Assembly: GCA_000306725.1 (NCBI GenBank)
Contig: CP003083.1
Location: 2,530,042-2,594,041 of the forward strand
From: Methanolobus psychrophilus R15
Lineage (GTDB): Archaea > Halobacteriota > Methanosarcinia > Methanosarcinales > Methanosarcinaceae
Direction of reading: 5' to 3'
Length of the DNA: 64,000 nucleotides
Shown here one piece after another: positions 1-64,000 of the stretch. Under the pieces are notes generated by a model. It ran no database searches and was not told the origin of the DNA. It saw only the letters and a list, made by a program, of their open reading frames with translations. Both the position numbers and the translations under genes were made by a program. Position 1 is the first letter of the stretch. Each line of letters starts with the position of its first letter.

Positions 1-135
1 TTTTCGGCACAGGGTGTAAGGCCCGGCAACTGGTCGGAAATAGACGGTGCAAAAAAGGTAATCAACTATGCATTGTCTATTTGGGTAATCCTTCTTATGA
101 TAATGGTACTGTTGATATACATTTCACAGGGATGA
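1..135 (+). CDS. C-terminal end of a membrane protein (start lies outside the window)
   Basis: The frame is open from the first base and stops with TGA at 133-135, giving 44 residues. The last 20 or so residues are strongly hydrophobic (read as ALSIWVILLMIMVLLIYIS), so the protein ends in a membrane helix with only a Gln-Gly tail after it. The part before the helix is hydrophilic. Too little is present to assign a family. Confidence 0.5.
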   Translation, partial: FSAQGVRPGNWSEIDGAKKVINYALSIWVILLMIMVLLIYISQG

Positions 136-464
136 ATGCAGGAATGCAACTTGCATGTGCTTTCTCTTAATCTTGTTCAAGACACGGATTTACACAGATG
201 AACACGGATTTTGAAATTGGGGCGTTACTATATATAGACTGGTACCCCTGACTGTTTCAGAGATTCCTTTTCTGACCATGATGATATTCAGACCGTGAAT
301 GCCATCTCTACAGATACTTTGAGCTTGCAGTCACTAGAATCTTTTGATAACTTTTGTTAACACCCAATTGAGTTTTCTGATCGCAGGCCTTGCAAATTAT
401 CTATCTATAGGAAAAGAACAGGTTCCTGCTAAGTTTTACAGGTAGCCTATAGACAAAGGGATAT
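136..464. other. Intergenic stretch, no gene seen
   Basis: Both strands carry frequent stops here. The only structure I see is the short repeat at 182-211 and AT-rich runs near 340-420. It separates the convergent ends of the partial membrane-protein gene and the acetyltransferase gene. Confidence 0.4.
182..211. repeat. Three imperfect tandem copies of an ACACGGATT-like unit
   Basis: The units ACACGGATT, ACACAGATG and ACACGGATT follow each other at about 10-base spacing. The stretch is noncoding. Similar ACACGGAT strings are known as dispersed short repeats in several genomes, but only one cluster lies in this window. Confidence 0.4.
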
Positions 465-1121
465 TCACAGGAGTAACAAAAGTGGCATTACATAAGGAGC
501 GGAAAAAAGACTGCTCTTTAAGTCATCAGGTTTGGGATTGTCATCGAGCGTAATTTCCATTTTATAACACTCTTTTCCAGGGCCACATACATCCATCACT
601 TCTTCTGTAACCTTAAACCCCACTTTTTCATACAGGCCGATTGCAGGTTCATTGTCTGCTGCAACGTACAATATAACGCGATCGATTGAATTCAATTGCA
701 TCTCAAGTATGCTCTTTTGCAATAGCCTGAAACCTACACCCTGTCCTCTGCACCTGGTATCAACGGTGAATGAGTAAATTGTGGCTGTTTTCTTCAGTCT
801 GGCAGACGATAAGGATGGAATTATGTAATACAGGCAGTAGCCTTTCACTTCATTTTTTTCTGTATACACATAAGTCGTTCTCTTGAAAAATCGTGCATAC
901 TTTGTGAACCTTTTTTCGTTTATCTCTGTAAAATTCTCATTGTAAAGCCTCAGCACATTGTTAAGCATTTCATCGATTACATTGGTGACATACTTGTCTG
1001 ATATTCTTACCCAATGTTGAGTGACAAGGCTGCCCAACACCAGCTTAGATGCTGTCACAGACTGTCTTTTAGCAACATGAAGTTTCCAGAGAAATCCTTT
1101 CATAATTGCTGTCATGGTCAT
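465..1121 (-). CDS. GNAT-family N-acetyltransferase
   Basis: Predicted to move an acetyl group from acetyl-CoA to an amine; the substrate is unknown. The acetyl-CoA loop is visible as RCRGQGVGFRLL near residues 123-134, followed by the usual downstream text NEPAIGLYEKVGFK around residues 157-170, the hallmark of GNAT motif B. The first 45 residues are basic and do not look like part of the fold, so translation may start later than the first ATG; ATGs also occur at codons 3 and 7. The C-terminal tail (about 25 residues ending in LLLLL) is also outside the core. It stands alone, pointing away from the Kef-type gene. Confidence 0.7.
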   Translation of the reverse strand: MTMTAIMKGFLWKLHVAKRQSVTASKLVLGSLVTQHWVRISDKYVTNVIDEMLNNVLRLYNENFTEINEKRFTKYARFFKRTTYVYTEKNEVKGYCLYYIIPSLSSARLKKTATIYSFTVDTRCRGQGVGFRLLQKSILEMQLNSIDRVILYVAADNEPAIGLYEKVGFKVTEEVMDVCGPGKECYKMEITLDDNPKPDDLKSSLFSAPYVMPLLLLL

Positions 1122-1492
1122 GATAAGTTACTTAATATTGTTTAGAAACCTGTAAAAATGGCCGCGTTAACGGCGTTATAACTGTTTATATCATTATTGC
1201 TTTAAACCATTTGCGGCAATATGTTTAGGAGCTATGTCATTTGATTCGATGTGAATGCCTATAGTATATCCCGTTGTGAGATGTGGGTTTCAGGCCGGCA
1301 GTCAGTCAGATATCTGCTTGCTTTTGTTAATACCGCCTGGCCAGTACAGCTACTAGCAGTAATTCTACAGTTATCATGAAATCTTCATCTAAATTTAAGA
1401 GGCTATGCTTATTCCTTCATTCAATTAGGATTCCAAAGAATCCATACTGCAGACATCACGAGGTGGTTGCCAATTTTTTGTTGGTTCTTTTA
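1122..1492. other. Intergenic stretch, no gene seen
   Basis: About 370 bases without a convincing reading frame on either strand. AT-rich segments near 1130-1150 and 1180-1200 could hold the promoter of the leftward acetyltransferase gene. No hairpin terminator or repeat stands out. Confidence 0.35.
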
Positions 1493-1690
1493 CTACTCCC
1501 TCTTACAAAGATTTCCTGAAAGTATTATGCACATTATTGCTCCGGCTCCGTATATAGGCATCAATTGGAGGAAATATTCCGTCTCTCTCAGCATGAATGC
1601 AGCTGTAAAAATGACCGCTGCCCATATTATGGCAATGGCGATAACTGTCCGGTTGCATTTTGTACTCATACCTTCCTTAAATATTATCAT
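1493..1690 (-). CDS. Small membrane protein with two predicted helices
   Basis: 65 codons from the first ATG, or 58 from the ATG at 1667-1669, which is preceded by AAGGAAGG. The protein has two hydrophobic segments (TVIAIAIIWAAVIFTAAFML and YGAGAIMCIILSG) with a short loop containing TEYFLQLMPI and a basic tail. From memory, small prokaryotic membrane proteins share the pattern helix - RGTxYxxQxLPIxGGGA - helix, and this one fits it loosely. The overlapping plus-strand frames have poorer amino-acid content, so I take the minus strand as real. Function unknown. Confidence 0.45.
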   Translation of the reverse strand: MIIFKEGMSTKCNRTVIAIAIIWAAVIFTAAFMLRETEYFLQLMPIYGAGAIMCIILSGNLCKRE

Positions 1691-1899
1691 TATTTTAATA
1701 TCTTTCTAGAATACTCTCCAGTATTGAGAAAAGGGCTGGATTTCATAAGCAGTCTTTTATATTAGGAATTATACTTTGGACATAGTTGAAAGAAGGACGT
1801 GAATTTTCATCAGGTAATGTATCCTAAAGGATTATCGTGCCTATACCGGGTTTTTTAAAAGACCCATTCTAAATTCGGTAAATAAATCAAAGATAGAAC

Positions 1900-3927
1900 A
1901 TGTTCCCGGAAATTCCTATCACTGAGCCTATTCTCATATTCGCGCTTTCAATGCTTATCTTCCTCATTGCTCCTCTGCTATTGAAGTTATGCAGGCTGCC
2001 AGGTATGGTAGGCATCATAATAGTCGGTGCTCTGATTGGACCCAATGCATTGAATATACTCGAGCGTAATGATACGATCATACTTCTTGGGGAAATTGGC
2101 CTTGTTTACTTGATGTTTATAGCCGGGCTGGAAATAAACATAAACAAGTTCATCGAAAAGCTTGACAGAAGCCTGGTCTTTGGTATGCTGTCTTTTTTAA
2201 TCCCGCAGATAGCAGGTACACTTGTCGGATATTACCTGCTGGACCTCTCCTTCCCTGCAGCCCTGCTCTTTGCTTCTGTTTTTGCCTCGCACACCCTGCT
2301 GGCATACCCTGTCATCAAGAAGCTTGGTATAGTTAACAACGAAGCTATAGCAGCAGCTGTTGGTGGTACAATACTGACAGACACCCTTGCACTCATGGTT
2401 CTTGCGATCGTGGTTTCTTCTATGGAAGGCAATCTGGACATGTCTTTCTGGATACAACTGGCAGCAGGGCTTGGTCTGTTCTTTGCAGGGTCCTGGTTAA
2501 TTGTGCCACGCATTGCCAGGTGGTTCTTCAGTAAGCTCACAGAGGAGAGTTACTTTGAATTCCTTTTTGTGCTGGCTGTCGCTTTTGTAATTGCATATCT
2601 TGCCGAGGTGGCAGGTGTGGAGCCAATTATCGGTGCGTTTTTTGCCGGACTTTTGCTCAACCGCCTGATTCCCAACAGCAGCCCTCTAATGAACAGGATC
2701 GAGTTTGTAGGGAATGCGCTCTTCATACCTTTTTTCCTGCTGTCTGTGGGCATGCTGGTGAATGCAGGTGCATTTCTGGAAGGTGGGAGTCAGCTCACAC
2801 TGGCACTATGGCTGATTGGCCTTGTGCTCATTACAAAGCTGGCAGCTGCCTGGATAACAGGCCGGGTTTATGGTTATGGCAACGATCAGGTGATGAGCAT
2901 GTTCGGGCTGTCAGTAGGCCAGGCGGCTGCTGCGCTTGCAATTGTGCTTATTGGTTTTGAAGCAGGGCTTTTTGGCCATGACATGATAAATGCCGTAGTA
3001 ATGATGATCCTTGTTATCTCAATAATAAGTCCTAACATCGTTGAACGTTATGGGGGAAGGGTGTCCCTTGCAGAACAGGCAACATACGGTCCCGCCGAAT
3101 CAGCTCCGCGTGTGCTGGTATCATTTTCAATACATTCTACATATAAGCAGCTCCTGCTTGACCTGGCCCTGATGATCCGGGATCATAAATCTGATGAGCC
3201 ATTGCATGTAATTTCGGTTGTGAAACGTAATAATGATAACTCTAAAAAAAATGTTGCAGAAGCTGAAAGGATGCTGCGGGAGACTACTGCATACGCAGCC
3301 TGCGCCGAAGTGCCGGTCCTTACTCATGTACGTCTTAATTACAACATAGCTTCCGGTATAATGAAAGCAGTTCTTGAGAACAGGATATCGACTATCGTGA
3401 TGGGTTGGGATGGTGCCCATGCTCCCAAGGAAAGTGTGATAGGTTCTATTATCGACCAGCTTCTTCGCGGCACCGAAAAACTGGTGCTTGTCTCATTGAT
3501 AAGGCATCCTTTGTGCAATACAAAAGGGATCACTCTTATAATACCACCAGGTATCGATCACAATGCAGGGTTCTACTCGGTAGTGGATGCAGTGGGGAGG
3601 ATATCTGAAGGTACGGCAGCACCGGTAAAAGCACTGGTAGTCAGAGATGAAGCCGTAATATATGAGAAAGTATGTAAAAGAGTAATTCCTGACATTCCCA
3701 TCAGGTTTGAAAGCCTTGGTAGCTGGAGTGATCTTATCAACATGCTGCATTCAAAAGAATGGTCCCGGGATGAGCTGATAATTACTGCCAATGCCCGGCG
3801 AGATACTCCCGGCTGGCACCCTGTGCTCCAAACACTGCCAAAGCGTATTTCCTCGTTCTTTGAAGGCAATCTGCTCATGGCATACCCGCCAACAGAAGAA
3901 CAAGCAGATGAAATGGAATTCTTTTGA
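1900..3927 (+). CDS. Kef/CPA2-type cation:proton antiporter with C-terminal cytoplasmic domain
   Basis: A secondary transporter expected to exchange Na+ or K+ for H+ across the cell membrane. The first 390 residues form about 12 hydrophobic helices of the Na+/H+ exchanger fold, with family text such as GEIGLVYLMFIAGLEI (residues 64-79) and EPIIGAFFAGLLLNR. Residues 400-675 are soluble and look like two universal-stress-protein-like halves (the first begins PRVLVSFSIHSTYKQLLLDL) instead of the KTN/TrkA nucleotide-binding domain of KefB/C. This could sense nucleotides or redox state, but that is inference. The gene ends 78 bases before the next membrane protein on the same strand. Confidence 0.8.
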   Translation: MFPEIPITEPILIFALSMLIFLIAPLLLKLCRLPGMVGIIIVGALIGPNALNILERNDTIILLGEIGLVYLMFIAGLEININKFIEKLDRSLVFGMLSFLIPQIAGTLVGYYLLDLSFPAALLFASVFASHTLLAYPVIKKLGIVNNEAIAAAVGGTILTDTLALMVLAIVVSSMEGNLDMSFWIQLAAGLGLFFAGSWLIVPRIARWFFSKLTEESYFEFLFVLAVAFVIAYLAEVAGVEPIIGAFFAGLLLNRLIPNSSPLMNRIEFVGNALFIPFFLLSVGMLVNAGAFLEGGSQLTLALWLIGLVLITKLAAAWITGRVYGYGNDQVMSMFGLSVGQAAAALAIVLIGFEAGLFGHDMINAVVMMILVISIISPNIVERYGGRVSLAEQATYGPAESAPRVLVSFSIHSTYKQLLLDLALMIRDHKSDEPLHVISVVKRNNDNSKKNVAEAERMLRETTAYAACAEVPVLTHVRLNYNIASGIMKAVLENRISTIVMGWDGAHAPKESVIGSIIDQLLRGTEKLVLVSLIRHPLCNTKGITLIIPPGIDHNAGFYSVVDAVGRISEGTAAPVKALVVRDEAVIYEKVCKRVIPDIPIRFESLGSWSDLINMLHSKEWSRDELIITANARRDTPGWHPVLQTLPKRISSFFEGNLLMAYPPTEEQADEMEFF

Positions 3928-4005
3928 ATCTAATGATTTTTCATAGTGTTTTTTGTGCATGGAATACTTAATGATGTAAAATGGACAATAATATAGTGAG
4001 TATCT

Positions 4006-5373
4006 ATGGAGCGTATAAACAAACTTGGTAAAATCCTGAGAGACACCTCACTTAATGCATTCCTTGGCTGGGCAATGGTCGCATTGCTTTTTCTGCTGGG
4101 CATCGTAAATTTCATGGATGGCAGGTTTGCATGGTCCGTCCTTTCCTTTTCTGTCATGTTCATCATTACAGCTCCGGCGCTACTGCTGCGCAAGATCTCT
4201 ATCATGCCTTCCTGGTACTTCATAATATTAGCGATCATGCCAATTGTAGGAAGCACAACAGCTTACCATTTCTTCTTCACAAGCATACCTGTTTACTTTT
4301 CCGTTGCGACCATCGCACTGCTGCTGGTGGCTGAGATAAGCTGGTTTACTTCCGTGCGCATGCATTACAAGTTCGCTATACTCCTGGTGGTGGCAACAAC
4401 ACTTGCAATGTCAGGCCTCTGGCACCTGTTGCACTGGCTGCTGGACATCAACTTAGGGACCACATTCCTGCTTGACGGCCGGTCACAAGATGCTATTAAT
4501 GCCGCAGTGATGCATGAGTTCATGTATGCAACAGTAGTGGGCATTGTCGCAGGGATCATTTTCGGCTTGTATTTCCGGTCAGCCGGTTCAGCACGTAATG
4601 TCAAGCTTCCTCCGCAAGGATCCCTGAAGACTCCTGAATACCCTGTCCACCAGCCGCCTGCCCCAATTCGCAGGCTTCTTGGTATCTCTGGCGATAAGCA
4701 AAAGATTGCAACACGGATAATGCAGGCAGGCCTGTTCATTCTGCTGATTGTGGCAATCTTTATTGGGGACTTACCTACTGCCTTGAATGCAATCGCAGGG
4801 CTGGCTATCACATTTGCGCCTAATTTCATCACTCGTAAGTACAATATTCCTCTTGACCCCGGGCTGACTCTGTGGATCACCCTCGCTATTTTCATGGATG
4901 CCCTCGGGACTTTTGCGTTCTATGAGAATGTCGCCCGGTGGGATAATATTACCCATGCTCTTTCAGCAAGCGTTATCACTGCTGCCGGGTATGCGCTTAT
5001 AAGGGCTATCGACATCTATAGCGATAAGATTTACATCCCGCCAAAAGTATTGTTCCTTTTCATTCTCTTATTCGTGCTTGCCACTGGTGTACTCTGGGAA
5101 ATAATGGAATTCCTTACCGATGAGCTTGCCGATGAGCTTGGGTACAATGCTGTACTGGTCCAGCATGGTATTAACGATACTATGATAGACCTGTTGTTCA
5201 ACCTGCTAGGAGCTATCCTTGCAGCCACGTGGGGTGCTGCTTATCTTTCTGATATCTCTTATCGTCTCGCCCGCAAGTTCGAGGAGATTTCCGCTAAAAA
5301 TAATTCCATTAAAGAGTCTGAAGAGCACCTGCAGGTAAATATCTTTGCGGACAATCTGAATGACAGAGAATAG
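4006..5373 (+). CDS. Polytopic membrane protein with C-terminal DUF2238/YjdF-like region
   Basis: 455 residues with about 11 hydrophobic segments. The second half carries the pattern WDNITHALSASVITAAGYAL, then VLWEIMEFLTDEL and NDTMIDLLFNLLGAILA, which resembles the DUF2238/YjdF family (H in the KLxHF position, WE(I/M)xEF, and the NDTxxDLxxNxxGA signature). The first half is an unrelated set of helices, so this may be a fusion or an expanded archaeal form. Function of DUF2238 is not established. It lies just downstream of the Kef-type antiporter on the same strand. The stop codon is TAG. Confidence 0.6.
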   Translation: MERINKLGKILRDTSLNAFLGWAMVALLFLLGIVNFMDGRFAWSVLSFSVMFIITAPALLLRKISIMPSWYFIILAIMPIVGSTTAYHFFFTSIPVYFSVATIALLLVAEISWFTSVRMHYKFAILLVVATTLAMSGLWHLLHWLLDINLGTTFLLDGRSQDAINAAVMHEFMYATVVGIVAGIIFGLYFRSAGSARNVKLPPQGSLKTPEYPVHQPPAPIRRLLGISGDKQKIATRIMQAGLFILLIVAIFIGDLPTALNAIAGLAITFAPNFITRKYNIPLDPGLTLWITLAIFMDALGTFAFYENVARWDNITHALSASVITAAGYALIRAIDIYSDKIYIPPKVLFLFILLFVLATGVLWEIMEFLTDELADELGYNAVLVQHGINDTMIDLLFNLLGAILAATWGAAYLSDISYRLARKFEEISAKNNSIKESEEHLQVNIFADNLNDRE

Positions 5374-5493
5374 GCCTTCTTGTGCTTGCCGGACTTCTCC
5401 TTTTTTCTCGAATACAAGTGCCGTAAGGAATAAATATTGCCATTCACTTATAGATTTTAATATTTATTAAAAATACTAAAACAAGGATCTCAC

Positions 5494-5814
5494 ATGGAAT
5501 GGATATATCTCGTAGTCGCAGGGGTGTTTGAGACCGGCTGGGCGGTCGGCATGAAATACAGTCAAGGGATGACCAGATTCTATCCGACGGTCTTTATGGT
5601 CATGTGCCTGGTCATTAGCATGCTCCTGCTGGAAAGATCATTACGGGTGCTTCCGATTGGTACAGGATATGCCGTATGGACAGGGATTGGCATTATAGGC
5701 ACGACCATACTTGGAATATACCTTTTTAATGAATCTGCGGATGTGCTGCGCATATTGTGTATTGTCATGATAGCCACAGGGATAATCGGTCTTAAGATAT
5801 TCTCCGTCAATTAA
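5494..5814 (+). CDS. Small multidrug resistance (SMR) protein, Gdx/SugE type
   Basis: A 106-residue, four-helix exporter that works as an antiparallel dimer. The N-terminal helix has the essential Glu13 in AGVFETGWAVGMKYSQG, and the third helix region reads GTGYAVWTGIGIIGTTILGI. These are hallmarks of the Gdx/SugE branch, whose known substrate is guanidinium (some members also export quaternary ammonium compounds). Length is typical. The start ATG follows a weak AAGGAT-like site. A GbsR-like regulator gene begins 65 bases downstream and may control it. I see no guanidine riboswitch upstream, only AT-rich promoter-like sequence. Confidence 0.85.
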   Translation: MEWIYLVVAGVFETGWAVGMKYSQGMTRFYPTVFMVMCLVISMLLLERSLRVLPIGTGYAVWTGIGIIGTTILGIYLFNESADVLRILCIVMIATGIIGLKIFSVN

Positions 5815-5878
5815 AAATACAGACTGATAAGCAAACTTCTCCCGAAAACAAAATGACATTTATGAGGTTTTGTCAATA

Positions 5879-6367
5879 ATGAATGATATCGAGTCACAGA
5901 TCACGGACATAGGGATTGAGATATTCAAGGGATATGGTGTGGACGACCTCACGGCGCGGATACTGTCAATACTCAATTTCGAGCCAGATGATATCAGTAT
6001 GGAAGAGCTTGCCGGGAGAACCGGCTACAGTCTTGCTTCCATCAGCCTTAAAATGAAGAACATCGAGAGCTTCTGGGGTATCAGGAGGATACAGAAGCCC
6101 GGCTCCCGCAAGGTATATTTCCGGATGGAAAAGAATCTTCTGGATGCTTTCACCCTTCAGATAAAGAACGGATACGAAGCCGAGCTAAATATTGCCAGAG
6201 ATAAGATGCCTCCTCTCATAAACAGGTACAGGAAAGAAGCTTCTACTGAAGAAGAGAAGAAGAAAATTTCTATTTTTGAGAACTATCAGCAGCAGGTCTT
6301 AAATTTTGAAGAATTGATAAAGTTCATCCACAAGAAAGTGGAGCAAATGAAAAAGCATGATAAGTGA
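5879..6367 (+). CDS. GbsR/MarR-like winged-helix transcriptional regulator
   Basis: About 162 residues. The winged helix-turn-helix covers roughly residues 28-80 (ILSILNFEPDDISMEELAG, then TGYSLASISLKMKNIESFW as the recognition part, then a GSRKVYFRM wing). The C-terminal half is a charged helical region, likely the dimerisation domain (residues 100-160, Lys/Glu rich, ending KKVEQMKKHDK). This layout is that of GbsR-type regulators. I chose the ATG at 5879, about 10 bases after GAGGT, over a TTG three codons earlier. It follows the Gdx-type gene on the same strand, so it may control that gene or itself; this is inference. Confidence 0.7.
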   Translation: MNDIESQITDIGIEIFKGYGVDDLTARILSILNFEPDDISMEELAGRTGYSLASISLKMKNIESFWGIRRIQKPGSRKVYFRMEKNLLDAFTLQIKNGYEAELNIARDKMPPLINRYRKEASTEEEKKKISIFENYQQQVLNFEELIKFIHKKVEQMKKHDK

Positions 6368-6406
6368 TATCTATGTTGTATCCCTCTCCGAAAGCTCGCA
6401 ACAGAA

Positions 6407-6625
6407 TCAAGCGTACTCTACACCTTGATAAGGCCTGCAACTTGCAGATTTGAAAATGCTGTCATTAAGAGCCTGTTTCTTGAGGATGTCACTCATCTTA
6501 GTGGTAAGATGCTTGATTTTCTGCATGTCGGATTGGTCTTTCATCTCACATGGTTTAAGTAGTCCTCGATATCTGTCTGCTATTCTGCCGCTTTCATGGC
6601 ATCGGTTGTGTATATTGTTTTCCAT
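6407..6625 (-). CDS. Small hypothetical protein
   Basis: 72 codons. The main support is a good ribosome binding site: on the minus strand AAGGAG stands 8 bases before the ATG. The protein is hydrophilic, with a predicted helix in the middle (MQKIKHLTTKMSDILKKQA) and a tail with a single CRPYQ motif. I recognise no family. It converges with the GbsR-like gene. The overlapping plus-strand frame is shorter of good signals. It may still be chance. Confidence 0.35.
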   Translation of the reverse strand: MENNIHNRCHESGRIADRYRGLLKPCEMKDQSDMQKIKHLTTKMSDILKKQALNDSIFKSASCRPYQGVEYA

Positions 6626-6857
6626 GAGATATTCTCCTTATCCGGCTGAGTATCAATACATTGTGAAATATAATCATGAACACGTTGTTATAGTGTGTGC
6701 ATGTATGTCTGTGCATATATACTTCGAGAAAGCGTGGTGAAAGTATTATGTGAGTAGCTGTGATAATGGCTATTTATATTATGACTTTTATTTATATTAT
6801 GACTTTAATATTAGAATTGAATATGTTCAAATTATTGATCTCAGATGAAGTGTTATT

Positions 6858-7727
6858 GTGAATGTAAAAAAGTGTGAAAGTACAAACTTTCCAGGGCTGC
6901 GTATAAGGGCTGCGAAGCCAGATGAGATGGATTTTGTCATGGGATTGGCAGAGAATGAAGGATGGAATCCCGGAATTCATGACGGGGAGTGTTTTAACCA
7001 CGCCGATACAGATGGCTTCTTCCTTGCCGAGCTTAATGGAGGGCCTGTTGGCTGTATTTCTGCAGTATCCTACAACGGCTCGTTTGGATTTATTGGCTTG
7101 TTCATTGTAAAGCCGGAATATCGCGGAAAAGGTATAGGTTCATGCCTCTGGAGCGTTGCTATGGCAAGACTGGAAGAGCAAGTGATGGGGCTTGACGGCG
7201 TTCTTGAGCAGGAGTCCTATTATTCAAGGCATGGTTTCCTTCCATATTACAGGAACATGCGATTTGAGGGTAAGGGGGGCGGAGTGATGCCTTCTGGCCT
7301 GGTACCTCTCTGTGACGTACCTTTTGAGAATATACTCGCTTATGACAGCCTGTTGTTCTCGCAGATGCGTCAGGATTTTCTGGCAGGCTGGGCAGGGCAG
7401 GAAGGGTCATCTGCCTTTGCTTCTGTTAAGGATGGATGTGTCCAGGGCTATGGACTTGTGAGAAAATGCCGTAACGGGTATAAGATCGGACCTCTTTTCG
7501 CAGAGGATATGTCCGTAGCTGAGAGGCTTTTCCTTGCACTGAGGAGCACTGTATCTGAGCATGAGCCTCTATTCCTTGATGTGCCACAACCTAACAAAGA
7601 TGCCCTTGAACTGGCAAACACATACGATATGTCGGTTTGTTTTGAGACCATACGCATGTACAGGGGCAAAGCGCCTGATATCGAACTAAAAAAGGTTTTT
7701 GGGGTGACTACTTTCGAGCTGGGTTGA
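6858..7727 (+). CDS. GNAT N-acetyltransferase with C-terminal second domain (YitH-like)
   Basis: 289 residues. The N-terminal GNAT domain (about residues 14-140) starts LRIRAAKPDEMDFVMGLAENEGWNPG and has the acetyl-CoA motif EYRGKGIGSCLW near residues 88-99. The C-terminal half (150-289) matches the layout of Acetyltransf_18-type domains found in YitH-like proteins, where two GNAT folds are joined. The substrate is unknown. The start is a GTG at 6858; no in-frame ATG precedes the conserved LRIRAA text. The gene is single, 83 bases from the convergent PfpI-family gene. Confidence 0.75.
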   Translation: MNVKKCESTNFPGLRIRAAKPDEMDFVMGLAENEGWNPGIHDGECFNHADTDGFFLAELNGGPVGCISAVSYNGSFGFIGLFIVKPEYRGKGIGSCLWSVAMARLEEQVMGLDGVLEQESYYSRHGFLPYYRNMRFEGKGGGVMPSGLVPLCDVPFENILAYDSLLFSQMRQDFLAGWAGQEGSSAFASVKDGCVQGYGLVRKCRNGYKIGPLFAEDMSVAERLFLALRSTVSEHEPLFLDVPQPNKDALELANTYDMSVCFETIRMYRGKAPDIELKKVFGVTTFELG

Positions 7728-7810
7728 ATCCCTATAAGGCATTCCCATAAGATCACTTAACGGCTTCTCACTGCACAAAATCTAAACCCCATATATAGGC
7801 TGATTTCCTG

Positions 7811-8320
7811 TCAAGTGGCTTCCTTCACTTTCTTCATCATCTCCCTGCCAAAGGCATAGAGGTCCTTCGGGCCACGGGAAGTCACCAGATTGCCATCGAC
7901 AACCACTTCCCTGTCCTCTGTCCGGGCACCGGCCGCTTTCAGGTCATCAATTACCCCCGGCCAAGCTGTGGCTTTTCTTCCGCTGACAACGCCTGCTGAT
8001 ATGAGCACCTGGGGACCGTGGCAGATCGCTGCGACAGGTTTGTTCTGCTTAAAGAAATGCCTGGTAATTTCCAGTGCGCTCTCATCAAGCCTCATTTTTT
8101 CAGGCCCTTTTCCTCCCGATATCACCAGCAGGTCGTATTTAGAAGGGTCTATCTCCCGGAACGTTGCATCAGCCTCCACAGAGTACCCATGCTTGCCTGT
8201 GATCTTTCCTTTCTCCATGGACACTATTTGTGTATCCACTCCTTCTTCCTTCAGCCGGTGGTAAGGGTAGATAAGTTCCACATCCTCAAACCCATCTGCT
8301 CCAAATATTAATGCTTTCAA
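7811..8320 (-). CDS. DJ-1/PfpI family protein (protease or glyoxalase/deglycase type)
   Basis: About 169 residues. The nucleophile elbow is AICHGPQVLISAG with the catalytic Cys, and the conserved Glu lies in ADGFEDVEL near the N-terminus, followed later by GYSVEAD and the VISGGKGPEKMR loop. These features define the PfpI branch, whose members are intracellular peptidases or glyoxalase-like enzymes. I place the start at a TTG (8318-8320): it gives the usual N-terminus MKALIFGADGFED and has GGAG 8 bases upstream. The ATG at 8357-8359 would add 13 untypical residues. The gene is convergent with the YitH-like gene. Confidence 0.8.
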   Translation of the reverse strand: MKALIFGADGFEDVELIYPYHRLKEEGVDTQIVSMEKGKITGKHGYSVEADATFREIDPSKYDLLVISGGKGPEKMRLDESALEITRHFFKQNKPVAAICHGPQVLISAGVVSGRKATAWPGVIDDLKAAGARTEDREVVVDGNLVTSRGPKDLYAFGREMMKKVKEAT

Positions 8321-8647
8321 AACACCTACTCCCATGTTGATGCATAGTACTCTGGGCATGGATTATATGTAATTTATGGCAGGGAAGACCGCGAAGAATG
8401 GAACATTGTGCAGTATCACTTTGATGGCAGTGTCCTTTCAATGGTAAATAATAGTACTTATCATGATATTAAGTATCAATATTACTTAGGTTTTTTTATA
8501 TCTATAGTTCCTAACTTAAATTGTACAGCTGTGCCTTGAAGAGAAAACACCCCCCTTCCGTGGATGCCTCGCAGTTCAAGCTACATATCACAAGCTATGC
8601 ATGAATTGGGAGGCATCTGCTTCTTACATAAAGACGCATTAGAGAAT

Positions 8648-8875
8648 TCAGGGTTTTGGCAGATGGCCGCAGCCGCAGCTCCTTCCAAGGAAGGTTGATA
8701 CCCTGTGCTTGAGCTGGTGGATTTCATCATCGGTCATACTTTCCAGCAAATCCTTGTGCTCTTTTTCGATGTGTTCCAGCATGTTCTTCTCAACATCATC
8801 CAGGCTGTTGCCAATTGCCATGTAATTGCAATTCGCAATACCTACATCTCCGCATTTCACTAGCCTTATTTTCAT
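8648..8875 (-). CDS. DUF1059 family small protein
   Basis: 75 residues. It matches the DUF1059 pattern: a conserved N-terminal Cys (C8) in LVKCGDVG, a second Cys in ANCNYMA, then a helical region DDVEKNMLEHIEKEHKD with histidines. It has an extra C-terminal CGCGH, which may bind a metal. The family's function is unknown. It is monocistronic, divergent from the deformylase-like gene about 200 bases away. Confidence 0.75.
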   Translation of the reverse strand: MKIRLVKCGDVGIANCNYMAIGNSLDDVEKNMLEHIEKEHKDLLESMTDDEIHQLKHRVSTFLGRSCGCGHLPKP

Positions 8876-9042
8876 TATGCATGCTCCGTTTGATCTGATA
8901 AAAACTAATAAAAGTAGTAGGATATAAAGATAGTTTCTCTGCGTATTTCAAAGGCCTTAATGGTTTATTCCGTTTTGTTAGTTCTCTGTCAGAAGGAGTG
9001 GTTGTATGGACCATTGAAAGAGTAATGTCTTTTTCCCTCGCC

Positions 9043-9054
9043 AAATTATTTATC
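9043..9054 (+). promoter_or_regulatory. TATA-box-like element
   Basis: The AT-rich element AAATTATTTATC ends 27 bases before the ATG at 9082. An archaeal TATA box normally lies about 25-30 bases before the transcription start, so the message would be leaderless or nearly so. This supports starting the next gene at 9082 and not at 8998. Confidence 0.35.
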
Positions 9055-9081
9055 TTCTCTTGTACAATAATCATAACAATC

Positions 9082-9630
9082 ATGAAAGTAAGTGACCTGA
9101 GGTCCACGCTGGTAATGAGCGCAAGAGAAGAAGCTGTCTTTAGGAAATTCGATCTTCCACGGGATGCTTTCCATCCGATGCTGCTGTCACTTAAGATCGG
9201 TGGAGCATGGAGCTATTCGGCAGAGCATCTTAAGTGTATCTCAGTAATGCAGGTTCATACAAACTATGATGAGAGAACAAAGACTGGTAATACAATTGAA
9301 GTGATCTACCTGCTGGTGAACCCTGAGACTGTAGCAAAAGAGGGGGTGGTGAACCGTCTGGAGAAATGCGGAAACAAGGAGGAGCGTGTATTGCTCACGC
9401 GGCCATATTCTATAACCATCAGGGCTGAGAGGATAATCGCGGCACGTATCAGCACCGAGAAAAGGAAGATCCTTGTACATGAGGTAGGAGAAAAGGTAGT
9501 GATGTTTACGGGCCCATCCGCGTTCTATGCTGCCCACGAGATGGAGCACCTGGAACATATTGAGATAAAAGGGCTTCCAATATGGGCTTTTAAATATGAA
9601 ACGGCAGATACAGAACCCGGGCCTGTTTAA
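9082..9630 (+). CDS. Divergent peptide-deformylase-like metalloprotein
   Basis: 182 residues from the chosen ATG. In order it shows VIYLLVNPETV (the NPE strand of deformylases), Cys in LEKCGN about 16 residues later where EGCLS would be, the strand TRPYSITIRAERI, and then AAHEMEHLEH, matching the deformylase zinc motif HExDH. So the Cys/His/His metal ligands and catalytic Glu are present, while motif 1 (GxGLAAxQ) is degraded and the Gln seems replaced. Deformylases remove formyl groups from bacterial initiator Met; archaea start with unformylated Met, so the substrate is unclear. The upstream extension to 8998 is hydrophobic and lies before a TATA box, so I excluded it. Confidence 0.6.
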   Translation: MKVSDLRSTLVMSAREEAVFRKFDLPRDAFHPMLLSLKIGGAWSYSAEHLKCISVMQVHTNYDERTKTGNTIEVIYLLVNPETVAKEGVVNRLEKCGNKEERVLLTRPYSITIRAERIIAARISTEKRKILVHEVGEKVVMFTGPSAFYAAHEMEHLEHIEIKGLPIWAFKYETADTEPGPV

Positions 9631-9713
9631 GTGGTTGAACCTGGAACTCACTCCATCTGAGTATCTTTTCTTAAATGTGTCAACTTCCCTTTTCCTATTC
9701 AACTTCTTCTTTC

Positions 9714-10175
9714 CTATTTGACCTCGCCTGTCTCCTTTAGGAATTTCAGCCATCGCCGGGCCTCAGCGACTCTATCACGGGAGAATGTTTCATGGAACTG
9801 CTTTTCCTTTTCTTTGGATGTACCTTCTTTGATCTCCCTCAGGTCCATCACTGTGCGCATGAGTCCTGCAGTTTCATCGAAAAGTTTGTCTGCCTCTTCC
9901 CGTGTAAGCTGTCCGGTCGCCAGTTCCAGCTCGTCTTCTTTCGCTTTTTCATTGATGTATAGAATACACTTATTAATTAGACTCCGGTCCTGTTCATCAA
10001 GTTCCTCTTTCTTTAGCAGCTCCCATACGATACTGTGAAGATTGCACATCTTCCCTTTTATATCGCAATTATAGGGTATCTCTTTACCTACCCAGAAGAG
10101 GCGCGCATGCAGCGCTGCAAGGAGTTGTTTTCTCTCCGTCTCTGTAATAAGTTCGTCTTCATGTGTCTCGTCCAT
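9714..10175 (-). CDS. DUF5788 family protein
   Basis: About 153 residues, hydrophilic and highly charged, mostly helical. It matches the DUF5788 pattern I know from haloarchaea and methanogens: ETERKQLLAALHARLFWVGKEIP near the start, LHSIVWELLKKEEL in the middle, and an ending ARRWLKFLKETGEVK. No catalytic motif is visible and no function is known. I favour the ATG at 10173-10175, which has GGGGG about 5 bases before it, over the ATG 12 codons upstream. It converges with the deformylase-like gene. Confidence 0.6.
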   Translation of the reverse strand: MDETHEDELITETERKQLLAALHARLFWVGKEIPYNCDIKGKMCNLHSIVWELLKKEELDEQDRSLINKCILYINEKAKEDELELATGQLTREEADKLFDETAGLMRTVMDLREIKEGTSKEKEKQFHETFSRDRVAEARRWLKFLKETGEVK

Positions 10176-10440
10176 AACTTCCCCCATAAGATAAGCTGTC
10201 AGACATGGCACAAATATGTTTTGAATACATTCGGAGTGCGGTCATTTATGAAGAGAACTGTGGTGGACAAGCAGCAGGCAGAATAGTGCACTTGTATGGG
10301 CCATAAATAACTATTAATAAGTATAGAACTAAAATAGGTTCAGGTAATTATTTATATAATCTCATATAATTTCTGGTACAGGCTATTTGGCTCCTGAATA
10401 TTTAGGGTGTGGTCTGCTATTGTTGATCTAAGGTGTTGCT

Positions 10441-11430
10441 ATGGGAATGCTTAGTGAAGTCAAATCCAAGGGTAAAATTAAAGCCGCCCAGAACTGGCTG
10501 AAAATGGCTGAAAACGCTAAAACCCCTCAAAAGCAGGTAGAATATTATACAAAATCGCTGGATGCCAATCCATATAATGCAGAAGCATGGTTCAGGAAGG
10601 GAAGGATCCTGGAGAAAATGGGGAACTTCGAAGAGGCGAAAAGATGCTTTGACCTTGCAACAGAGATAGACCCCGATTTTCAGGGACTTGTCGGGAAAAA
10701 GCAATACGGTTCAGAAGCACCTGCAGACTATGAGGAAAGTTCTGTGTTCCCGGAGAACAGGATGCCTGAAGATGTTTCACTGGCAGAGCAGCTGGAAGAG
10801 CAACTGGAAGGCCAGCCGGAAGATGAATGGGTTGCAGAGAATCCTGAACTGAGTGATTCTGCCTATAATCCTCCAACAGGAGATGAATCCATATTCAGCA
10901 GTCTGCGTGCGAAAGAGCATAGTATACCAGATATGGATACAGACTCTGACTCAGACTCTGATTCAGAAGATTCTTATCGTGGCAAGACTTCCCCGGAGAT
11001 GTCACAAGATGCTGAAATTCCTTTATTCACAAAGGTTCATGATGAGGAAATCCTGCAGGCAGATATGGACTCCGGGACAGAAACTGAAGACACTGGGATT
11101 ATTGCTGTATCATCTACTGCCTCAGAAGCGGATATTTGGAAAGAGTCCTCCCATGAAGGGCTGAAGGAACCGAAGATGGAGTCTCCGGATAATACCGGGA
11201 TGCTTTCTCTGGAAAAGGGTGCTAAGCCTAAAACGCAGGCTAAGGTAAGGCCTCTGGAAGGAACAAAACCACAAAGTCCACACGCGGGAACACAGCCTGC
11301 GACATTAAGTCCTGGAAAAGGAGGCCTTCAGAGTATGGATATCAGGATACCTGTAAGTGAAACGCTCAAGTTCTGGGCGGTTGGCATTGTTGCGATACTG
11401 ATAGCATTCAAAATAGCAGCCTATATCTGA
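10441..11430 (+). CDS. TPR protein with acidic linker and C-terminal membrane anchor
   Basis: 329 residues. Residues 10-80 hold about two tetratricopeptide repeats (ENAKTPQKQVEYYTKSLDANPYNAEAW, then FRKGRILEKMGNFEEAKRCFDLATEIDPD). Residues 85-300 form a low-complexity acidic linker with an alternating Asp-Ser run near residue 160. Residues 307-329 are a single hydrophobic helix (TLKFWAVGIVAILIAFKIAAYI) at the very end, so the protein is tail-anchored with the TPRs in the cytoplasm. It probably scaffolds partners at the membrane. The start has AGGTG 6 bases upstream. Confidence 0.7.
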   Translation: MGMLSEVKSKGKIKAAQNWLKMAENAKTPQKQVEYYTKSLDANPYNAEAWFRKGRILEKMGNFEEAKRCFDLATEIDPDFQGLVGKKQYGSEAPADYEESSVFPENRMPEDVSLAEQLEEQLEGQPEDEWVAENPELSDSAYNPPTGDESIFSSLRAKEHSIPDMDTDSDSDSDSEDSYRGKTSPEMSQDAEIPLFTKVHDEEILQADMDSGTETEDTGIIAVSSTASEADIWKESSHEGLKEPKMESPDNTGMLSLEKGAKPKTQAKVRPLEGTKPQSPHAGTQPATLSPGKGGLQSMDIRIPVSETLKFWAVGIVAILIAFKIAAYI

Positions 11431-11509
11431 TAGTTACCTTGAAGCTCTATTTGAGTTTGTACCTCGAAGCAGGTGGTTTTAAGCCGTCTGCTTCAAGATT
11501 ACTTTTATA

Positions 11510-12748
11510 TCAGGCTAACAGGAACAGCCAGTAGACACAGACCTGAATGATGGTCAGGGGTACGCCTACCATCGCAAATTCTGTGAACTTTAAAGTAACG
11601 TTACCTTTCTTTTCTGCATTCTGGATGATAATGACATTACTTGCAGCCCCGAGGATTGACAGGTTTCCTGCAATAGTGCTTCCAGCTGCAAGTGCCATCA
11701 TCTGGACGACTGTTATATCTGCCTGTGACAGGACCGGGAGATAGAGGGCTACCAGCGGGACATTGGAGATGAACTGGCTGAGGAATACGCTTATCCCAAG
11801 TATCATGGGGACCGAGTTAATGTCAGCTCCCAGAGCGCCGATCATATTCTGGAAGAATCCGGAGTCCCACACGCTTTCCATCAGTATGAACATCGCTGCA
11901 AAGAACACAAGCGTATGCCAGTCCATCTTTGCTATTATCTCTTTTCTCCGGCTGCTCAAAATAAGTACCGGAAGCGCGGAGATGAGGGCTATATAGGTCA
12001 GCCTGAAATTGAAAGGGATGCCTGCTGTTGTGATAGCTATCTTTGCAGCGACCAGCAGGATGACCAGGAAAAGAGAGATCTTTGACCATCTGGCAAGTAT
12101 GCGGTCGGTGATCTTTGGCACAGAGTGATCAAGGGGCACCGGGGAAAAATGTTTCCTGTAGAATATTCTAAGCAGCAAGTATGTTATCAGCAGGTTTATG
12201 GCAGTCGGAAGTAACAGGTATCTTATGAAGGTGATAAATGGATTTTCCACATTCCCGCCCAGGGCTATAAGGAGATTCTGTGGGTTCCCGATAGGACTTA
12301 TTACGCTCCCCGTGGTTACGGCAAAAGCCAGCGCCAACAGCAGTACTTTTGGATCGATGTTATGTTCCCGGGCAAGGAGCAGCATTACCGGTGTGCCTAT
12401 TATTGCCAGTGTATCGTTCATAAGGAATGCGGAAGCGAGTCCCATCCCGAACAGGACGTATAGTATTACCGCATCAACTGTGCCCGCGTTCTTGAAAAAG
12501 CTATATGAGAGCTGAGACATATAGCCGCTCATTTCCAGTGCCTGTCCGATGGCGAACATTCCAATGAGAAAGAGCATGACGTCCAGATTGATGGAATGGA
12601 TGGCATTGGAAATCGATATATGGCCTGTCAGGAGCACTCCAAGGGCGCCCAGCGACATTATCTGCCAGATCCCAAGCCTGATGTTCCCTACCTGTCTTAC
12701 GGCAGTCAGGAGGAAAACCAGTGCTAGTATAATTACAGGTAACGTCAT
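11510..12748 (-). CDS. ArsB/NhaD-type (ion transporter superfamily) permease
   Basis: 412 residues with about 11 hydrophobic helices. Family signatures include SAFLMNDTLAIIGTPVMLL (first half), TTGSVISPIGNPQNLLIALGG, ISNVPLVALYLPVL and GSTIAGNLSILGAASNVIII (second half), the inverted-repeat substrate loops of the ArsB/NhaD/CitM superfamily. Likely cargoes are arsenite, Na+ or a carboxylate; I cannot choose. No arsR, arsA or arsC gene is nearby, so an arsenic role is not supported by context. It is convergent with the TPR gene. Confidence 0.75.
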   Translation of the reverse strand: MTLPVIILALVFLLTAVRQVGNIRLGIWQIMSLGALGVLLTGHISISNAIHSINLDVMLFLIGMFAIGQALEMSGYMSQLSYSFFKNAGTVDAVILYVLFGMGLASAFLMNDTLAIIGTPVMLLLAREHNIDPKVLLLALAFAVTTGSVISPIGNPQNLLIALGGNVENPFITFIRYLLLPTAINLLITYLLLRIFYRKHFSPVPLDHSVPKITDRILARWSKISLFLVILLVAAKIAITTAGIPFNFRLTYIALISALPVLILSSRRKEIIAKMDWHTLVFFAAMFILMESVWDSGFFQNMIGALGADINSVPMILGISVFLSQFISNVPLVALYLPVLSQADITVVQMMALAAGSTIAGNLSILGAASNVIIIQNAEKKGNVTLKFTEFAMVGVPLTIIQVCVYWLFLLA

Positions 12749-12883
12749 TAAGATGTTAGAATCAGGAATGATGACTAAATACTTATCCTCAGTGTAATTT
12801 GAAGATCATTGAAGAGTAGGGTATTGAAACATGCAGGGAATACGGTTCTGTTTTCCCGGCAGGTTTTCATGCATTCATGCCAC

Positions 12884-13015
12884 TTAACATAAATGCATCT
12901 TTATTTCATCGAACTCCTCAAAAACAAGGTCTACGGAATAGTCGAACTTGTCACGCTCGCGGAATCCGTACAATGTTTCATGGTGTTCCTGTGTATATTG
13001 CATTTTATTCCTCAT
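12884..13015 (-). CDS. Possible small protein (39-43 residues)
   Basis: On the minus strand an ATG at 13001-13003 opens 39 codons, with GAGG about 7 bases before it; an in-frame ATG four codons earlier would give 43. The peptide reads MQYTQEHHETLYGFRERD and continues with FDYSVDLVFEEFDEIKMHLC, a well-balanced acidic composition unlike random AT-rich frames. No family is recognised. The rest of the 12749-13273 interval is AT-rich and shows no other gene; 13090-13170 is nearly all A and T and could hold promoters for the FAH gene or this small gene. Confidence 0.4.
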   Translation of the reverse strand: MRNKMQYTQEHHETLYGFRERDKFDYSVDLVFEEFDEIKMHLC

Positions 13016-13273
13016 ATTATTATGGAAGCAGTTCCTTCTGTTCACAGATACTTCCAGAGAGTCATGTAATCATCTCTAATATGTCTATGAATGTTTTAAT
13101 ATATATACATAATTTAAATAATAAATAGTTATAATTAATACACAGTTATAATTAATTCTTTTATCGTTTTATTACTATTTTTCTCTGTCAGTGTGGATAA
13201 AACTCTGTGAGAAGCCTGTTTTTCCGATGAAGGCATCTATACTTATCTAGAATGAAAGCGAAGAGTTTGACTA

Positions 13274-14005
13274 ATGTTTGGACGATTCAAGTATATGGAT
13301 GATTTGTTCTACGGAGAGATAAATAACGGAATCGTGACTTCCCGCGATGGTGATGGAAAAACCTATGAGATGGAGGAACTGGAAGTACTTCCTCCCAGCA
13401 ATCCCAGCAAGATAGTATGTGTGGGACTTAACTATCATGATCATGCTACTGAAGTCGGTATGAAGGTGCCCGATGAACCGGTCCTTTTCATAAAGCCGCC
13501 TTCTGCGGTTATAGGACATGGGGGTAAGATAATGTATCCCCGGTGCAGCCATAGGGTTGATTACGAAGCAGAGCTTGCGGTGATAATTGGCAAGAGATGC
13601 AAGAACATTGAGTATGAAAGGGCCTGCGATGTTATCGCGGGATTCACCTGTTTCAATGATGTGACCGCCCGTGACCTCCAGAGCAGGGATGTCCAGTGGA
13701 CACGGGCCAAGAGTTTTGATACCTTTGCTCCCGTGGGACCTTTTATTATGCCCACATGTGATTTTGATCCGGATAATGCCTGTATAAAAGCAAGGGTCAA
13801 TGGAGAGATAAAGCAGGACTCAAACACTTCTAATCTTATTTTTGATGTGCCTTACCTCATAGAGTTCATATCCGGCATAATGACGCTTGAGGTGGGTGAC
13901 ATCATCGCCACCGGCACTCCGCCGGGAATCGGGGAGCTCAACCCAGGTGACAATGTGGAAGTAGAAATCGAGGGAATAGGAACTTTAAGGAATGAGGTTG
14001 TATAA
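13274..14005 (+). CDS. Fumarylacetoacetate hydrolase (FAH) family enzyme
   Basis: 243 residues. The core FAH fold begins with PSKIVCVGLNYHDHATEVG and PDEPVLFIKPPSAVIG, then the metal site HRVDYEAELAVIIGK with its Glu pair, GFTCFNDVTARDLQ, and the ending MTLEVGDIIATGTPPGIG. Such enzymes cleave or decarboxylate beta-keto acids, for example acylpyruvates or oxaloacetate, using Mg2+ or Mn2+. In methanogens the exact substrate is not settled. The stop overlaps the next start by one base (TAATG), so it is co-translated with a small HTH protein. Confidence 0.85.
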   Translation: MFGRFKYMDDLFYGEINNGIVTSRDGDGKTYEMEELEVLPPSNPSKIVCVGLNYHDHATEVGMKVPDEPVLFIKPPSAVIGHGGKIMYPRCSHRVDYEAELAVIIGKRCKNIEYERACDVIAGFTCFNDVTARDLQSRDVQWTRAKSFDTFAPVGPFIMPTCDFDPDNACIKARVNGEIKQDSNTSNLIFDVPYLIEFISGIMTLEVGDIIATGTPPGIGELNPGDNVEVEIEGIGTLRNEVV

Positions 14006-14304
14006 TGCTGTTTGATCAGGTCAACAAGGAACTGGAACTCGCGGAGCGCCATTTAATGGTTCTGAGGGCAGTGGTCGAGCGCGGACCTATAGGCATTCTG
14101 AAACTAGCTGAAGAGACAGGCATGCCTACGCATAAAGTGCGTTATTCACTGCGCATTCTGGAGCAGGAGCAACTTATCAGGCCCTCAATTCAGGGAGCTG
14201 TTGCAGGTGATGCTGTAGAAGAGTTCCTTTCAAGTTTTGATGCCAGTATCAGTGATGTGGTGTCAAAAGCAGCCCGCATCAGGGAGCTGGGCAAGTCCCA
14301 GTGA
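14005..14304 (+). CDS. Small winged-helix DNA-binding protein
   Basis: 99 residues, with a helix-turn-helix at about 27-60 (GPIGILKLAEETGMPTHKV, then RYSLRILEQEQLIRPS). The remaining C-terminal part is a short helical tail. It overlaps the FAH gene by one base, so both share a message. It could regulate that pair or act as a general small DNA binder; nothing in the sequence decides. It is followed by 150 bases before gltX, which has its own leader. Confidence 0.65.
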   Translation: MLFDQVNKELELAERHLMVLRAVVERGPIGILKLAEETGMPTHKVRYSLRILEQEQLIRPSIQGAVAGDAVEEFLSSFDASISDVVSKAARIRELGKSQ

Positions 14305-14454
14305 GCGCACATTTAAATCCGGTTATAGCAATTCAAACCTGTTCTTCCATAAACCAAAAAAGCACTTCTGACATTTTGGAATATCTTAGAGCGCCATATA
14401 ACCTAAATATCTTATCTTGTATCCACTTAAACTAATATCTTTGCGGAGAATAGG

Positions 14455-16164
14455 ATGACACTAACAGAGGATGACAAAAAGACCGTTGAGAAATATGCTC
14501 TCCAGAATGCTGTGAAGTACGGCCAGGCACCTCAGATAGCTGCCGTAATGGGTCGTGTTATGGGTGAATGCCCGCATCTGCGTTGTAAGGCTAAAGACGT
14601 TACTCCTTTCATTCAGGAGATCCTTGGAGATGTTACAAAAGGAAGCCCTGAGCAGTGGCAGGCCCGCCTTGAACAGATAGCTCCCGAACTCATAGAGGAG
14701 CTTTGTACCAAAAAGGAGCCTGATAAGGGACTCAAACCCCTGGAGAAGGCTGAGTGCGGAAAAGTCGTGATGCGCTTTGCTCCAAACCCTAACGGGCCAC
14801 CTACCCTTGGAAGCACCAGGGGTATCATCGTGAACTCCGAGTATGTCAAAAAGTATGAAGGTAAGCTCATCCTTCGTTTCGATGACACCGATACGCAGAC
14901 AAAGCGTCCGATGCTGGAAGCCTATGACTGGTATATCGAGGACTGTAACTGGCTTGGAGCCAAACCGGATGAGATAATCATCGCTTCCGACAGGATACCG
15001 CTCTATTATGAGCAGGCAAGAAAACTCATTGAAAGTGGGAACGCTTATGTCTGCTTCTGTGAGAGCGAGACTTTCAAGAAGCTTAAGGATGCAAAAGAGG
15101 CATGTTCTCACAGGGACACATCGCCTCAGGAGAACCTGGAGCACTGGGATAAGATGCTCTCGGGAGGATATCCTGAGAAGTCGGCAGTGCTGCGCATCAA
15201 GACCGATATCATGCACAAGGACCCTGCACTGCGTGATTTCGGTGCTTTCAGGATATTGAAGATGCCTCATCCCCGGCAGGAGGTAGGGGACAAGTATATC
15301 GTCTGGCCGCTGCTTGACTTTGAAGGCGCCATTGAGGATCATCTTCTTGGCACGACTCACATAATCAGGGGCAAAGACCTGATGGACAGCGAGAAACGCC
15401 AGACCTATATCTACAAATACCTCGGCTGGGACTATCCTATTACGACACACTGGGGACGTGTGAAGATGCATGAGTTTGGTAAGTTCAGCACAAGCGGGCT
15501 GCGTCGTGCTATAGAGGAAGGCGAGTATGATGGCTGGGATGACCCGCGTCTGCCCACGGTGCGCGCTATACGCAGACGTGGCATTCAGCCTGAAGCTGTC
15601 CGTAAGTTCATGATAGATATGGGCGTTGGCGAAACAGATATCAGCATCAGCCTTGACACACTCTACGCCGAGAACAGGAAGCTTGTGGAACCAAAGGCCA
15701 ACAGGTATTTCTTCGTATGGGACCCCGTGGAGCTGGAAATAACAGGCACAGACCCTTGCACTGCAAATCCTCCGCTGCATCCTACAGAGAATCGCGGCTG
15801 CCGCGAGATCGATGTGAGCACAAAAGTACTTGTGTGCAGGGAAGATATTGAAAAGCTTGCAGAGGGTTCAAAGGTCAGGCTCAAGGATCTCTATAATGTG
15901 GAAGTAACCTCTATGGAGCCTCTCCAGGCAAATTACCTCAACGATGCCATCGAATCCGCGAAAAAGGATAAGATGAAAATCATCCACTGGGCTCCTGTCA
16001 ACGGTATCCCGGTGAAGGTACTCTCTCCCGACGGCGAGTTCAAAGGAATCGGGGAGAAGCAGATAATCGCTGAACTGGACAAGGTGGTCCAGTTCGAAAG
16101 GTTTGGGTTCTGCCGGATCGACTCGGTGGGTAAGGAAGTAGTGGCATATTATACACATAAGTGA
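14455..16164 (+). CDS. gltX: Glutamyl-tRNA synthetase, archaeal type
   Basis: 569 residues, charging tRNA with glutamate as the first step for both Glu and, in archaea, Gln through the amidotransferase route. The catalytic start is VVMRFAPNPNGPPTLGSTRG at about residues 104-123, where the HIGH signature is replaced by TLGS at 117-120. The KMSKS loop is HEFGKFSTSGLRRAIE near residue 341. The C-terminal beta-barrel domain (roughly 400-569) is of the archaeal/eukaryal GlnRS-like type, and the N-terminal 100 residues are the archaeal helical extension. TLGS-type text is, from memory, usual for Methanosarcinaceae. Confidence 0.95.
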   Translation: MTLTEDDKKTVEKYALQNAVKYGQAPQIAAVMGRVMGECPHLRCKAKDVTPFIQEILGDVTKGSPEQWQARLEQIAPELIEELCTKKEPDKGLKPLEKAECGKVVMRFAPNPNGPPTLGSTRGIIVNSEYVKKYEGKLILRFDDTDTQTKRPMLEAYDWYIEDCNWLGAKPDEIIIASDRIPLYYEQARKLIESGNAYVCFCESETFKKLKDAKEACSHRDTSPQENLEHWDKMLSGGYPEKSAVLRIKTDIMHKDPALRDFGAFRILKMPHPRQEVGDKYIVWPLLDFEGAIEDHLLGTTHIIRGKDLMDSEKRQTYIYKYLGWDYPITTHWGRVKMHEFGKFSTSGLRRAIEEGEYDGWDDPRLPTVRAIRRRGIQPEAVRKFMIDMGVGETDISISLDTLYAENRKLVEPKANRYFFVWDPVELEITGTDPCTANPPLHPTENRGCREIDVSTKVLVCREDIEKLAEGSKVRLKDLYNVEVTSMEPLQANYLNDAIESAKKDKMKIIHWAPVNGIPVKVLSPDGEFKGIGEKQIIAELDKVVQFERFGFCRIDSVGKEVVAYYTHK

Positions 16165-16171
16165 AATGGAT

Positions 16172-16199
16172 GTTTTCCTCTTTTCACTTTCTTTTTTTA
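16172..16199 (+). terminator. T-rich terminator after gltX
   Basis: Seven bases after the gltX stop the plus strand runs through several T tracts (TTTT, TTTT, TTT, TTTTTTT). Archaeal RNA polymerase ends transcription at such oligo-T runs without needing a hairpin. Confidence 0.45.
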
Positions 16200-16327
16200 T
16201 GTTCTGTCGTTTATATGCAATGATTTTTATTGATTTCAGCGAGTATGATCGCTAGTCTTTTACCATTGGTCTTTTTCCAGCAAGAGCGCCTATATATCCT
16301 CGCAGCACCAACCGGATACAGATAGTT

Positions 16328-17296
16328 ATGCCTGCCTGCTCTCCTCCTACACTAATCATAAGCAAATGCCTGGGCTTCTCACCCTGCCGGTATAATGGAA
16401 AGATGATATCTTTCCCTGTTGCAGATGACCTTAAACATTATGTCAAGTTCATCACCGTATGCCCGGAATGTGAGATTGAGCTGGGTGTTCCGAGGAAGCC
16501 CATACGCATCGTTCTTGAAAGAGGGGAATATGGGGTAAAGGAAACACTGGTACAGCCGGCCACTGAAATGGACCTGACCGAAGCCATGGCTGATTTTACG
16601 GCCGCATACCTGGATAAGCTTGCCATTGTAGATGGAGCCATCCTCAAATCCAGATCGCCATCCTGTGGTACCGGAAGTACGAAAGTATTCGCTTCTGCCA
16701 GCAGCATTGACTGCCTGCACCGCAAGGGCACGGGATTATTTGCTGAAGGCCTGACAGGTCATTTTCCTTATCTGCCTGTCGTTGATGAAGAACAGATTGC
16801 AGACTCTGCGATGCGGGACCATTTCCTGACGCGGGTCTTTGCCATGGCCTCATTCAGGGAAGTATCTGAATCGGGAAAGATGCACAAACTTGTGGAATTT
16901 CACATGCGTAACAAATTGCTGCTGATGGCTTACGATAAGGAAGCAATGACCATGATGGGTGATATCGTGGCTAACCACGTTAAGCGTCCTTTCGGTGAAG
17001 TAGTACAGGAATATGGGCGACACCTGCGAAAAGTGCTTTCGCGGCCAGCGGGTACCGGGCCAAATATCAATGTGCTCATGCATGCGGCAGGCTACTTTTC
17101 GGACAGTCTGGACCCTGATGAGAAATCTCTTCTTGAAGATCGGTTCCGGGAGTACCGGCAGAATGATGCTGTGCTGGGTGAGCTGAAAAAGATGTTCATG
17201 TCCTGGATACTGCACTACAATGTGGAATACCTCTTGAAGCAGACCTATTTTTGTCCCTATCCTGAAGAACTGTCAGGGAGTTTGCGGCAAGTTTGA
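16328..17296 (+). CDS. TudS-like (DUF523) thiouracil desulfurase fused to DUF1722
   Basis: 322 residues in two parts. Residues 8-150 are DUF523: SKCLGFSPCRYNG (Cys14, Cys20), FITVCPECEIELGVPR (Cys45, Cys48) and SRSPSCG (Cys113). Cysteines at such positions hold the [4Fe-4S] cluster of TudS enzymes, which remove sulfur from 2-thiouracil. Residues 165-320 are DUF1722 (FREVSESGKMHKLVEFHMRN, a helical domain of unknown role). The fusion is a known natural arrangement. It may serve thiouracil or thiolated nucleotide salvage. It precedes a small zinc-ribbon gene by 65 bases. Confidence 0.8.
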   Translation: MPACSPPTLIISKCLGFSPCRYNGKMISFPVADDLKHYVKFITVCPECEIELGVPRKPIRIVLERGEYGVKETLVQPATEMDLTEAMADFTAAYLDKLAIVDGAILKSRSPSCGTGSTKVFASASSIDCLHRKGTGLFAEGLTGHFPYLPVVDEEQIADSAMRDHFLTRVFAMASFREVSESGKMHKLVEFHMRNKLLLMAYDKEAMTMMGDIVANHVKRPFGEVVQEYGRHLRKVLSRPAGTGPNINVLMHAAGYFSDSLDPDEKSLLEDRFREYRQNDAVLGELKKMFMSWILHYNVEYLLKQTYFCPYPEELSGSLRQV

Positions 17297-17361
17297 TATG
17301 TCTGGACTTCATAGTATCATATGGGATGACTGGCATGTCCGGTTATCAGGGGTGATGCAAA

Positions 17362-17613
17362 ATGGAAGATGAGATTGGGGAAAATGAGGATGTCGATCTT
17401 CTGGACATTGAAGATGATGATCTGGAAGATACAGTGCAGGTCTGTCCAGTCTGCGGGAGCATCGATCTATACTATGAAGCTGGCGGTGTCGAGGGTCTGT
17501 ATCACTGTAAGCATTGCGGTTACATAGGTTCCTTCATTGTCGAGGCCAACGAAGAGATGGCCAGACTGATCCGTAAAGAGTACGATAATAAGGAACGTAA
17601 CACCGCACTCTGA
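17362..17613 (+). CDS. Small acidic zinc-ribbon protein
   Basis: 83 residues. The first 25 are strongly acidic. A zinc ribbon follows: VCPVCGS (residues 27-33) and YHCKHCGYIGSF (residues 48-59), giving two CxxC pairs 18 residues apart. Proteins of this size and pattern in methanogens are usually of unknown function; a role in transcription or RNA binding is possible. GGGGTGATG stands just before the ATG and supplies the ribosome binding site. Confidence 0.7.
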   Translation: MEDEIGENEDVDLLDIEDDDLEDTVQVCPVCGSIDLYYEAGGVEGLYHCKHCGYIGSFIVEANEEMARLIRKEYDNKERNTAL

Positions 17614-17724
17614 GTACGATTATTGATACCTCTCTTTAGGGGCACAATAACATGTGAAGATGTAAGACTAAGGATATAGGATATTTTATAATAAGTGGGG
17701 ATAAGCAATTAAAATAAGTGATTT

Positions 17725-17748
17725 TGGGTATCATTGAATTGATACCCA
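17725..17748 (-). terminator. Hairpin terminator after the eS1 gene
   Basis: A perfect 9-bp stem, TGGGTATCA and TGATACCCA, with a 6-base loop lies 23 bases beyond the eS1 stop on the minus strand. On that strand it is followed by AT-rich sequence with short T runs. Confidence 0.5.
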
Positions 17749-17771
17749 TAAAGTCTTCAGGTCTTTTGGAA

Positions 17772-18362
17772 TTAAGCTGCTACAGGAAATACCTTTACTT
17801 CGGTCTTCCTGATCTCGACCCTTCTGAGGGGGTAGATGTACTTAGCGTTCCTGTAGATGTTTGCGGAAAGCTTGCCCATGATAGCTTCTTCGATGAATTG
17901 CTCGAAGTTGAGTTCAGCTGCACGCTCGACTACGATCCTGTCCATGATCTCCCTGATGGACTTGATCTGGCTTGTCCTTGCCCTCTTGACAGTGAAGCAG
18001 ATAGGCTTCACCCTTATAACGTAACCGTCCCTTGTGGTCACATCGAGGTTGGTGTCGATCCTTGAGGTCTGGCGCTTTACAATGGAGCGCAGGTAATCGG
18101 TTGTGATCTCATGACCCATGAATCTGGTGTTGGCAACATCACCGTTGACTTCATTGATCTCGAGGATGAGCTTAGTGTTGTGTTTTGTGAAATCGTTTGC
18201 GATCTCTCCGACAGTAGTCTCAACGATACGGCCAATGAGCTGTCCTGGTTCCTCTGCAGGGGTTACTCCGATGTTTGTCCTGCTGATGAATTCGGGTGTC
18301 TCTACATTGTACCAGGTTTTTGACTTCCATTTGTCTAACTTTCTCTGAACTTTCTTTGCCAA
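17772..18362 (-). CDS. rps3ae: 30S ribosomal protein S3Ae (eS1)
   Basis: 196 residues, full length for archaeal eS1, a small-subunit protein near the mRNA exit site. Recognised from the N-terminus ([20 protein letters not shown]) and the stretches [20 protein letters not shown] and [16 protein letters not shown]. The start codon is TTG at 18360-18362, with a perfect GGAGG 6 bases upstream; no ATG is available near the conserved N-terminus. It is transcribed alone, with a TATA-like element about 130 bases upstream. Confidence 0.97.
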
Positions 18363-18823
18363 GGAATTCCTCCGGATGAGTGTAATCTTATAATATTAGT
18401 AAATTAACGTGATTAGTGTAAGTGTTCGACGATCGGTCATGATATGAAATAACCTATGCATTAGTTTGGCTTTGTATACTAGTCATGTCCATATATAAAG
18501 AAATCGGTTCGTCCGGTATTTTATGGAGTGCCGCTGCGCAACATCTGAAGGGAATATGGATAAAATGGACACGGGATGAATGCAGGGCCTTGCCAATATC
18601 CATATACTATGATGCAGCCCTTACTTAAGGTCGTATGCATACTACCTTGTCCTTAGATTCACACATCATTTTAGGATGATATATTAAATTCCTTCCTTGA
18701 TAATTTATTTTTGTGCTGGTGACTCATGAGTGAAACCAATTCCAAGTAACTTCCTTACATCAGGATATCATTTTTATAATATGTAAGTTATACTAAAATC
18801 AACATATATTCATATTTATAAAG
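18363..18823. promoter_or_regulatory. Divergent intergenic region between eS1 and the surface protein
   Basis: 460 bases with no convincing gene. For the leftward eS1 gene a TATA-like CTTTATATATGG sits at 18489-18500, implying a leader of about 100 bases. For the rightward surface-protein gene the sequence 18803-18823 (ATATATTCATATTTATA) is TATA-like but very close to the ATG. The middle (18530-18620) is GC-richer and shows no hairpin I trust. Confidence 0.4.
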
Positions 18824-21800
18824 ATGATTAAAATGAACCAAAAGAAAACATACATCTACAAATATTCCATCTTTTTGCTAGTCTTAATCTCATGCATGGG
18901 AACAGTATCTGCAGCTGAGATTCTTGTAGGACCTGACCTGGGGAATGCTACTATAGGCGCTGCACTTATGAATGCAACAGATGGCGATATTATCATTGTA
19001 AGTGATGGAACTTACACTGAAAATTTACTGATTTATAAGGAAGTCACCCTCCGCTCCGAGAATGGTTCTGCCAGCACTACCATCCAGGCGGCTTCGCCAG
19101 GTATCCATGTCTTCAACATTACAGCCGACAATGTTGCAATCCAGGGATTCAATGTAATAGGACCAACGAATTACAGTAGCATTTACATGCTCTCAGTTTC
19201 TAACTGTAATATTTCTGATAATGTAATATCTGAAAGTTATGCCGGTATCTTCTGCTCCAATGTGAGCAATAGTGACTTAATCAACAATACAATTACTTCC
19301 AGTGTACGGGGTATATACCTGTATGATTCACCCAACAATACCCTGATCAATAACATAATGACATTAAATGATCATAATTTTGGTGGTTATGGAACAAGTC
19401 CGGAACATTTTTTCCAGAACATAGACACCAGCAATCGGGTTGATGGAAAACCTATCTATTATTTGATCGATCAGGCAGATATGCAAGTACCAACCGATGC
19501 AGGACAGGTCTATGTTGTTAATTCCACCAATATCACCGTTAAGGACATTGCAATATCAAATGGTTATGAAGGTATCGTATTTGCATATACGGATAATTCT
19601 AAAATAGAGAATGTTACTGTCTCAGAGAATGAGTATGGTATCGTACTTTTCAACTCCAATTCCAATACTCTTGATAGCATCAACGTCAATAACAATTATT
19701 ATGGCATCTTCCTCAGTAACTCAATCAACAATGATCTGATCAACAATATGATCAGTTCCAACGGGTGGGACGGTATTTCCCTGTATTCTTCAAGTGAACT
19801 CAATAATGTAAACAACAACACAATCGGTTCCAATGGCTGTGACGGTATCTACCTTGATAATTCCGGGAACAATACCTTAAGCAACAATACTATTATCAAT
19901 AATCCTGAAATCGGAATCAACCTTTACGGGTCTGCTGACAATAACATAATCAACAATAGTGTCAACAACAACACTTATCAAGGCATTTACCTGAAAGATT
20001 CAACTAACAACACCCTGATTGATAACACCATGGAATCAAATGGTTACAATTTCGGTGTTGGAGGGGCAACTTTTGAGTTTTTCGTTCAAAACATAGATGC
20101 CAGTAACACGATTGACGGGAAAGTGCTCTATTATCTTCTCGATCAAGCAGACATGCAGGTACCATTCGATGCCGGACAGGTATATGCAGTAAACTCTACC
20201 AACATTACTGTCAAGGATATCGAAGTCTCAAATAGTTTTGACGGCGTTGTGTTTGTATCCACCGACGATTCAACAATAGAGAATATTACTGTCTCAGGAT
20301 GTAGATATGGTATTTACTTGCTTAACTCCAGTTTAAACGTTCTTGATAACATCAGATCTAGTGACAATCTCATTGGTATGATGAGTGTAAGATCAAATAA
20401 CACTACATTGTCCAACAGTAATATGAACTCTAATTTTATAGGTATCCACCTTGGAGAGACAAATAATAGTGTTCTAACAGATATCACTGCTAATGATAAT
20501 GCCTTTCTTGGCATTGGCATCCTCCACTCGAACAATAACTATCTGATTGAAACTACTGCAAATAATGCTAACTATGCGGGAATATACCTCTCTGCTTCTG
20601 ACAATAACACATTAACCAACAATATTGCCAATTCTAACCAAATGGCAGGCATCCTTATCTTTGATTCAGATAATAATAATCTTACTGGTAACACATTTGA
20701 TGGCAATAAAGCCAGCTCAGGAGATCTGAGTTCTGTAAATCTGGATTCCGGATCTTTAATCAATGACCACACGATTGAACAAGCATTCTTCGATGAATTA
20801 AATAGCCTTATAGCCGTAGAATCTGAAAACATGGTGAATTCCATATCCATTAATAGTGTTTCAGGCGCACAGGGAGTTTACATTTCTGGTTCTACCAACA
20901 ATACATTCTCAAATACTCACTCAACAGGTAATGATCATGCCTTCTATGCCTTTGATTCAGTGAATACTATAGTAAGCAACCTGATGATAACTACAGAAAT
21001 GGCACAAATGTCTTTTGTGACCAGTGACTCCAAGCTCGTAATAAGCGAAGAAAACCTGGATCCCATAACTATGTCCGGTAAAATGAATGTCAATGGCTAT
21101 GTAAATATGATCCGCTCACCCAGTTACCTGGATAGCATTGACCTTATGTCAATAGATGCAGGTATAGATATCCAGTTCTTCTATGATGGTTCCGGAATGA
21201 GCAGTGCAGGTGAATCTTCAATAGATTTGTTCAGGTTGAACGATACCGTGTGGGAAGAAGTTCCAAATGCTACACTCAACACCAGCGGCAACTATGTTTC
21301 TGCAACCATTAAAGAAAATGATGGTATTGCTCCTACCGGAATAATGGGAATAAATCCAACATATACAGTTACTATGGCGCTCTTCAAAGATACAGAACCT
21401 TCCACCTCCGGTAATCCAGGCAGCTCTGTAGTTGCAAGAGAAAGAAGAGAAGGAACGATAACAGATCTGCCTGCAGGTGACGATGGAGAACTAACAGGTA
21501 ATACAGTTGTAAAGTCCTCAGATATGACCACTACACTGACATTTTACAAAGGAACAAAGGCCCTTGATCCATTAGGTAACCCTGTGAACAGTATCATAGT
21601 CACCACTCCGTCTTCCCTGCCTTCAGACACTCCAAGAGAGGTAATCGAATCTGGTTTCTACTTCAGGTTCGGTCCCTCAGGAACCACGTTCAGCCAGGAT
21701 GTGATGATCACAATGGACTTCAACCCTGCAGACTTTGAAGGTAGGACACCTGTGATCTACACCTATACTTCCGAAGACGGCTGGATCGCCCTGGAAACGA

Positions 21801-22069
21801 CCGTAGACTGGGAAAATGGCAGAGCAACTGCCATGATCAGCCACTTCTCACTATATGCACTGTTCGGGACTGATGTTGAGCCTGTAAAAGAAGTCTTATT
21901 CGAGCCAGTTTTAGAAGATACTGAACAGGCTTTGGTTGAAGAAGCACCTGTAGAAGGATCCACCGATGGAAATGAATTTGGTTTCGTTCCATGGGTAATT
22001 GGAATTGTGCTTGTGATTGGTCTGGGGCTCATCTATGGAAATAAGAAAAAGAATAACAAGGGGCTTTAA
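18824..22069 (+). CDS. Large secreted beta-helix (NosD/PbH1-repeat) surface protein with C-terminal anchor
   Basis: 1081 residues. A signal peptide covers about residues 1-31 (KYSIFLLVLISCMGTVSAA). Residues 40-800 are right-handed parallel beta-helix repeats rich in Asn and Ser, of the NosD/periplasmic copper-binding type (units like GIYLYDSPNNTLINNIM). A block of about 224 residues is duplicated: DGKPIYYLIDQADMQVP near residue 207 and DGKVLYYLLDQADMQVP near 431. Residues 830-1020 are beta-sandwich-like and shared with methanogen surface proteins. The end has an acidic spacer, one helix (FVPWVIGIVLVIGLGLIYG) and KKKNNKGL. Many NxS/T sites suggest N-glycosylation. Likely an envelope protein binding polysaccharide; role unproven. 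Confidence 0.8.
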   Translation: MIKMNQKKTYIYKYSIFLLVLISCMGTVSAAEILVGPDLGNATIGAALMNATDGDIIIVSDGTYTENLLIYKEVTLRSENGSASTTIQAASPGIHVFNITADNVAIQGFNVIGPTNYSSIYMLSVSNCNISDNVISESYAGIFCSNVSNSDLINNTITSSVRGIYLYDSPNNTLINNIMTLNDHNFGGYGTSPEHFFQNIDTSNRVDGKPIYYLIDQADMQVPTDAGQVYVVNSTNITVKDIAISNGYEGIVFAYTDNSKIENVTVSENEYGIVLFNSNSNTLDSINVNNNYYGIFLSNSINNDLINNMISSNGWDGISLYSSSELNNVNNNTIGSNGCDGIYLDNSGNNTLSNNTIINNPEIGINLYGSADNNIINNSVNNNTYQGIYLKDSTNNTLIDNTMESNGYNFGVGGATFEFFVQNIDASNTIDGKVLYYLLDQADMQVPFDAGQVYAVNSTNITVKDIEVSNSFDGVVFVSTDDSTIENITVSGCRYGIYLLNSSLNVLDNIRSSDNLIGMMSVRSNNTTLSNSNMNSNFIGIHLGETNNSVLTDITANDNAFLGIGILHSNNNYLIETTANNANYAGIYLSASDNNTLTNNIANSNQMAGILIFDSDNNNLTGNTFDGNKASSGDLSSVNLDSGSLINDHTIEQAFFDELNSLIAVESENMVNSISINSVSGAQGVYISGSTNNTFSNTHSTGNDHAFYAFDSVNTIVSNLMITTEMAQMSFVTSDSKLVISEENLDPITMSGKMNVNGYVNMIRSPSYLDSIDLMSIDAGIDIQFFYDGSGMSSAGESSIDLFRLNDTVWEEVPNATLNTSGNYVSATIKENDGIAPTGIMGINPTYTVTMALFKDTEPSTSGNPGSSVVARERREGTITDLPAGDDGELTGNTVVKSSDMTTTLTFYKGTKALDPLGNPVNSIIVTTPSSLPSDTPREVIESGFYFRFGPSGTTFSQDVMITMDFNPADFEGRTPVIYTYTSEDGWIALETTVDWENGRATAMISHFSLYALFGTDVEPVKEVLFEPVLEDTEQALVEEAPVEGSTDGNEFGFVPWVIGIVLVIGLGLIYGNKKKNNKGL

Positions 22070-22330
22070 GCCCTTTCTTTATTTGTGAACCTTCATGACA
22101 CAATCTACAATACTTTCACCATACTTACAATATCAATATATATTTGCAAAACAATGACTAACTGTACGCAGGTATGATTCGGGCGCCCTACGCGCTTCTG
22201 GGCGTTCCTGAATTATACCATCCTCTCAATTTTTCTATTCTATCATAAGTTCCTCTTTTGTGAGGGACAAAAATATATTAACAAACAACTTTATAATTAT
22301 AATATTAAAGTAATATACATGAGTGATTAA

Positions 22331-22705
22331 ATGCAAGACAAATCTCTCCAAAAGCTGAACAAAAAGGAATACAGTGTAGTCAAAATGTTACAAAATCTCA
22401 AAGTTAAAAAATCTCACGCGCTGGTGATCGTAGCACTTGCTGACCGGAGAGAACTGAAATCATTTGAGATCGAAGAAGTGACTGGCCTTTGCCAGCCAGA
22501 TGTAAGTAACACAATGCATAACCTCAGAAAGAAGGATTGGGTAAGCGTACAGCAATCTCCATTTACTGAGAAAAAAGGCAGGCCACATAACATATATCAG
22601 TTAAAATATCCATTGAAAACAATCATCGAAAAACTTGAGAGGCAGATTTTCCAGGAACACCAAGAAACTTTCAGGATTATTACAAAATTAAAAGAAACAA
22701 CTTGA
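22331..22705 (+). CDS. ArsR-like winged-helix transcriptional regulator
   Basis: 124 residues. The helix-turn-helix runs from about 37 to 75 (KKSHALVIVALADRRELKSF, then EVTGLCQPDVSNTMHNLRKK), with a wing holding KKGRPHNIYQL, a GRP(x)xxY pattern common in archaeal ArsR-type regulators. The C-terminus is a helical tail. GAGTGATT lies just before the ATG. The TGA stop is followed in the same frame by open sequence that reads as the remnant of a dGTPase-like protein, so the end of this gene sits at or near a recombination joint. Confidence 0.7.
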   Translation: MQDKSLQKLNKKEYSVVKMLQNLKVKKSHALVIVALADRRELKSFEIEEVTGLCQPDVSNTMHNLRKKDWVSVQQSPFTEKKGRPHNIYQLKYPLKTIIEKLERQIFQEHQETFRIITKLKETT

Positions 22706-22999
22706 GAGCCGACAATCATACTTCCTTATCAAAACTTATCTGAGTCTAAAATAGAGCATATGTATCGGCATCTTTTTGAACATTATTATGACGATTGCAC
22801 TAAGAATCAAGAAGGTTCGCTTATTTACAAGGATCTTATCAATTTAAAATGCATTTCGCCAGAATACTTAGAAAACGCAAGTGAGGCAGAAATTGTAAGA
22901 GATTTTTTGGCGGGAATGAGCGATAGATATTTTCAGTTTACTTTTAATGATATTACTTTTTCAAAGCGTACAAAATTGAGATATGGAGAAACTAAATGA
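22706..22999 (+). pseudogene. C-terminal remnant of a dGTPase-like HD hydrolase
   Basis: Directly after the regulator's stop, the same frame stays open to 22999. An ATG at 22760 gives 79 residues. The text EPTIILPYQNLSESKIEHMY and then SEAEIVRDFLAGMSDRYFQ matches the C-terminal end of HD-domain deoxynucleoside triphosphate triphosphohydrolases, where VxDFIAGMTDRYA is conserved. The HD metal-binding domain, which should be about 250-300 residues upstream, is absent. So the enzyme is cut down and cannot be active alone. It overlaps the next gene by 4 bases (ATGA), preserving what was probably a two-gene operon. The family call rests on one short motif. Confidence 0.5.
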
Positions 23000-23436
23000 A
23001 CAACAAAATATATGTCGCAGGTCCTTTGTTTTCAATTGCTGAACTCGAGTTCAATGAAAAAATAGATGATAACCTGAGAAAAATGGGATTTAGTACTTTT
23101 TTACCACAAAGAGACGGACATTTGCTTTCCAGTTTACTTTCAGAAGGTTACAGTAAAGAAGAAGCGACAAAAATTATATTCGAAATGGATATACATCATA
23201 TCAAAAATAGTGACATTGTTTTGTTTCTATTAGATGGTCGTGTTCCGGATGAAGGGGCATGTGTTGAAATCGGCCTTGCTTACGCTTATGGTAAGGAATG
23301 TATTGGATACAAAACAGATTCCAGATCAATCATGGGAGATTCAGACAATCCTTTAATTGTAGGAGCATTGAAAAATAGAATCGCAACATCGTATCATGAA
23401 TTAGAGTTTATGTTAGAAAAATTGCTTCTGCAATAA
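22996..23436 (+). CDS. Nucleoside 2-deoxyribosyltransferase-like protein
   Basis: 146 residues. Begins NKIYVAGPLFSIAELEFNEK, with the conserved YxAGPLF of the family, then Asp in NSDIVLFLLDG and the active-site Glu in DEGACVEIGLAYAYGK. Members cleave or exchange the N-glycosidic bond of deoxynucleosides or deoxynucleotides, so the enzyme would act in nucleotide salvage or in removal of modified nucleotides. It starts within the end of the dGTPase-like remnant (ATGA overlap). It may have worked with that phosphohydrolase on the deoxynucleotide pool. Full length for the family. Confidence 0.85.
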   Translation: MNNKIYVAGPLFSIAELEFNEKIDDNLRKMGFSTFLPQRDGHLLSSLLSEGYSKEEATKIIFEMDIHHIKNSDIVLFLLDGRVPDEGACVEIGLAYAYGKECIGYKTDSRSIMGDSDNPLIVGALKNRIATSYHELEFMLEKLLLQ

Positions 23437-23484
23437 TTTGAATGGAGTACCTGTTTAGTTGTTTTTGGTATTTGACACAAAAAG

Positions 23485-23502
23485 GTGCTGAAATTTCAGC
23501 AC
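23485..23502. repeat. Perfect hairpin at the 3' side of the tnpB relic
   Basis: GTGCTGAAATTTCAGCAC is a perfect 18-base palindrome. It lies about 40 bases beyond the tnpB stop, where IS200/IS605 elements carry their right-end structure and the guide (omega) RNA. It could equally be a terminator of the deoxyribosyltransferase gene, which ends about 50 bases to the left. Confidence 0.4.
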
Positions 23503-23539
23503 ACATCTAATTATCCTTTATTTGTTTGATCTTAAAATC

Positions 23540-24487
23540 TCACTTGTGAACTACATCTCGGCTAAAGATCGAGACGCTTCCTGCTTCATTCCCCTTCCCA
23601 TCGGAAGCGAGTCCACAGGCTCTTCCCGTAGTTCCTACGATGACAATTATATTCCTATCATATTTTGCCCTTGAAGAGCGAACTTTTTGATATTGATAGC
23701 GGCATTTATGTCTCTATAGTGAGTGGTATTACAGTCCTAGCATTCCCATTCCCTATCTGCAAGTGTTAATTTTCCGTTGTGGAATCCACATACATTACAG
23801 ATTTTGGTAGATGGTTCGAATTGACCTATCTGGAGTACTCTTTTTCCGTACCATTGGGTTTTATATTCGAGTTTTTCTACGAAGGAAGACCACGATGCGT
23901 AAGCTATATGTTGTGCAAGACAGTGGTTTTTGAGCATACCGTTAACGTTGAGGGTCTCTACTGCTATAGCTTGTTTCTCACTAACGAGCTTTGTTGAAAC
24001 CTTGTGTTGGAAATCGTGTCTCTGGTTGCTTATTTTTTTCATGGAGTTTTGCTATTTGTAAACGAGCTTTGTTCCTGTTACTGGAACCTTTTTGTTTACG
24101 GGATAGACGTTTTGACAATACTTGGAGACGTTTCATGGAGTTTTTAAGGTTCTCGGATTGTCATGTTTTGTTCCATCGGAAACAATGGCAAAATCTTTAA
24201 TACCAACATCCACGCCCGCAGTGTCATTTACGGAAAATTTCGCTTTTTCCGGGAATTCCAGACCATCATCTACGAGAATGCTAATGTAGAACTTTCCGGT
24301 AGGTGTACGAGATACCGTAGCGGTTTTTAGATCTCCTTCTTCCATATTACGGTATAAAATAGTTTTAACGTTACCTATTTTAGGAAGGAAAATCCTGTTA
24401 TTCTCAAAGTCAATTTTGTAATTCTGAGGAACATTGAACGCCTGTACAGGATTTTTCCGAGACTTGAATTTCGGGAAACCCTTTTTT
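23540..24487 (-). pseudogene. tnpB: Degenerate tnpB (IS200/IS605-type) with amber codon and frameshifts
   Basis: TnpB is an RNA-guided nuclease of IS605 elements. Reading the minus strand across frames gives GFPKFKSRKNPVQ, then NDTAGVDVGIKDFAIVSDGT with the first RuvC Asp (24133-24345), then QAIAVETLNVNGMLKNHCLAQ with the Glu and the zinc ribbon start CNVCGFHNGKL (23740-24042). The ribbon's second CxxC is interrupted by TAG at 23737-23739, in frame, and reading resumes as DCNTTHYRDINAAINIKK. A later frameshift precedes the ending RACGLASDGKGNEAGSVSIF. There is at least one more frameshift in an A run near 24035. No tnpA partner is present. A non-functional relic, though the amber might be read as pyrrolysine. 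Confidence 0.8.
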
Positions 24488-24652
24488 CATAATATTTACT
24501 AAGTAATTGCTCACGGATCATTACCTTGCAGATTTTGCAGAACTGCTCACTGGCAGGATATTTCTTAAATACTAATATATTATTATATAATATATATTTT
24601 GAATAGATTTCTGCAAGATAGAATACCAGCTTAGCAGAATCGGAGATAAATT

Positions 24653-25759
24653 ATGAAATTGGCAAAAACATTAATTTTAATCGTTTTATTGATAGCAGTT
24701 TTCTCTGCCGGATGCATCGAAGAGGAACAGCAGGTCCTAAACACCGGGGAACTTTACAGATCAAACATGTATTATGAAGCAATTGCATCTGTTGATAACA
24801 TACAGGTGGACGACCCATACTATATAGATGCCTTGAATTACAAAGGAGAATCGCTCTACGCACTTAGCAGGTATAATGAAGCAATAGGATGTTACAATGA
24901 AGTAATAGAGATGGACCCTGAGAACAGCAAGGCATGGGTTAACAAAGGTGACTCTCTTCTTGAAATTTATGAATACGATGAAGCAGACGCATGCTATGGC
25001 AGAGCAATAGAGGCCGATCCGGAATTTGATGAAGCATGGTCTGGAAAAGGAATAACCCTATACTTAAATGGCAGTTATAATGAATCAGCAGAGTTCTTTG
25101 AGAAATCAATTGAATATTCAGATAAAAAGATAACATCCGACCCGGATAGTTTTGAGGCCTGGTATAACAAAGGAATATCTTTTTCGTATATTGGAAGGAC
25201 CAACGAGTCACTCGAATGCTATGAAAAGGCAATAGAACTCAATCCGGAATATGCTAATGCATGGAGAGGAAAAGGGTATGAACTTATTGAACTCGGCAGA
25301 TATGACGAGGCAATCCAATGCTACGATAATGCAATAGAGATCAATCCGGAAGATGCCTATGCATGGGTAGGAAAAGGATATGTACTTTACAAATTTGACA
25401 GATATGATGAAGCAATAAAATGCTTTGATAAAGCAATAGAAATTCATCCGGAAGATGCCTACGCATGGGGAAATAAAGGGTATATGCTTGGTATACTTGA
25501 GAGATATGATGAAGCAATTGAATGCTATGATAAAGTAATAGAGATAGATCCGGAATTTACCTCTGCATGGAAAGAGAAAGGATATGCACTCTACAAACTT
25601 GGCAGATATGACGAGGCAATCCAATGCTACGATAATGCAATAGAGATCAATCCGGAATATGCCGATGCATGGGAAGGAAAAGGAGATGCTCTTAACGAAC
25701 TTGGCAGGTCCGATGAAGCAAATGAATGCTATAAAAAAGCAGAAAAACTTAGCTCTTAA
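24653..25759 (+). CDS. TPR-repeat lipoprotein
   Basis: 368 residues. The N-terminus is a lipoprotein signal: a basic start, a hydrophobic run and the lipobox FSAGC with the modified Cys at about residue 21. From residue 50 on there are about nine 34-residue tetratricopeptide repeats with the pattern AWxxKGxxLxxLGRYDEAIxCYDxAIEIxPE. It sits outside the membrane as a protein-binding scaffold; the partner is unknown. Repeats are very alike: a 56-base string at 25295-25350 recurs exactly at 25601-25656, three units (306 bases) apart, showing recent copying between repeats. A strong TATA-like AT run lies at 24575-24600. Confidence 0.85.
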   Translation: MKLAKTLILIVLLIAVFSAGCIEEEQQVLNTGELYRSNMYYEAIASVDNIQVDDPYYIDALNYKGESLYALSRYNEAIGCYNEVIEMDPENSKAWVNKGDSLLEIYEYDEADACYGRAIEADPEFDEAWSGKGITLYLNGSYNESAEFFEKSIEYSDKKITSDPDSFEAWYNKGISFSYIGRTNESLECYEKAIELNPEYANAWRGKGYELIELGRYDEAIQCYDNAIEINPEDAYAWVGKGYVLYKFDRYDEAIKCFDKAIEIHPEDAYAWGNKGYMLGILERYDEAIECYDKVIEIDPEFTSAWKEKGYALYKLGRYDEAIQCYDNAIEINPEYADAWEGKGDALNELGRSDEANECYKKAEKLSS

Positions 25760-25794
25760 GATAAAAAGATCATAAGCATTCATTAGATGCTCGA

Positions 25795-26079
25795 TTATAC
25801 GAATGAAGGTATGACCTATGAATGTAAGCTGTTCAATTACGCTGCCTGCCGAAGCAGAAGCATTTATTGGTGATTCCTCTGCATGGAATGAGTACAAAGG
25901 TACTACTTCCGAAAGAAGAACTGGTAATAGTGTACATGCTGAATCAACCAGCGAGAAACTTACAGACCAAACCGGTTGGAATAACATTAACTGGAACAAA
26001 GTGGAAACACATGATAATATGCTACAAGTCAGGATTACGGAAGCAGCAATTATATTCGATGCTTGAGCTGTATGAAGGG
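25795..26079 (+). mobile_element. 5' segment of an old, truncated group II intron (outer relic)
   Basis: The segment begins where it becomes similar to the intact intron (AATGAAGGTATGACCTATGA here, nearly the same at 26605). It then encodes a damaged N-terminus of the intron reverse transcriptase: STSEKLTDQTGWNNINWNKV and VETHDNMLQVRITEA match PINEKLTNKQLKDRWNNIDW and VETHVSRIQVRITKA of the protein at 27931. It then jumps to the first half of domain V (GAGCTGTATGAAGG at 26065-26078, plus G at 26079). Domains I-III and most of the reverse transcriptase are missing, so it cannot splice. The second half of its domain V is at 29769. Confidence 0.75.
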
Positions 26080-26674
26080 GTGCGACAAGAAGTTATAATA
26101 TGAATTGCAGAAATGCTGTCCCTTCCATTTGGGATAATCCTACTATGACATGCGTTGATGATAACGTCAGTGTATGAAGCTCATAGGACAATATGGAGAA
26201 ATTTGAAAGTCTAATTAAAATAATCTGTTAGGATAAGACTACTAAGAAGAAACGAAAGTTGAATCATCACAAGAATCGTTAACGGCAACAAGCGAAATTA
26301 GAATGACACGCTTGAACCAAAAGGTATAGAATCAGACCATTACAGCTCTCTTCATGTAACGGGAAATGGACAAATGATTCTCGGTTTATAGATGGCTTCT
26401 AAGGTGGTCACAATTATTCATGTTATAAAACTTGGTAAGCCCTTTATGTTTCCTTCAGGGTAGGAATTCCGTAAGGTTGACCGAATACACAGAGGGTAAA
26501 GGAAGGAGTAAAAAGCGAATGACGAGTTGTAATGAATTGTATAGGGTTCAAAATTTGCCCAAATTCGAAAGGATGCAGACTTACTCCATGGTATCAAAAC
26601 GTAAGAATGAAGGTATAACCTATGAGTGTAAGTCATTCAAATAGAAGATATCTAATTAGCTCCCAACTCCCCCA

Positions 26675-26686
26675 TTCTAATTAGAC
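26675..26686. repeat. 12-bp direct repeat at the left edge of the IS
   Basis: TTCTAATTAGAC here is identical to 27906-27917. The pair brackets the transposase gene and fits a target-site duplication. The core TCTAATTAGA is itself a palindrome, and a third TCTAATTAG occurs at 26651, so the exact IS boundary is uncertain. Confidence 0.5.
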
Positions 26687-27905
26687 ATATCATCTTTCAA
26701 TAAAACCTTCCAAATGAATTTCTCTTCGTAAGCCCATTTTGTACTTCTGTAAGTACAAGCAACTGATACGATACAAAACTCAGTAGAGAGTAGAGTTTCC
26801 TACTCTCTGCTCTAACTCTTCTTATATCGAACTTGACCACATCCTTAATGTGTCCATGTTTTGGTTCACATTCTCCTCTTTTCTTGTACAGGCTATTGAA
26901 TGATCCGTCTTTCATATTTTGATTCCGTAAGTACATTCCAACCTGTTCAGCCCTCTTATTTTCATATAGGAGTTTTAGTTTAGCTTCAATACTTGCATGT
27001 ACATCCCCGCCTATTTTCCACATTTTGTTCACCCAGTGATCAATTCGGTCAATTTCACCCTCGTTGCTGATCACAGCATTTTTAGGATAGGCAATAACTG
27101 GCCTTGCATGCAGATGATACCAGATATCTGCATGATTCGTAAATGCTTTGTAACCAGTGTCAGCTGAATAATAATCAAGATCAGCATTCATTTTTTTCAA
27201 TGCTTCAATGTGTTTGATAAGTTCAGGGGAATCTCCTGCCTTGCCATTTGTATGTGTCATGAAAACAGGGTAAGTCCCTACCATCGTGATATGGGCTTTG
27301 TCCATCTTGCATTTGTAATGTGAATTGTAATCAGCATATTTATCGTATCTTGATGCTTCAAGCGGAGTTGAATCGATCTTAGCTTCTTTTATTTGAGCAA
27401 GTTTAAGGATCCTTTCACCAACTAACATCATTATTTCGTTTATTCCATCTTCACCCAATCGATATTTTACAAAGTGATGTAAGGTCTTTTGCGAAGGGAG
27501 CTTTATAAAACCTTTTTCATCGTAAAAAGAGAGCAATATAGCCTCTTCTTCTGTTAAAGAAGAAACAGTCTTTTCATAAGATAATTTCCTGAAACACATT
27601 ACAATGAAGAGTTTTATCATCGATGAGATATTATACTTAAAATGCCAACTTTTGTTGGCATACAAAGTACGCTCTACGTGCTTTGAAATATCTTCTATGC
27701 AGAGAAAGTGCAGGAATTGGCAAATTGAGTCGCTTTCTCTGTTCAGATAATTCTCGATAGAGTCCTCAAAGAGGACTCCTTTATACTCTATAGACTTTTT
27801 AGCCATGAGGCGGGCCAGATTTATGCTATTTATAGCTACCGCCCGCCCCCCAAAAAAAAAGGTTCTGAGGTTAGCGAAAAAAAAGGATAAGCTTTTATGC
27901 CGAAG
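26687..27905 (-). mobile_element. Insertion sequence within the group II intron
   Basis: About 1.2 kb between two copies of TTCTAATTAGAC, holding one transposase gene. Upstream of that gene an inverted pair GGCGGGC (27809-27815) and GCCCGCC (27841-27847) can form a hairpin, followed by C and A runs. I found no clear terminal inverted repeats inside the direct repeats. The IS separates the intron's ribozyme domains I-III from its reverse transcriptase gene. Confidence 0.65.
26697..27806 (-). CDS. DDE transposase
   Basis: 369 residues, apparently intact. The catalytic triad can be traced as Asp in AKIDSTPLEASRYDKY, Asp in YYSADTGYKAFTN and Glu in GECEPKHGHIKDVVKF. The N-terminal 100 residues hold a helical DNA-binding region (SSMIKLFIVMCFRKLSYEKT). 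It resembles the IS4/IS5 superfamily (DDE_Tnp_1) but lacks the YREK signature of true IS4 members; the exact IS family is not clear to me. It cuts and pastes the surrounding IS. Confidence 0.85.
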   Translation of the reverse strand: MAKKSIEYKGVLFEDSIENYLNRESDSICQFLHFLCIEDISKHVERTLYANKSWHFKYNISSMIKLFIVMCFRKLSYEKTVSSLTEEEAILLSFYDEKGFIKLPSQKTLHHFVKYRLGEDGINEIMMLVGERILKLAQIKEAKIDSTPLEASRYDKYADYNSHYKCKMDKAHITMVGTYPVFMTHTNGKAGDSPELIKHIEALKKMNADLDYYSADTGYKAFTNHADIWYHLHARPVIAYPKNAVISNEGEIDRIDHWVNKMWKIGGDVHASIEAKLKLLYENKRAEQVGMYLRNQNMKDGSFNSLYKKRGECEPKHGHIKDVVKFDIRRVRAESRKLYSLLSFVSYQLLVLTEVQNGLTKRNSFGRFY

Positions 27906-27917
27906 TTCTAATTAGAC
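27906..27917. repeat. 12-bp direct repeat at the right edge of the IS
   Basis: TTCTAATTAGAC, the partner of 26675-26686. It stands 14 bases before the start codon of the intron reverse transcriptase, so the IS separates the ribozyme part of the intron from its protein gene. Confidence 0.5.
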
Positions 27918-27930
27918 GGCCTCAAATACA

Positions 27931-29646
27931 ATGATTGAAAAAGCAGAAAGAATTGCTGTAGACCTTTTATGGAATAAACATAATCGAGTAACTAACAATA
28001 CTACAAACGCTGATCCAATCAACGAGAAGCTTACAAACAAACAACTAAAAGACCGATGGAACAACATCGATTGGAAAGTAGTTGAAACACACGTTAGTAG
28101 GATACAAGTCAGGATTACGAAAGCAGTTACTAAGGGAAAATGGAACACGGTAAAAAGACTAAGTTATCTGTTAACTCACTCCCACTACGCCAAATTGCTG
28201 GCTGTCAGGAACGTTATTCAGAACAAAGGTAAGAGAACAGCTGGAATCGACGGAGAACTATGGAATACTCCTGAAATGAAGATAAAAGCTGCTCTAAAAC
28301 TATCAGATAAGAGGTATAAGGCAAAACCATTGAAAAGAGTATTCATCGAAAAATATGGGAAATCAAATAAACGACCTTTGGGAATCCCCACTATGTACGA
28401 CAGAGCTATGCAATCACTTTATGCATTAGCATTAAGTCCGATTGCAGAAGCAACAGCCGATAAGCACTCTTTTGGGTTTAGAAAATTCAGAAGCACGCAT
28501 GATGCATGTGAATGCATTTTTGGCTGTACATGTCAAAAGACCTTTGCACAATGGATACTGGAAGGGGATATCAAAGGTTGTTTCGATTGCATCAGTCATC
28601 AATGGTTACTGGACAACATCCCGATGGACAAATCAGTTCTAAGGCAATTCCTAAAAGCAGGATATGTCTTCAATAACTCTCTGTTTCCCACTGAAACTGG
28701 TACGCCTCAAGGTGGACAGTTGTCACCAATACTGGCTAATATGACGTTAGACGGTATCGAAAAAATGCTGATTGATAAGTACCATACCAAAAATGGAAAA
28801 CTATCAAGTAAACAACGCAGCAGTAACAAAGTCAACTTTGTGAGATATGCAGACGATTTCATTGTAACTGCAAAAAGCAAAGAAATCGCAGAAGACGTTA
28901 AAGAACTGATTAAAGACTTCCTTAAGGAGAAAGGCTTGGAGCTATCGGTCGAAAAAACATTAATAACCCATATCAATAATGGTTTTGACTTTCTAGGCTG
29001 GAATTTCCGAAAATACAAAGACAAGCTTCTTATAAAACCATCCAAGACATCCATTCTGAAATTTACCACGAAAATCAGTGAGGTAATCAAGAAAGGAAAA
29101 TCATGGACACAAGAAGCATTAATCGCAACTCTTAACCCCATAATAACTGGATGGTCAAATTACCATCAAACAGTTGTATCCAAAGAAACATTCAGCATGC
29201 TGGATTTCAGAATATGGAATATCCTTTGGAAATGGGCAAAGAGAAGGCATCCCAATAAATCCAGAACCTGGACAGTATCCAAATACTGGCATATCAAAGG
29301 AACAAGGAATTGGGTATTTTCATCTGGACTATTCCAACTTAAACTACTATCAGACAAAAAGATAGTCCGGCATACCAAAATATCGATAGATAAAAACCCT
29401 TACCTCAACAAAGAATACTTCACTGAACGCAAGTTCAAACAAGGAGTTAAAAAACTCTCAGGAAGGTTCAAGGAAGTGTGGGATACTCAAAAAGGCAAAT
29501 GTCCGAGATGTAAGCTTCCAATTGACATAAACGCTGATGCTGAAGAAAGACCTTTACATCACAAAAATGGAAATAAGCAAGATAACAGGACATCTAACTT
29601 GGTTTACAAACATGCACATTGTCATAGACAATACCATGCAAATTAA
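27931..29646 (+). CDS. ltrA: Group II intron reverse transcriptase/maturase with HNH endonuclease
   Basis: 571 residues, full length. It helps the intron RNA fold and splice and copies it into DNA at new sites. Domains in order: reverse transcriptase with GTPQGGQLSPILANM (template-binding block) and the catalytic YADD at residues 306-309; the maturase (X) domain with LNPIITGWSNYHQTV; and a C-terminal HNH zinc endonuclease with CPRC at 524-527, then LHHKNGNKQDN and a final CHRQYHAN. All key residues are present, so the protein should be active. It begins just after the IS edge, so its native leader and perhaps a few N-terminal codons are altered. Confidence 0.95.
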   Translation: MIEKAERIAVDLLWNKHNRVTNNTTNADPINEKLTNKQLKDRWNNIDWKVVETHVSRIQVRITKAVTKGKWNTVKRLSYLLTHSHYAKLLAVRNVIQNKGKRTAGIDGELWNTPEMKIKAALKLSDKRYKAKPLKRVFIEKYGKSNKRPLGIPTMYDRAMQSLYALALSPIAEATADKHSFGFRKFRSTHDACECIFGCTCQKTFAQWILEGDIKGCFDCISHQWLLDNIPMDKSVLRQFLKAGYVFNNSLFPTETGTPQGGQLSPILANMTLDGIEKMLIDKYHTKNGKLSSKQRSSNKVNFVRYADDFIVTAKSKEIAEDVKELIKDFLKEKGLELSVEKTLITHINNGFDFLGWNFRKYKDKLLIKPSKTSILKFTTKISEVIKKGKSWTQEALIATLNPIITGWSNYHQTVVSKETFSMLDFRIWNILWKWAKRRHPNKSRTWTVSKYWHIKGTRNWVFSSGLFQLKLLSDKKIVRHTKISIDKNPYLNKEYFTERKFKQGVKKLSGRFKEVWDTQKGKCPRCKLPIDINADAEERPLHHKNGNKQDNRTSNLVYKHAHCHRQYHAN

Positions 29647-29693
29647 TACCATCTCCAAAAACTGCTGCCCTGAATAAGGGTTATGAGGTGCCT

Positions 29694-29727
29694 GAGCTGT
29701 ATGAGGTAAAAGTCTCACGTACAGTTC
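29694..29727 (+). ncRNA. Group II intron domain V of the inner intron
   Basis: A 34-base hairpin starting GAGCTGTATGAGG and ending CACGTACAGTTC, carrying the AGC catalytic triad. The loop reads AAAA where GAAA is usual. Domain VI follows at about 29731-29765. Confidence 0.8.
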
Positions 29728-29768
29728 TTAGGGGAGAAAGCGGGAGCAATCCCACCGACTTACCCGAC

Positions 29769-29828
29769 AAACCTTCACGTACAGTTCTTAGGCGAGAAGG
29801 AGGGAGTAATCCCTCTGACTTAGCCGAC
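29769..29828 (+). mobile_element. 3' end of the outer group II intron relic (domain V second half and domain VI)
   Basis: Begins AAACCTTCACGTACAGTTC, which completes the domain V started at 26065: GAGCTGTATGAAGG, loop GAAA, then CCTTCACGTACAGTTC pairs throughout. Domain VI and a 3' end ...GCCGAC at 29828 follow. This segment repeats the end of the inner intron (29711-29768) with small differences, which at first sight looks like a tandem duplication. Confidence 0.75.
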
Positions 29829-29926
29829 AAGACCTGAATGATAGTTTTACTAAACCATTCTGCTTTGTAGGTTAATTTACGGATGAATTCAGACCATCTA
29901 ACATCACTGATGCTTTGTGCTAAATG
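29829..29926 (-). pseudogene. tnpB: Fragment of a second tnpB gene beside the intron
   Basis: On the minus strand this reads LAQSISDVRWSEFIRKLTYK followed by AEWFSKTIIQV, the TnpB segment just before the zinc ribbon (compare LAQHIAYASWSSFVEKLEYK in the relic at 23740). It stops exactly at the outer intron's 3' end. The zinc-ribbon half that should continue on the other side of the intron is missing. Upstream (29927-30120) the frame stays open but no longer looks like TnpB. Confidence 0.65.
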
Positions 29927-30160
29927 GGAATTCCTTGGAGGACTGGAGAAAGAAATCGATTTGAGCTGACTAGTATAAGTACAAGTCCCTTTCCATTTTA
30001 CAGTCCTCTTGGTGCTGCTTCGTATCCTTTGAGCATACTCAATCATCAATGTAATACTATTAGACCTAAGCACACCACTCCAATGAGATTTGATGGTCTC
30101 ATCTCAATTGATATCAAACCTGCAAATTTCTATATAGTTAGATAGAGTATATAATTATTT

Positions 30161-30931
30161 ATGAAAACGGCGAGAATAATGATATTGTTTATTTTGTTAA
30201 TGCTGATGAGTTCAGGATGTACAGAACAAGACAGGTTTGTAATATCGGATAATGCAACTATAACGTCCTTGAGATACAATACTATTTCATCTCAGGATAT
30301 GGAAACCCATGAGCTGATAATTAATTCAACATCCATGAATCTCAGTATTTATAGTCCGACCAATCAACTCAAAGCACAGTATATCAATCCGGTGATAGCG
30401 TATCAATGGAGCCAGGTACCTTATCTGCTAAACGGAAAATCCTGCATTGAGATAGATTCGCCAACAGAAGCACAAAAGATTCAGCCGAATGTTCCGGGCT
30501 CTGGCACTTTGGAGATAACCGTTTTACAGGATGGTATGTCCCATACTCTAACCATCGATCCATCTGAATATCGGCCTGATGAATTGTTTGAATTTGCAGA
30601 TTTCATGGGTTCCATGAAAAAAAGTGCATTCGAACCTTCTATGGAAGAGGCTCAGGAAATTACAGAACAATGGATCACCTCGATGCCAACTTACAGCTTT
30701 GACGGTTCCAATCTGACATTAGAATCCCATATTGTTGAAGAAACATTGCCTTCAACACATGGATTGATCTACACGTTTACCAGCAGTCATGAAGGCTATG
30801 GTGATCGCTCGGATGAAGTGTTAACTGAAACAGCCACAAACCATACAATCAGAGTTGGTCTTAGCCAGCGGAAGATCGTATCGGCTGTAATTGATGGATC
30901 ATGGGATGAGATTGGGCAGGTATCAGTTTAG
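30161..30931 (+). CDS. Lipoprotein of unknown function
   Basis: 256 residues. A lipoprotein signal (MKTARIMILFILLMLMSSGC) gives the lipobox MSSGC with Cys20. The mature part is mostly beta-strand and Thr/Ser-rich, with no motif I know and no further Cys. It should be anchored to the outer face of the membrane. The ATG follows closely on a TATA-like CTATATAG at 30129-30136, so the leader is very short. The stop is TAG. It stands alone between intron debris and a decayed small-gene pair. Confidence 0.6.
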   Translation: MKTARIMILFILLMLMSSGCTEQDRFVISDNATITSLRYNTISSQDMETHELIINSTSMNLSIYSPTNQLKAQYINPVIAYQWSQVPYLLNGKSCIEIDSPTEAQKIQPNVPGSGTLEITVLQDGMSHTLTIDPSEYRPDELFEFADFMGSMKKSAFEPSMEEAQEITEQWITSMPTYSFDGSNLTLESHIVEETLPSTHGLIYTFTSSHEGYGDRSDEVLTETATNHTIRVGLSQRKIVSAVIDGSWDEIGQVSV

Positions 30932-30957
30932 ATATTCCAGCTCTTGAATACGATTAA

Positions 30958-31119
30958 CGAAATTACGGAACAATCCATTCCTTCAGATACGTTATCCCTG
31001 AGAGTTATATCCTTGATTACCGTATCGAAATTCGCCCGATGTCTGCAATTGAAGACAAATTATGGTGGCTGGCACTTACTGAAAAATCATTGAAAATAGT
31101 ATGGACATGCCTGAAGTAA
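30958..31119 (+). pseudogene. Possible relic of a small gene upstream of the toxin-antitoxin-like pair
   Basis: An open frame without a start codon reads TIHSFRYVIPESYILDYRIE and then RPMSAIEDKLWWLALTEKSL before a TAA. The composition is protein-like and the text resembles the C-terminal part of small proteins that precede toxin-antitoxin genes, but I cannot name the family. The 5' end is missing. Confidence 0.25.
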
Positions 31120-31352
31120 ACGAGGCATGGGCGCATCTCCAAAATGACGACGAACAGGGGTGTAGCCAAATTACTTCTGTCGCCGAATTAAAGCGTCATT
31201 TACCCAGACAGGTTAATCATATTATCCTTAAGAATATTATGGAGTACCTTGAAGAAAGCAACAAGATTGCAATAAGCATTAAAGGCATCACCTGGATACA
31301 TAATAACAATCGGAACTTAAACAAAGCGGTGTCCAGAGGCATTGAACTATGA
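31101..31352 (+). CDS. Small antitoxin-like protein
   Basis: 83 residues (81 from the second ATG, MPEVNEAWAH). The text LKRHLPRQVNHIILKNIMEY followed by LEESNKIAISIKGITWIHN reads like a short helix-turn-helix or ribbon domain ending in IAISIKGITWI. Its stop overlaps the next start as ATGA. Gene pairs of this layout, a roughly 80-residue protein then a RelE-like protein, are known as type II toxin-antitoxin modules in methanogens. Role inferred from the pairing. Confidence 0.5.
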   Translation: MDMPEVNEAWAHLQNDDEQGCSQITSVAELKRHLPRQVNHIILKNIMEYLEESNKIAISIKGITWIHNNNRNLNKAVSRGIEL

Positions 31353-31626
31353 AGGAGGTTCGGGTAGTCCTTATCGACGAGGCAATTCTCAAGTACAAAT
31401 CCTTGGAAGAAAGAGCTTCCGACTCCAAAAAGGAAATGACAATCCTTGAGTCTATAAGAAACAATATGGCATACGGAATTTGTTCCGTGTCGAGTTGCCT
31501 CATTTTTGGAGATTGTTATATACGCTGAAAAATGATTCGGAGTCAAATGATTCAATTGTTGCGATTGTCATAGATATTGTCGATCACGAAGAATATAACA
31601 AACTGTTTGGTTATAAGAACAGATAG
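31349..31626 (+). pseudogene. Broken RelE-like toxin gene
   Basis: The first frame gives MKEVRVVLIDEAILKYKSLE, ERASDSKKEMTILESIRNNMAYG, then a stop at 31527-31529. A second frame takes over at about 31471 and reads NLFRVELPHFWRLLYTLKND, then VIDIVDHEEYNKLFGYKNR to a TAG at 31626. Together these are the start and end of an archaeal RelE/ParE-like toxin of about 110-120 residues, with some 25 central residues deleted and the frame changed. The toxin is therefore inactive, while its partner upstream stays intact. Confidence 0.7.
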
Positions 31627-31711
31627 GCTCCTGTTGCGATATCAGTCCAAAAGGATTCCTACCTTTTTGCCGTCTTCCAATTAATATACAGATTATCTTG
31701 ATATCAATAGA

Positions 31712-31972
31712 TCATGATATCTTTCTATATATCTTTCTATTATAGTCATAGTCTCCTCCCCTTTCCACGTATCTCTTCACGTCCATCAGGTCTGCTAATT
31801 CCAGACGGTCCAGTTCCTCAAACGGAATCGTCGAACGCTGGTTGTCCTTGCTCAGGAGAATATTCCTATCATAGCTGATGATCAAATAAGACTCCAGCAT
31901 ATCGTCAGTGGATTCAAACATCGGAGCAGCTCCATTTTTCAGTACCAATCCTTTGTTTGTATTCCTGAACAT
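31712..31972 (-). CDS. Small hypothetical protein
   Basis: 86 residues from the only ATG, acidic, with no motif I recognise (text such as YLIISYDRNILLSKDNQRST and PFEELDRLELADLMDVKRYV). The frame is open further upstream, reading EVQVLLDDDEFE before the ATG, which looks like real protein sequence; a GTG at about 32000 would fit but is in another frame. So the gene may have lost its start through a frameshift. Confidence 0.4.
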   Translation of the reverse strand: MFRNTNKGLVLKNGAAPMFESTDDMLESYLIISYDRNILLSKDNQRSTIPFEELDRLELADLMDVKRYVERGGDYDYNRKIYRKIS

Positions 31973-32145
31973 CTCAAATTCATCATCATCAAGGAGAACC
32001 TGAACTTCACATCTCCTCAGGAATGCAAAAAACTACAAGCATGCGTATGATTAATACATGATAAGCGCGATAGCAGGTCAACAACTGGATAGAACCATTA
32101 GAATACCTTGGTTACAATACCATCAAAAATCTATAGAGGGCTATT

Positions 32146-32931
32146 ATGAAGGACCCACTCAAGACACTAAGGGATACTAGACCATTGATACACCACATAA
32201 CGAACTGGGTAACAATATACGATTGCGCGAACATGACCCGGGCATTTGGTGCACTTCCTGTGATGGCACATGCACCCGAGGAATGCGCAGACATGACCAA
32301 TATATCGTCCGCACTTGTGATCAACATCGGCACCCTGACAGCTGAACTTATTGACTGCATGATCATCTCGGCGTCTGCGGCAAACAAGAAGGACATTCCG
32401 ATAGTGCTTGATGCAGTGGGTGTCGGTGCCACGAAATTCAGGGACGATATGGCTGCGAAGATCCTTAATTCCGTTAATGTCGACATTATCAAAGGCAATT
32501 ATTCCGAAGTGGCAAGACTTGCAGGAGAACACGCCGAGACTAAGGGAGTCGAGGCGACATCAATAGATGCTGATCCAAGGCAGGTCGCAGCGGCATTGGC
32601 AAAAACCAGGTCATGTGTCGTTGTCATGACCGGCAAAGAGGACATAATCAGTGATGGCGGAAGGATTTTCGTTGTGAGGAATGGCCACGGACAGATGGGT
32701 TCCATTGTCGGAACCGGATGCATGGCCGCATCGATAATAGCTTCATTTGCAGCCGTCAACCGTGATTATAGTGATGCTGCAAAGGATGCATTATGCTACT
32801 TCGGCGTAGCCGGTGAGCTGGCTGCTGCAAGATCCGATGGTCCCGGAAGCTTCAAGATGCACCTGTATGACGAGGTATCCAACCTCTCAGATGAGAATGC
32901 AGAGCCCCTGATGAACTTCGAAACACTCTGA
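32146..32931 (+). CDS. thiM: Hydroxyethylthiazole kinase
   Basis: 261 residues. Phosphorylates 4-methyl-5-hydroxyethylthiazole for thiamine salvage. Recognised from [20 protein letters not shown] at residues 11-30, the [10 protein letters not shown] loop, [11 protein letters not shown] in the middle, [13 protein letters not shown], and the anion-hole region [20 protein letters not shown]. Length is normal for ThiM. It forms a pair with thiE 47 bases downstream; GAGGGC stands near the start. I see no TPP riboswitch upstream. Confidence 0.92.
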
Positions 32932-32978
32932 ACTCTCAATGCTTTCCGGCCTTAACCGAGTTGATCATGGGGATAGAT

Positions 32979-33629
32979 ATGGATAAAAGGAAGCTGCTTG
33001 GCAAGATAGACCTCTATCTTGTCACGGATTCAGGTCTCTCTAAGAAGGGGACCTTGTCTGATGTAAGTAACGCGGTGGAGGCAGGATGCAGGATAGTTCA
33101 ATACCGTGAGAAGGACCGGAGCACGAAGGAGATGGTGAAGGAGGCTTTCCTCATTAAGGAAATATGCGAGGGCAAAGCCATCTTCCTTGTCAATGACCGC
33201 ATCGATGTTGCCATGGCTGTGGATGCCGACGGCATCCATATCGGCCAGGACGATATGCCAATAGCAATAGCAAGACAGCTTCTCGGCAATGATAAGATAA
33301 TTGGCCTTACTGTTCATAACCTGAGAGAGGCGCTGAAGGCCGAGCAGGATGGCGCTGACTACGTCGGCCTCAGCCCTATATTCGACACGTCCACCAAAAA
33401 GGATGCTGGGGAGGGCATCGGCCCTGAAAGTATAAGGGGTGTGAAGAATGCTTTGAACATCCCTATAGTCGCAATCGGCGGTATAAACAAGCAAAACTGC
33501 ATGAGTGTGGTCCGGGGAGGCGCCGACAGTCTGGTTGCAATTTCAGCAATTGTGTGCAGCGATGATGTAAATAAGGAAACCACGGATTTCATTAGTATCA
33601 TTCGCAAAACAAAAGATGATATGAATTAG
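32979..33629 (+). CDS. thiE: Thiamine-phosphate synthase
   Basis: About 216 residues. Joins the pyrimidine and thiazole phosphates to make thiamine monophosphate, following ThiM. Motifs: [13 protein letters not shown] (pyrophosphate site), [56 protein letters not shown] and [11 protein letters not shown], all in the order of the TIM-barrel enzyme. I chose the ATG at 32979 because GGGGAT precedes it by 5 bases; an ATG six codons upstream overlaps that site. The stop is TAG. Confidence 0.92.
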
Positions 33630-33683
33630 CCATCCCAAGATAAGTGAGCTCATAATTGCACCCATGAGGGCTGCTTCTTTTTT

Positions 33684-34385
33684 CTAGCTCATTTTGGCCC
33701 TTGCTGATTCCACTGCGCTCCTGCTTACTACATCTGCTGCAAATATATCTGCCATGCTCTCGAGTTCACTCTCTGAGCAGTTCCATGTGAAGGTTATCAT
33801 AGAAAGATGCCTGAGTATGGGCGTCCGGGTATTGTGGCGCAGGTGCCACACTTCATGTGCAAGTATTGCCTTCAGCTCAGCCTTGTCCATGATCTCGAGC
33901 AGCCCCATGGAAAGGAAGATGGTCTTTCCTGAAGCAAACGCCTTCGGAACTGCAGAATCATAATAATAAACCTTTGACATGCCAGGCGTTTTGTCCTGTT
34001 CTTTAAGACTGTTCACAAATACCTGTGGCCACTCCATAAGCTCTGCGATTGGACGGGCCCTGTATCTTTTGATTAGTATCCTATAATATATCCGTGGCAA
34101 GAACAGGATAAGCATAGTTGAGAGGAACACATAGGCTGTGTATATCTCAATGGTAAGCATCCGGCTGCACTGCATGGACGAAACCACCATTCCGATAGAA
34201 GCGAGCATGCATAGTTGTGCAGCAATGAATGAGAATATCCGGCTCCTGGGGCTTCTGGCTTTAAGGTAGAATGCGAACAGCAGCAAGGCCATGAACAGTG
34301 ATGCCATTAGCCACGGCAGCAGACTGGAATCAGCGACACAGGCTATGTAGCATCCAACTTCATCCTGTATGGAAAACATGCTCAA
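33684..34385 (-). CDS. Membrane zinc metallopeptidase (M48/M56, BlaR1-like core)
   Basis: 233 residues. Three hydrophobic segments lie at about 22-40, 50-72 and 82-103, then a soluble peptidase domain with the zinc motif HEVWH at 177-181 and the third ligand in ELESMAD (Glu209, xxxD at 213). This is the M48/M56 gluzincin layout. It has no extracellular sensor domain, unlike BlaR1/MecR1, and no membrane helix after HExxH. It follows the BlaI-like gene by 38 bases on the same strand, repeating the BlaI-BlaR1 pairing of bacteria, where the peptidase causes destruction of the repressor. That role is inferred. Confidence 0.8.
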   Translation of the reverse strand: MSMFSIQDEVGCYIACVADSSLLPWLMASLFMALLLFAFYLKARSPRSRIFSFIAAQLCMLASIGMVVSSMQCSRMLTIEIYTAYVFLSTMLILFLPRIYYRILIKRYRARPIAELMEWPQVFVNSLKEQDKTPGMSKVYYYDSAVPKAFASGKTIFLSMGLLEIMDKAELKAILAHEVWHLRHNTRTPILRHLSMITFTWNCSESELESMADIFAADVVSRSAVESARAKMS

Positions 34386-34423
34386 TGTCCCAGGCCCCTT
34401 TCATGATTTTTTTTCCTTGGTTC

Positions 34424-34780
34424 TTATTTCTTCTCGTAACTATGGAAGTTATCTATGGCTACTTTACCAAAAGTATCAACAAGACTGTCCAGTACTTTAC
34501 GGGTGATGGAGTTTGCCGTGCTGTCCATTGACTCGCTTGCAGAATACAGGTATCTGACCCTCTGCCCGTTCTTATCAATAGTCCTTTTGGCATAGCCTGC
34601 CTTAACGAGCCTGTCAAGTGTCCCGGCTACGCTGGATAAAGGAATGCCTGTCCTCTCGGTGATATCCGGCGTGGTGCACTCTCCATTCTCCCACAGGACC
34701 GTCATTATCTGAGCCTCAATCGGACTGAAGAACTTGGTCAGGCCTTCATTTGAAATGTTTATCCGGTCAAGTTTTACCAT
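34424..34780 (-). CDS. BlaI/MecI/CopY-family transcriptional repressor
   Basis: 118 residues from the chosen ATG. The winged helix reads FFSPIEAQIMTVLWENGECT, then PDITERTGIPLSSVAGTLDRLVKAGYAKRT, and the wing NGQRVRYLYSA; the rest is a C-terminal dimerisation helix pair. Bacterial relatives control beta-lactam or copper genes and are removed by a partner peptidase. I chose the ATG at 34778-34780; an ATG 14 codons upstream would run through an operator-like palindrome (34784-34800). That palindrome, right in front of the start, points to autorepression. Confidence 0.85.
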   Translation of the reverse strand: MVKLDRINISNEGLTKFFSPIEAQIMTVLWENGECTTPDITERTGIPLSSVAGTLDRLVKAGYAKRTIDKNGQRVRYLYSASESMDSTANSITRKVLDSLVDTFGKVAIDNFHSYEKK

Positions 34781-34783
34781 GTG

Positions 34784-34800
34784 TTTACAACAGGTGTATA
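34784..34800. promoter_or_regulatory. Operator-like palindrome O1 in front of the repressor gene
   Basis: TTTACAACAGGTGTATA, matching TTTAC-N7-GTAWA. It lies 3 bases before the repressor's start codon, over its likely transcription start. Three more copies of the motif lie at 34931-35000. Confidence 0.6.
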
Positions 34801-34930
34801 ATGATATAAGTTTAATCATCATGGATATGTCATCTTTTTGCTGCTAACAGTGGCCGCGGTTTAGGCTTGGTCAAAGTTCTCCTGGGCTCCCCGGGCTTTA
34901 TTTTAAGATCAGGAAGAAACACCCAGTTGC

Positions 34931-34947
34931 TTTACACTTGGCGTAAA
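34931..34947. promoter_or_regulatory. Operator-like palindrome O2
   Basis: TTTACACTTGGCGTAAA, the best palindrome of the set (TTTAC / GTAAA). Centre at 34939. Confidence 0.65.
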
Positions 34948-34958
34948 GTTCAAGTAGA

Positions 34959-34975
34959 TTTACACTTATTGTAAA
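34959..34975. promoter_or_regulatory. Operator-like palindrome O3
   Basis: TTTACACTTATTGTAAA, identical to O2 in its first nine bases and last five. Its centre is 28 bases from that of O2. Confidence 0.65.
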
Positions 34976-34983
34976 ACCGGTTG

Positions 34984-35000
34984 TTTACGCTTAATGTATA
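34984..35000. promoter_or_regulatory. Operator-like palindrome O4
   Basis: TTTACGCTTAATGTATA, with one mismatch in the right arm. Its centre is 25 bases after that of O3 and it ends 57 bases before the ABC permease start, so it would cover the promoter of that operon. Confidence 0.6.
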
Positions 35001-35057
35001 GCACATTGGAAGCAACCTGTGCCGGAAAAGTTCCGGTTATATATTTGAGGTTTACTT

Positions 35058-36233
35058 ATGCGTTTACACTCTTTGGTCCTGAAAGACATATCCCGCAGAA
35101 AAACAAAACTCTTGGTGGCTGTACTCGGCGTGGTCGTAGCCTCTGCGGCGCTGGTGGCTGTGGTCACAACATTTTCAGCAGCTACAGATAGCCTTTACGA
35201 AGAATCCAATAATTTCGGTGCAAATATCATAGTCCGGCCGGAGGTCAAAACCATTCCTCTGCTGGCTGGCTCAACCTCAATGGGTTCTCTTCTGGTGGGA
35301 GAGAACTACATCGAGGAATCAGAGATTCCCAGGATACACACCATTATGGATAGCTCCAAGCTTTCAGCTGTGGCACCAAGGTTATACGGAGTTGCAGAGC
35401 TTGGCAATGCATCGGTTATCATAATGGGTGTGGATCCGGAAGAGGAGAGGAAGCTCAAGTCCTGGTGGAAGGTCAGAGGAGACTGGATATCCACAGAAGG
35501 CACTGTGCAGACCGATGTGATGGTTGGTTCGGACGTAGCCACACCCATGGGACTTACCGAAGGGTCCTCCATAACCCTCCGTAATGGCAATATCTCGATG
35601 GATGCCCAGGTCTCCGGTGTGATAGAAAGCACAGGTGGCAATGAGGATGCATATGTGATACTTCCGCTTGCTGCTTCCCAGCATCTGCTCGGCAGGGAGG
35701 GAAAAGTAAGCAGTCTGGAGGTAAGAGCATTGTGCAATACTTGCCCGGTTGAGGAGATCAGCATGCAGATCGAGGAGAAATTTCCGGGACTGGAAGCCCG
35801 CTCCATGAGCCAGATAGTCCGCAACGAACTGGCTATTGTCGAACACATCCGTTCTTCTGCAATGGCAGTCTCAATTATCACCCTGCTGGTGAGCACATTG
35901 ACTGTCGCTTCTACCATGCTCGCTTCAGTGAATGAGAAATTGAAGGAGATAGGTATTATGCGTGCGGTTGGTGCGAGCGATGCTCAGGTCGTATCCATGC
36001 TGCTCTTCGAAGGTGCGATCATAGGGGCTGTGGGAGGCATCATTGGCTTTGTGATGGGAACTATTGTCTCGTCCATTGCTGCTCCTTTGTTGGTGCAGGT
36101 GACACCTTTGCCGATGTGGTCGATCCTGCTTCCAGTGACAGGTGTATGTGTCCTTACCGGCATGCTAGCATCCATCCTGCCTGCAAAAAGGGCTCTTGGT
36201 GTCGATCCGGCGGAGGTGTTGAGAAGTGTTTGA
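35058..36233 (+). CDS. MacB/FtsX-type ABC transporter permease
   Basis: 391 residues. One N-terminal helix (about 19-42), a large outside domain (50-260) and three C-terminal helices, in the FtsX layout: SIITLLVSTLTVASTMLASV, the coupling motif NEKLKEIGIMRAVGASDAQV, FEGAIIGAVGGIIGFVMGT and the end LPAKRALGVDPAEVLRSV. It works as a dimer with the ATPase encoded next. GAGGT lies 7 bases before the ATG. The start of the operon follows three operator-like palindromes. Relatives export peptides or lipoproteins or drive mechanical work; homologous genes also occur in p19-type iron uptake operons of bacteria. Confidence 0.9.
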   Translation: MRLHSLVLKDISRRKTKLLVAVLGVVVASAALVAVVTTFSAATDSLYEESNNFGANIIVRPEVKTIPLLAGSTSMGSLLVGENYIEESEIPRIHTIMDSSKLSAVAPRLYGVAELGNASVIIMGVDPEEERKLKSWWKVRGDWISTEGTVQTDVMVGSDVATPMGLTEGSSITLRNGNISMDAQVSGVIESTGGNEDAYVILPLAASQHLLGREGKVSSLEVRALCNTCPVEEISMQIEEKFPGLEARSMSQIVRNELAIVEHIRSSAMAVSIITLLVSTLTVASTMLASVNEKLKEIGIMRAVGASDAQVVSMLLFEGAIIGAVGGIIGFVMGTIVSSIAAPLLVQVTPLPMWSILLPVTGVCVLTGMLASILPAKRALGVDPAEVLRSV

Positions 36234-36894
36234 TGGTAACAATATGATCCGTATTCAGGGTGCAGGTAAAAGATATCCCATGGGAGCTGGTGAAGTGGAG
36301 GTGCTGCGAAGTATCAGTCTGGATGTGAAGAAAGGCGAATTCGTATCCGTAATGGGCCAGTCCGGCTCCGGGAAAACCACCCTGATGAATCTCATTGGCA
36401 TGCTTGATAGTCCAAGTGAAGGGACTATCCTCATCGATGGGAACGACATCACTCTCAAGTCCCAGAAAGAGCTGGTAGGATTGAGGCGCAGGACCGTTGG
36501 TTTCGTGTTCCAGCAGTTCCATCTCATACCCTCACTCACAGCCTACGAGAACGTTGCCCTGCCGCTGGTATTTGCCGGAGAAAAGGATAACGGTGCTGTT
36601 GATATTGCTCTGGAGCGGGTGGGGCTGTCCCATCGTAAAGAGCACAAGCCGGCTGAGCTGAGTGGAGGGGAACAGCAGAGGGTCGCAATTGCGCGCGCAA
36701 TTGTCATGAAACCGAAAATATTGCTGGCTGATGAACCCACAGGAGCACTGGATGGAACCACGGGTTCTATGATAATATCCCTGCTCAGGTCGCTGGCCGG
36801 TGAGATGACAGTGATCATGGTCACTCACAACAGGGAGCTTGCCATGTTATCTGACAGGATTGTGAACTTAAAGGACGGGAATATCGTGGAGTAA
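36226..36894 (+). CDS. ABC transporter ATP-binding protein (MacB/LolD type)
   Basis: 222 residues. Walker A is GQSGSGKTT near residue 45, Q-loop in VFQQFHLIP, signature LSGGEQQRVAIARAI, Walker B ILLADEPTGALD and switch His in VMVTHNRE. This is the LolD/MacB group that pairs with FtsX-type permeases. It overlaps the permease gene by 8 bases with a GTG start; an ATG six codons later (36244) is an alternative. It powers the transporter from the cytoplasm. Confidence 0.92.
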   Translation: MFDGNNMIRIQGAGKRYPMGAGEVEVLRSISLDVKKGEFVSVMGQSGSGKTTLMNLIGMLDSPSEGTILIDGNDITLKSQKELVGLRRRTVGFVFQQFHLIPSLTAYENVALPLVFAGEKDNGAVDIALERVGLSHRKEHKPAELSGGEQQRVAIARAIVMKPKILLADEPTGALDGTTGSMIISLLRSLAGEMTVIMVTHNRELAMLSDRIVNLKDGNIVE

Positions 36895-36899
36895 GTAAC

Positions 36900-37391
36900 A
36901 TGAATTTAAAATTGATTGGTGTGGTTTTGTCGGTGCTTGTGATATCTGTACTTGCACTTGGATGTACGGGAAATGATTCTGCGTCAAAGGGCTCTGCAAA
37001 GCCTGTGGAAGCCATATGGATAAGCTCCCTGACGACAGGGGACACTGTTTCCATACCTCTTGCAGCAGTGGATAAGCACACAAATGTTCACTTCAAGGTG
37101 AATACTGACATTGGTGAGCTTGCGGTAATGGCATACATGCTTGATGATAGGATTTCCATCAGGTCCAATGTTTGTCCTCCATGCGGTTCTATCGGATTTG
37201 CACTTGATAGGAGCACACTTGTATGTGATGCATGCACCACCACATTTGATGCATCCACAGGCATGGGCATTGGAGGAGCTTGTGTGGCATATCCCAAGGA
37301 AAGTATCCCTTACACTGTTTCAGGAGGGAGCCTCGTAATGAAGCTTGACGACATAATAATTGCACACCAGGAAACCTTAAAGGCGAACTAA
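36900..37391 (+). CDS. DUF2318 lipoprotein with two CxxC pairs
   Basis: 163 residues. A lipobox (LALGC, Cys22) anchors it outside the membrane. The DUF2318 domain has CPPC at 92-95 and CDAC at 109-112, spaced like a metal or redox site, plus Cys128. GGAG lies 8 bases before the ATG, and the gene follows the ATPase by 5 bases, so it is the third gene of the operon. In Campylobacter-type p19 iron uptake systems DUF2318 proteins are encoded with FtsX-like permeases and a LolD-like ATPase. A metal-related role here is therefore reasonable but unproven. Confidence 0.8.
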   Translation: MNLKLIGVVLSVLVISVLALGCTGNDSASKGSAKPVEAIWISSLTTGDTVSIPLAAVDKHTNVHFKVNTDIGELAVMAYMLDDRISIRSNVCPPCGSIGFALDRSTLVCDACTTTFDASTGMGIGGACVAYPKESIPYTVSGGSLVMKLDDIIIAHQETLKAN

Positions 37392-37539
37392 GGTGCAGTA
37401 CCACGATGTGGGGATGGTGGTAACAGGTATGTTCGCTGCCATCACGTTCTTTTCATTGCAGGTATTCTTTTAGGGGTAAATGACTATCCGTAATATGTAA
37501 TTAGATGTGTTGTATATTTTTAGTAATGGAGGAGTGATC

Positions 37540-38475
37540 ATGAAAGCCGCCCAGATAAATGAATACGGAACAGATGTTGTCGTGATAAGCCGTAATGTCA
37601 ATACGCCCGAGATTGCATCGGGAAAGGTTCTTGTGAAGGTACATGCTGCAGGTGTGAATCCCTTTGACTGGAAAATACGTGAAGGGCACGTGCCCTCTAC
37701 TGACAAATTCAGTTTTCCGATAACACTCGGTGGAGATTTTGCCGGTACGGTAATGGATGTCGGCCAGGGCGTAACCCTGTACAGGACAGGTGATCACGTA
37801 TATGGCAGCGGGCTTATCCTGTCAGGGGGCTCGGGAGCCTTTGCAGAATTTGTACTGGCATCTGAGAAGCTGACAGCCCTAAAACCGGAAAAGGCAAGCT
37901 ACCTGGAAGCTGCCGCGCTGCCTCTTACAGGTGTGAGTGCATGGGATGTACTTTTCGACAAAATGAAGTTGCAGAAAGGACAGAAGATACTCATACACGG
38001 GGGTTCGGGAGGAATCGGTTCAATGGCAATCCAGATGGCAAAATATCTGGGCGCCCATGTAGCAACAACCGCCAGGAAAGATAAGAGCGAATACCTCAAG
38101 ACCCTTGGAGCAGATGAGATCATAGACTATAAGGACGAGGTTTTTGAAGAAAAGCTGAAAGATTTCGATGCAGCTTTTGATACGGTAGGCGGGGATACTT
38201 ATAAAAGGTCCTTTAAGGTCCTTAAGAAAGGAGGCATCATCGTTTCAATGCTTGAGCAGCCTGACCAGGAGTTAATGGATAAGTATCAGGTGAATGCAGT
38301 GGGACAATCTACCAGGATCAATAGCCATCAACTCAAGAAGCTAGCAGAGCTCTTTGACAGCGGGGTGGTCACAGTCACTATTGACAGGGTATTCCCCCTG
38401 GAAGAAACGGGACAGGCTATGGAATATCAGCGCACCGGAAGCGTGAAAGGAAAAGTTGTAATAGAAATAGCGTAA
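37540..38475 (+). CDS. NADP-dependent quinone oxidoreductase-like protein (MDR superfamily)
   Basis: 311 residues from the chosen start. N-terminal GroES-like part: VNPFDWKIREGHVP and PITLGGDFAGTVMDVG; Rossmann part: KILIHGGSGGIGSMAIQMAK with the GGSGGIG dinucleotide loop, then VATTARKDKSEYLKTLGADE. It has no catalytic zinc ligands, so it belongs to the zinc-free quinone/enone reductase branch using NADPH. The ATG at 37540 has GGAGG 7 bases upstream, better than the TTG at 37507. It is single and downstream of the DUF2318 operon by 150 bases. Confidence 0.88.
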   Translation: MKAAQINEYGTDVVVISRNVNTPEIASGKVLVKVHAAGVNPFDWKIREGHVPSTDKFSFPITLGGDFAGTVMDVGQGVTLYRTGDHVYGSGLILSGGSGAFAEFVLASEKLTALKPEKASYLEAAALPLTGVSAWDVLFDKMKLQKGQKILIHGGSGGIGSMAIQMAKYLGAHVATTARKDKSEYLKTLGADEIIDYKDEVFEEKLKDFDAAFDTVGGDTYKRSFKVLKKGGIIVSMLEQPDQELMDKYQVNAVGQSTRINSHQLKKLAELFDSGVVTVTIDRVFPLEETGQAMEYQRTGSVKGKVVIEIA

Positions 38476-38545
38476 GGAACCTCTCTTCTGTTATTCTTTC
38501 TTTTTGAGGTTCCTCAGAAAACCTACTTCGGAATTAGAAAAGGAA

Positions 38546-40114
38546 TCAAAGGAACCTGATTCCGTTGGGGATCTCTCCCACTCTTTTCCTGAATTCCTCG
38601 GGCCAGTTGGCAGGGTCCAGTCCCTTCTGTGCAAAGAATGCCGATGCCCATCTTTCAAGCCCGACACCAGAGCAGCCTGACCAGAGTTCTTCACCTGTCT
38701 GGCATTTTACATTGAATCCTGAAGGGTACTTGTTTCCATTCACACTGACATTCTGGAATTCCAGCCACTCGCCATCCGGTCCGCGGTAAGGCAGGACTGC
38801 TTCATAATCGGTTGTACCGGCTTCGGTCTGTTCAGCAACCCCTGTAAGTCCTTCCTGCGCCATGAACCATGGTGTGACCCATGCTTTTCGCCACTCCAGG
38901 TCGAGTATCTCGTTGAAGATATGCATGTACCTTTCGTGCAATTCGTTAGCGGCTTTTATCACCTGATCTTTGGTTCCCACCCAGACGATCTCTATCCTGT
39001 GGAACTCATCCACACGCTCCATGCCGTGGATGCCGCCGCTCTCGTACCTGTGCGAGGTGCCTGACCTGTCAAATACCCTTATAGGGAACTCTTCGGTAGG
39101 TATTGTTTCACCCTGCAGGTATGTCCAGAAAGGAGGGCACTGCGCATAGCACATTCCACCTATCGGATCACCTATCTTCTCTTTGATAAGGGATGTAGGG
39201 ACCTCAAGGGTTACTTTATAATGGTCAATGACCTCTTCCCAGTATTTTGGATCCCTGGTCTTGGGGGGACATACATAGTATATTTCGGGATAGACGCCTT
39301 TTGCATGCCCGGATTTCTGCCAGACTTCCCATGGGACTAACTTAGGGAAGATCATCTCCCTGTATGCCAATGGTTGGAGCAGTTCCTCAAGCACTATCCT
39401 CTCAAAAGCCCTGAACATCTTCGTAGACTGCGGGCCGTGTATCCATTGTCCCCTGCTGGCTCCTCTTTTTATCCAGCCGGCATCCACCATCGCCTGCGTG
39501 GGGTCTCCAGAAAACTTGTACTCCTTGTTTTCGCTCTGCCAGAGCACATGCCAGTGCTCGGCCTTCCCGCCATAGGACTGCTGCTCTATTTTCTCCTCCA
39601 TCAGGGATAGTATCCTGTCAGGAACGCGGTTTGACATGGCAGAGTCATCAACATCAAGGTCCAGCCTGAGAATTCCCTCATTATAAGTAATAGATCTCAC
39701 ATAAGGGATCTTCACTTCAGCAAGCGGCTTTTCCGAAGGCATCTCTATGGTGAACGAGCCTACTTCAGTACCGCGTACTCCTATCCGGAAATCCTTTCCA
39801 AGTTTTGCAGCAAGGGGCTTTTTCAGACGCATGATTGCATCGTGCACTCTTACATGCCTGCCGGACTCAATAGTGAGATTGATCCTGTCTCCCTCAACGC
39901 TCCAATCCACTATTTTTGCTCCCTGCCCTTGCGGAGCACCTTTTGTGAATATGGTCTTGTTGGATTCATCTATTAAGGCGTTTATGGAATCCTTTGCCGG
40001 TGTGGCATCGGCACTGGTCTTGATAGCACATTCCAGCCTGAACTTCAATCCAATTGAGTTGCCACATCTGATTTCATCCTGCGGGCAGCAATTATCTCTC
40101 TTTTTAACTTCCAT
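38546..40114 (-). CDS. serS: Seryl-tRNA synthetase, methanogen type (type 2)
   Basis: About 522 residues. Charges tRNA-Ser with serine. This is the rare zinc-dependent form found in methanogens: [33 protein letters not shown]-like text, [18 protein letters not shown] (first zinc Cys), [20 protein letters not shown], and [20 protein letters not shown] (second zinc Cys) near the end. The known Methanosarcina enzyme has about 502 residues and begins near KTSADxTPAKD; here an extra N-terminal segment of 20 or more residues with cysteines ([12 protein letters not shown]) precedes that. A TTG at 40046-40048 would give the shorter form, so the true start is uncertain. Confidence 0.93.
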
Positions 40115-40387
40115 TCTTATTCCGTTCCTGAAATGATGATATGAATAAGCGAGCTGCATTCACATTAATTTGCAAATTGCTTCTACACCTGATTATGGTA
40201 TCTTAGATGCATCTTTTGCCAGATGTATCTTATGCCAGATGTATTTTTTAATAATTAAGGGCTTCTCTTTTTTGGGCTTATGTCCATATTTTTATTCCGT
40301 TAGTCCTTGTAGTTATCCTTTTAACGGAGCTTATCTATGTACAAATGCCAGGTTGAGAAATGATCCGGAATAAACTGAGGCTAAGAC

Positions 40388-40975
40388 ATGGGAAAATTAC
40401 AAGGTATTGATATCTGCGCAGTGGTTGATGAAATGGCCAATGCAGGTTTTGGACATCTGGAAGAGTCAATCCTGCAATGTTCGGAGTGTGCTCTTTGCGA
40501 AGGTGCCACTAATCCGGTGATAATGAAAGGTTCGCGCAATCCCAGGGTGCTGTTCATCGGCGAGGCACCGGGCAAGACCGAGGATATGACGGGTATCCCT
40601 TTCAGCGGGAGGGCCGGAAAGAAACTGGATGAGATGATAGGATACATGGGCCTGTCAGCTGAGGATTACGCAGTCATCAATGCAGTGAAGTGTCGCCCTC
40701 CGAACAACCGCAAGCCCCTGAAAAGTGAGATCGAGCTTTGCCGTCCATTCCTGATGGCCCAGATCAGGATGCTAGGCCCGCAGGTCATCATCCTGCTTGG
40801 TAATACTGCAGAGGAAGCTTTCTGCCGGAGCAAGAAGCTTGAATGGGGCATTCCGAAGGTATCGGGCGGTATCAGCATATTGAAGATCTACCACCCGGCA
40901 GCCATGATATACCAGCGCTCAAGGATAGAAGAGCAAAAAGCGCTCATAGATACTAACAGGTACCTGTGGGAATGA
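40388..40975 (+). CDS. Family 4 uracil-DNA glycosylase (iron-sulfur type)
   Basis: 195 residues. Removes uracil from DNA formed by cytosine deamination. The catalytic loop is FIGEAPGKTED (GEAPG at 58-62), the [4Fe-4S] cysteines are at 31/34/37, 102 (NAVKCRPPNNRKP) and 118 (EIELCRPFL), and the C-terminal motif is IYHPAAMIYQ. This is the standard family 4 order and length. It converges with the pcc1 gene, whose stop directly follows its own. Confidence 0.93.
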   Translation: MGKLQGIDICAVVDEMANAGFGHLEESILQCSECALCEGATNPVIMKGSRNPRVLFIGEAPGKTEDMTGIPFSGRAGKKLDEMIGYMGLSAEDYAVINAVKCRPPNNRKPLKSEIELCRPFLMAQIRMLGPQVIILLGNTAEEAFCRSKKLEWGIPKVSGGISILKIYHPAAMIYQRSRIEEQKALIDTNRYLWE

Positions 40976-41248
40976 TCATTTCCCCGTTTCCCTTTTCTCA
41001 TATTCCTTTGCTTTGCATTTCTCCGCTTCGCTCAGCACTTCTTCCGCGACCTTTGCGTTCATGAGCAGGTCATCAAGGGTTGCTATAAGCGAGATGATCT
41101 TTTCCGTAGAAATGTGTATCCTTGCGCTTCCATCGCGTGATTCCGTATGCATGCTGGTGAGGTTGTCCGGAGAGAGCGAGCTTGCAACTTTTTCAGCTAT
41201 CTGATGTGCATCTTCGTCAATGAACTCGAGAGTGGTCCTTATCTTCAT
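40976..41248 (-). CDS. pcc1: KEOPS complex subunit Pcc1
   Basis: About 90 residues. Pcc1 is the small dimerising subunit of KEOPS, which makes the t6A base in tRNAs. Matches the family in MKIRTTLEFIDEDAHQIAEK, the central GSARIHISTEKIISLIATLDDLL, and a charged C-terminal tail. I chose the ATG at 41246-41248, with GGAG about 10 bases upstream; an ATG at 41264-41266 would overlap the RecJ-like stop as ATGA. It is the last gene of the RecJ-like pair, a usual methanogen neighbourhood. Confidence 0.85.
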   Translation of the reverse strand: MKIRTTLEFIDEDAHQIAEKVASSLSPDNLTSMHTESRDGSARIHISTEKIISLIATLDDLLMNAKVAEEVLSEAEKCKAKEYEKRETGK

Positions 41249-41262
41249 TGGGATCGTGCTCC

Positions 41263-42600
41263 TCATTTTTTCCCGAGCTGCTGTCCCACTATCTCGTCCA
41301 CCTTATTGATGAACTGCTCCTCAGTACCAGGGGGTATTGAGGCTCCCGATGCTACATTATGGCCTCCTCCTTCTCCGCCCACGGCCTTTGAGGCTTCCCT
41401 CAGGGCGAATGCAAGGTCAAGACCTTTTGTGACCAGTGTTCTTGTACCCCTTGCAGAGACTTTGACAATATCATCCACCTGGTTCACAGCCACAAAGGGC
41501 ATGTCCGGATTGATGTACCTGACCATGGTGCTTGCAACCATTCCAGTGGACTCCATGTCTTTTGTGATAAGATAGCCTATGTTCTGTCCGATGCGAAGCA
41601 TATCACTGGCAACCTTGATGTTCCCGACAATGGATCGCTGATATCCGATCGCCATCTTCCGGGCTTCTTCAAGATGTGTCTTATCCCGCATACCAATAGA
41701 AAGGGCGATGCCGGCTTTTTCCATTCTGCCGCAAGTGTTAAAGATAGCCACCATGTCGTAGACATTCTTCACAGGCTCTTTGTTTAGGTAGTATACATCC
41801 CCAATGGAGGCTTCTATGGCTTCTAAAGTTGATTTCTTTGCCAGTTTCAGGGCAATGGCCGATGCCAGTTTCTTCATCTGCTCGCCCGAAAGTTCGCTGA
41901 CGTTCCCCTGCAGTCCGAGGATGTCCAGGAACTCATCGATCTTCTGTCTGTCCCCGGTTATATCCAGGTAGGGTTCCGGAGTGTATTCAAGCACGTCTGC
42001 TATATTGCCATCCCCCATTCTCAACCCTTTCCTGACGGACACAATGTCCGCTTCGATTGCTTCCTTAAGGATGGTGCCGTTAACAGTGTCCATTAACTGT
42101 TTGTCTCCTACAGCGCCTGCGATGGCCAGACCAGCAAGGTCCACATTGGCCGGGTCCAGTGCCTTTGCTACAAAGTATGTGGTCCCGGAAGCAGAGATGT
42201 GCATTGCACCATCGATTCCTGCAAGGTGAGGATTTACAACTACCTTGGCAGGCGAGTTACCCACCGGAACATGATGGTCGAGGATGATGATACTGTTAGT
42301 TATTCCTGAAAGGATCTCAGACTGCCCGCTTCCCATATCACAGAAAACTACCAGGTCTTTCTCTCTGGCACTTGAAATGACCGTATCGACCACGGAGCTG
42401 TCCAGTCTTGGGACTATAGTGGTATGGAACCGGATGCCCTTTCTCAGAAGAGCCTGGCAGATGATGGATGCAGATGTGAGCCCATCGGCATCGTTATGAG
42501 ATATGACCCGTACATATTCATGGTCTTCTATTACACCAGCCGCCTGCCTGGCCATATCTTTCAGTTTTTGGGTCTCGACGTTAAAGTTCAATGGTATCAC
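41263..42600 (-). CDS. Archaeal RecJ-like DHH-family exonuclease
   Basis: 445 residues. DHH motifs in order: VISHNDADGLTSASI, LVVFCDMGSGQSEI, IIILDHHVPVGNSPAK and the ATGAVGDKQ-like GLAIAGAVGDKQL; the C-terminal DHHA1 domain carries GGEGGGHNVASGASIP. Archaeal RecJ-like proteins act in replication (as GAN bound to GINS/Cdc45 position) and repair, cutting single-stranded DNA or RNA. Start is GTG at 42598-42600. It overlaps or abuts pcc1 and follows the GlmU-like gene by 33 bases. Confidence 0.88.
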   Translation of the reverse strand: MIPLNFNVETQKLKDMARQAAGVIEDHEYVRVISHNDADGLTSASIICQALLRKGIRFHTTIVPRLDSSVVDTVISSAREKDLVVFCDMGSGQSEILSGITNSIIILDHHVPVGNSPAKVVVNPHLAGIDGAMHISASGTTYFVAKALDPANVDLAGLAIAGAVGDKQLMDTVNGTILKEAIEADIVSVRKGLRMGDGNIADVLEYTPEPYLDITGDRQKIDEFLDILGLQGNVSELSGEQMKKLASAIALKLAKKSTLEAIEASIGDVYYLNKEPVKNVYDMVAIFNTCGRMEKAGIALSIGMRDKTHLEEARKMAIGYQRSIVGNIKVASDMLRIGQNIGYLITKDMESTGMVASTMVRYINPDMPFVAVNQVDDIVKVSARGTRTLVTKGLDLAFALREASKAVGGEGGGHNVASGASIPPGTEEQFINKVDEIVGQQLGKK

Positions 42601-42633
42601 TCAATAGATCAATAGATGAAAATGACAAAACAC

Positions 42634-43842
42634 CTAATTAGTTTTTCTGCCCGGCGTAACGACTTCCCCGGGATGGCTGCAGCTGCCTGCTTCCATCATC
42701 ATGCCCACGTTGATGCTGGTGTTGATGCCTGTGTGCACGTCATCGCCCATGATGACCCCAAGCTTTCTCCTGCCGGTATCCACTGTCTTGCCTTTAACTG
42801 AGCATTTGATGTTCTTTCCGTCATGCCTCAGGTTAGCTACCTTTGTACCAGCGCCGAAATTACATTTGAACCCGATGACGCTGTCTCCGAGGTAGGTCAG
42901 ATGCCCTATTTTGGTGTCGGCCATGATGATGCTGTTCTTGACTTCCACCGCATTGCCTATATGGACATTGTTACCGATCGCCGTGGATGGCCTGATAAAG
43001 CAGTTAGGTCCGATATCGCAATCATCCCCAATCACCACCGGACCAATAATATAAGATCCATTGCGGATCAATGTGCCCTTACCGATAGTGACCTCTCCGT
43101 GCAGGGTGGCATAGGGCTCCACAATGCCCTCACACCGGCCTTTTATATTCCCGAGCAGCACCTTGTTGGCGTCAAGCAGGTCCCAGGGCCTGCCGATATC
43201 TATCCAGTCCGTGTCAAGTATCTCATACCCGACATTGTAGCCGTTGTCTATCATCATTTGCAGTGAATCAGTTATCTCAAGCTCTCCTCTTGGAGATAGC
43301 TGCGTCCTTGCTATGAAGTCGAAAATAGCTTCTGTAAAAAGGTATATGCCGGCATTGGCCAGGTTGCTTGGCGGGTGCTGGGGCTTCTCGATTATCCTTA
43401 TAACCCTGTCACCTTCGGTCTCTATCACTCCGAAATGGGATGGGTCATCGACTTCTTTCACGGTGATGACTGCATCCTTATCTATCGATATCAGGTGTCT
43501 GATATGCTCGGAACTTATCAGCATGTCCCCGTTGAGCACCACGAACCGGCCGTCAACATGTCCTTTGGCATATCCGATGGCATTGGCAGTACCAAGCTGA
43601 GCATCCTGATGCACATATTCAATCCTTATCCCTTTTCTGCTGCCATCACCAAAATAACCCTTGATCGAATCTTCGCAATAACCTGAGATGATAACAAAGT
43701 CTATTATTCCGGCTTTGACCGCTGCATCTATAGTGTGCTCCATCATTGGCTTGTTAGCTATCGGAAGCATCACCTTTGGCCTGGATGCCGTGAGCGGTCG
43801 CATCCTTGTACCTTCGCCAGCAGCAAGGATCACTGCTTTCAT
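42634..43842 (-). CDS. glmU: Bifunctional sugar-1-phosphate nucleotidylyltransferase/acetyltransferase, copy A
   Basis: 402 residues. The N-terminal 230 residues are the nucleotidyltransferase ([20 protein letters not shown] with the [10 protein letters not shown] and PK signature, VLNGDMLI). Residues 245-402 are a left-handed beta-helix acyltransferase ([20 protein letters not shown] and so on). Archaeal enzymes of this type acetylate GlcN-1-P and transfer UMP to give UDP-GlcNAc. It overlaps glmM by 4 bases (ATGA) and is the last gene of the operon. A second copy is encoded at 47008-48225; they may differ in sugar or nucleotide. Confidence 0.88.
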
Positions 43843-45140
43843 TTAAGGCTCTCCTTTACTATGCCCTCAGCCATTGCGTATAGTTTTTCCACATTCTCCC
43901 TTGCCTGGGCAGTGATACGTATCTTGGGCTCGGTTCCCGAAGGCCGGACAAGCACCCAGCCGTTATCCATCTCAACCCGGATACCGTCAATATCCGAAAC
44001 CTTTCCAAGGGGCTGAAGTTTTGACTTGATCGTTTCCATAACCCCTTCTTTTGCACAGTCTGCACAGGGGATGGTGCCCCTGAGGGTCGGGTATTGAGGA
44101 AGTGATTCCCTGAGCTGTGATAGCTTTGTTTCCCGGACTATCTCAACAAGCCTCGCAGCGGCATATATTCCGTCGGGGCAATAGGATATCCTTGGAAAGA
44201 TCCAGCTTCCCGAAGGCTCTCCTCCAAAGTCTGTGATGTGCTTCTTCATCTCTTCGGCTACATACACATCCCCAACCCTTGTTCGTATTACCTCGGAGCC
44301 TTCAAGGGCGTCGTCGACAACAAGGGAAGTATCCACCGGCACGCATACCTTCGCCCCGCCTTTGCACTCGTAGTGCCCGAAAATAGCAAGCATCTCGTCG
44401 CCTGATACGAAGTTGCCCTTTTCGTCAACAGCCATCATCCTGTCGGCATCACCATCGTGGGCGATTCCCAGACGGGCATCGAACTCAACTACTGCTTTCC
44501 TAAGCAATCCAAGGTTCTTTTCATTGGGCTCCGGGTTGCGGGCGGGGAAATGCCCGTCAAGCTGGCTATTAAGTGTGATGACCTCGCATCCCATTTCCCT
44601 TAAAAGGAAGGGGGTTATGGTCCCTCCTGCCCCGCAGCCGCAGTCCAGCACAACTCTCATGGATGCCCTTCCGACATTCTTCAGGATCATGTCCATGTGT
44701 TCCCTGACGGCATTATCGTGTGAGGTAATGTCGCCTGCCTTGTCCCATCGCACACGCACGAAGTCCTCATTTTCTATGATAGACTCTATCTCTTCCTGCT
44801 GTTTTGAATCAAAAGCCATCCCGTCAGGGTTCCAGAGCTTGATTCCCACGTACTCAGCCGGGTTATGGGATGCCGTTATCATTACTCCGCAGTCATAATC
44901 CCGTGCAGAATATGCAAGTGTGGGAGTTGTCACAATCCCCACACGGACAACCCTGCATCCAGAACTGGCAAGTCCGCTGATAACTGCATGCTCTATCATT
45001 TCGCCTGCAACCCGCGGGTCCCTGCCGATAACTGCATTCTTTTTTGACTTTCCAAGTGCCATGCCTACTTTAAGGGCCAGGTCAATTGTAACATCCTTGT
45101 TTGTGACTCCCCTTATGCCTGAAGAACCGAACAGTTTCAT
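43839..45140 (-). CDS. glmM: Phosphoglucosamine mutase
   Basis: 433 residues. Converts GlcN-6-P to GlcN-1-P. The phosphoserine loop is [20 protein letters not shown], the Mg2+ loop is [18 protein letters not shown], the sugar loop is GEPSGSWIF, and the phosphate-binding C-terminal loop is [16 protein letters not shown]. Starts with [15 protein letters not shown] as usual. GGAGG stands 7 bases before the ATG. It lies between glmS (20 bases upstream) and copy A of glmU (4-base overlap), so it clearly serves amino-sugar synthesis and not general glucose metabolism. Confidence 0.92.
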
Positions 45141-45160
45141 CTAATGCCTCCGTAATTACA

Positions 45161-46993
45161 TCATTCAACAGTAACGCTCTTTGCAAGATTCCTCAGCTTA
45201 TCGATGGAGCAGTCCTTTGCAAGTGCGGTATAATATGCTAGCAGCTGGAGTACAACGGAAGAGAGTACAGGTGAGGTCATTTCGTGAGAGGTGGGAATCC
45301 TTAGCACTACATCTGCATACTTTTCAATTTCCTTATCGTCCTCATTAGCGACAGCTATCACAACAGCATTGCGGGCTTTGACTTCCTTGATGTTGCTGAG
45401 TATCTTGTCATATGTGTGCCCCTTGGTGGCAATGGCAACTACCGGAGTCTCCTCTGTGATGAGTGCAAGTGGCCCGTGCTTCAGTTCTCCTGCGGCATAT
45501 CCTTCAGCGTGTATATAGGAGATCTCCTTGAGCTTAAGAGCTCCTTCCAGGGCTACGGGGTAGTTGAGGTAGCGTCCGATAAAGAAATAATCCCTCTTGT
45601 CAGCGAACTGCTCAGCACACTCCTTTATCTTCTCTTTCCTGCTAAGTATCCTCTGTATCTGGCCCGGAAGGCGTTTGAGGTTCACTATGAGGTTCTTTGC
45701 CTCGTCTGCTGTGATGACTCCTCTTATCCTTCCCATGTGGATGGCAAGCATGTAGAGCGTGATCAGTTGCGCTGTGAAGGTCTTTGTGGCAGCAACCCCA
45801 ATTTCCGGCCCAGCACGTGTATATAGAACACTGTCGGACTCTCTTGTGATAGTGCTTCCCACAACATTGGTGATGGCTACTGTTCTGCATCCGTAGGATT
45901 TGGAACTCCTCACGGCAGCAAGTGTGTCCGCGGTCTCCCCGGACTGTGTGACGGCAATGGTAAGTTCCTCTCCGCACAGCACAGGATTTCCGTACCTGAA
46001 CTCTGAGGCTGTCTCGATATCTGTGTGAATGCCTGCAAGTTTTTCAAAAAGGTATTTCCCGAGTATCCCGGCATTCCATGATGTCCCGCAAGCAACTATC
46101 GTGGCCCTGCGCAGGTGTTTGATCTGCTCATGGTTAAGATAGAGCTCCTCCATTTTGACAGTGCCTTCGAGCTCCATCAGTTTTCCTGCAAAGGTGCTCT
46201 GGATGGATGTGGGTTGCTCATGTATCTCTTTAAGCATGAAGTGCTCATAACCCGATTTCTCGGCAGCCTCAAGGTCCCACTCAATGACCTCTGTAGGCTT
46301 TTCCAGCAGGTTGCCATCAAGATCGTATATTCTGATAGCTTCAGGGTGTATGCAGCCTACCTCATGGTCGCTGATATAGATGACATTCTTTGTATGTTTC
46401 AAGAACGCAGTTACATCTGAAGCTGCATAGTTCCCGGTTTCGCCAATCCCTATCACAAGCGGGCTGTCCTTGCGGGCAAAAACCACACTATCAGGCTCGT
46501 TGCAGCATAGGGATGCTATGGCATAGGAACCCTCGAGCTCTCTAACGGTTTTGCGCATCGCTGTAAGCAGATCGATGCTGTTGCCGCCGTTGTTCATATT
46601 GTAATGGAGCAGATGGACGATGACCTCGGTGTCCGTATCCGACTCGAACTCATATCCAAGCCCTGTGAGTCTTTCTTTTAGCTCCAGGTAATTCTCAATG
46701 ATCCCGTTATGTACTACCGAAACACCGGATGAAAGGTGCGGATGCGCGTTCCGTGTTTCTGGCCTTCCATGGGTTGCCCACCTGGTGTGGCCGATTCCCA
46801 CGTTGGCTATTATTTCTGCAGGCAGGACCATTTCCAGGTCTGCTATCCTTCCTACTGTCTTGTATGTCTCGATCGTGCTGTTAAGGACTGTGATCCCTGC
46901 AGAATCGTATCCTCTGTATTCGAGTCTTTTCAGCGACTCCAGTAAGATCGGTGCGGCTGGTTCTTTACCAACGTACCCTATTATACCACACAT
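45161..46993 (-). CDS. glmS: Glutamine-fructose-6-phosphate aminotransferase
   Basis: 610 residues from the chosen ATG. Makes glucosamine-6-phosphate from fructose-6-phosphate and glutamine. The start gives MCGIIGYVGKEPAAPILLES, with Cys2 as the glutaminase nucleophile; the ATG 26 codons upstream would bury that Cys, and GGGGT stands just before the chosen ATG. Next come HTRWATHGRPETRNAHPH and NGIIENYLELK, then two SIS sugar-isomerase domains (ACGTSWNAGILGKYLFEKL, AVTQSGETADTLAAVR) and the end LRNLAKSVTVE. It follows copy B of the GlmU-like gene by 14 bases. Confidence 0.95.
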   Translation of the reverse strand: MCGIIGYVGKEPAAPILLESLKRLEYRGYDSAGITVLNSTIETYKTVGRIADLEMVLPAEIIANVGIGHTRWATHGRPETRNAHPHLSSGVSVVHNGIIENYLELKERLTGLGYEFESDTDTEVIVHLLHYNMNNGGNSIDLLTAMRKTVRELEGSYAIASLCCNEPDSVVFARKDSPLVIGIGETGNYAASDVTAFLKHTKNVIYISDHEVGCIHPEAIRIYDLDGNLLEKPTEVIEWDLEAAEKSGYEHFMLKEIHEQPTSIQSTFAGKLMELEGTVKMEELYLNHEQIKHLRRATIVACGTSWNAGILGKYLFEKLAGIHTDIETASEFRYGNPVLCGEELTIAVTQSGETADTLAAVRSSKSYGCRTVAITNVVGSTITRESDSVLYTRAGPEIGVAATKTFTAQLITLYMLAIHMGRIRGVITADEAKNLIVNLKRLPGQIQRILSRKEKIKECAEQFADKRDYFFIGRYLNYPVALEGALKLKEISYIHAEGYAAGELKHGPLALITEETPVVAIATKGHTYDKILSNIKEVKARNAVVIAVANEDDKEIEKYADVVLRIPTSHEMTSPVLSSVVLQLLAYYTALAKDCSIDKLRNLAKSVTVE

Positions 46994-47007
46994 TTTACCC
47001 CATCCCT

Positions 47008-48225
47008 TTATATGACAAGTGAGTTTTGAGCCAGTGCTTCTGTTAGTATCTTGCCCGAGTTTATCCGGCAATTCGGATATATCATAATCCCTGCTCTTAC
47101 AAGTACATTACTGCCTATTTCAGTGTCATCGCCTATGATCGTTCCCAGTTTGTCCGCAAAGTGGAGGCTGCCTTCTATCTCTATCATAAGCTTTTCTTTT
47201 TCCTCAGTGACAAAATGCGAACCTATCGTGATATTGCTTCCAATAACGGAGTTGGAAATTGATGAGTGCGTCCCTATACGGACATTGCTCATTATTATGC
47301 TGTTCTGTATCTGTGTGAAAGAGGCAATAGAAATATTGTCCCCGATACTTGTTGAAGGTAATATGACGGCATTGGGACCGATATCGCAGTTATCTCCTAT
47401 CACCACGGGGCCTACGATGTAGCATCCTGAACGGATGGTTGTATTGCTGCCTATGGAAACACTCCCTTTGACCACGGCCCCTTCTTCAATTGTGCCTTTC
47501 TGCAGATCCTGCTCGAACTCTCCAAGGACTATCGGATTAGCCTTTAAGAGGTCCCAGGAATAAGGAGCATCAAGCCAGTCGGAGAATGTGTTCGCCATCA
47601 TCACTCGCATTCCCTCATCGATCATTATCTGAAGAGTGTCCGTGATAGCATACTCGCCGGTGTGTGTAAGCGGCGTCCTTTCTATTATTTCAAAGATATG
47701 CGGCCTGAAGAGGTATATCCCCGTGTTGATAAGGTGGCTTACTATGTGCTGGGGTTTCTCAACTATCTTTTTGATGCGTTGCCCGTCAACTACTATGACC
47801 CCGTATCCTGTGGCGTTCTCTTTCTTGCATGCCAGGACTGTCGCATCGCCTCCAGCGCTTTTCAAAAGGTCGCGGATGGTATTGGGTTCAATGATATTAT
47901 CCCCGTTGACAACCAGAAAGGCCTCGTCTTCAGGGCCTATACTACCCCGCGCCTTGAGTATGGCATGTGCGGTCCCTATCTGTGCCTTTTGTTCGATGTA
48001 GCGGATTTTCACTCCGAACTCGCCCCCATCTCCAAAATAGTCCATCACGCGTTCTTTTTCATACCCAACAATGAGTATGACGTCCTGAACATCGTTTTTG
48101 GCGAGTGCGTTTATTACATGTTCCAGGATTGGCTTGTTTGCCACCGGCAACATGACCTTTGATCGTGTAAGTGTAAGCGGACGGCATCTTCTACCCTCCC
48201 CGGCCGCGAGAACAACAGCTTTCAT
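47008..48225 (-). CDS. glmU: Bifunctional sugar-1-phosphate nucleotidylyltransferase/acetyltransferase, copy B
   Basis: 405 residues, first gene of the four-gene UDP-GlcNAc operon. N-terminal: VLAAGEGRRCRPLTLTRSKV (GEGRRCRPLT in place of copy A's [10 protein letters not shown]), VVNGDNIIEPN. C-terminal beta-helix: CDIGPNAVILPSTSIGDNIS and later repeats. Copies A and B share the same domain order and are clear paralogues, but the nucleotide-binding loop differs (RRCRP against TRMRP). One of them may use a different sugar, for example making UDP-GalNAc or dTDP-sugar. Ribosomal protein uS15 lies 165 bases upstream. Confidence 0.87.
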   Translation of the reverse strand: MKAVVLAAGEGRRCRPLTLTRSKVMLPVANKPILEHVINALAKNDVQDVILIVGYEKERVMDYFGDGGEFGVKIRYIEQKAQIGTAHAILKARGSIGPEDEAFLVVNGDNIIEPNTIRDLLKSAGGDATVLACKKENATGYGVIVVDGQRIKKIVEKPQHIVSHLINTGIYLFRPHIFEIIERTPLTHTGEYAITDTLQIMIDEGMRVMMANTFSDWLDAPYSWDLLKANPIVLGEFEQDLQKGTIEEGAVVKGSVSIGSNTTIRSGCYIVGPVVIGDNCDIGPNAVILPSTSIGDNISIASFTQIQNSIIMSNVRIGTHSSISNSVIGSNITIGSHFVTEEKEKLMIEIEGSLHFADKLGTIIGDDTEIGSNVLVRAGIMIYPNCRINSGKILTEALAQNSLVI

Positions 48226-48347
48226 GGAGTACTATTGCTCTTTAAAGCAATTTATAACTTGCCTTGGCAGGCCTGTCAATAGGGACTACAATTATTCTTA
48301 AAAAGTGAAGACTCTCACAGCAAAATTAATGTAAAAAAGAAAACCTG

Positions 48348-48369
48348 AGTCCGGCCTGCTGGCCGGACT
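48348..48369 (-). terminator. Hairpin terminator after the uS15 gene
   Basis: A perfect 9-bp stem, AGTCCGGCC / GGCCGGACT, with a 4-base loop, 21 bases beyond the uS15 stop. On the minus strand it is followed within 5 bases by GTTTTCTTTTTT. It looks like an intrinsic terminator and isolates uS15 from the glm operon. Confidence 0.7.
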
Positions 48370-48390
48370 TTAAAGGAAATATATTCCTGT

Positions 48391-48849
48391 TTATCTTGTG
48401 ATCAGCATTTCTGCGGTTTCTGGCTTGTATTTCCAGTCTGCAGAGAGGATCTTTGTGGACTGGTAGTACTTGACCAGCCTTCTGATCTTGGCTTCTGTGT
48501 TATGAAGGGAGCGTTTGTTGTGAACATCCTTGTGGTTGCCTACAATGTGCTTCCTGATTCCTATTGCCTTAACTATTAGGTTGTACAGGTCTTCAGGAAC
48601 AGCAGACTGCTCTCCTTTCTCTTTTATGATTTGGCCAAGCTTCTTCTTGGTGACGACCTTGACATCGGGAACTCCGTATTTGTCCCTCAGTGTCATTCCA
48701 ATCACGCTCGTACTAACTCCCTGTTTCCACATGTCCATTATGACCTTTGTGATCTCTTCCTCACTCATAGTGGACCATGCTGGTGGTTCAGTGCGAAGTG
48801 GTCTTGTGGATCCGGACTGTCCTCTTTTCCGGGTGTGCATTTTTGCCAT
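48391..48849 (-). CDS. rps15: 30S ribosomal protein S15 (uS15)
   Basis: 152 residues, the archaeal long form. Starts [20 protein letters not shown], has WENGECT-free helical core with [20 protein letters not shown] and the ending [19 protein letters not shown], typical of S15/S13-like archaeal proteins. It binds 16S rRNA in the small subunit. A full GGAGG stands 8 bases before the ATG. It is transcribed by itself, with a hairpin terminator right behind it. Confidence 0.97.
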
Positions 48850-49110
48850 GCAAATTCCTCCTGATAATTATAATTCCTGATTGAATCCTTATTAAGATAT
48901 GATTTGTTCTTATGGTTACCGCAGTCCTCAGACATGTTGAACGAACAGGAGAGCCTGATTGTGCGGATGTCAGATGTAATGGGCGAAGTGCTCATAAAAA
49001 AGCATTATCAAATATATATGTTGTGATTGGTACCTCAAATGAACTCCAGTTTTATCTTTTAATGTCAGGTACCTGATCTTATGGAACATACCCAACCTGT
49101 TATACCCTAC

Positions 49111-49876
49111 CTATTGCCACAGGTATAATATCATATCTGCGCCTCCATTATCTACTCTGCTGTAAATGGCTCGCATCTGCCTCTCATGCAGTTCAAGCAT
49201 GGCATCCTGATTAGTGGAATTCAATATCTCTGATATAGTTCTTTCGATTTCCGGTTGCATTTCCGATTTAAGGTATGTTGAGATCATAACGCTGTTAGAC
49301 TGTATCAGGCTGTTCTCGATATCATCCACTACATTCATCCCAATCATCTGATCCTCTTGGGGAATGGTAATGTTCAGGCCGAATATTCCATTAACTGTGT
49401 TGTTGATACTGTGGAGGGCTACCAGATACTCAGGGTTTGGCATATTGGAGTCCATCGGGCTTGATATAAGTGACAGTTGCTCGCTTTTTAGGCTGCTCTG
49501 CGTTGAGCTTAACGAGAGCAGGTAATCCGCAGGGAAGATTACTGAAGTGATAGTCTCTGCCGCAGACCTGGATGCGGTTTCAATGCTCATGTTATATCCT
49601 TCATGCAAGCGTGCCGAAGGGTCAGATGAATTAACTGCATTCCAAAAGATAGTGGCATTCATAGACCCAAGGAAATCCTCATGGGAAGATGAGGAACCCA
49701 AAGGTAATGATATCCTGCTCTTCTGCCTGAAGGCATCTATGGGTGCAGGTCCGCCTATCTCGATATCACTGCCTGTATTATAACCGATTACGGGATACCA
49801 ATGAACCTCAAACCTGTAATGATATCTTCCACCGACACGTGCATCAAGGTAATTCCTTGAGGATTTCGATAAACTA
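49111..49876 (-). pseudogene. C-terminal part of a secreted protein gene cut by an IS
   Basis: The frame is open from the IS edge (49876) to the stop at 49111, about 254 codons, with no proper start; a TTG at 49699-49701 is the only start-like codon inside. The protein text at the cut is LSKSSRNYLDARVGGRYHYR and then FEVHWYPVIGYNTGSDIEIG. The N-terminal half is missing on the other side of the IS as well. It looks like a secreted protein of the pilin-like cluster that follows (four genes at 50982-53082), whose last gene it would be. The family is not one I can name securely; archaeal DUF7286-type proteins are a candidate. Confidence 0.55.
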
Positions 49877-50940
49877 GACCCACATTAGACTAAAATATAA
49901 ATAATAGATAAACAAATTAAGTATTATGGATGATTTGACTGATTTTGCTCTTAATGAAGAATATAAACGCCTTCAATCCGTTGGAGACAAGCTTGCAGAA
50001 ATAGAATCACTTATTGATTGGAAACCGTTTCGTCCAATTCTGGAATCAATGTACAAGAACAGAACAGCTTCAGGCGGCAGGCCTGAAGCTGATGTTATTG
50101 TGATGTTTAAAATGCTTGTTCTACAACAATGGCATGGTCTTTCTGATGCTGAACTTGAAAGACAGTGTATTGACAGAATATCCTTTAGGAAATTTCTGGG
50201 GTTTCCTGAATATGTTCCAGACAGTAAAACTGTCTGGTCATTTAGAAAGAGAATTAGCGATAATGGAAAAGAGAAAGAAATATGGGACGAGATGCAAAAA
50301 CAGCTTAATGCTCTTGGATTGAAGATCAAAAAAGGGATGATCCAGGATGCCACATTCATCCACTCCAACCCTGGACATGCTAAAGCTGATGAACCTCGTG
50401 GAAAGGATGCTAAAACAGCTAGAAGCAAAGATGGAACCTGGGCAAAAAAAGGTGGCAAATCTCATTTTGGCTACAAGCTTCATACAATTATTGATAAGGA
50501 ATATGAACTGATCAGAAGATTTGAAACAACAACTGCATCAGTACATGATTCACAGGTAGATCTATCTGAAGTGGGTGAAGTAGTCTACCGTGACAAAGGA
50601 TACTTTGGAGCAGTTGCAAAGGGTTTTGCAGCAACAATGCAAAGAGCGGTAAGAGGACATCCATTAGGAATAAACGATGTTCTCAGAAATGAAAGGATAA
50701 GTGTACAGCGAGTTCCATGTGAAAGAGTCTATGCAGTAGCAAAGGAAGTGTTCAAAGCAGGAAAAGTGCTTGTCACAAATGTGGAAAGGGTGAATGTAAA
50801 AATGCTGATTACAGCTTTTTCTTTTAATCTTCATCAATTGAGAACACTGAAAAGGAAGGGAACTATCTAAGATAGCGTAAGCTATCCTAAAATTAAGGTG
50901 AAAAGGAACAAAAACATAAAAATCTTGGATGAAGTGGGAC
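49877..50940 (+). mobile_element. IS5-like insertion sequence
   Basis: About 1.06 kb with one intact transposase. The left end GACCCACATTAGAC and the right end (reverse complement GTCCCACTTCATCC) are imperfect terminal inverted repeats. The flanks (AAACTA on the left, GAGTAA on the right) show no target duplication, which suggests that DNA next to the IS was lost after it inserted. It sits between the last complete pilin-like gene and the remnant of the next gene. Confidence 0.75.
49926..50870 (+). CDS. IS5-family DDE transposase
   Basis: 314 residues, intact. N-terminal DUF772-like part FRPILESMYKNRTASGGRPE and VMFKMLVLQQWHGLSDAELE; catalytic Asp in KGMIQDATFIHSNPGHAK, Asp in VVYRDKGYFG, and Glu in CERVYAVAKEVFK. 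Standard for IS5 group transposases. It drives movement of the surrounding IS. Confidence 0.9.
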   Translation: MDDLTDFALNEEYKRLQSVGDKLAEIESLIDWKPFRPILESMYKNRTASGGRPEADVIVMFKMLVLQQWHGLSDAELERQCIDRISFRKFLGFPEYVPDSKTVWSFRKRISDNGKEKEIWDEMQKQLNALGLKIKKGMIQDATFIHSNPGHAKADEPRGKDAKTARSKDGTWAKKGGKSHFGYKLHTIIDKEYELIRRFETTTASVHDSQVDLSEVGEVVYRDKGYFGAVAKGFAATMQRAVRGHPLGINDVLRNERISVQRVPCERVYAVAKEVFKAGKVLVTNVERVNVKMLITAFSFNLHQLRTLKRKGTI

Positions 50941-50981
50941 GAGTAACAACTTAGATTTATCCGATACTTAAAAAAGAGAGG

Positions 50982-51485
50982 TTAATCTGAATCCTCCCTT
51001 ATAGCCTCTTCCGTCATTGGGCGGTGCATCTTTGCCATGGGATTGAGAAACACCTTGTTACCATTTTCACTGACAGCCAATACAAGGATAAGGTCCTCGG
51101 CAACAAGGTCTGCAAATGTGCGGTGTTTCTGCTGTCTCCCGTACAGGGTCTCTTCGGCGTCCCTCAGCATGGATCCGGGGGGAAGGGAAAGGTTGAGGCC
51201 GGCAAGTTCTCCAGGTTTATAAATATATACCACTTCCCCGCTTCTGCTGTTAAGCATAGAGCTTAGAAGCAGTGTGTCAGTATCCTGCTGGGACACATAG
51301 CCTGCAGACAGGTACTGATATTCGGCCATGATAGCTGGCATGAGTATTATCGCAGATACGGATACAAGCGCAAGGAACAAAAGTGAGTCCATGTTTGAAG
51401 AGAATGCATCTTCACTATCAGCAAGCGTTTTCTTTGTTTTCCTTACCATCGGTTCTGCTCTCCCTCGATTCATTCCTAGGTCCAT
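50982..51485 (-). CDS. Small single-pass membrane protein, pilin-like cluster gene 4
   Basis: 167 residues. A basic start, then one hydrophobic helix at about 33-52 (NMDSLLFLALVSVSAIILMPAIM) and a soluble outside domain with SQQDTDTLLLSSMLNSRSGE. No Cys, no known motif. It overlaps the upstream gene (51476-) by 10 bases, so the cluster is co-translated. Haloarchaea and methanogens have similar runs of small pilin-like proteins (DUF7284 to DUF7288, from memory) next to type IV pilus genes; membership is likely but not shown. Confidence 0.6.
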   Translation of the reverse strand: MDLGMNRGRAEPMVRKTKKTLADSEDAFSSNMDSLLFLALVSVSAIILMPAIMAEYQYLSAGYVSQQDTDTLLLSSMLNSRSGEVVYIYKPGELAGLNLSLPPGSMLRDAEETLYGRQQKHRTFADLVAEDLILVLAVSENGNKVFLNPMAKMHRPMTEEAIREDSD

Positions 51486-51943
51486 TTGTTCTTTCTTAAC
51501 CTGACAGTCACCGTTCCGGGAACGCAGCGGGCATTGTTACCAAGTTCGATCACAACAGGTACAGAGGCGGCAATAATGTCTCCTTCAGAAGAGGACGTTT
51601 CATACCTGTCTATTATCCAGGTATGGCTTCCGTCATCTGTGCGTACATCCACAAAGAAGTCGGCATTTGCTGAGAACCTGTGAAAGAAGTCACTATGCAT
51701 CTCCCTGTCTGCAGCAGGCATGGCAATGGAATCCAGTGCATGGGCTGATATCAGGTCCTGACGGCTTCCCTGGATGGCAGGATAACCGGCAACATCATTT
51801 GCTATCAGGGCCGCTTGACGATAGTTCTCCAGGGCTAGGGAATTATCATCGTATGTAAGGTATGTTTTTGAGAGTATTGCGGCGAAGATGACAAAACCTA
51901 TCACGACCATCGCAGTTGATATGATGTCGTTGTGCGGTTCCAT
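51476..51943 (-). CDS. Small single-pass membrane protein, pilin-like cluster gene 3
   Basis: 155 residues from the ATG at 51943 (an upstream TTG at 51980-51982 would overlap the previous gene). One hydrophobic helix follows at about residues 8-28 (STAMVVIGFVIFAAILSKTY), then a soluble domain rich in Ala and Asp (DFFVDVRTDDGSHTWIIDRY) that ends in basic residues. The short cytoplasmic head before the helix and the beta-rich tail are as in archaeal pilin-like proteins. It starts 13 bases after the stop of gene 2 of the cluster. Confidence 0.6.
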   Translation of the reverse strand: MEPHNDIISTAMVVIGFVIFAAILSKTYLTYDDNSLALENYRQAALIANDVAGYPAIQGSRQDLISAHALDSIAMPAADREMHSDFFHRFSANADFFVDVRTDDGSHTWIIDRYETSSSEGDIIAASVPVVIELGNNARCVPGTVTVRLRKNKWT

Positions 51944-51956
51944 GAATGCTTTTTCA

Positions 51957-52607
51957 TCACTGATGAACAAGGATGTACTCAAGTTCTTTAACCTCAGTTC
52001 CGTTTAAATTCTGTATGTATATCAAGGTCTTTTCAATGTGAATTTCTATACTTGTATTTAAATTTTCTTCTTTTGTTCCCAGAGCCGCAAGAAACTCGGT
52101 AACGGCTGTGTATCCATAGGATGCCGGTATTGGCTGGCTGATATTGCCGTTTGCTGAAAAAGCACCCGTGAGCTCCCCGCGGACCTCATCTTCCGAAAGT
52201 GGCAAGGTTTTGTACATGAGAGGCTTTACTGAACTATATCTTCTTCCTTTCTCCTCAAAGGACACGCTCACGTACTCTCCGGATACGGAGGCGTTGAGCC
52301 CGGAACCGAAACTGCCATGTTTTTTGTATGCATCAAAAAAGTAGATCTTTCCACCAGCCCCATAGCTGCTTTTCCCTGCACTGTCAATAGCAGAGCGGAA
52401 ATCCTGTGCAATCGCATCAAGCTGCCTGTCCTGATTCATGCGCCCGGCATCTGCAGCCAGATGATAGAGAGCCGCCAGTATAATGATGCTCGCAAAAATA
52501 AGGGCGACCTTTGAAAGAAGCAGATCTATCCAGGCCCTGTCGTCTGCAATAAAGTGAAAAAGATATTTTTGGGGAGTACTTTTTTGCGGGCATGGCTTAA
52601 CTTTCAT
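51957..52607 (-). CDS. Small single-pass membrane protein, pilin-like cluster gene 2
   Basis: 216 residues. A cytoplasmic head of about 28 residues with DDRAWIDLLLSKVALIFASI starting the helix (about 29-50), then a soluble domain with Ser/Gly-rich turns (YGAGGKIYFFDAYKKHGSFG) and an end of EVKELEYILVHQ. Overlaps gene 1 of the cluster by 11 bases. Same size, topology and tight spacing as its neighbours, so the four probably form one surface or secretion complex; the complex is unknown. Confidence 0.6.
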   Translation of the reverse strand: MKVKPCPQKSTPQKYLFHFIADDRAWIDLLLSKVALIFASIIILAALYHLAADAGRMNQDRQLDAIAQDFRSAIDSAGKSSYGAGGKIYFFDAYKKHGSFGSGLNASVSGEYVSVSFEEKGRRYSSVKPLMYKTLPLSEDEVRGELTGAFSANGNISQPIPASYGYTAVTEFLAALGTKEENLNTSIEIHIEKTLIYIQNLNGTEVKELEYILVHQ

Positions 52608-53082
52608 ACACTTTCACGAAAATTCTATTGTCAGAAGTCCTTTTAACACTTTCCAGTGTTATCCTGTGCTGCCCGGGACCAAGTACCATGGTTCCGTTAA
52701 GCCCGCCGTTTGAATAAGAGGCAGTGGATTCTCCTATTATCTGCCTGCTGCCTGCCCTGATGTAATGGTTGCATGCATCCTCAGGCCACTTACTTTCATG
52801 ACCCGGTAAGCCTCCCAGGACAAGTGTGACCTTCGCCGGGATATTGATATCAATTGTGACTCTGCTCCCCTCTCCCTGGGCCGACATCATTTTTGCATTT
52901 GAGTCTATCCGGGAAAGAACTGCTCCTGCATCCCGGATACGCTCATTCTCCAGCATAGTGGATATGGCTGAAGCGCAGAGCAATACCACTATCATGAGTA
53001 CAATTGATGCGACTGTGAACCTCATGGGCAGGGCGTCTGCGGCCCTTTCATCACTCAATATGCTCTTGTACCGCAGAGCCAT
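52597..53082 (-). CDS. Small single-pass membrane protein, pilin-like cluster gene 1
   Basis: 161 residues from the chosen ATG. Head [20 protein letters not shown] leads into one helix at about 22-42, then an outside domain ending [20 protein letters not shown]. It overlaps the 3' end of hisS by 32 bases, so it is translationally tied to a tRNA synthetase gene although the functions are unrelated. The first possible start, 7 codons earlier, overlaps hisS even more. First gene of the four-gene cluster. Confidence 0.6.
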
Positions 53083-54325
53083 TTTCAGAACCCAGGTTAC
53101 CAAGCCTGCGGATGACCTCCTCGACCGTGAGAAGTTCCTGTTCTCCGCTGTGCATGTCCTTTAGCATGACCTTGCCTGCGCTGGCCTCCTTTTCACCTAT
53201 GATTATGGCGTATCCTGCCTCGAGGTAGTTGGCATAGGATAGCTGGGCTTTGAAGTTGCGCTTCATCAGGTCTACATGGACCGGCATGTAAGGGCGAAGC
53301 TGCACGGCGATCTTTACAGCATCAAGTCTTGTGGCTTCCATTGCGATGATAACTACTGGTTTTACTTCCTCCGGCTCGATTGTGCATACTTCCATTATCC
53401 TGTCAAAGCCCAGTCCAAAGCCTGTGGAGGGAACGTCTCCGCCCCCAAATAGCTTGATGAGCTGGTAGGACCCGCCTCCGCATACCTGCTTCTGGGCGCC
53501 GAGTCCCTCTGCGTATATCTCAAAAACAGTGCCGGTATAGTAATCCAGTCCCCTCGCAATGCCAAAATCTATTGTATACTCGACCCCGTAGGTATCCAGC
53601 AGAGTAAGAAGTTCCTGGTAAACTGCAAGCTCCGGTATGTCGCCAACAAGCATCCGCGCCCTTTGGATGGCATCGCTGCCTGTAAGGGTGATAAGTTCGA
53701 CCAGTTTCATGCGCAGGTCTGCGGGCGCACTGATCTCCGCAAGGTAGTCTTCAAGTCCCTGTTGCTCTTTTTTGTCCACGAGCCTCATTATCCTGCTTTG
53801 CTGCTCTGTCTCAAGGATGCTGAGCAGGTGTCTGATAACTCCCAGATGGTTCACATGCAGGTCTCCCCGGATGCCCACTGACTTAAGCATCTCACTGGCA
53901 AGTGCGATGACCTCCGCATCAGCATCTGCCTTATCACTTCCAATAAGCTCTACCCCGAACTGCCAGAATTCCCTGAAGCGTCCCTTCTGCGGGCGCTCGT
54001 ACCTGAAACAATTCTCAAAATAAAACAACTTGAGGGGCCTCTGGCGGGCCTGCATCTCGTTAACGTACATCCTCATGACAGGTGCCGTGAGTTCCGGGCG
54101 CAGGGTCATTTCTCTCTCTCCCTTGTCGGTGAAATTGTACAGTTCTCCGACTATGCCCTCTCCTGATTTCAACGTGAACAGCTCAAGTGACTCGAATGTA
54201 GGGGTGATTATTTCCTGGAATCCCCAGTTCCTGACCACCTTGCGTAAGATGTTCTCTACGTTCCTTCTGCACCTGGTATCCTCCGGGAGGAAGTCCCTGG
54301 TCCCTCGTGGTCTGCTAATTATCAT
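53051..54325 (-). CDS. hisS: Histidyl-tRNA synthetase
   Basis: 424 residues. Class II synthetase charging tRNA-His. Motif 1: [20 protein letters not shown]; motif 2: [20 protein letters not shown] (with F in place of Y); the histidine motifs [20 protein letters not shown] and the C-terminal anticodon-binding domain from about residue 330. Length is normal. The gene's 3' end overlaps the pilin-like cluster gene 1. Confidence 0.96.
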
Positions 54326-54549
54326 TTTTGATCAACCTGGTAAAACCGATTATGTGATTTCAATACTTTCCCTGTTTTGTTCGGATACTATAAGGGTAGC
54401 CTATTTTAGATTTTCGATTATAACTTCTAAATATCCCTTGAAGATATGAAATTGGCTCATAAAATCCTAATCCTAATCGATGGATTCATCCTTTAATGAC
54501 TTGTGTTAAGTTCTTCCGTCCCAAATCACAAACATTAAATACTTCATCA

Positions 54550-54567
54550 ATGTACTAAAACATACAT
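54550..54567. promoter_or_regulatory. Dyad in the trpB2 promoter
   Basis: ATGTAC-TAAAAC-ATACAT, an inverted repeat with one mismatch, lies 33-50 bases before the trpB2 start. It is next to a TATA-like TTAAATAC at about 54534. The TRP box of Methanothermobacter, TGTACA, is similar to its arms, so a TrpY-like repressor could bind here. This is only a motif resemblance. Confidence 0.3.
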
Positions 54568-54600
54568 TAATGGATGTGTTCCTACTAACGAGGTATCATC

Positions 54601-55899
54601 ATGGATCATACAAAAATACTACTTGACGAAAACGACATGCCAAAGAAATGGTATAACATCCTTGCCGACCTGCCGGTAGAACCGCCTTTGAATCCGGCTA
54701 CCAGGGAGCCAATGAACCCCAAGGACCTTGAGCCTATATTTGCAAAAGAGCTCATCAAACAGGAGATGAGCTCCGAGAGATATATCACTATCCCGGAAGA
54801 AATCCGCGAGATATACAAACTGTGGAGGCCTTCTCCGCTGTACAGGGCACACAGGCTTGAGAAGATGCTTGGAACTCCTGCAAAGATATATTACAAGAAC
54901 GAAGGCGTAAGCCCTGCAGGAAGCCACAAGCCAAATACTGCTATAGCGCAGGCATATTACAATATGAAAGAGGGTACCGAAAGGATCAGTACCGAGACTG
55001 GTGCCGGACAGTGGGGCAGCGCACTGTCGCTCTCATGCAATTATTTCGACATCGAATGTAAGGTTTACATGGTGCGCTCCAGCTACTACCAGAAACCTTA
55101 CAGAAAATCCCTCATCAATCTCTGGGGAGCAACAGTCGTGCCATCCCCCAGCCCGGACACACAGTTTGGAAGGAAGGTGCTTGAGATGTATCCGGACACA
55201 ACCGGCAGTCTGGGTATAGCCATCAGTGAGGCTATCGAGGACGCAGCTCTCAATGACAATACCAAGTATGCGCTTGGAAGCGTACTGAACCATACATGCC
55301 TCCACCAGACAGTCGTGGGCCTGGAGACCCAGAAGCAGTTCGAGCTGACCGAAGACTATCCGGACATCGTCATCGGATGCTGTGGCGGAGGAAGCAACCT
55401 GGCTGGTGTGAGCCTGCCCTACATCAGGGACAACATTGAAGGTAAGACTGACACAAGGATCATAGCCGTTGAGCCATCAGCATGCCCAACTCTCACGGAA
55501 GGTAAATTTGAGTACGACTTCGGTGATATGGCACAGATGACACCCCTGCTCAAGATGTTCACACTTGGATCAAGTTTCATACCACCTGCCATCCACGCAG
55601 GAGGCCTGAGATACCATGGCGCTTCTCCTATAGTCAGCAAACTTGTAGCTGACAAATACATGGAAGCCAGGTCCTATCATCAGATAGAGGTATTCGATGC
55701 GGCTGTGACATTCGCCCGCAGCGAGGGAATTGCCCCTGCCCCTGAATCTTCACACGCCATCAAAGCAGCTGTGGATGAAGCTATCAAATGCAAGCAGACC
55801 GGTGAAGAGAAGACCATCCTTTTCAATCTCAGCGGTCACGGTCACTTTGATATGGGCTCGTACGATAAATATTTCTCAGGCGAACTCACTAACGAGTAA
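54601..55899 (+). CDS. trpB2: Tryptophan synthase beta chain 2 (TrpB2)
   Basis: 432 residues, the long TrpB2 type of archaea and some bacteria. PLP lysine is Lys110 in [19 protein letters not shown]; phosphate loop [15 protein letters not shown]; and the C-terminal Ser-binding text [17 protein letters not shown]. TrpB2 joins indole and serine, usually as an indole rescue enzyme and not with TrpA; it may also act on other substrates. No trpA is next to it. The gene stands alone with its own promoter. Confidence 0.92.
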
Positions 55900-55983
55900 A
55901 ACCGGAATACAAAAACAGCACAAGGGATGCATGGCTTTAAGTTTACCATGTTTCCTTCCCTTTTTCTTTTGGCAGAATACCCT

Positions 55984-57222
55984 TCAGGCCGGGTGGAACT
56001 TATCCCTGTATTTGTTATAGGATATAATGAATTCCGCGTGCGGCCAGATGAGCGGTATGGTGACATACGCAAGCCCGTCCTTCCATTTTGGATGCGCCCT
56101 TATATCCTCGATAAGTTTCACCTTACTATCCCTGAGGATCTTGCCGTTAGTGTAATCTTCAAGCCAGAGCTCAAACCTCTCTATCGTGGAGATATGTTCC
56201 GGGAGTGTGTATTCATGCGCCATATCAACCACCCAGTCCAGATAAAGTTCCGCCATATCCTGGTTGTTTGTTTCTGTATGATGGTTGGCAAGCTGGCATG
56301 TGAAATGACACCAGGGTCCGTAGCCACCGTTGTTGCGTCCCCAGTACTCAGGATACCTGTTGAGCCCGCCAATCTCCTTATCCCACAGTTCCTGGTGTAT
56401 CCTCCTGGCTGTGGACAGTATCTTGATGTCATAATCGCTTATTAGTTCAAAATAGGCAGGAGCATACTCCACAGCATCGATGTCGTGGACGAGAGACGCA
56501 AATGGATCATACCCAATAGGCTTGCTGTTCCTGTCCTTCACACGGATACATTTGGTAAAAGATCTCCTCCTGGGACTATAAAGTCTTGTGAGGATTGCCT
56601 TTTTGATTATGTCAGCCTGCTCCTCCCACCCGGACACATCTTTATCGAGTGCTTTTCCCATATCCACGGCAGCATATATGCCAGCGCAGCAGGCGCAGTT
56701 AGCGTAGATCTCAAAGCCGTGCTCATAAGCAGGATACTCATGGATGCTGTTGATCGTGTGGATCAGGTTCACTTCTTCGTTCTTGTTCATCAGTATGAAC
56801 TGAACTGCCTTCTCAATCGTTTCCCAGTATTTGGCTATGAATGCCTTGTCGGCCATCTCCTCATAAAAAGAGCCACCTGTAGCTTTAAAATATTTCCCGA
56901 GCACAAAGAGCACAAGCCCGTTGCCGTCTATCTGCAACTCCTTGTAACTCGCATCGTTACCATCGACATCGTATCTCTGCGAGAATTCACCCAGAGGTTT
57001 CTGTGAACTGAGTATGAATTCCAAACCTCTTCTGGCTTCGTTCATGAGCCCGGCCTCCACAGCGCCATAAATGCATATGGAGTGGTCCCTGGGATAGATG
57101 AAAGGGTACCGTGTGCCGGGTGGACTGGCATAGAACCCTCCGTTCTCATGCTGGTTCTTCTTGAGTGTTCGGACACTGTTCTCATACAGTCTTTCTGCTT
57201 CTATCAGGTTCAAATGATTCAC
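55984..57222 (-). CDS. GH15-like (six-hairpin) glycoside hydrolase
   Basis: 412 residues. (alpha/alpha)6-barrel text of the glucoamylase type: GGFYASPPGTRYPFIYPRDH near the start, SYKELQIDGNGLVLFVLGKY, and the ending GLAYVTIPLIWPHAEFIISY with a likely catalytic region near GLNRYPEYWGRNNGGYGPWC. Substrate unknown. The gene overlaps the preceding one (57219-) by 4 bases and lies in an operon with a HAD phosphatase of the glucosyl- or mannosylglycerate type. A role in turnover of glucosylglycerate or glycogen would fit; this is inference. Confidence 0.7.
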   Translation of the reverse strand: MNHLNLIEAERLYENSVRTLKKNQHENGGFYASPPGTRYPFIYPRDHSICIYGAVEAGLMNEARRGLEFILSSQKPLGEFSQRYDVDGNDASYKELQIDGNGLVLFVLGKYFKATGGSFYEEMADKAFIAKYWETIEKAVQFILMNKNEEVNLIHTINSIHEYPAYEHGFEIYANCACCAGIYAAVDMGKALDKDVSGWEEQADIIKKAILTRLYSPRRRSFTKCIRVKDRNSKPIGYDPFASLVHDIDAVEYAPAYFELISDYDIKILSTARRIHQELWDKEIGGLNRYPEYWGRNNGGYGPWCHFTCQLANHHTETNNQDMAELYLDWVVDMAHEYTLPEHISTIERFELWLEDYTNGKILRDSKVKLIEDIRAHPKWKDGLAYVTIPLIWPHAEFIISYNKYRDKFHPA

Positions 57223-57755
57223 TCCTTTTCCGGATGTTCGATCACATAGACAAAGAACGCTTTGTCAAGTATCTCTGACACATCTTCTTTTGTTAACCCT
57301 GATCTTTCAATGGCTTCCTCATTGTACTGCCTGGTATCACCAAGTGTTGATTTAGAACCGAGATTATAATATTTGGTGCCTGCAAGTTCGGCCCTTTTCT
57401 GGTTGTAGCTGTGCTGCAATACGTCCAGTACATGCGACATAGCAGGGAACTCCCATGGAGCAGCAGACTCGCTCTTAAGTTTTGACATGGTGCTGATGAT
57501 CTCATTGAACTGCGGAGGGTTCTCGTCATACACCCTTGAGAATTCGACTATTTCGTTGCCAAATGGAGCTATAGGCAAATAGACAATGTCAGTGTCTGTT
57601 CTTGCACCCTCAAATCCCGGACCCTCAATTTGTGCAAGTTCCTCACCTATGGATCGCATCCAGGATATTGTTTTTAACGGTCCTGCCATGTCCACAATTT
57701 TTGTTATCCCTACCAGAAATGCTCTGGGAAGCATATTTTCAAACCTTATCATCTC
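57219..57755 (-). CDS. Unknown conserved-looking protein in the phosphatase-GH15 operon
   Basis: 178 residues from the chosen ATG (57753-57755), which has GGGGT about 8 bases upstream; a longer form from 57815 would overlap it. Soluble, no signal. Text such as AFLVGITKIVDMAGPLKTIS, DIVYLPIAPFGNEIVEFSRV and AELAGTKYYNLGSKSTLGDT. I do not recognise the family. It overlaps the GH15-like gene by 4 bases (ATGA), so the two are likely translated together, and its operon partner upstream is a sugar-phosphatase. No catalytic motif is visible. Confidence 0.6.
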   Translation of the reverse strand, partial: EMIRFENMLPRAFLVGITKIVDMAGPLKTISWMRSIGEELAQIEGPGFEGARTDTDIVYLPIAPFGNEIVEFSRVYDENPPQFNEIISTMSKLKSESAAPWEFPAMSHVLDVLQHSYNQKRAELAGTKYYNLGSKSTLGDTRQYNEEAIERSGLTKEDVSEILDKAFFVYVIEHPEKE

Positions 57756-57919
57756 ATCTACCCCTTCCTTCCCACTGTAAACCGGAATTTTGCAGTTGCT
57801 TAATGCCGGATACATAACCAGTTATTAGAGATTATATTCTTATCATTAATACAATATTCGTAGTTAGCGTATGACTCCTTAGGATTTGCTCTGATGGATG
57901 CGTTTCATCTACGTCCTGA

Positions 57920-58744
57920 TCAACTATCTGATGTCCAGATGTCTTCCATAATACTCATTATTGCCTTATTCCATCCAACAGGCCCGATTCCCTCTACCCT
58001 GTTAATTCCTGGATCGTCTATCTTTGGGTCGTGTTTACCATCGTGCTTCTGTACCAGGACAGGCATGTCAACCGCACGCAGCATGGGGAGGTCGTTTTGG
58101 CTATCCCCCAGTCCTATAGTCCTGATCTCTCCGTAATCTTTCCTGTAAAGGCGGGTGAGGATATTCACAGCCTTTCCTTTGTCATTGTCTCCCAGGATAT
58201 GCCAGTACCTGCCCCCCCTTGTGTAGTTGAGACCCCGTGCCATTATAAGTTCTGCCAGTTTTACGGCTTCTTCTTCGTCTCCTTCCAGTTTGAAAGCCTC
58301 GTCATACTCACGCATCTTGGCAAGGGTTGCTGACTCAATATCAAGCCCTGTGTCCTCGCTTACTTCTCTGGCATCCATGTCCCCGAATCCTGTCACATGT
58401 ATTCCCTCATGGCTTCTGATGCCTGTAAGGACATGCCTGAGCGTGTCGTAGGCTGTCCCGAGCTCTATCACATCGTAGGTGCCTTGGGTCTTTGAAACCG
58501 GATGATCTGCCTCGAAGTATCCCTTGGGGATAAATATGCCTCCCCCATTCTCTGATATGAAAGGATAGGAAGACTCCAGTTCCTTTACATATACCTCTAT
58601 TTCGGCACGGGTCTTGCTGGTGCAGAATATGAGCGGTATGTTCCTTTGTTTTAGCTCGTCAATAGCAGGTTTTGCAGCTTCATAGGAGTATGTGTCATGG
58701 TCTATCAAAGTTCCGTCAAGGTCGGTGAAAACTATGTATCTCAT
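57920..58744 (-). CDS. HAD phosphatase, mannosyl/glucosyl-3-phosphoglycerate phosphatase type
   Basis: 274 residues. HAD motif I is FTDLDGTLIDHDTYSYEAAK near the start; motif II CTSKTRAEIEVYVKELESSY; motif IV GLGDSQNDLPMLRAVDMP. The middle cap has GGRYWHILGDNDKGKAVNIL, a combination typical of the MpgP/GpgP family, which dephosphorylates 2-O-sugar-3-phosphoglycerate to give mannosylglycerate or glucosylglycerate. A glucosyl-3-phosphoglycerate synthase is encoded at 63111-64000, so the glucosyl type is likely here. First gene of a three-gene operon. Confidence 0.8.
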   Translation of the reverse strand: MRYIVFTDLDGTLIDHDTYSYEAAKPAIDELKQRNIPLIFCTSKTRAEIEVYVKELESSYPFISENGGGIFIPKGYFEADHPVSKTQGTYDVIELGTAYDTLRHVLTGIRSHEGIHVTGFGDMDAREVSEDTGLDIESATLAKMREYDEAFKLEGDEEEAVKLAELIMARGLNYTRGGRYWHILGDNDKGKAVNILTRLYRKDYGEIRTIGLGDSQNDLPMLRAVDMPVLVQKHDGKHDPKIDDPGINRVEGIGPVGWNKAIMSIMEDIWTSDS

Positions 58745-58939
58745 TCATTCCTCTCCAAGTCCCTTATATAATCATATTTTACTTATCTCATATAACCATA
58801 TTCAACAAAGGCATGCTGCAAAAGAATAATCTGCTTCTTCAATCCAGTATTCCTATGGCTCCCTCTTGCTTTTATCCTGGAGGGATGAGCAGCTTCCTAG
58901 GGTAATTTTATTAGATATCATCTCTTTTTACATGATAAT

Positions 58940-61168
58940 ATGGAAATAAGATCCCTTGATCTCCCGACAGAGGTGCGGGATTTTTACCTCAGTTCGGGAA
59001 TAGAGAAACTCTATCCTCCGCAGGCAGAAGCAATCAAAAAAGGACTGCTTGAAGGCAGGAACATCCTTGCAGCGATTCCTACTGCATCGGGAAAGACGCT
59101 GCTGGCCGAGCTTGCCATGCTCACATCCATAAGCAGGGGAGGCAAGGCTCTGTACATAGTTCCCCTGAGGGCCCTGGCAAGTGAGAAGTTCGATCGCTTC
59201 AGGGAATTCTCCTCGATCGCTCTGAAGGAAGGGGGCATAAAGGTAGGCATCTCCACAGGGGATTTCGAATCAAGGGATGAGTGGCTGGGCTCCAATGACA
59301 TCATTGTAGCAACTTCAGAGAAGACCGACTCCCTGCTGCGCAATGGCACCTCTTGGATGGAGGACATTACCACGATAGTAGTGGATGAGGTGCATCTGCT
59401 TGATTCCGCCAACCGCGGCCCCACGCTGGAGGTTACCCTGACCAAGCTTATGAAGCTCAACCCGGGCTGCCAGATAATTGCACTATCTGCAACAGTGGGC
59501 AATGCCTACGAGGTCGCTAACTGGCTGAAGGCCGAACTTGTGCTCAGTGAGTGGAGGCCGACAGACCTGATGGAAGGTGTTTTCTATGGTGGCAACATCA
59601 ATTTCAGGGGCTCGCAAAAACTGGTACCTGATGCTTCAGGGGACGATGCCATCAACTTGGTCATCGACACTCTTGAGAGCGGAGGGCAATGCCTGGTCTT
59701 TGAGAGCAGTCGCAAGAACAGCGTCGGTTTTGCACGCAGGGCGGGTACGAAAGTATCTGGACTGCTTGACAGGAAGACGCGCGACGCACTGGATGAGATT
59801 GTCGAGCAGGTCATCGAAACCGGGGAATCGGAAGCTTCAAAGGTGCTGGCCCAGTGCATAAGGAATGGCACTGCCTTCCATCATGCAGGTCTCAATTCCG
59901 CGCACCGCAAGCTTGTGGAAGATGGTTTTCGTGCGAACCTGATCAAAATGGTTGCCAGCACTCCCACACTTGCCGCAGGGCTGAATCTTCCCGCAAGGCG
60001 AGTGATAGTCAGGAGCTACAAGCGCTACGACCCGAATTTCGGCATGCAGCCCATTCCGGTCCTTGACTACAAGCAGATGGCAGGTCGCGCAGGCCGTCCC
60101 CGGCTTGATCCATATGGTGAGGCTGTGCTTATTGCCAAATCCTATAATGAGATGGAACTGCTCTTTGAGAACTATATTGAGGCAAGTGCAGAGGATATAT
60201 GGTCCAAGCTCGGTACGGAGAATGCACTGAGGACACATATCCTGTCCACCATCGTCAATGGCTTTGCGACCACTCGTGATGGTCTGATGGAGTTCATCGA
60301 AGCCACATTCTTTGCCCATCAGAACGATACGTGGGGCATTGTCTCGGTTGTGGACGAGTGTCTGGAATTTCTTAAGGACCATAAAATGCTGGAAGGTGAA
60401 ACTCACCTGGCAGCAACGCCTATGGGGAAACTTGTATCAATGCTCTATATCGACCCCCTGTCGGCTGCCATCATTCTGGAAGGGCTCGGCAAGGCTGCGA
60501 ATGTGACCGACCTGACCCTGTTGCACCTGATATGCAAGACTCCCGATATGCGTCAGCTTTACCTGAGAGCTGGTGATTATGAGTCCATGAACGAATTCGT
60601 GCTCTCCAATATGGAGGAATTCTGTGAGGTCCCGGCCCCTTCTAAGGCCACAGATTATGAATGGTTCTTGGGGGAAGTGAAGACTGCACTTCTGATACTG
60701 GACTGGATCAATGAGCGGTCCATGGATGACATAAGCAAGGTATTCAATGTAGGTGATGGTGACATCCATGCATTTGCGGACCTTGCGGAGTGGCTCATGC
60801 ACTCTGCGTCAAGACTGGCAAGGGTGACAGGCCACAGTAGCGCAGATATGGCGGTTACCATCGAAAAGAGGATACACTACGGCGCGCGCCAGGAGCTTAT
60901 GGAGCTTGTGGGCATACGCGGCATAGGACGTGTACGTGCGCGCAAGCTCTACGACAGCGGTCTTCACAGTATTGAAGATCTAAGGAGCGCCGATCCAGTT
61001 GTTCTTGGTGGCCTGCTGGGTCCAAAGACCACAGAGAAGCTGCTTCAGGAGATTGGCTCCAGGCCAGGCATCCGCCCCGGAAGCGGTACTACGGCGAATC
61101 TGAATTCGCGGACAATGGATTCGATGCTCGGGAATGAGCAGAGTACTTTCAGTGATTTTGATAAATAG
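58940..61168 (+). CDS. hel308: ATP-dependent DNA helicase Hel308
   Basis: 742 residues. Archaeal superfamily 2 helicase that unwinds lagging strands at blocked forks. Motif Q is [15 protein letters not shown]; motif [10 protein letters not shown] at 45-53; motif [10 protein letters not shown] at 148-154; motif [19 protein letters not shown]; motif [15 protein letters not shown]-terminal winged-helix, ratchet and helix-hairpin-helix region ([19 protein letters not shown]). The end DKx may be variable. Length fits. The stop is TAG. It has its own promoter and is followed by hisD on the same strand 77 bases later. Confidence 0.95.
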
Positions 61169-61245
61169 TATCTTTTGAAGAATCTATATATCATGAAAAT
61201 CTATTCCTTTCAAAAATACAAATGCCGATCTAACAGGAAATCATC

Positions 61246-62526
61246 ATGCTTTATAAACGATTATCTGAAATGAACAGTGAAGAAATGGACCGACTCATAA
61301 ACCGCGGCGGGGAACTTGCAGACGTGAGGGAAACTGTCGCATCCATATTGGAGGATGTGAAACGCAAGGGCGATGAGGCCCTTCGCATGTACACCAGGAA
61401 GTTTGACGGTGCTGATGTGGATATTCTCGAAGTGTCCACCGCAGAGATCGATGAGGCTATGAGAAGTGTCGATCCTTCCCTGCTCAGACACCTTGAGTTT
61501 GCTGCCGGCAATATCAGGAAGTTCCACGAGGCACAGATGCCGGAAAGAATATGGTTCATGGAACTATCTCCCGGTATAGAACTTGGCCAGAAGTTCACTC
61601 CGCTGGAAAGCGTGGGTGCATACGTGCCAGGCGGGCGTGCTTCCTATCCTTCCACGGCCCTTATGACCATCATCCCTGCCAAGGTCGCAGGCGTGAAGAG
61701 TGTGGTGATGTGCACGCCTCCGGGAGCTGATGGCAGGATTAATCCCCTGACCCTTGCGGCAGCCAGGATAGCAGGTGCTGACCATGTGTACAAGGTGGGT
61801 GGTGTGCAGGCTATAGGGGCCATGGCATACGGGACCGAAACGATCCGCGGTGTAAGCAAGATAGTCGGCCCCGGCAATGTTTATGTGACCGCTGCGAAGA
61901 TGCAGGTAAGGGATAAGGCTGAGATCGATTTCCCCGCCGGACCAAGTGAGGTCCTTATTATAGCTGACGACTCGGCGGACGCGCGCATGGCCGCTTCGGA
62001 TATCATCGCCCAGGCTGAGCACGATCCCAATGCAGTTTCCGTTCTGGTGACAACTTCGGCGCAACTTGCGGAAGATGTATATAAAGAAGTACTGGAGCAA
62101 GCCGCAAGGACCACGAGGTCGGAAATAGTGAAAAGCTCCCTGGAAAATGCTGCAATTCTCCTCGCTGGATCTCTTGACGCATGTATCACCTTTTCGAACG
62201 ATTTTGCGCCTGAGCACCTGGAGATAATGGTTTATGAGCCGGATTCTGTACTTGAGATGATAGAGAACGCAGGCTCCATATTCGTGGGCAACTATGCTCC
62301 GGTACCCGTGGGCGACTACGCCTCGGGCACCAATCACGTGCTGCCGACAGCGGGCTATGCGAAGATATACTCCGGGCTCAACATCGCTCATTTCATGAAG
62401 TGTGCAAGTATACAGAAAATCAGCAAGCAGGGGCTTGAAACTCTTAAGGACGCAGTCATCTCGATAGCTGAAAAAGAAGGTCTTACTGGTCATGCAGATT
62501 CGATAAGAACTCGGTTCAGTAACTAA
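61246..62526 (+). CDS. hisD: Histidinol dehydrogenase
   Basis: 426 residues. Oxidises histidinol to histidine in two NAD-dependent steps, the last step of histidine synthesis. Motifs: [87 protein letters not shown] and [20 protein letters not shown], all complete. Zinc ligands should be the Gln/His in AQAEHD and Asp/His in DYASGTNH. Length is normal. No other his genes are next to it, apart from hisS at 53 kb, so the pathway is scattered. Confidence 0.95.
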
Positions 62527-62531
62527 CAATC

Positions 62532-62541
62532 TTTTTTTTTT
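62532..62541 (+). terminator. Oligo-T terminator after hisD
   Basis: Ten T residues begin 5 bases after the hisD stop codon. Archaeal RNA polymerase terminates at such runs without a hairpin, so hisD and the next gene are separate transcripts. Confidence 0.55.
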
Positions 62542-62629
62542 GCGTCATAAATCGATAATTATTTAATAGGTGAGCACATACACTAATTTAGTAAGTCTAT
62601 CGGTTTAAGACTTAATGTGAGGGAGTTCC

Positions 62630-63028
62630 ATGAAGATCAGAGTTGTAAGTTCGCGAGAGGAGATACCAGATCTGAATACAAATGAAAAGGTAATCCATCT
62701 AGCTTTCAGACCATCTAACAAAGACATATTTTCCCTGGTGCAGACCTGCCCTAAAGTAGAAGTGATACAGATACCGAGCTCTTACAGGCGCACGGTTTCC
62801 AAATCAATTGAGATGTTCCTGGAAATGCAGAATATCAAACTCATTGAAGGGGATGTATGGGGTCACCGGAAGGATATAAATGAATACTACAGCGTATCTC
62901 CGGCACTGCTTGACAAGGTCAAGGAGCTCAAATCCGAGGGTATGTCCGATGAAGAGATCGTGAATAAACTTGAACGTGAGGGCAAGCTTAATCGTGACAT
63001 GCTTTTCTATATCCTGAGCAAAAAGTAA
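62630..63028 (+). CDS. DUF1699 family protein
   Basis: 132 residues. Matches the DUF1699 pattern, a Methanosarcinales protein of unknown function: MKIRVVSSREEIPDLNTNEK at the start, HLAFRPSNKDIFSLVQTCPK, VIQIPSSYRRTVSKSIEMFL, and an ending EEIVNKLEREGKLNRDMLFY. The C-terminal part (residues 98-130) looks like a small helical domain. GAGG stands near the ATG. It has its own promoter region after the oligo-T terminator of hisD. Its presence supports the Methanosarcinaceae assignment. Confidence 0.8.
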   Translation: MKIRVVSSREEIPDLNTNEKVIHLAFRPSNKDIFSLVQTCPKVEVIQIPSSYRRTVSKSIEMFLEMQNIKLIEGDVWGHRKDINEYYSVSPALLDKVKELKSEGMSDEEIVNKLEREGKLNRDMLFYILSKK

Positions 63029-63110
63029 CCCTATGCTCGCAATTGGTGGAGTATCGTGGGATACTGCACACAATATTATTTTCGTATTCTTTTTTTATAT
63101 TCCTACTTTT

Positions 63111-64000
63111 TCAGGGCCGGTTTGACCTGATATCATTAAGATCTGCCTGTACTGCCTCCATTAATTGCTCCCTCAGGTCCGGTATTGCAGACAGGGCACG
63201 TGCCCAGTCCGGAAGAAGAGCACCGGAAGGGTTTTTCAGGTAATGCATCCCGGCAATCATAAGCACTTCGGCAAAGGTCTCTACATGTCTTTCCTCCAGA
63301 TGCCTGCTGTATTCAAGCCCGTTACAGACTGCATCGGCATGATATTGCCTTATGAGGTCCTGCGCCGAACGCCTGTATTTCACCTGTATGCCTCTAAGGA
63401 AAGAAGTCGATACCTGGGTGCTTGTGGTCTCGTTCACCACACGCAGGAATGTTATCATAATATCGTTCACCATTTTTGATAGTCCTTCGCTGGCGTCGGC
63501 TCCCAGTTCCTTGTGCTTATGGTCATAAAAGCCAAGGTCAGTCTGGCACACTCTTTTCAGTGACGTGTTCCTGTAAATCTCAGCCAGCAGGCCAACTTCC
63601 AATCCCCAGTCGGAAGGGATCCTGATGTTAAGGGCAAGGTCCCTTGTAAATGCAAATTCGCCGGAGAGAGTATATCTGAAAGCCTGCATGTACTCCAGGA
63701 TATCGGACTCATACTGCACGTCCCTCATAAGCGTATCAAGCAGCGGTCGTACGAAAAGCCTGTATACGCGTCCGTGCATGGTCCTCTTTTCAAGATTGAT
63801 CCTGGCATAATAACCTTTATTGAAATAGAAATTGAGCTGGGGATGAACTATGGGGTAAAGCAGTTTTGCTACAAATTCCTTGTTGTAGTTGATGATGTCC
63901 GCATCATGAAGCACTATGGCATATGAATGAAGACTTGCTATACCTATTGCTATCCATGCATCCTTCCCTTTTCCTGAGAAACCGCTGATGTCAAGTTCAT
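63111..64000 (-). CDS. gpgS: Glucosyl-3-phosphoglycerate synthase (5' end outside window)
   Basis: 296 codons are visible, open to the window's edge. Text at the edge is ELDISGFSGKGKDAWIAIGI and then the metal motif VLHDADIINY (DxD type), followed by LLYPIVHPQLNFYFNKGYYA and RIPSDWGLEVGLLAEIYRNT. This is the GT81 family, joining glucose from NDP-glucose to 3-phosphoglycerate. A GpgP-type phosphatase at 57920 would finish glucosylglycerate, a compatible solute known from the related Methanococcoides burtonii. The N-terminal nucleotide-binding part (about 100 residues) is missing here only because the window ends. Confidence 0.85.
   Translation of the reverse strand, partial: ELDISGFSGKGKDAWIAIGIASLHSYAIVLHDADIINYNKEFVAKLLYPIVHPQLNFYFNKGYYARINLEKRTMHGRVYRLFVRPLLDTLMRDVQYESDILEYMQAFRYTLSGEFAFTRDLALNIRIPSDWGLEVGLLAEIYRNTSLKRVCQTDLGFYDHKHKELGADASEGLSKMVNDIMITFLRVVNETTSTQVSTSFLRGIQVKYRRSAQDLIRQYHADAVCNGLEYSRHLEERHVETFAEVLMIAGMHYLKNPSGALLPDWARALSAIPDLREQLMEAVQADLNDIRSNRP

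Follow-up and report, generated by a model that had tools for sequence, protein, structure and literature searches.

In peptide deformylase, the metal is held by Cys90, His132, and His136, Glu133 serves as the base, and the transition state is stabilized by Gln50 of motif I together with the backbone of Leu91. Motif I provides the oxyanion-hole glutamine and forms part of the methionine pocket. The accessible part of PMC5591237 describes type 3 deformylases in Archaea and in trypanosomatid mitochondria, which carry motif substitutions and are mostly weak or inactive; its set was drawn from RefSeq entries annotated as "peptide deformylase". Much the same is stated on type 3 in the accessible part of PMC12690207, which also gives the updated motif definitions applied here and reports that activity does not depend on exact motifs. 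According to the available text of PMC13234167, archaea lack FMT and are generally without a canonical deformylase. Among the literature matches listed, no paper on the family described below was found, and the available portions of PMC2749021 and PMC5452302 contain nothing relevant to it. The family may or may not fall within the set of PMC5591237, and no NCBIfam model names the protein studied here.

The window, a stretch of 64,000 nucleotides from the 3.07 Mb single-contig genome of Methanolobus psychrophilus R15, carries an open reading frame of 182 codons plus stop at 9082-9630, as given by the list of frames and their translations (this gene and the features within it lie on the forward strand). 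We read its product as a divergent deformylase-fold metallohydrolase with a substrate other than nascent formyl-Met chains, a reading that we hold, taken as a whole, with middling confidence. The open reading frame is a real gene, under purifying selection and with an ATG and a TATA-like box that align over ten Methanolobus genomes. The predicted box (9043-9054, forward strand) contains an AT-rich stretch about 30 bases 5' of the aligned ATG in the window and in nine other Methanolobus loci. An alternative start, GTG at 8998, would extend the protein to 210 residues. Because the ATG and the box some 30 bases upstream of it are aligned in all ten loci, ATG 9082 is the better start, and the argument of an earlier sequence-only reading, that the TATA box favors the shorter protein, holds. 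The C124 and H180 of that reading were numbered from the GTG and become Cys96 and His152 when counted from the ATG. Most of the differences from nine orthologues fall at third codon positions, with dN/dS of 0.07 (L031), 0.11 (L032), and 0.08 (L040, whose dS is already 1.7); these three orthologues carry the estimate, as dS is saturated for the other six.

Conservation was followed in an alignment of 40 homologues from seven families (A4), from which the broken or fragmentary copies (G016, G018, G058, G264, G311, and G446) and some intact ones were left out. Twenty-six of its about 174 columns are invariant. The residues identical in 40/40 rows include G40, G41, W43, S44, Y45, E94, C96, R102, R107, P108, H152, E153, E155, and H156. 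Six sites picked by comparison with deformylase (E94, C96, R107, H152, E153, and H156) all lie in invariant columns, with a hypergeometric probability of 6.5e-6 that ignores the general conservation of such residue types. The other cysteine of the protein, C52, is a Cys in 1 of the 40 rows.

Cys90, His132, His136, and Glu133 of deformylase all have invariant counterparts in the family. The segment RLEKC (residues 92-96; 9355-9369), which reads RLE[KR]C in every row, is aligned by hhalign with deformylase EGC and is the counterpart of E-x-C in motif II (EGCLS), with Cys96 as a predicted metal ligand. Exact EGCLS is found in none of the 40 members compared with 10 of 13 reference deformylases, and E-x-C is retained in all 40. 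HEMEH (residues 152-156; 9535-9549), aligned by hhalign with HExDH and invariant as HExEH (40/40), is the counterpart of motif III and would supply two metal ligands and the general base. The full motif III (HExxH-hydrophobic-x-G) is present in 5 of the 40 members, the window protein not among them, and in 12 of the 13 deformylases; HExxH itself is present in all members. Arg107-Pro108 (9400-9405) is invariant and likewise aligned by hhalign, and the counterpart of Arg107 is E. coli Arg102, paired with the motif II glutamate. Arg102 of the window protein (9385-9387), also invariant, is a possible counterpart of E. coli Arg97, an equivalence made by reading the alignment. Upstream of the cysteine, NPE (residues 80-82; 9319-9327) is paired by hhalign with deformylase INPE and is partly kept, with N80 in 23, P81 in all, and E82 in 20 of the 40 rows.

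The sequence-only reading had pointed to Cys and HExxH ligands as in deformylase and had asked for a search of homologues; the cysteine, both histidines, and E153 are paired with their deformylase counterparts and are present in all 40 homologues, with no loss among close relatives. It had also described the same order of elements at nearly the same spacing, with 56 residues from Cys to His against about 42. This observation is confirmed, with NPE kept in part and only its proline universal; Cys and His are 56 residues apart in 40/40 homologues and 42 in 13/13 deformylases. Near the extra 14 residues lies a pair of predicted strands (117-124 and 129-134) between the cysteine and the HExxH helix (residues 117-134; 9430-9483), and the gap in the profile alignment falls at about 119-133.

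Motif I, of the form hydrophobic-G-hydrophobic-A-A-x-Q (GxGxAAxQ), occurs in 0/40 family members and in 11/13 reference deformylases, and a glutamine anywhere in residues 38-54 is seen in a single row of 40. At the approximate place of the motif, the window protein has GGAWSY (residues 40-45; 9199-9216), invariant as GGxWSY (40/40). In the first of two predicted models, it follows a helix (27-39) and runs into a strand (43-47); the helix matches, in order, the one that precedes motif I in deformylase. The equivalence of GGxWSY and motif I is drawn from order and not from an aligned column. The motif had previously been called degraded. A change at this place stands, but the motif is wholly absent, and the invariance of what occupies its position suggests, from sequence, that the site may have been rebuilt under constraint rather than left to decay.

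Because the ligands are kept, motif I is absent, and GGxWSY is invariant, the protein may be understood as an enzyme that is still capable of catalysis, with a pocket remodeled to take a substrate other than nascent formyl-Met chains. We propose that the family is a divergent deformylase-fold protein that hydrolyzes amides with a single metal. Cys96, His152, and His156 would hold this metal, Glu153 would activate water, and the metal loop would be stabilized by Glu94 and Arg107 as it is in deformylase. No counterpart of Gln50 is in sight within residues 38-54 of the alignment, and the proposed enzyme would have a different oxyanion hole and pocket, in which Ser44 or Tyr45 could replace Gln50. 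A formamide or another small amide would be the most likely substrate. Metal binding and catalysis are predicted, an active hydrolase being rather probable; the assignment of a formamide-type substrate class is tentative.

The same losses could instead mean that catalysis has gone and that the deformylase fold is kept as a metal- or ligand-binding protein, a sensor or a structural component, like the inactive type 3 deformylases. Motif I and EGCLS are both absent from all 40 members, and in the accessible parts of PMC5591237 and PMC12690207 type 3 enzymes with altered motifs are mostly weakly active or inactive. On the other hand, Glu153 and the three ligands are invariant in 40 members from seven families, whereas in a dead enzyme the catalytic glutamate should have been lost somewhere; GGxWSY is itself invariant; and the available part of PMC12690207 reports active type 3 enzymes in T. 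brucei. We regard lost catalysis as possible and rather unlikely.

The ligands, the Glu/Arg pair, and the predicted fold would also suit an ordinary peptide deformylase whose substrates are N-formyl-Met peptides, such as those taken up from bacterial neighbors or formed by accident, and exact motifs are not strictly required in bacteria according to the accessible part of PMC12690207. Such an enzyme would have to do without motif I and with an altered Cys-His spacing, in a protein that scores under the PF01327 cut-off and in a genome with no fmt over its cut-off, and we consider this explanation improbable. In the window genome, no PF01327 match was found at E 0.001, and the best fmt match, covering positions 64-192 of 315, reached 69.5 bits where the cut-off is 201.5. 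Initiator formylation is therefore unsupported in this genome, which has no evident use for a deformylase metal site. The earlier premise that archaea leave initiator Met unformylated agrees with the window genome, which shows neither PF01327 nor Fmt over the cut-off, and may fail across the phylum, where one genus (g89 of family f19) carries a def-fmt pair.

In that genus, whose genomes measure 1.6-2.0 Mb, two PF01327 proteins were found in all 8 matching genomes. The gene of the canonical deformylase adjoins a full-length fmt over the cut-off in 4 of 4 genomes examined (G331, G375, G436, and G268). In G331, def and fmt are one base apart (L196:4861-6280), and the deformylase has the motifs GVGLAAPQ, EEGCLS, and HEYDH. 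The pair may be an exception to the absence of initiator-Met formylation in archaea. The second deformylase of the genus (L180-L187) has EGSPC as motif II in 8/8 cases and HEKDHH, and is possibly a paralogue of changed function. PF01327 proteins of another genus (L177 and L178, family f9, genus g61) have WDSCYSF replacing EGCLS, and no fmt match was found in either of their genomes (G316 and G369). In G252, a member of the new family (L089) and a PF01327 protein with WESCMCF (L179) are separated by about 25 kb of the same contig. No frame with an HExDH pattern was found in L176.

Returning to the window protein, a variant of the hydrolase reading would make it an N-formyl hydrolase of methane-metabolizing archaea, recruited from translation to a C1-pathway carrier or protein. 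Its candidate substrates would be formylmethanofuran, formyl-tetrahydrosarcinapterin, or proteins accidentally formylated from these. In two genera, fdhD stands directly after the gene. We see this variant as a long shot.

Sequence similarity to deformylase is distant and shows in profile comparisons. In hhalign, the family and 13 deformylases (A5) were aligned with a probability of 95.5% and an E of 1.5e-8 over 73 columns. In this alignment, NP stands opposite NP, LEKC opposite EEGC, RP opposite the Arg that follows motif II, and HEMEH opposite HEMDH; motif I lies outside it. A deformylase profile gave family members a median of 12.1 bits and a top score of 19.5 (E 3e-5), where shuffled controls peaked at 5.7. 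In the reverse search, the family profile gave deformylases a median of 8.1 bits and a top score of 16.2, where shuffled controls peaked at 7.6. The window protein itself scores 14.7 bits with Pfam PF01327, below the gathering cut-off of 22.8; at E 0.1, the model matches 34 of the 40 members, the best at 1e-4 (7.3e-5 in the 28-member set). Other libraries gave fainter signals. NCBIfam TIGR00079 weakly matches 11 of the 40 members (best 0.0061), and the sole NCBIfam row for the window protein is an unrelated oxidoreductase at E 0.046. PHROGs returned weak deformylase matches (E 0.15-0.2) for two of four proteins. A search of the PDB by sequence yielded no match for the single protein and weak rows for profile A2, of which the best (0.032) is an unrelated chain and deformylases begin at 0.11.

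The fold was predicted for two family members. Model 1 was built with AlphaFold2 from 11 Methanolobus sequences, and both models come from shallow one-genus alignments; A1, one of the alignments of the family, contains one N-terminally truncated row (L033). Model 1 reached a pLDDT of 74.0 and a pTM of 0.74 (the other four models ranged from 70.6 to 37.5 in pLDDT), and model 2 a pLDDT of 74.3. Values under 50 occur at 158-169 in model 1 and at 152-165 in model 2, the latter including both histidines. In the Foldseek search of the PDB with model 1, deformylases take ranks 1-25 and 32 of the best 50 rows, with probability up to 1.00, a best E of 1.3e-3, query TM of 0.27-0.38, and rmsd of 5.0-12.5 Å. 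With model 2, they take ranks 1-6 and 13 of the best 50 rows (best E 8.9e-3). All Foldseek rows of probability 0.8 or more are deformylases for both models, and neither model has a match at E 0.001 or better. VIA-align returned deformylases in its best 50 entries for model 1 (Z 6.6-7.5, rmsd 3.6-6.2 Å, 107-129 residues), counting 3l87, titled only smu.143c, and 9qfr, titled only Def1. For model 2, the best 50 entries are again deformylases (Z 5.5-6.2, rmsd 3.6-5.1 Å, 100-128 residues). For Z values in this range, the tool warns of a possibly mere common arrangement. In BFVD, nothing appeared at E 0.001 or better, and a named deformylase stood at rank 14. The alignments of model 1 with ten E. 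coli entries end at 159->139, 160->140, or 161->141, a constant offset of 20, which would place H152 and H156 on E. coli H132 and H136 if there is no gap near the alignment end; the ends of the model 2 alignments with E. coli are inconsistent.

The structural Z is not decisive alone, and the argument is carried by the agreement among the structural matches and by the sequence profile. The deformylase fold is predicted, and we hold it as very probable. The sequence-only reading proposed structure prediction as a check and a deformylase-like protein as the outcome. Deformylases do rank first for both models, and the profile comparison and the conserved ligands uphold the resemblance, with the qualification that the structural scores are middling. 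HExxH with an upstream cysteine is a short pattern, and together with these middling scores it could suggest an unrelated HExxH metallopeptidase that came to resemble deformylase by convergence. The likeness, however, keeps one order from the NP strand through E-x-C and R-P to HExxH, and the high-probability Foldseek rows are all deformylases, which makes convergence quite improbable.

Pfam would name the protein differently, as a retropepsin-like "ATP-dependent zinc protease" (PF05618). This model matches all 40 members, with a best value of 1.5e-13, more strongly than PF01327 does; the window protein scores 26.4 bits alone against a cut-off of 27, and 27.4 with its frame neighbors in the genome scan. 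Against this, DTGA is present in 8 of 8 PF05618 proteins of relatives (A3) and D[ST]G in none of the 40 family members, and the match of the window protein begins at profile position 25, about at the DTGA motif. Comparing the family with A3, which is shallow and made of eight close sequences, hhalign gave 1.3%, and HMM searches between the family and the PF05618 proteins stayed under the shuffle maximum both ways. The PF05618 model may contain relatives of the deformylase-like family, which would explain the match. No retropepsin is found among the best rows listed by the fold searches, which excludes nothing. The strong Pfam score remains the main counter-result, and with the profile comparison against the relatives' PF05618 proteins empty, PF05618 as the true family is disfavored as extremely improbable and the match is probably misleading.

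The family is patchily distributed. A search with the single protein found a match in 43 of 149 relatives, its own genome counted, and in 22 of 26 genomes of the same genus, among which the gene is decayed in G018 and split in G016. In the latter, two pieces (L006 and L198) are separated by about 40 kb of a single contig, which suggests a large insertion or a rearrangement. Of 392 genomes sampled from the phylum, 64 matched the profile of 28 members at an E of 0.001. They belong to 13 of 136 genera, and their count takes in the broken copies of G016 and G018 and the genomes with fragments only (G058, G264, G311, and G446). A tree of 43 members mostly tracks family and genus labels, with 11 label changes against a minimum of 10 and with families f26 and f27 mixed, and descent therefore appears largely vertical with many losses. 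The gene is dispensable, as it is patchy and is broken in some genomes. One member sits in a genome of 5.75 Mb. Scanning genome contigs with the single protein gave 10 loci, all of them Methanolobus. At E 0.01, neither plasmids nor phages gave a homologue, none was found among 11 candidate stretches in viral contigs, and PADLOC gave no match for the two proteins searched.

In the window, the gene is surrounded by genes for a DJ-1/PfpI protein, DUF1059, DUF5788, a TPR protein, a CitMHS-type transporter, and an FAA hydrolase. The DUF1059 and DUF5788 genes (8651-8875 and 9717-10211, reverse strand), of unknown function, are common to nine and six Methanolobus loci, respectively. Neighbors vary by lineage, and genomic context was rejected as a guide to function because no neighbor is general across the family. 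The product of fdhD serves formate dehydrogenase-type enzymes. In 4 of 4 loci of genera g5 and g6 (L054, L164, L057, and L165), fdhD lies downstream on the same strand, with its protein family confirmed in L054 and L057; this neighborhood is only a lead. A class V aminotransferase gene, cysteine desulfurase-like, precedes the gene in L054 and L164. In 6 of 26 loci, a class I tRNA synthetase of the W/Y type, taken to be TyrRS (by Pfam in one locus), and a gene read as Thg1 are found upstream. Elsewhere, a gene with an aminoacyl-tRNA editing domain adjoins the gene (L053), a NUDIX gene overlaps its start (L153), and an ABC-type ATPase read as SufC comes after it (L056).

The family is archaeal and well conserved, has no specific name in the libraries searched, and preserves the catalytic metal site of an enzyme that is an essential drug target in bacteria. 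For this protein, the "zinc protease" label that follows from the Pfam match is suggested to be wrong. An active formamide hydrolase of this kind would show a role for the deformylase site without formyl-Met, and might reveal a formylated metabolite or protein modification in methanogens.

Compared with known systems, the family shares with peptide deformylase (Def; PF01327, TIGR00079) the order and identity of the Cys/HExxH ligands, the catalytic Glu, the glutamate of motif II and the arginine that follows this motif, and the NP strand; its predicted fold has deformylases as best matches, at middling scores. It differs from Def in being without GxGxAAxQ and EGCLS, in HExEH versus HExDH, in a spacing of 56 versus 42, and in a window protein that falls under the PF01327 cut-off. 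PF05618 Zn_protease resembles the family in that its Pfam model matches 40/40 members, and is unlike it in that the family has no DTGA and no profile similarity to the eight PF05618 proteins of relatives. The type 3 deformylases (Archaea, trypanosomatids, and some bacteria), compared here by their description in the accessible literature, are like the family in being relatives of deformylase that are altered in both motif I and motif II and are said to occur in Archaea.
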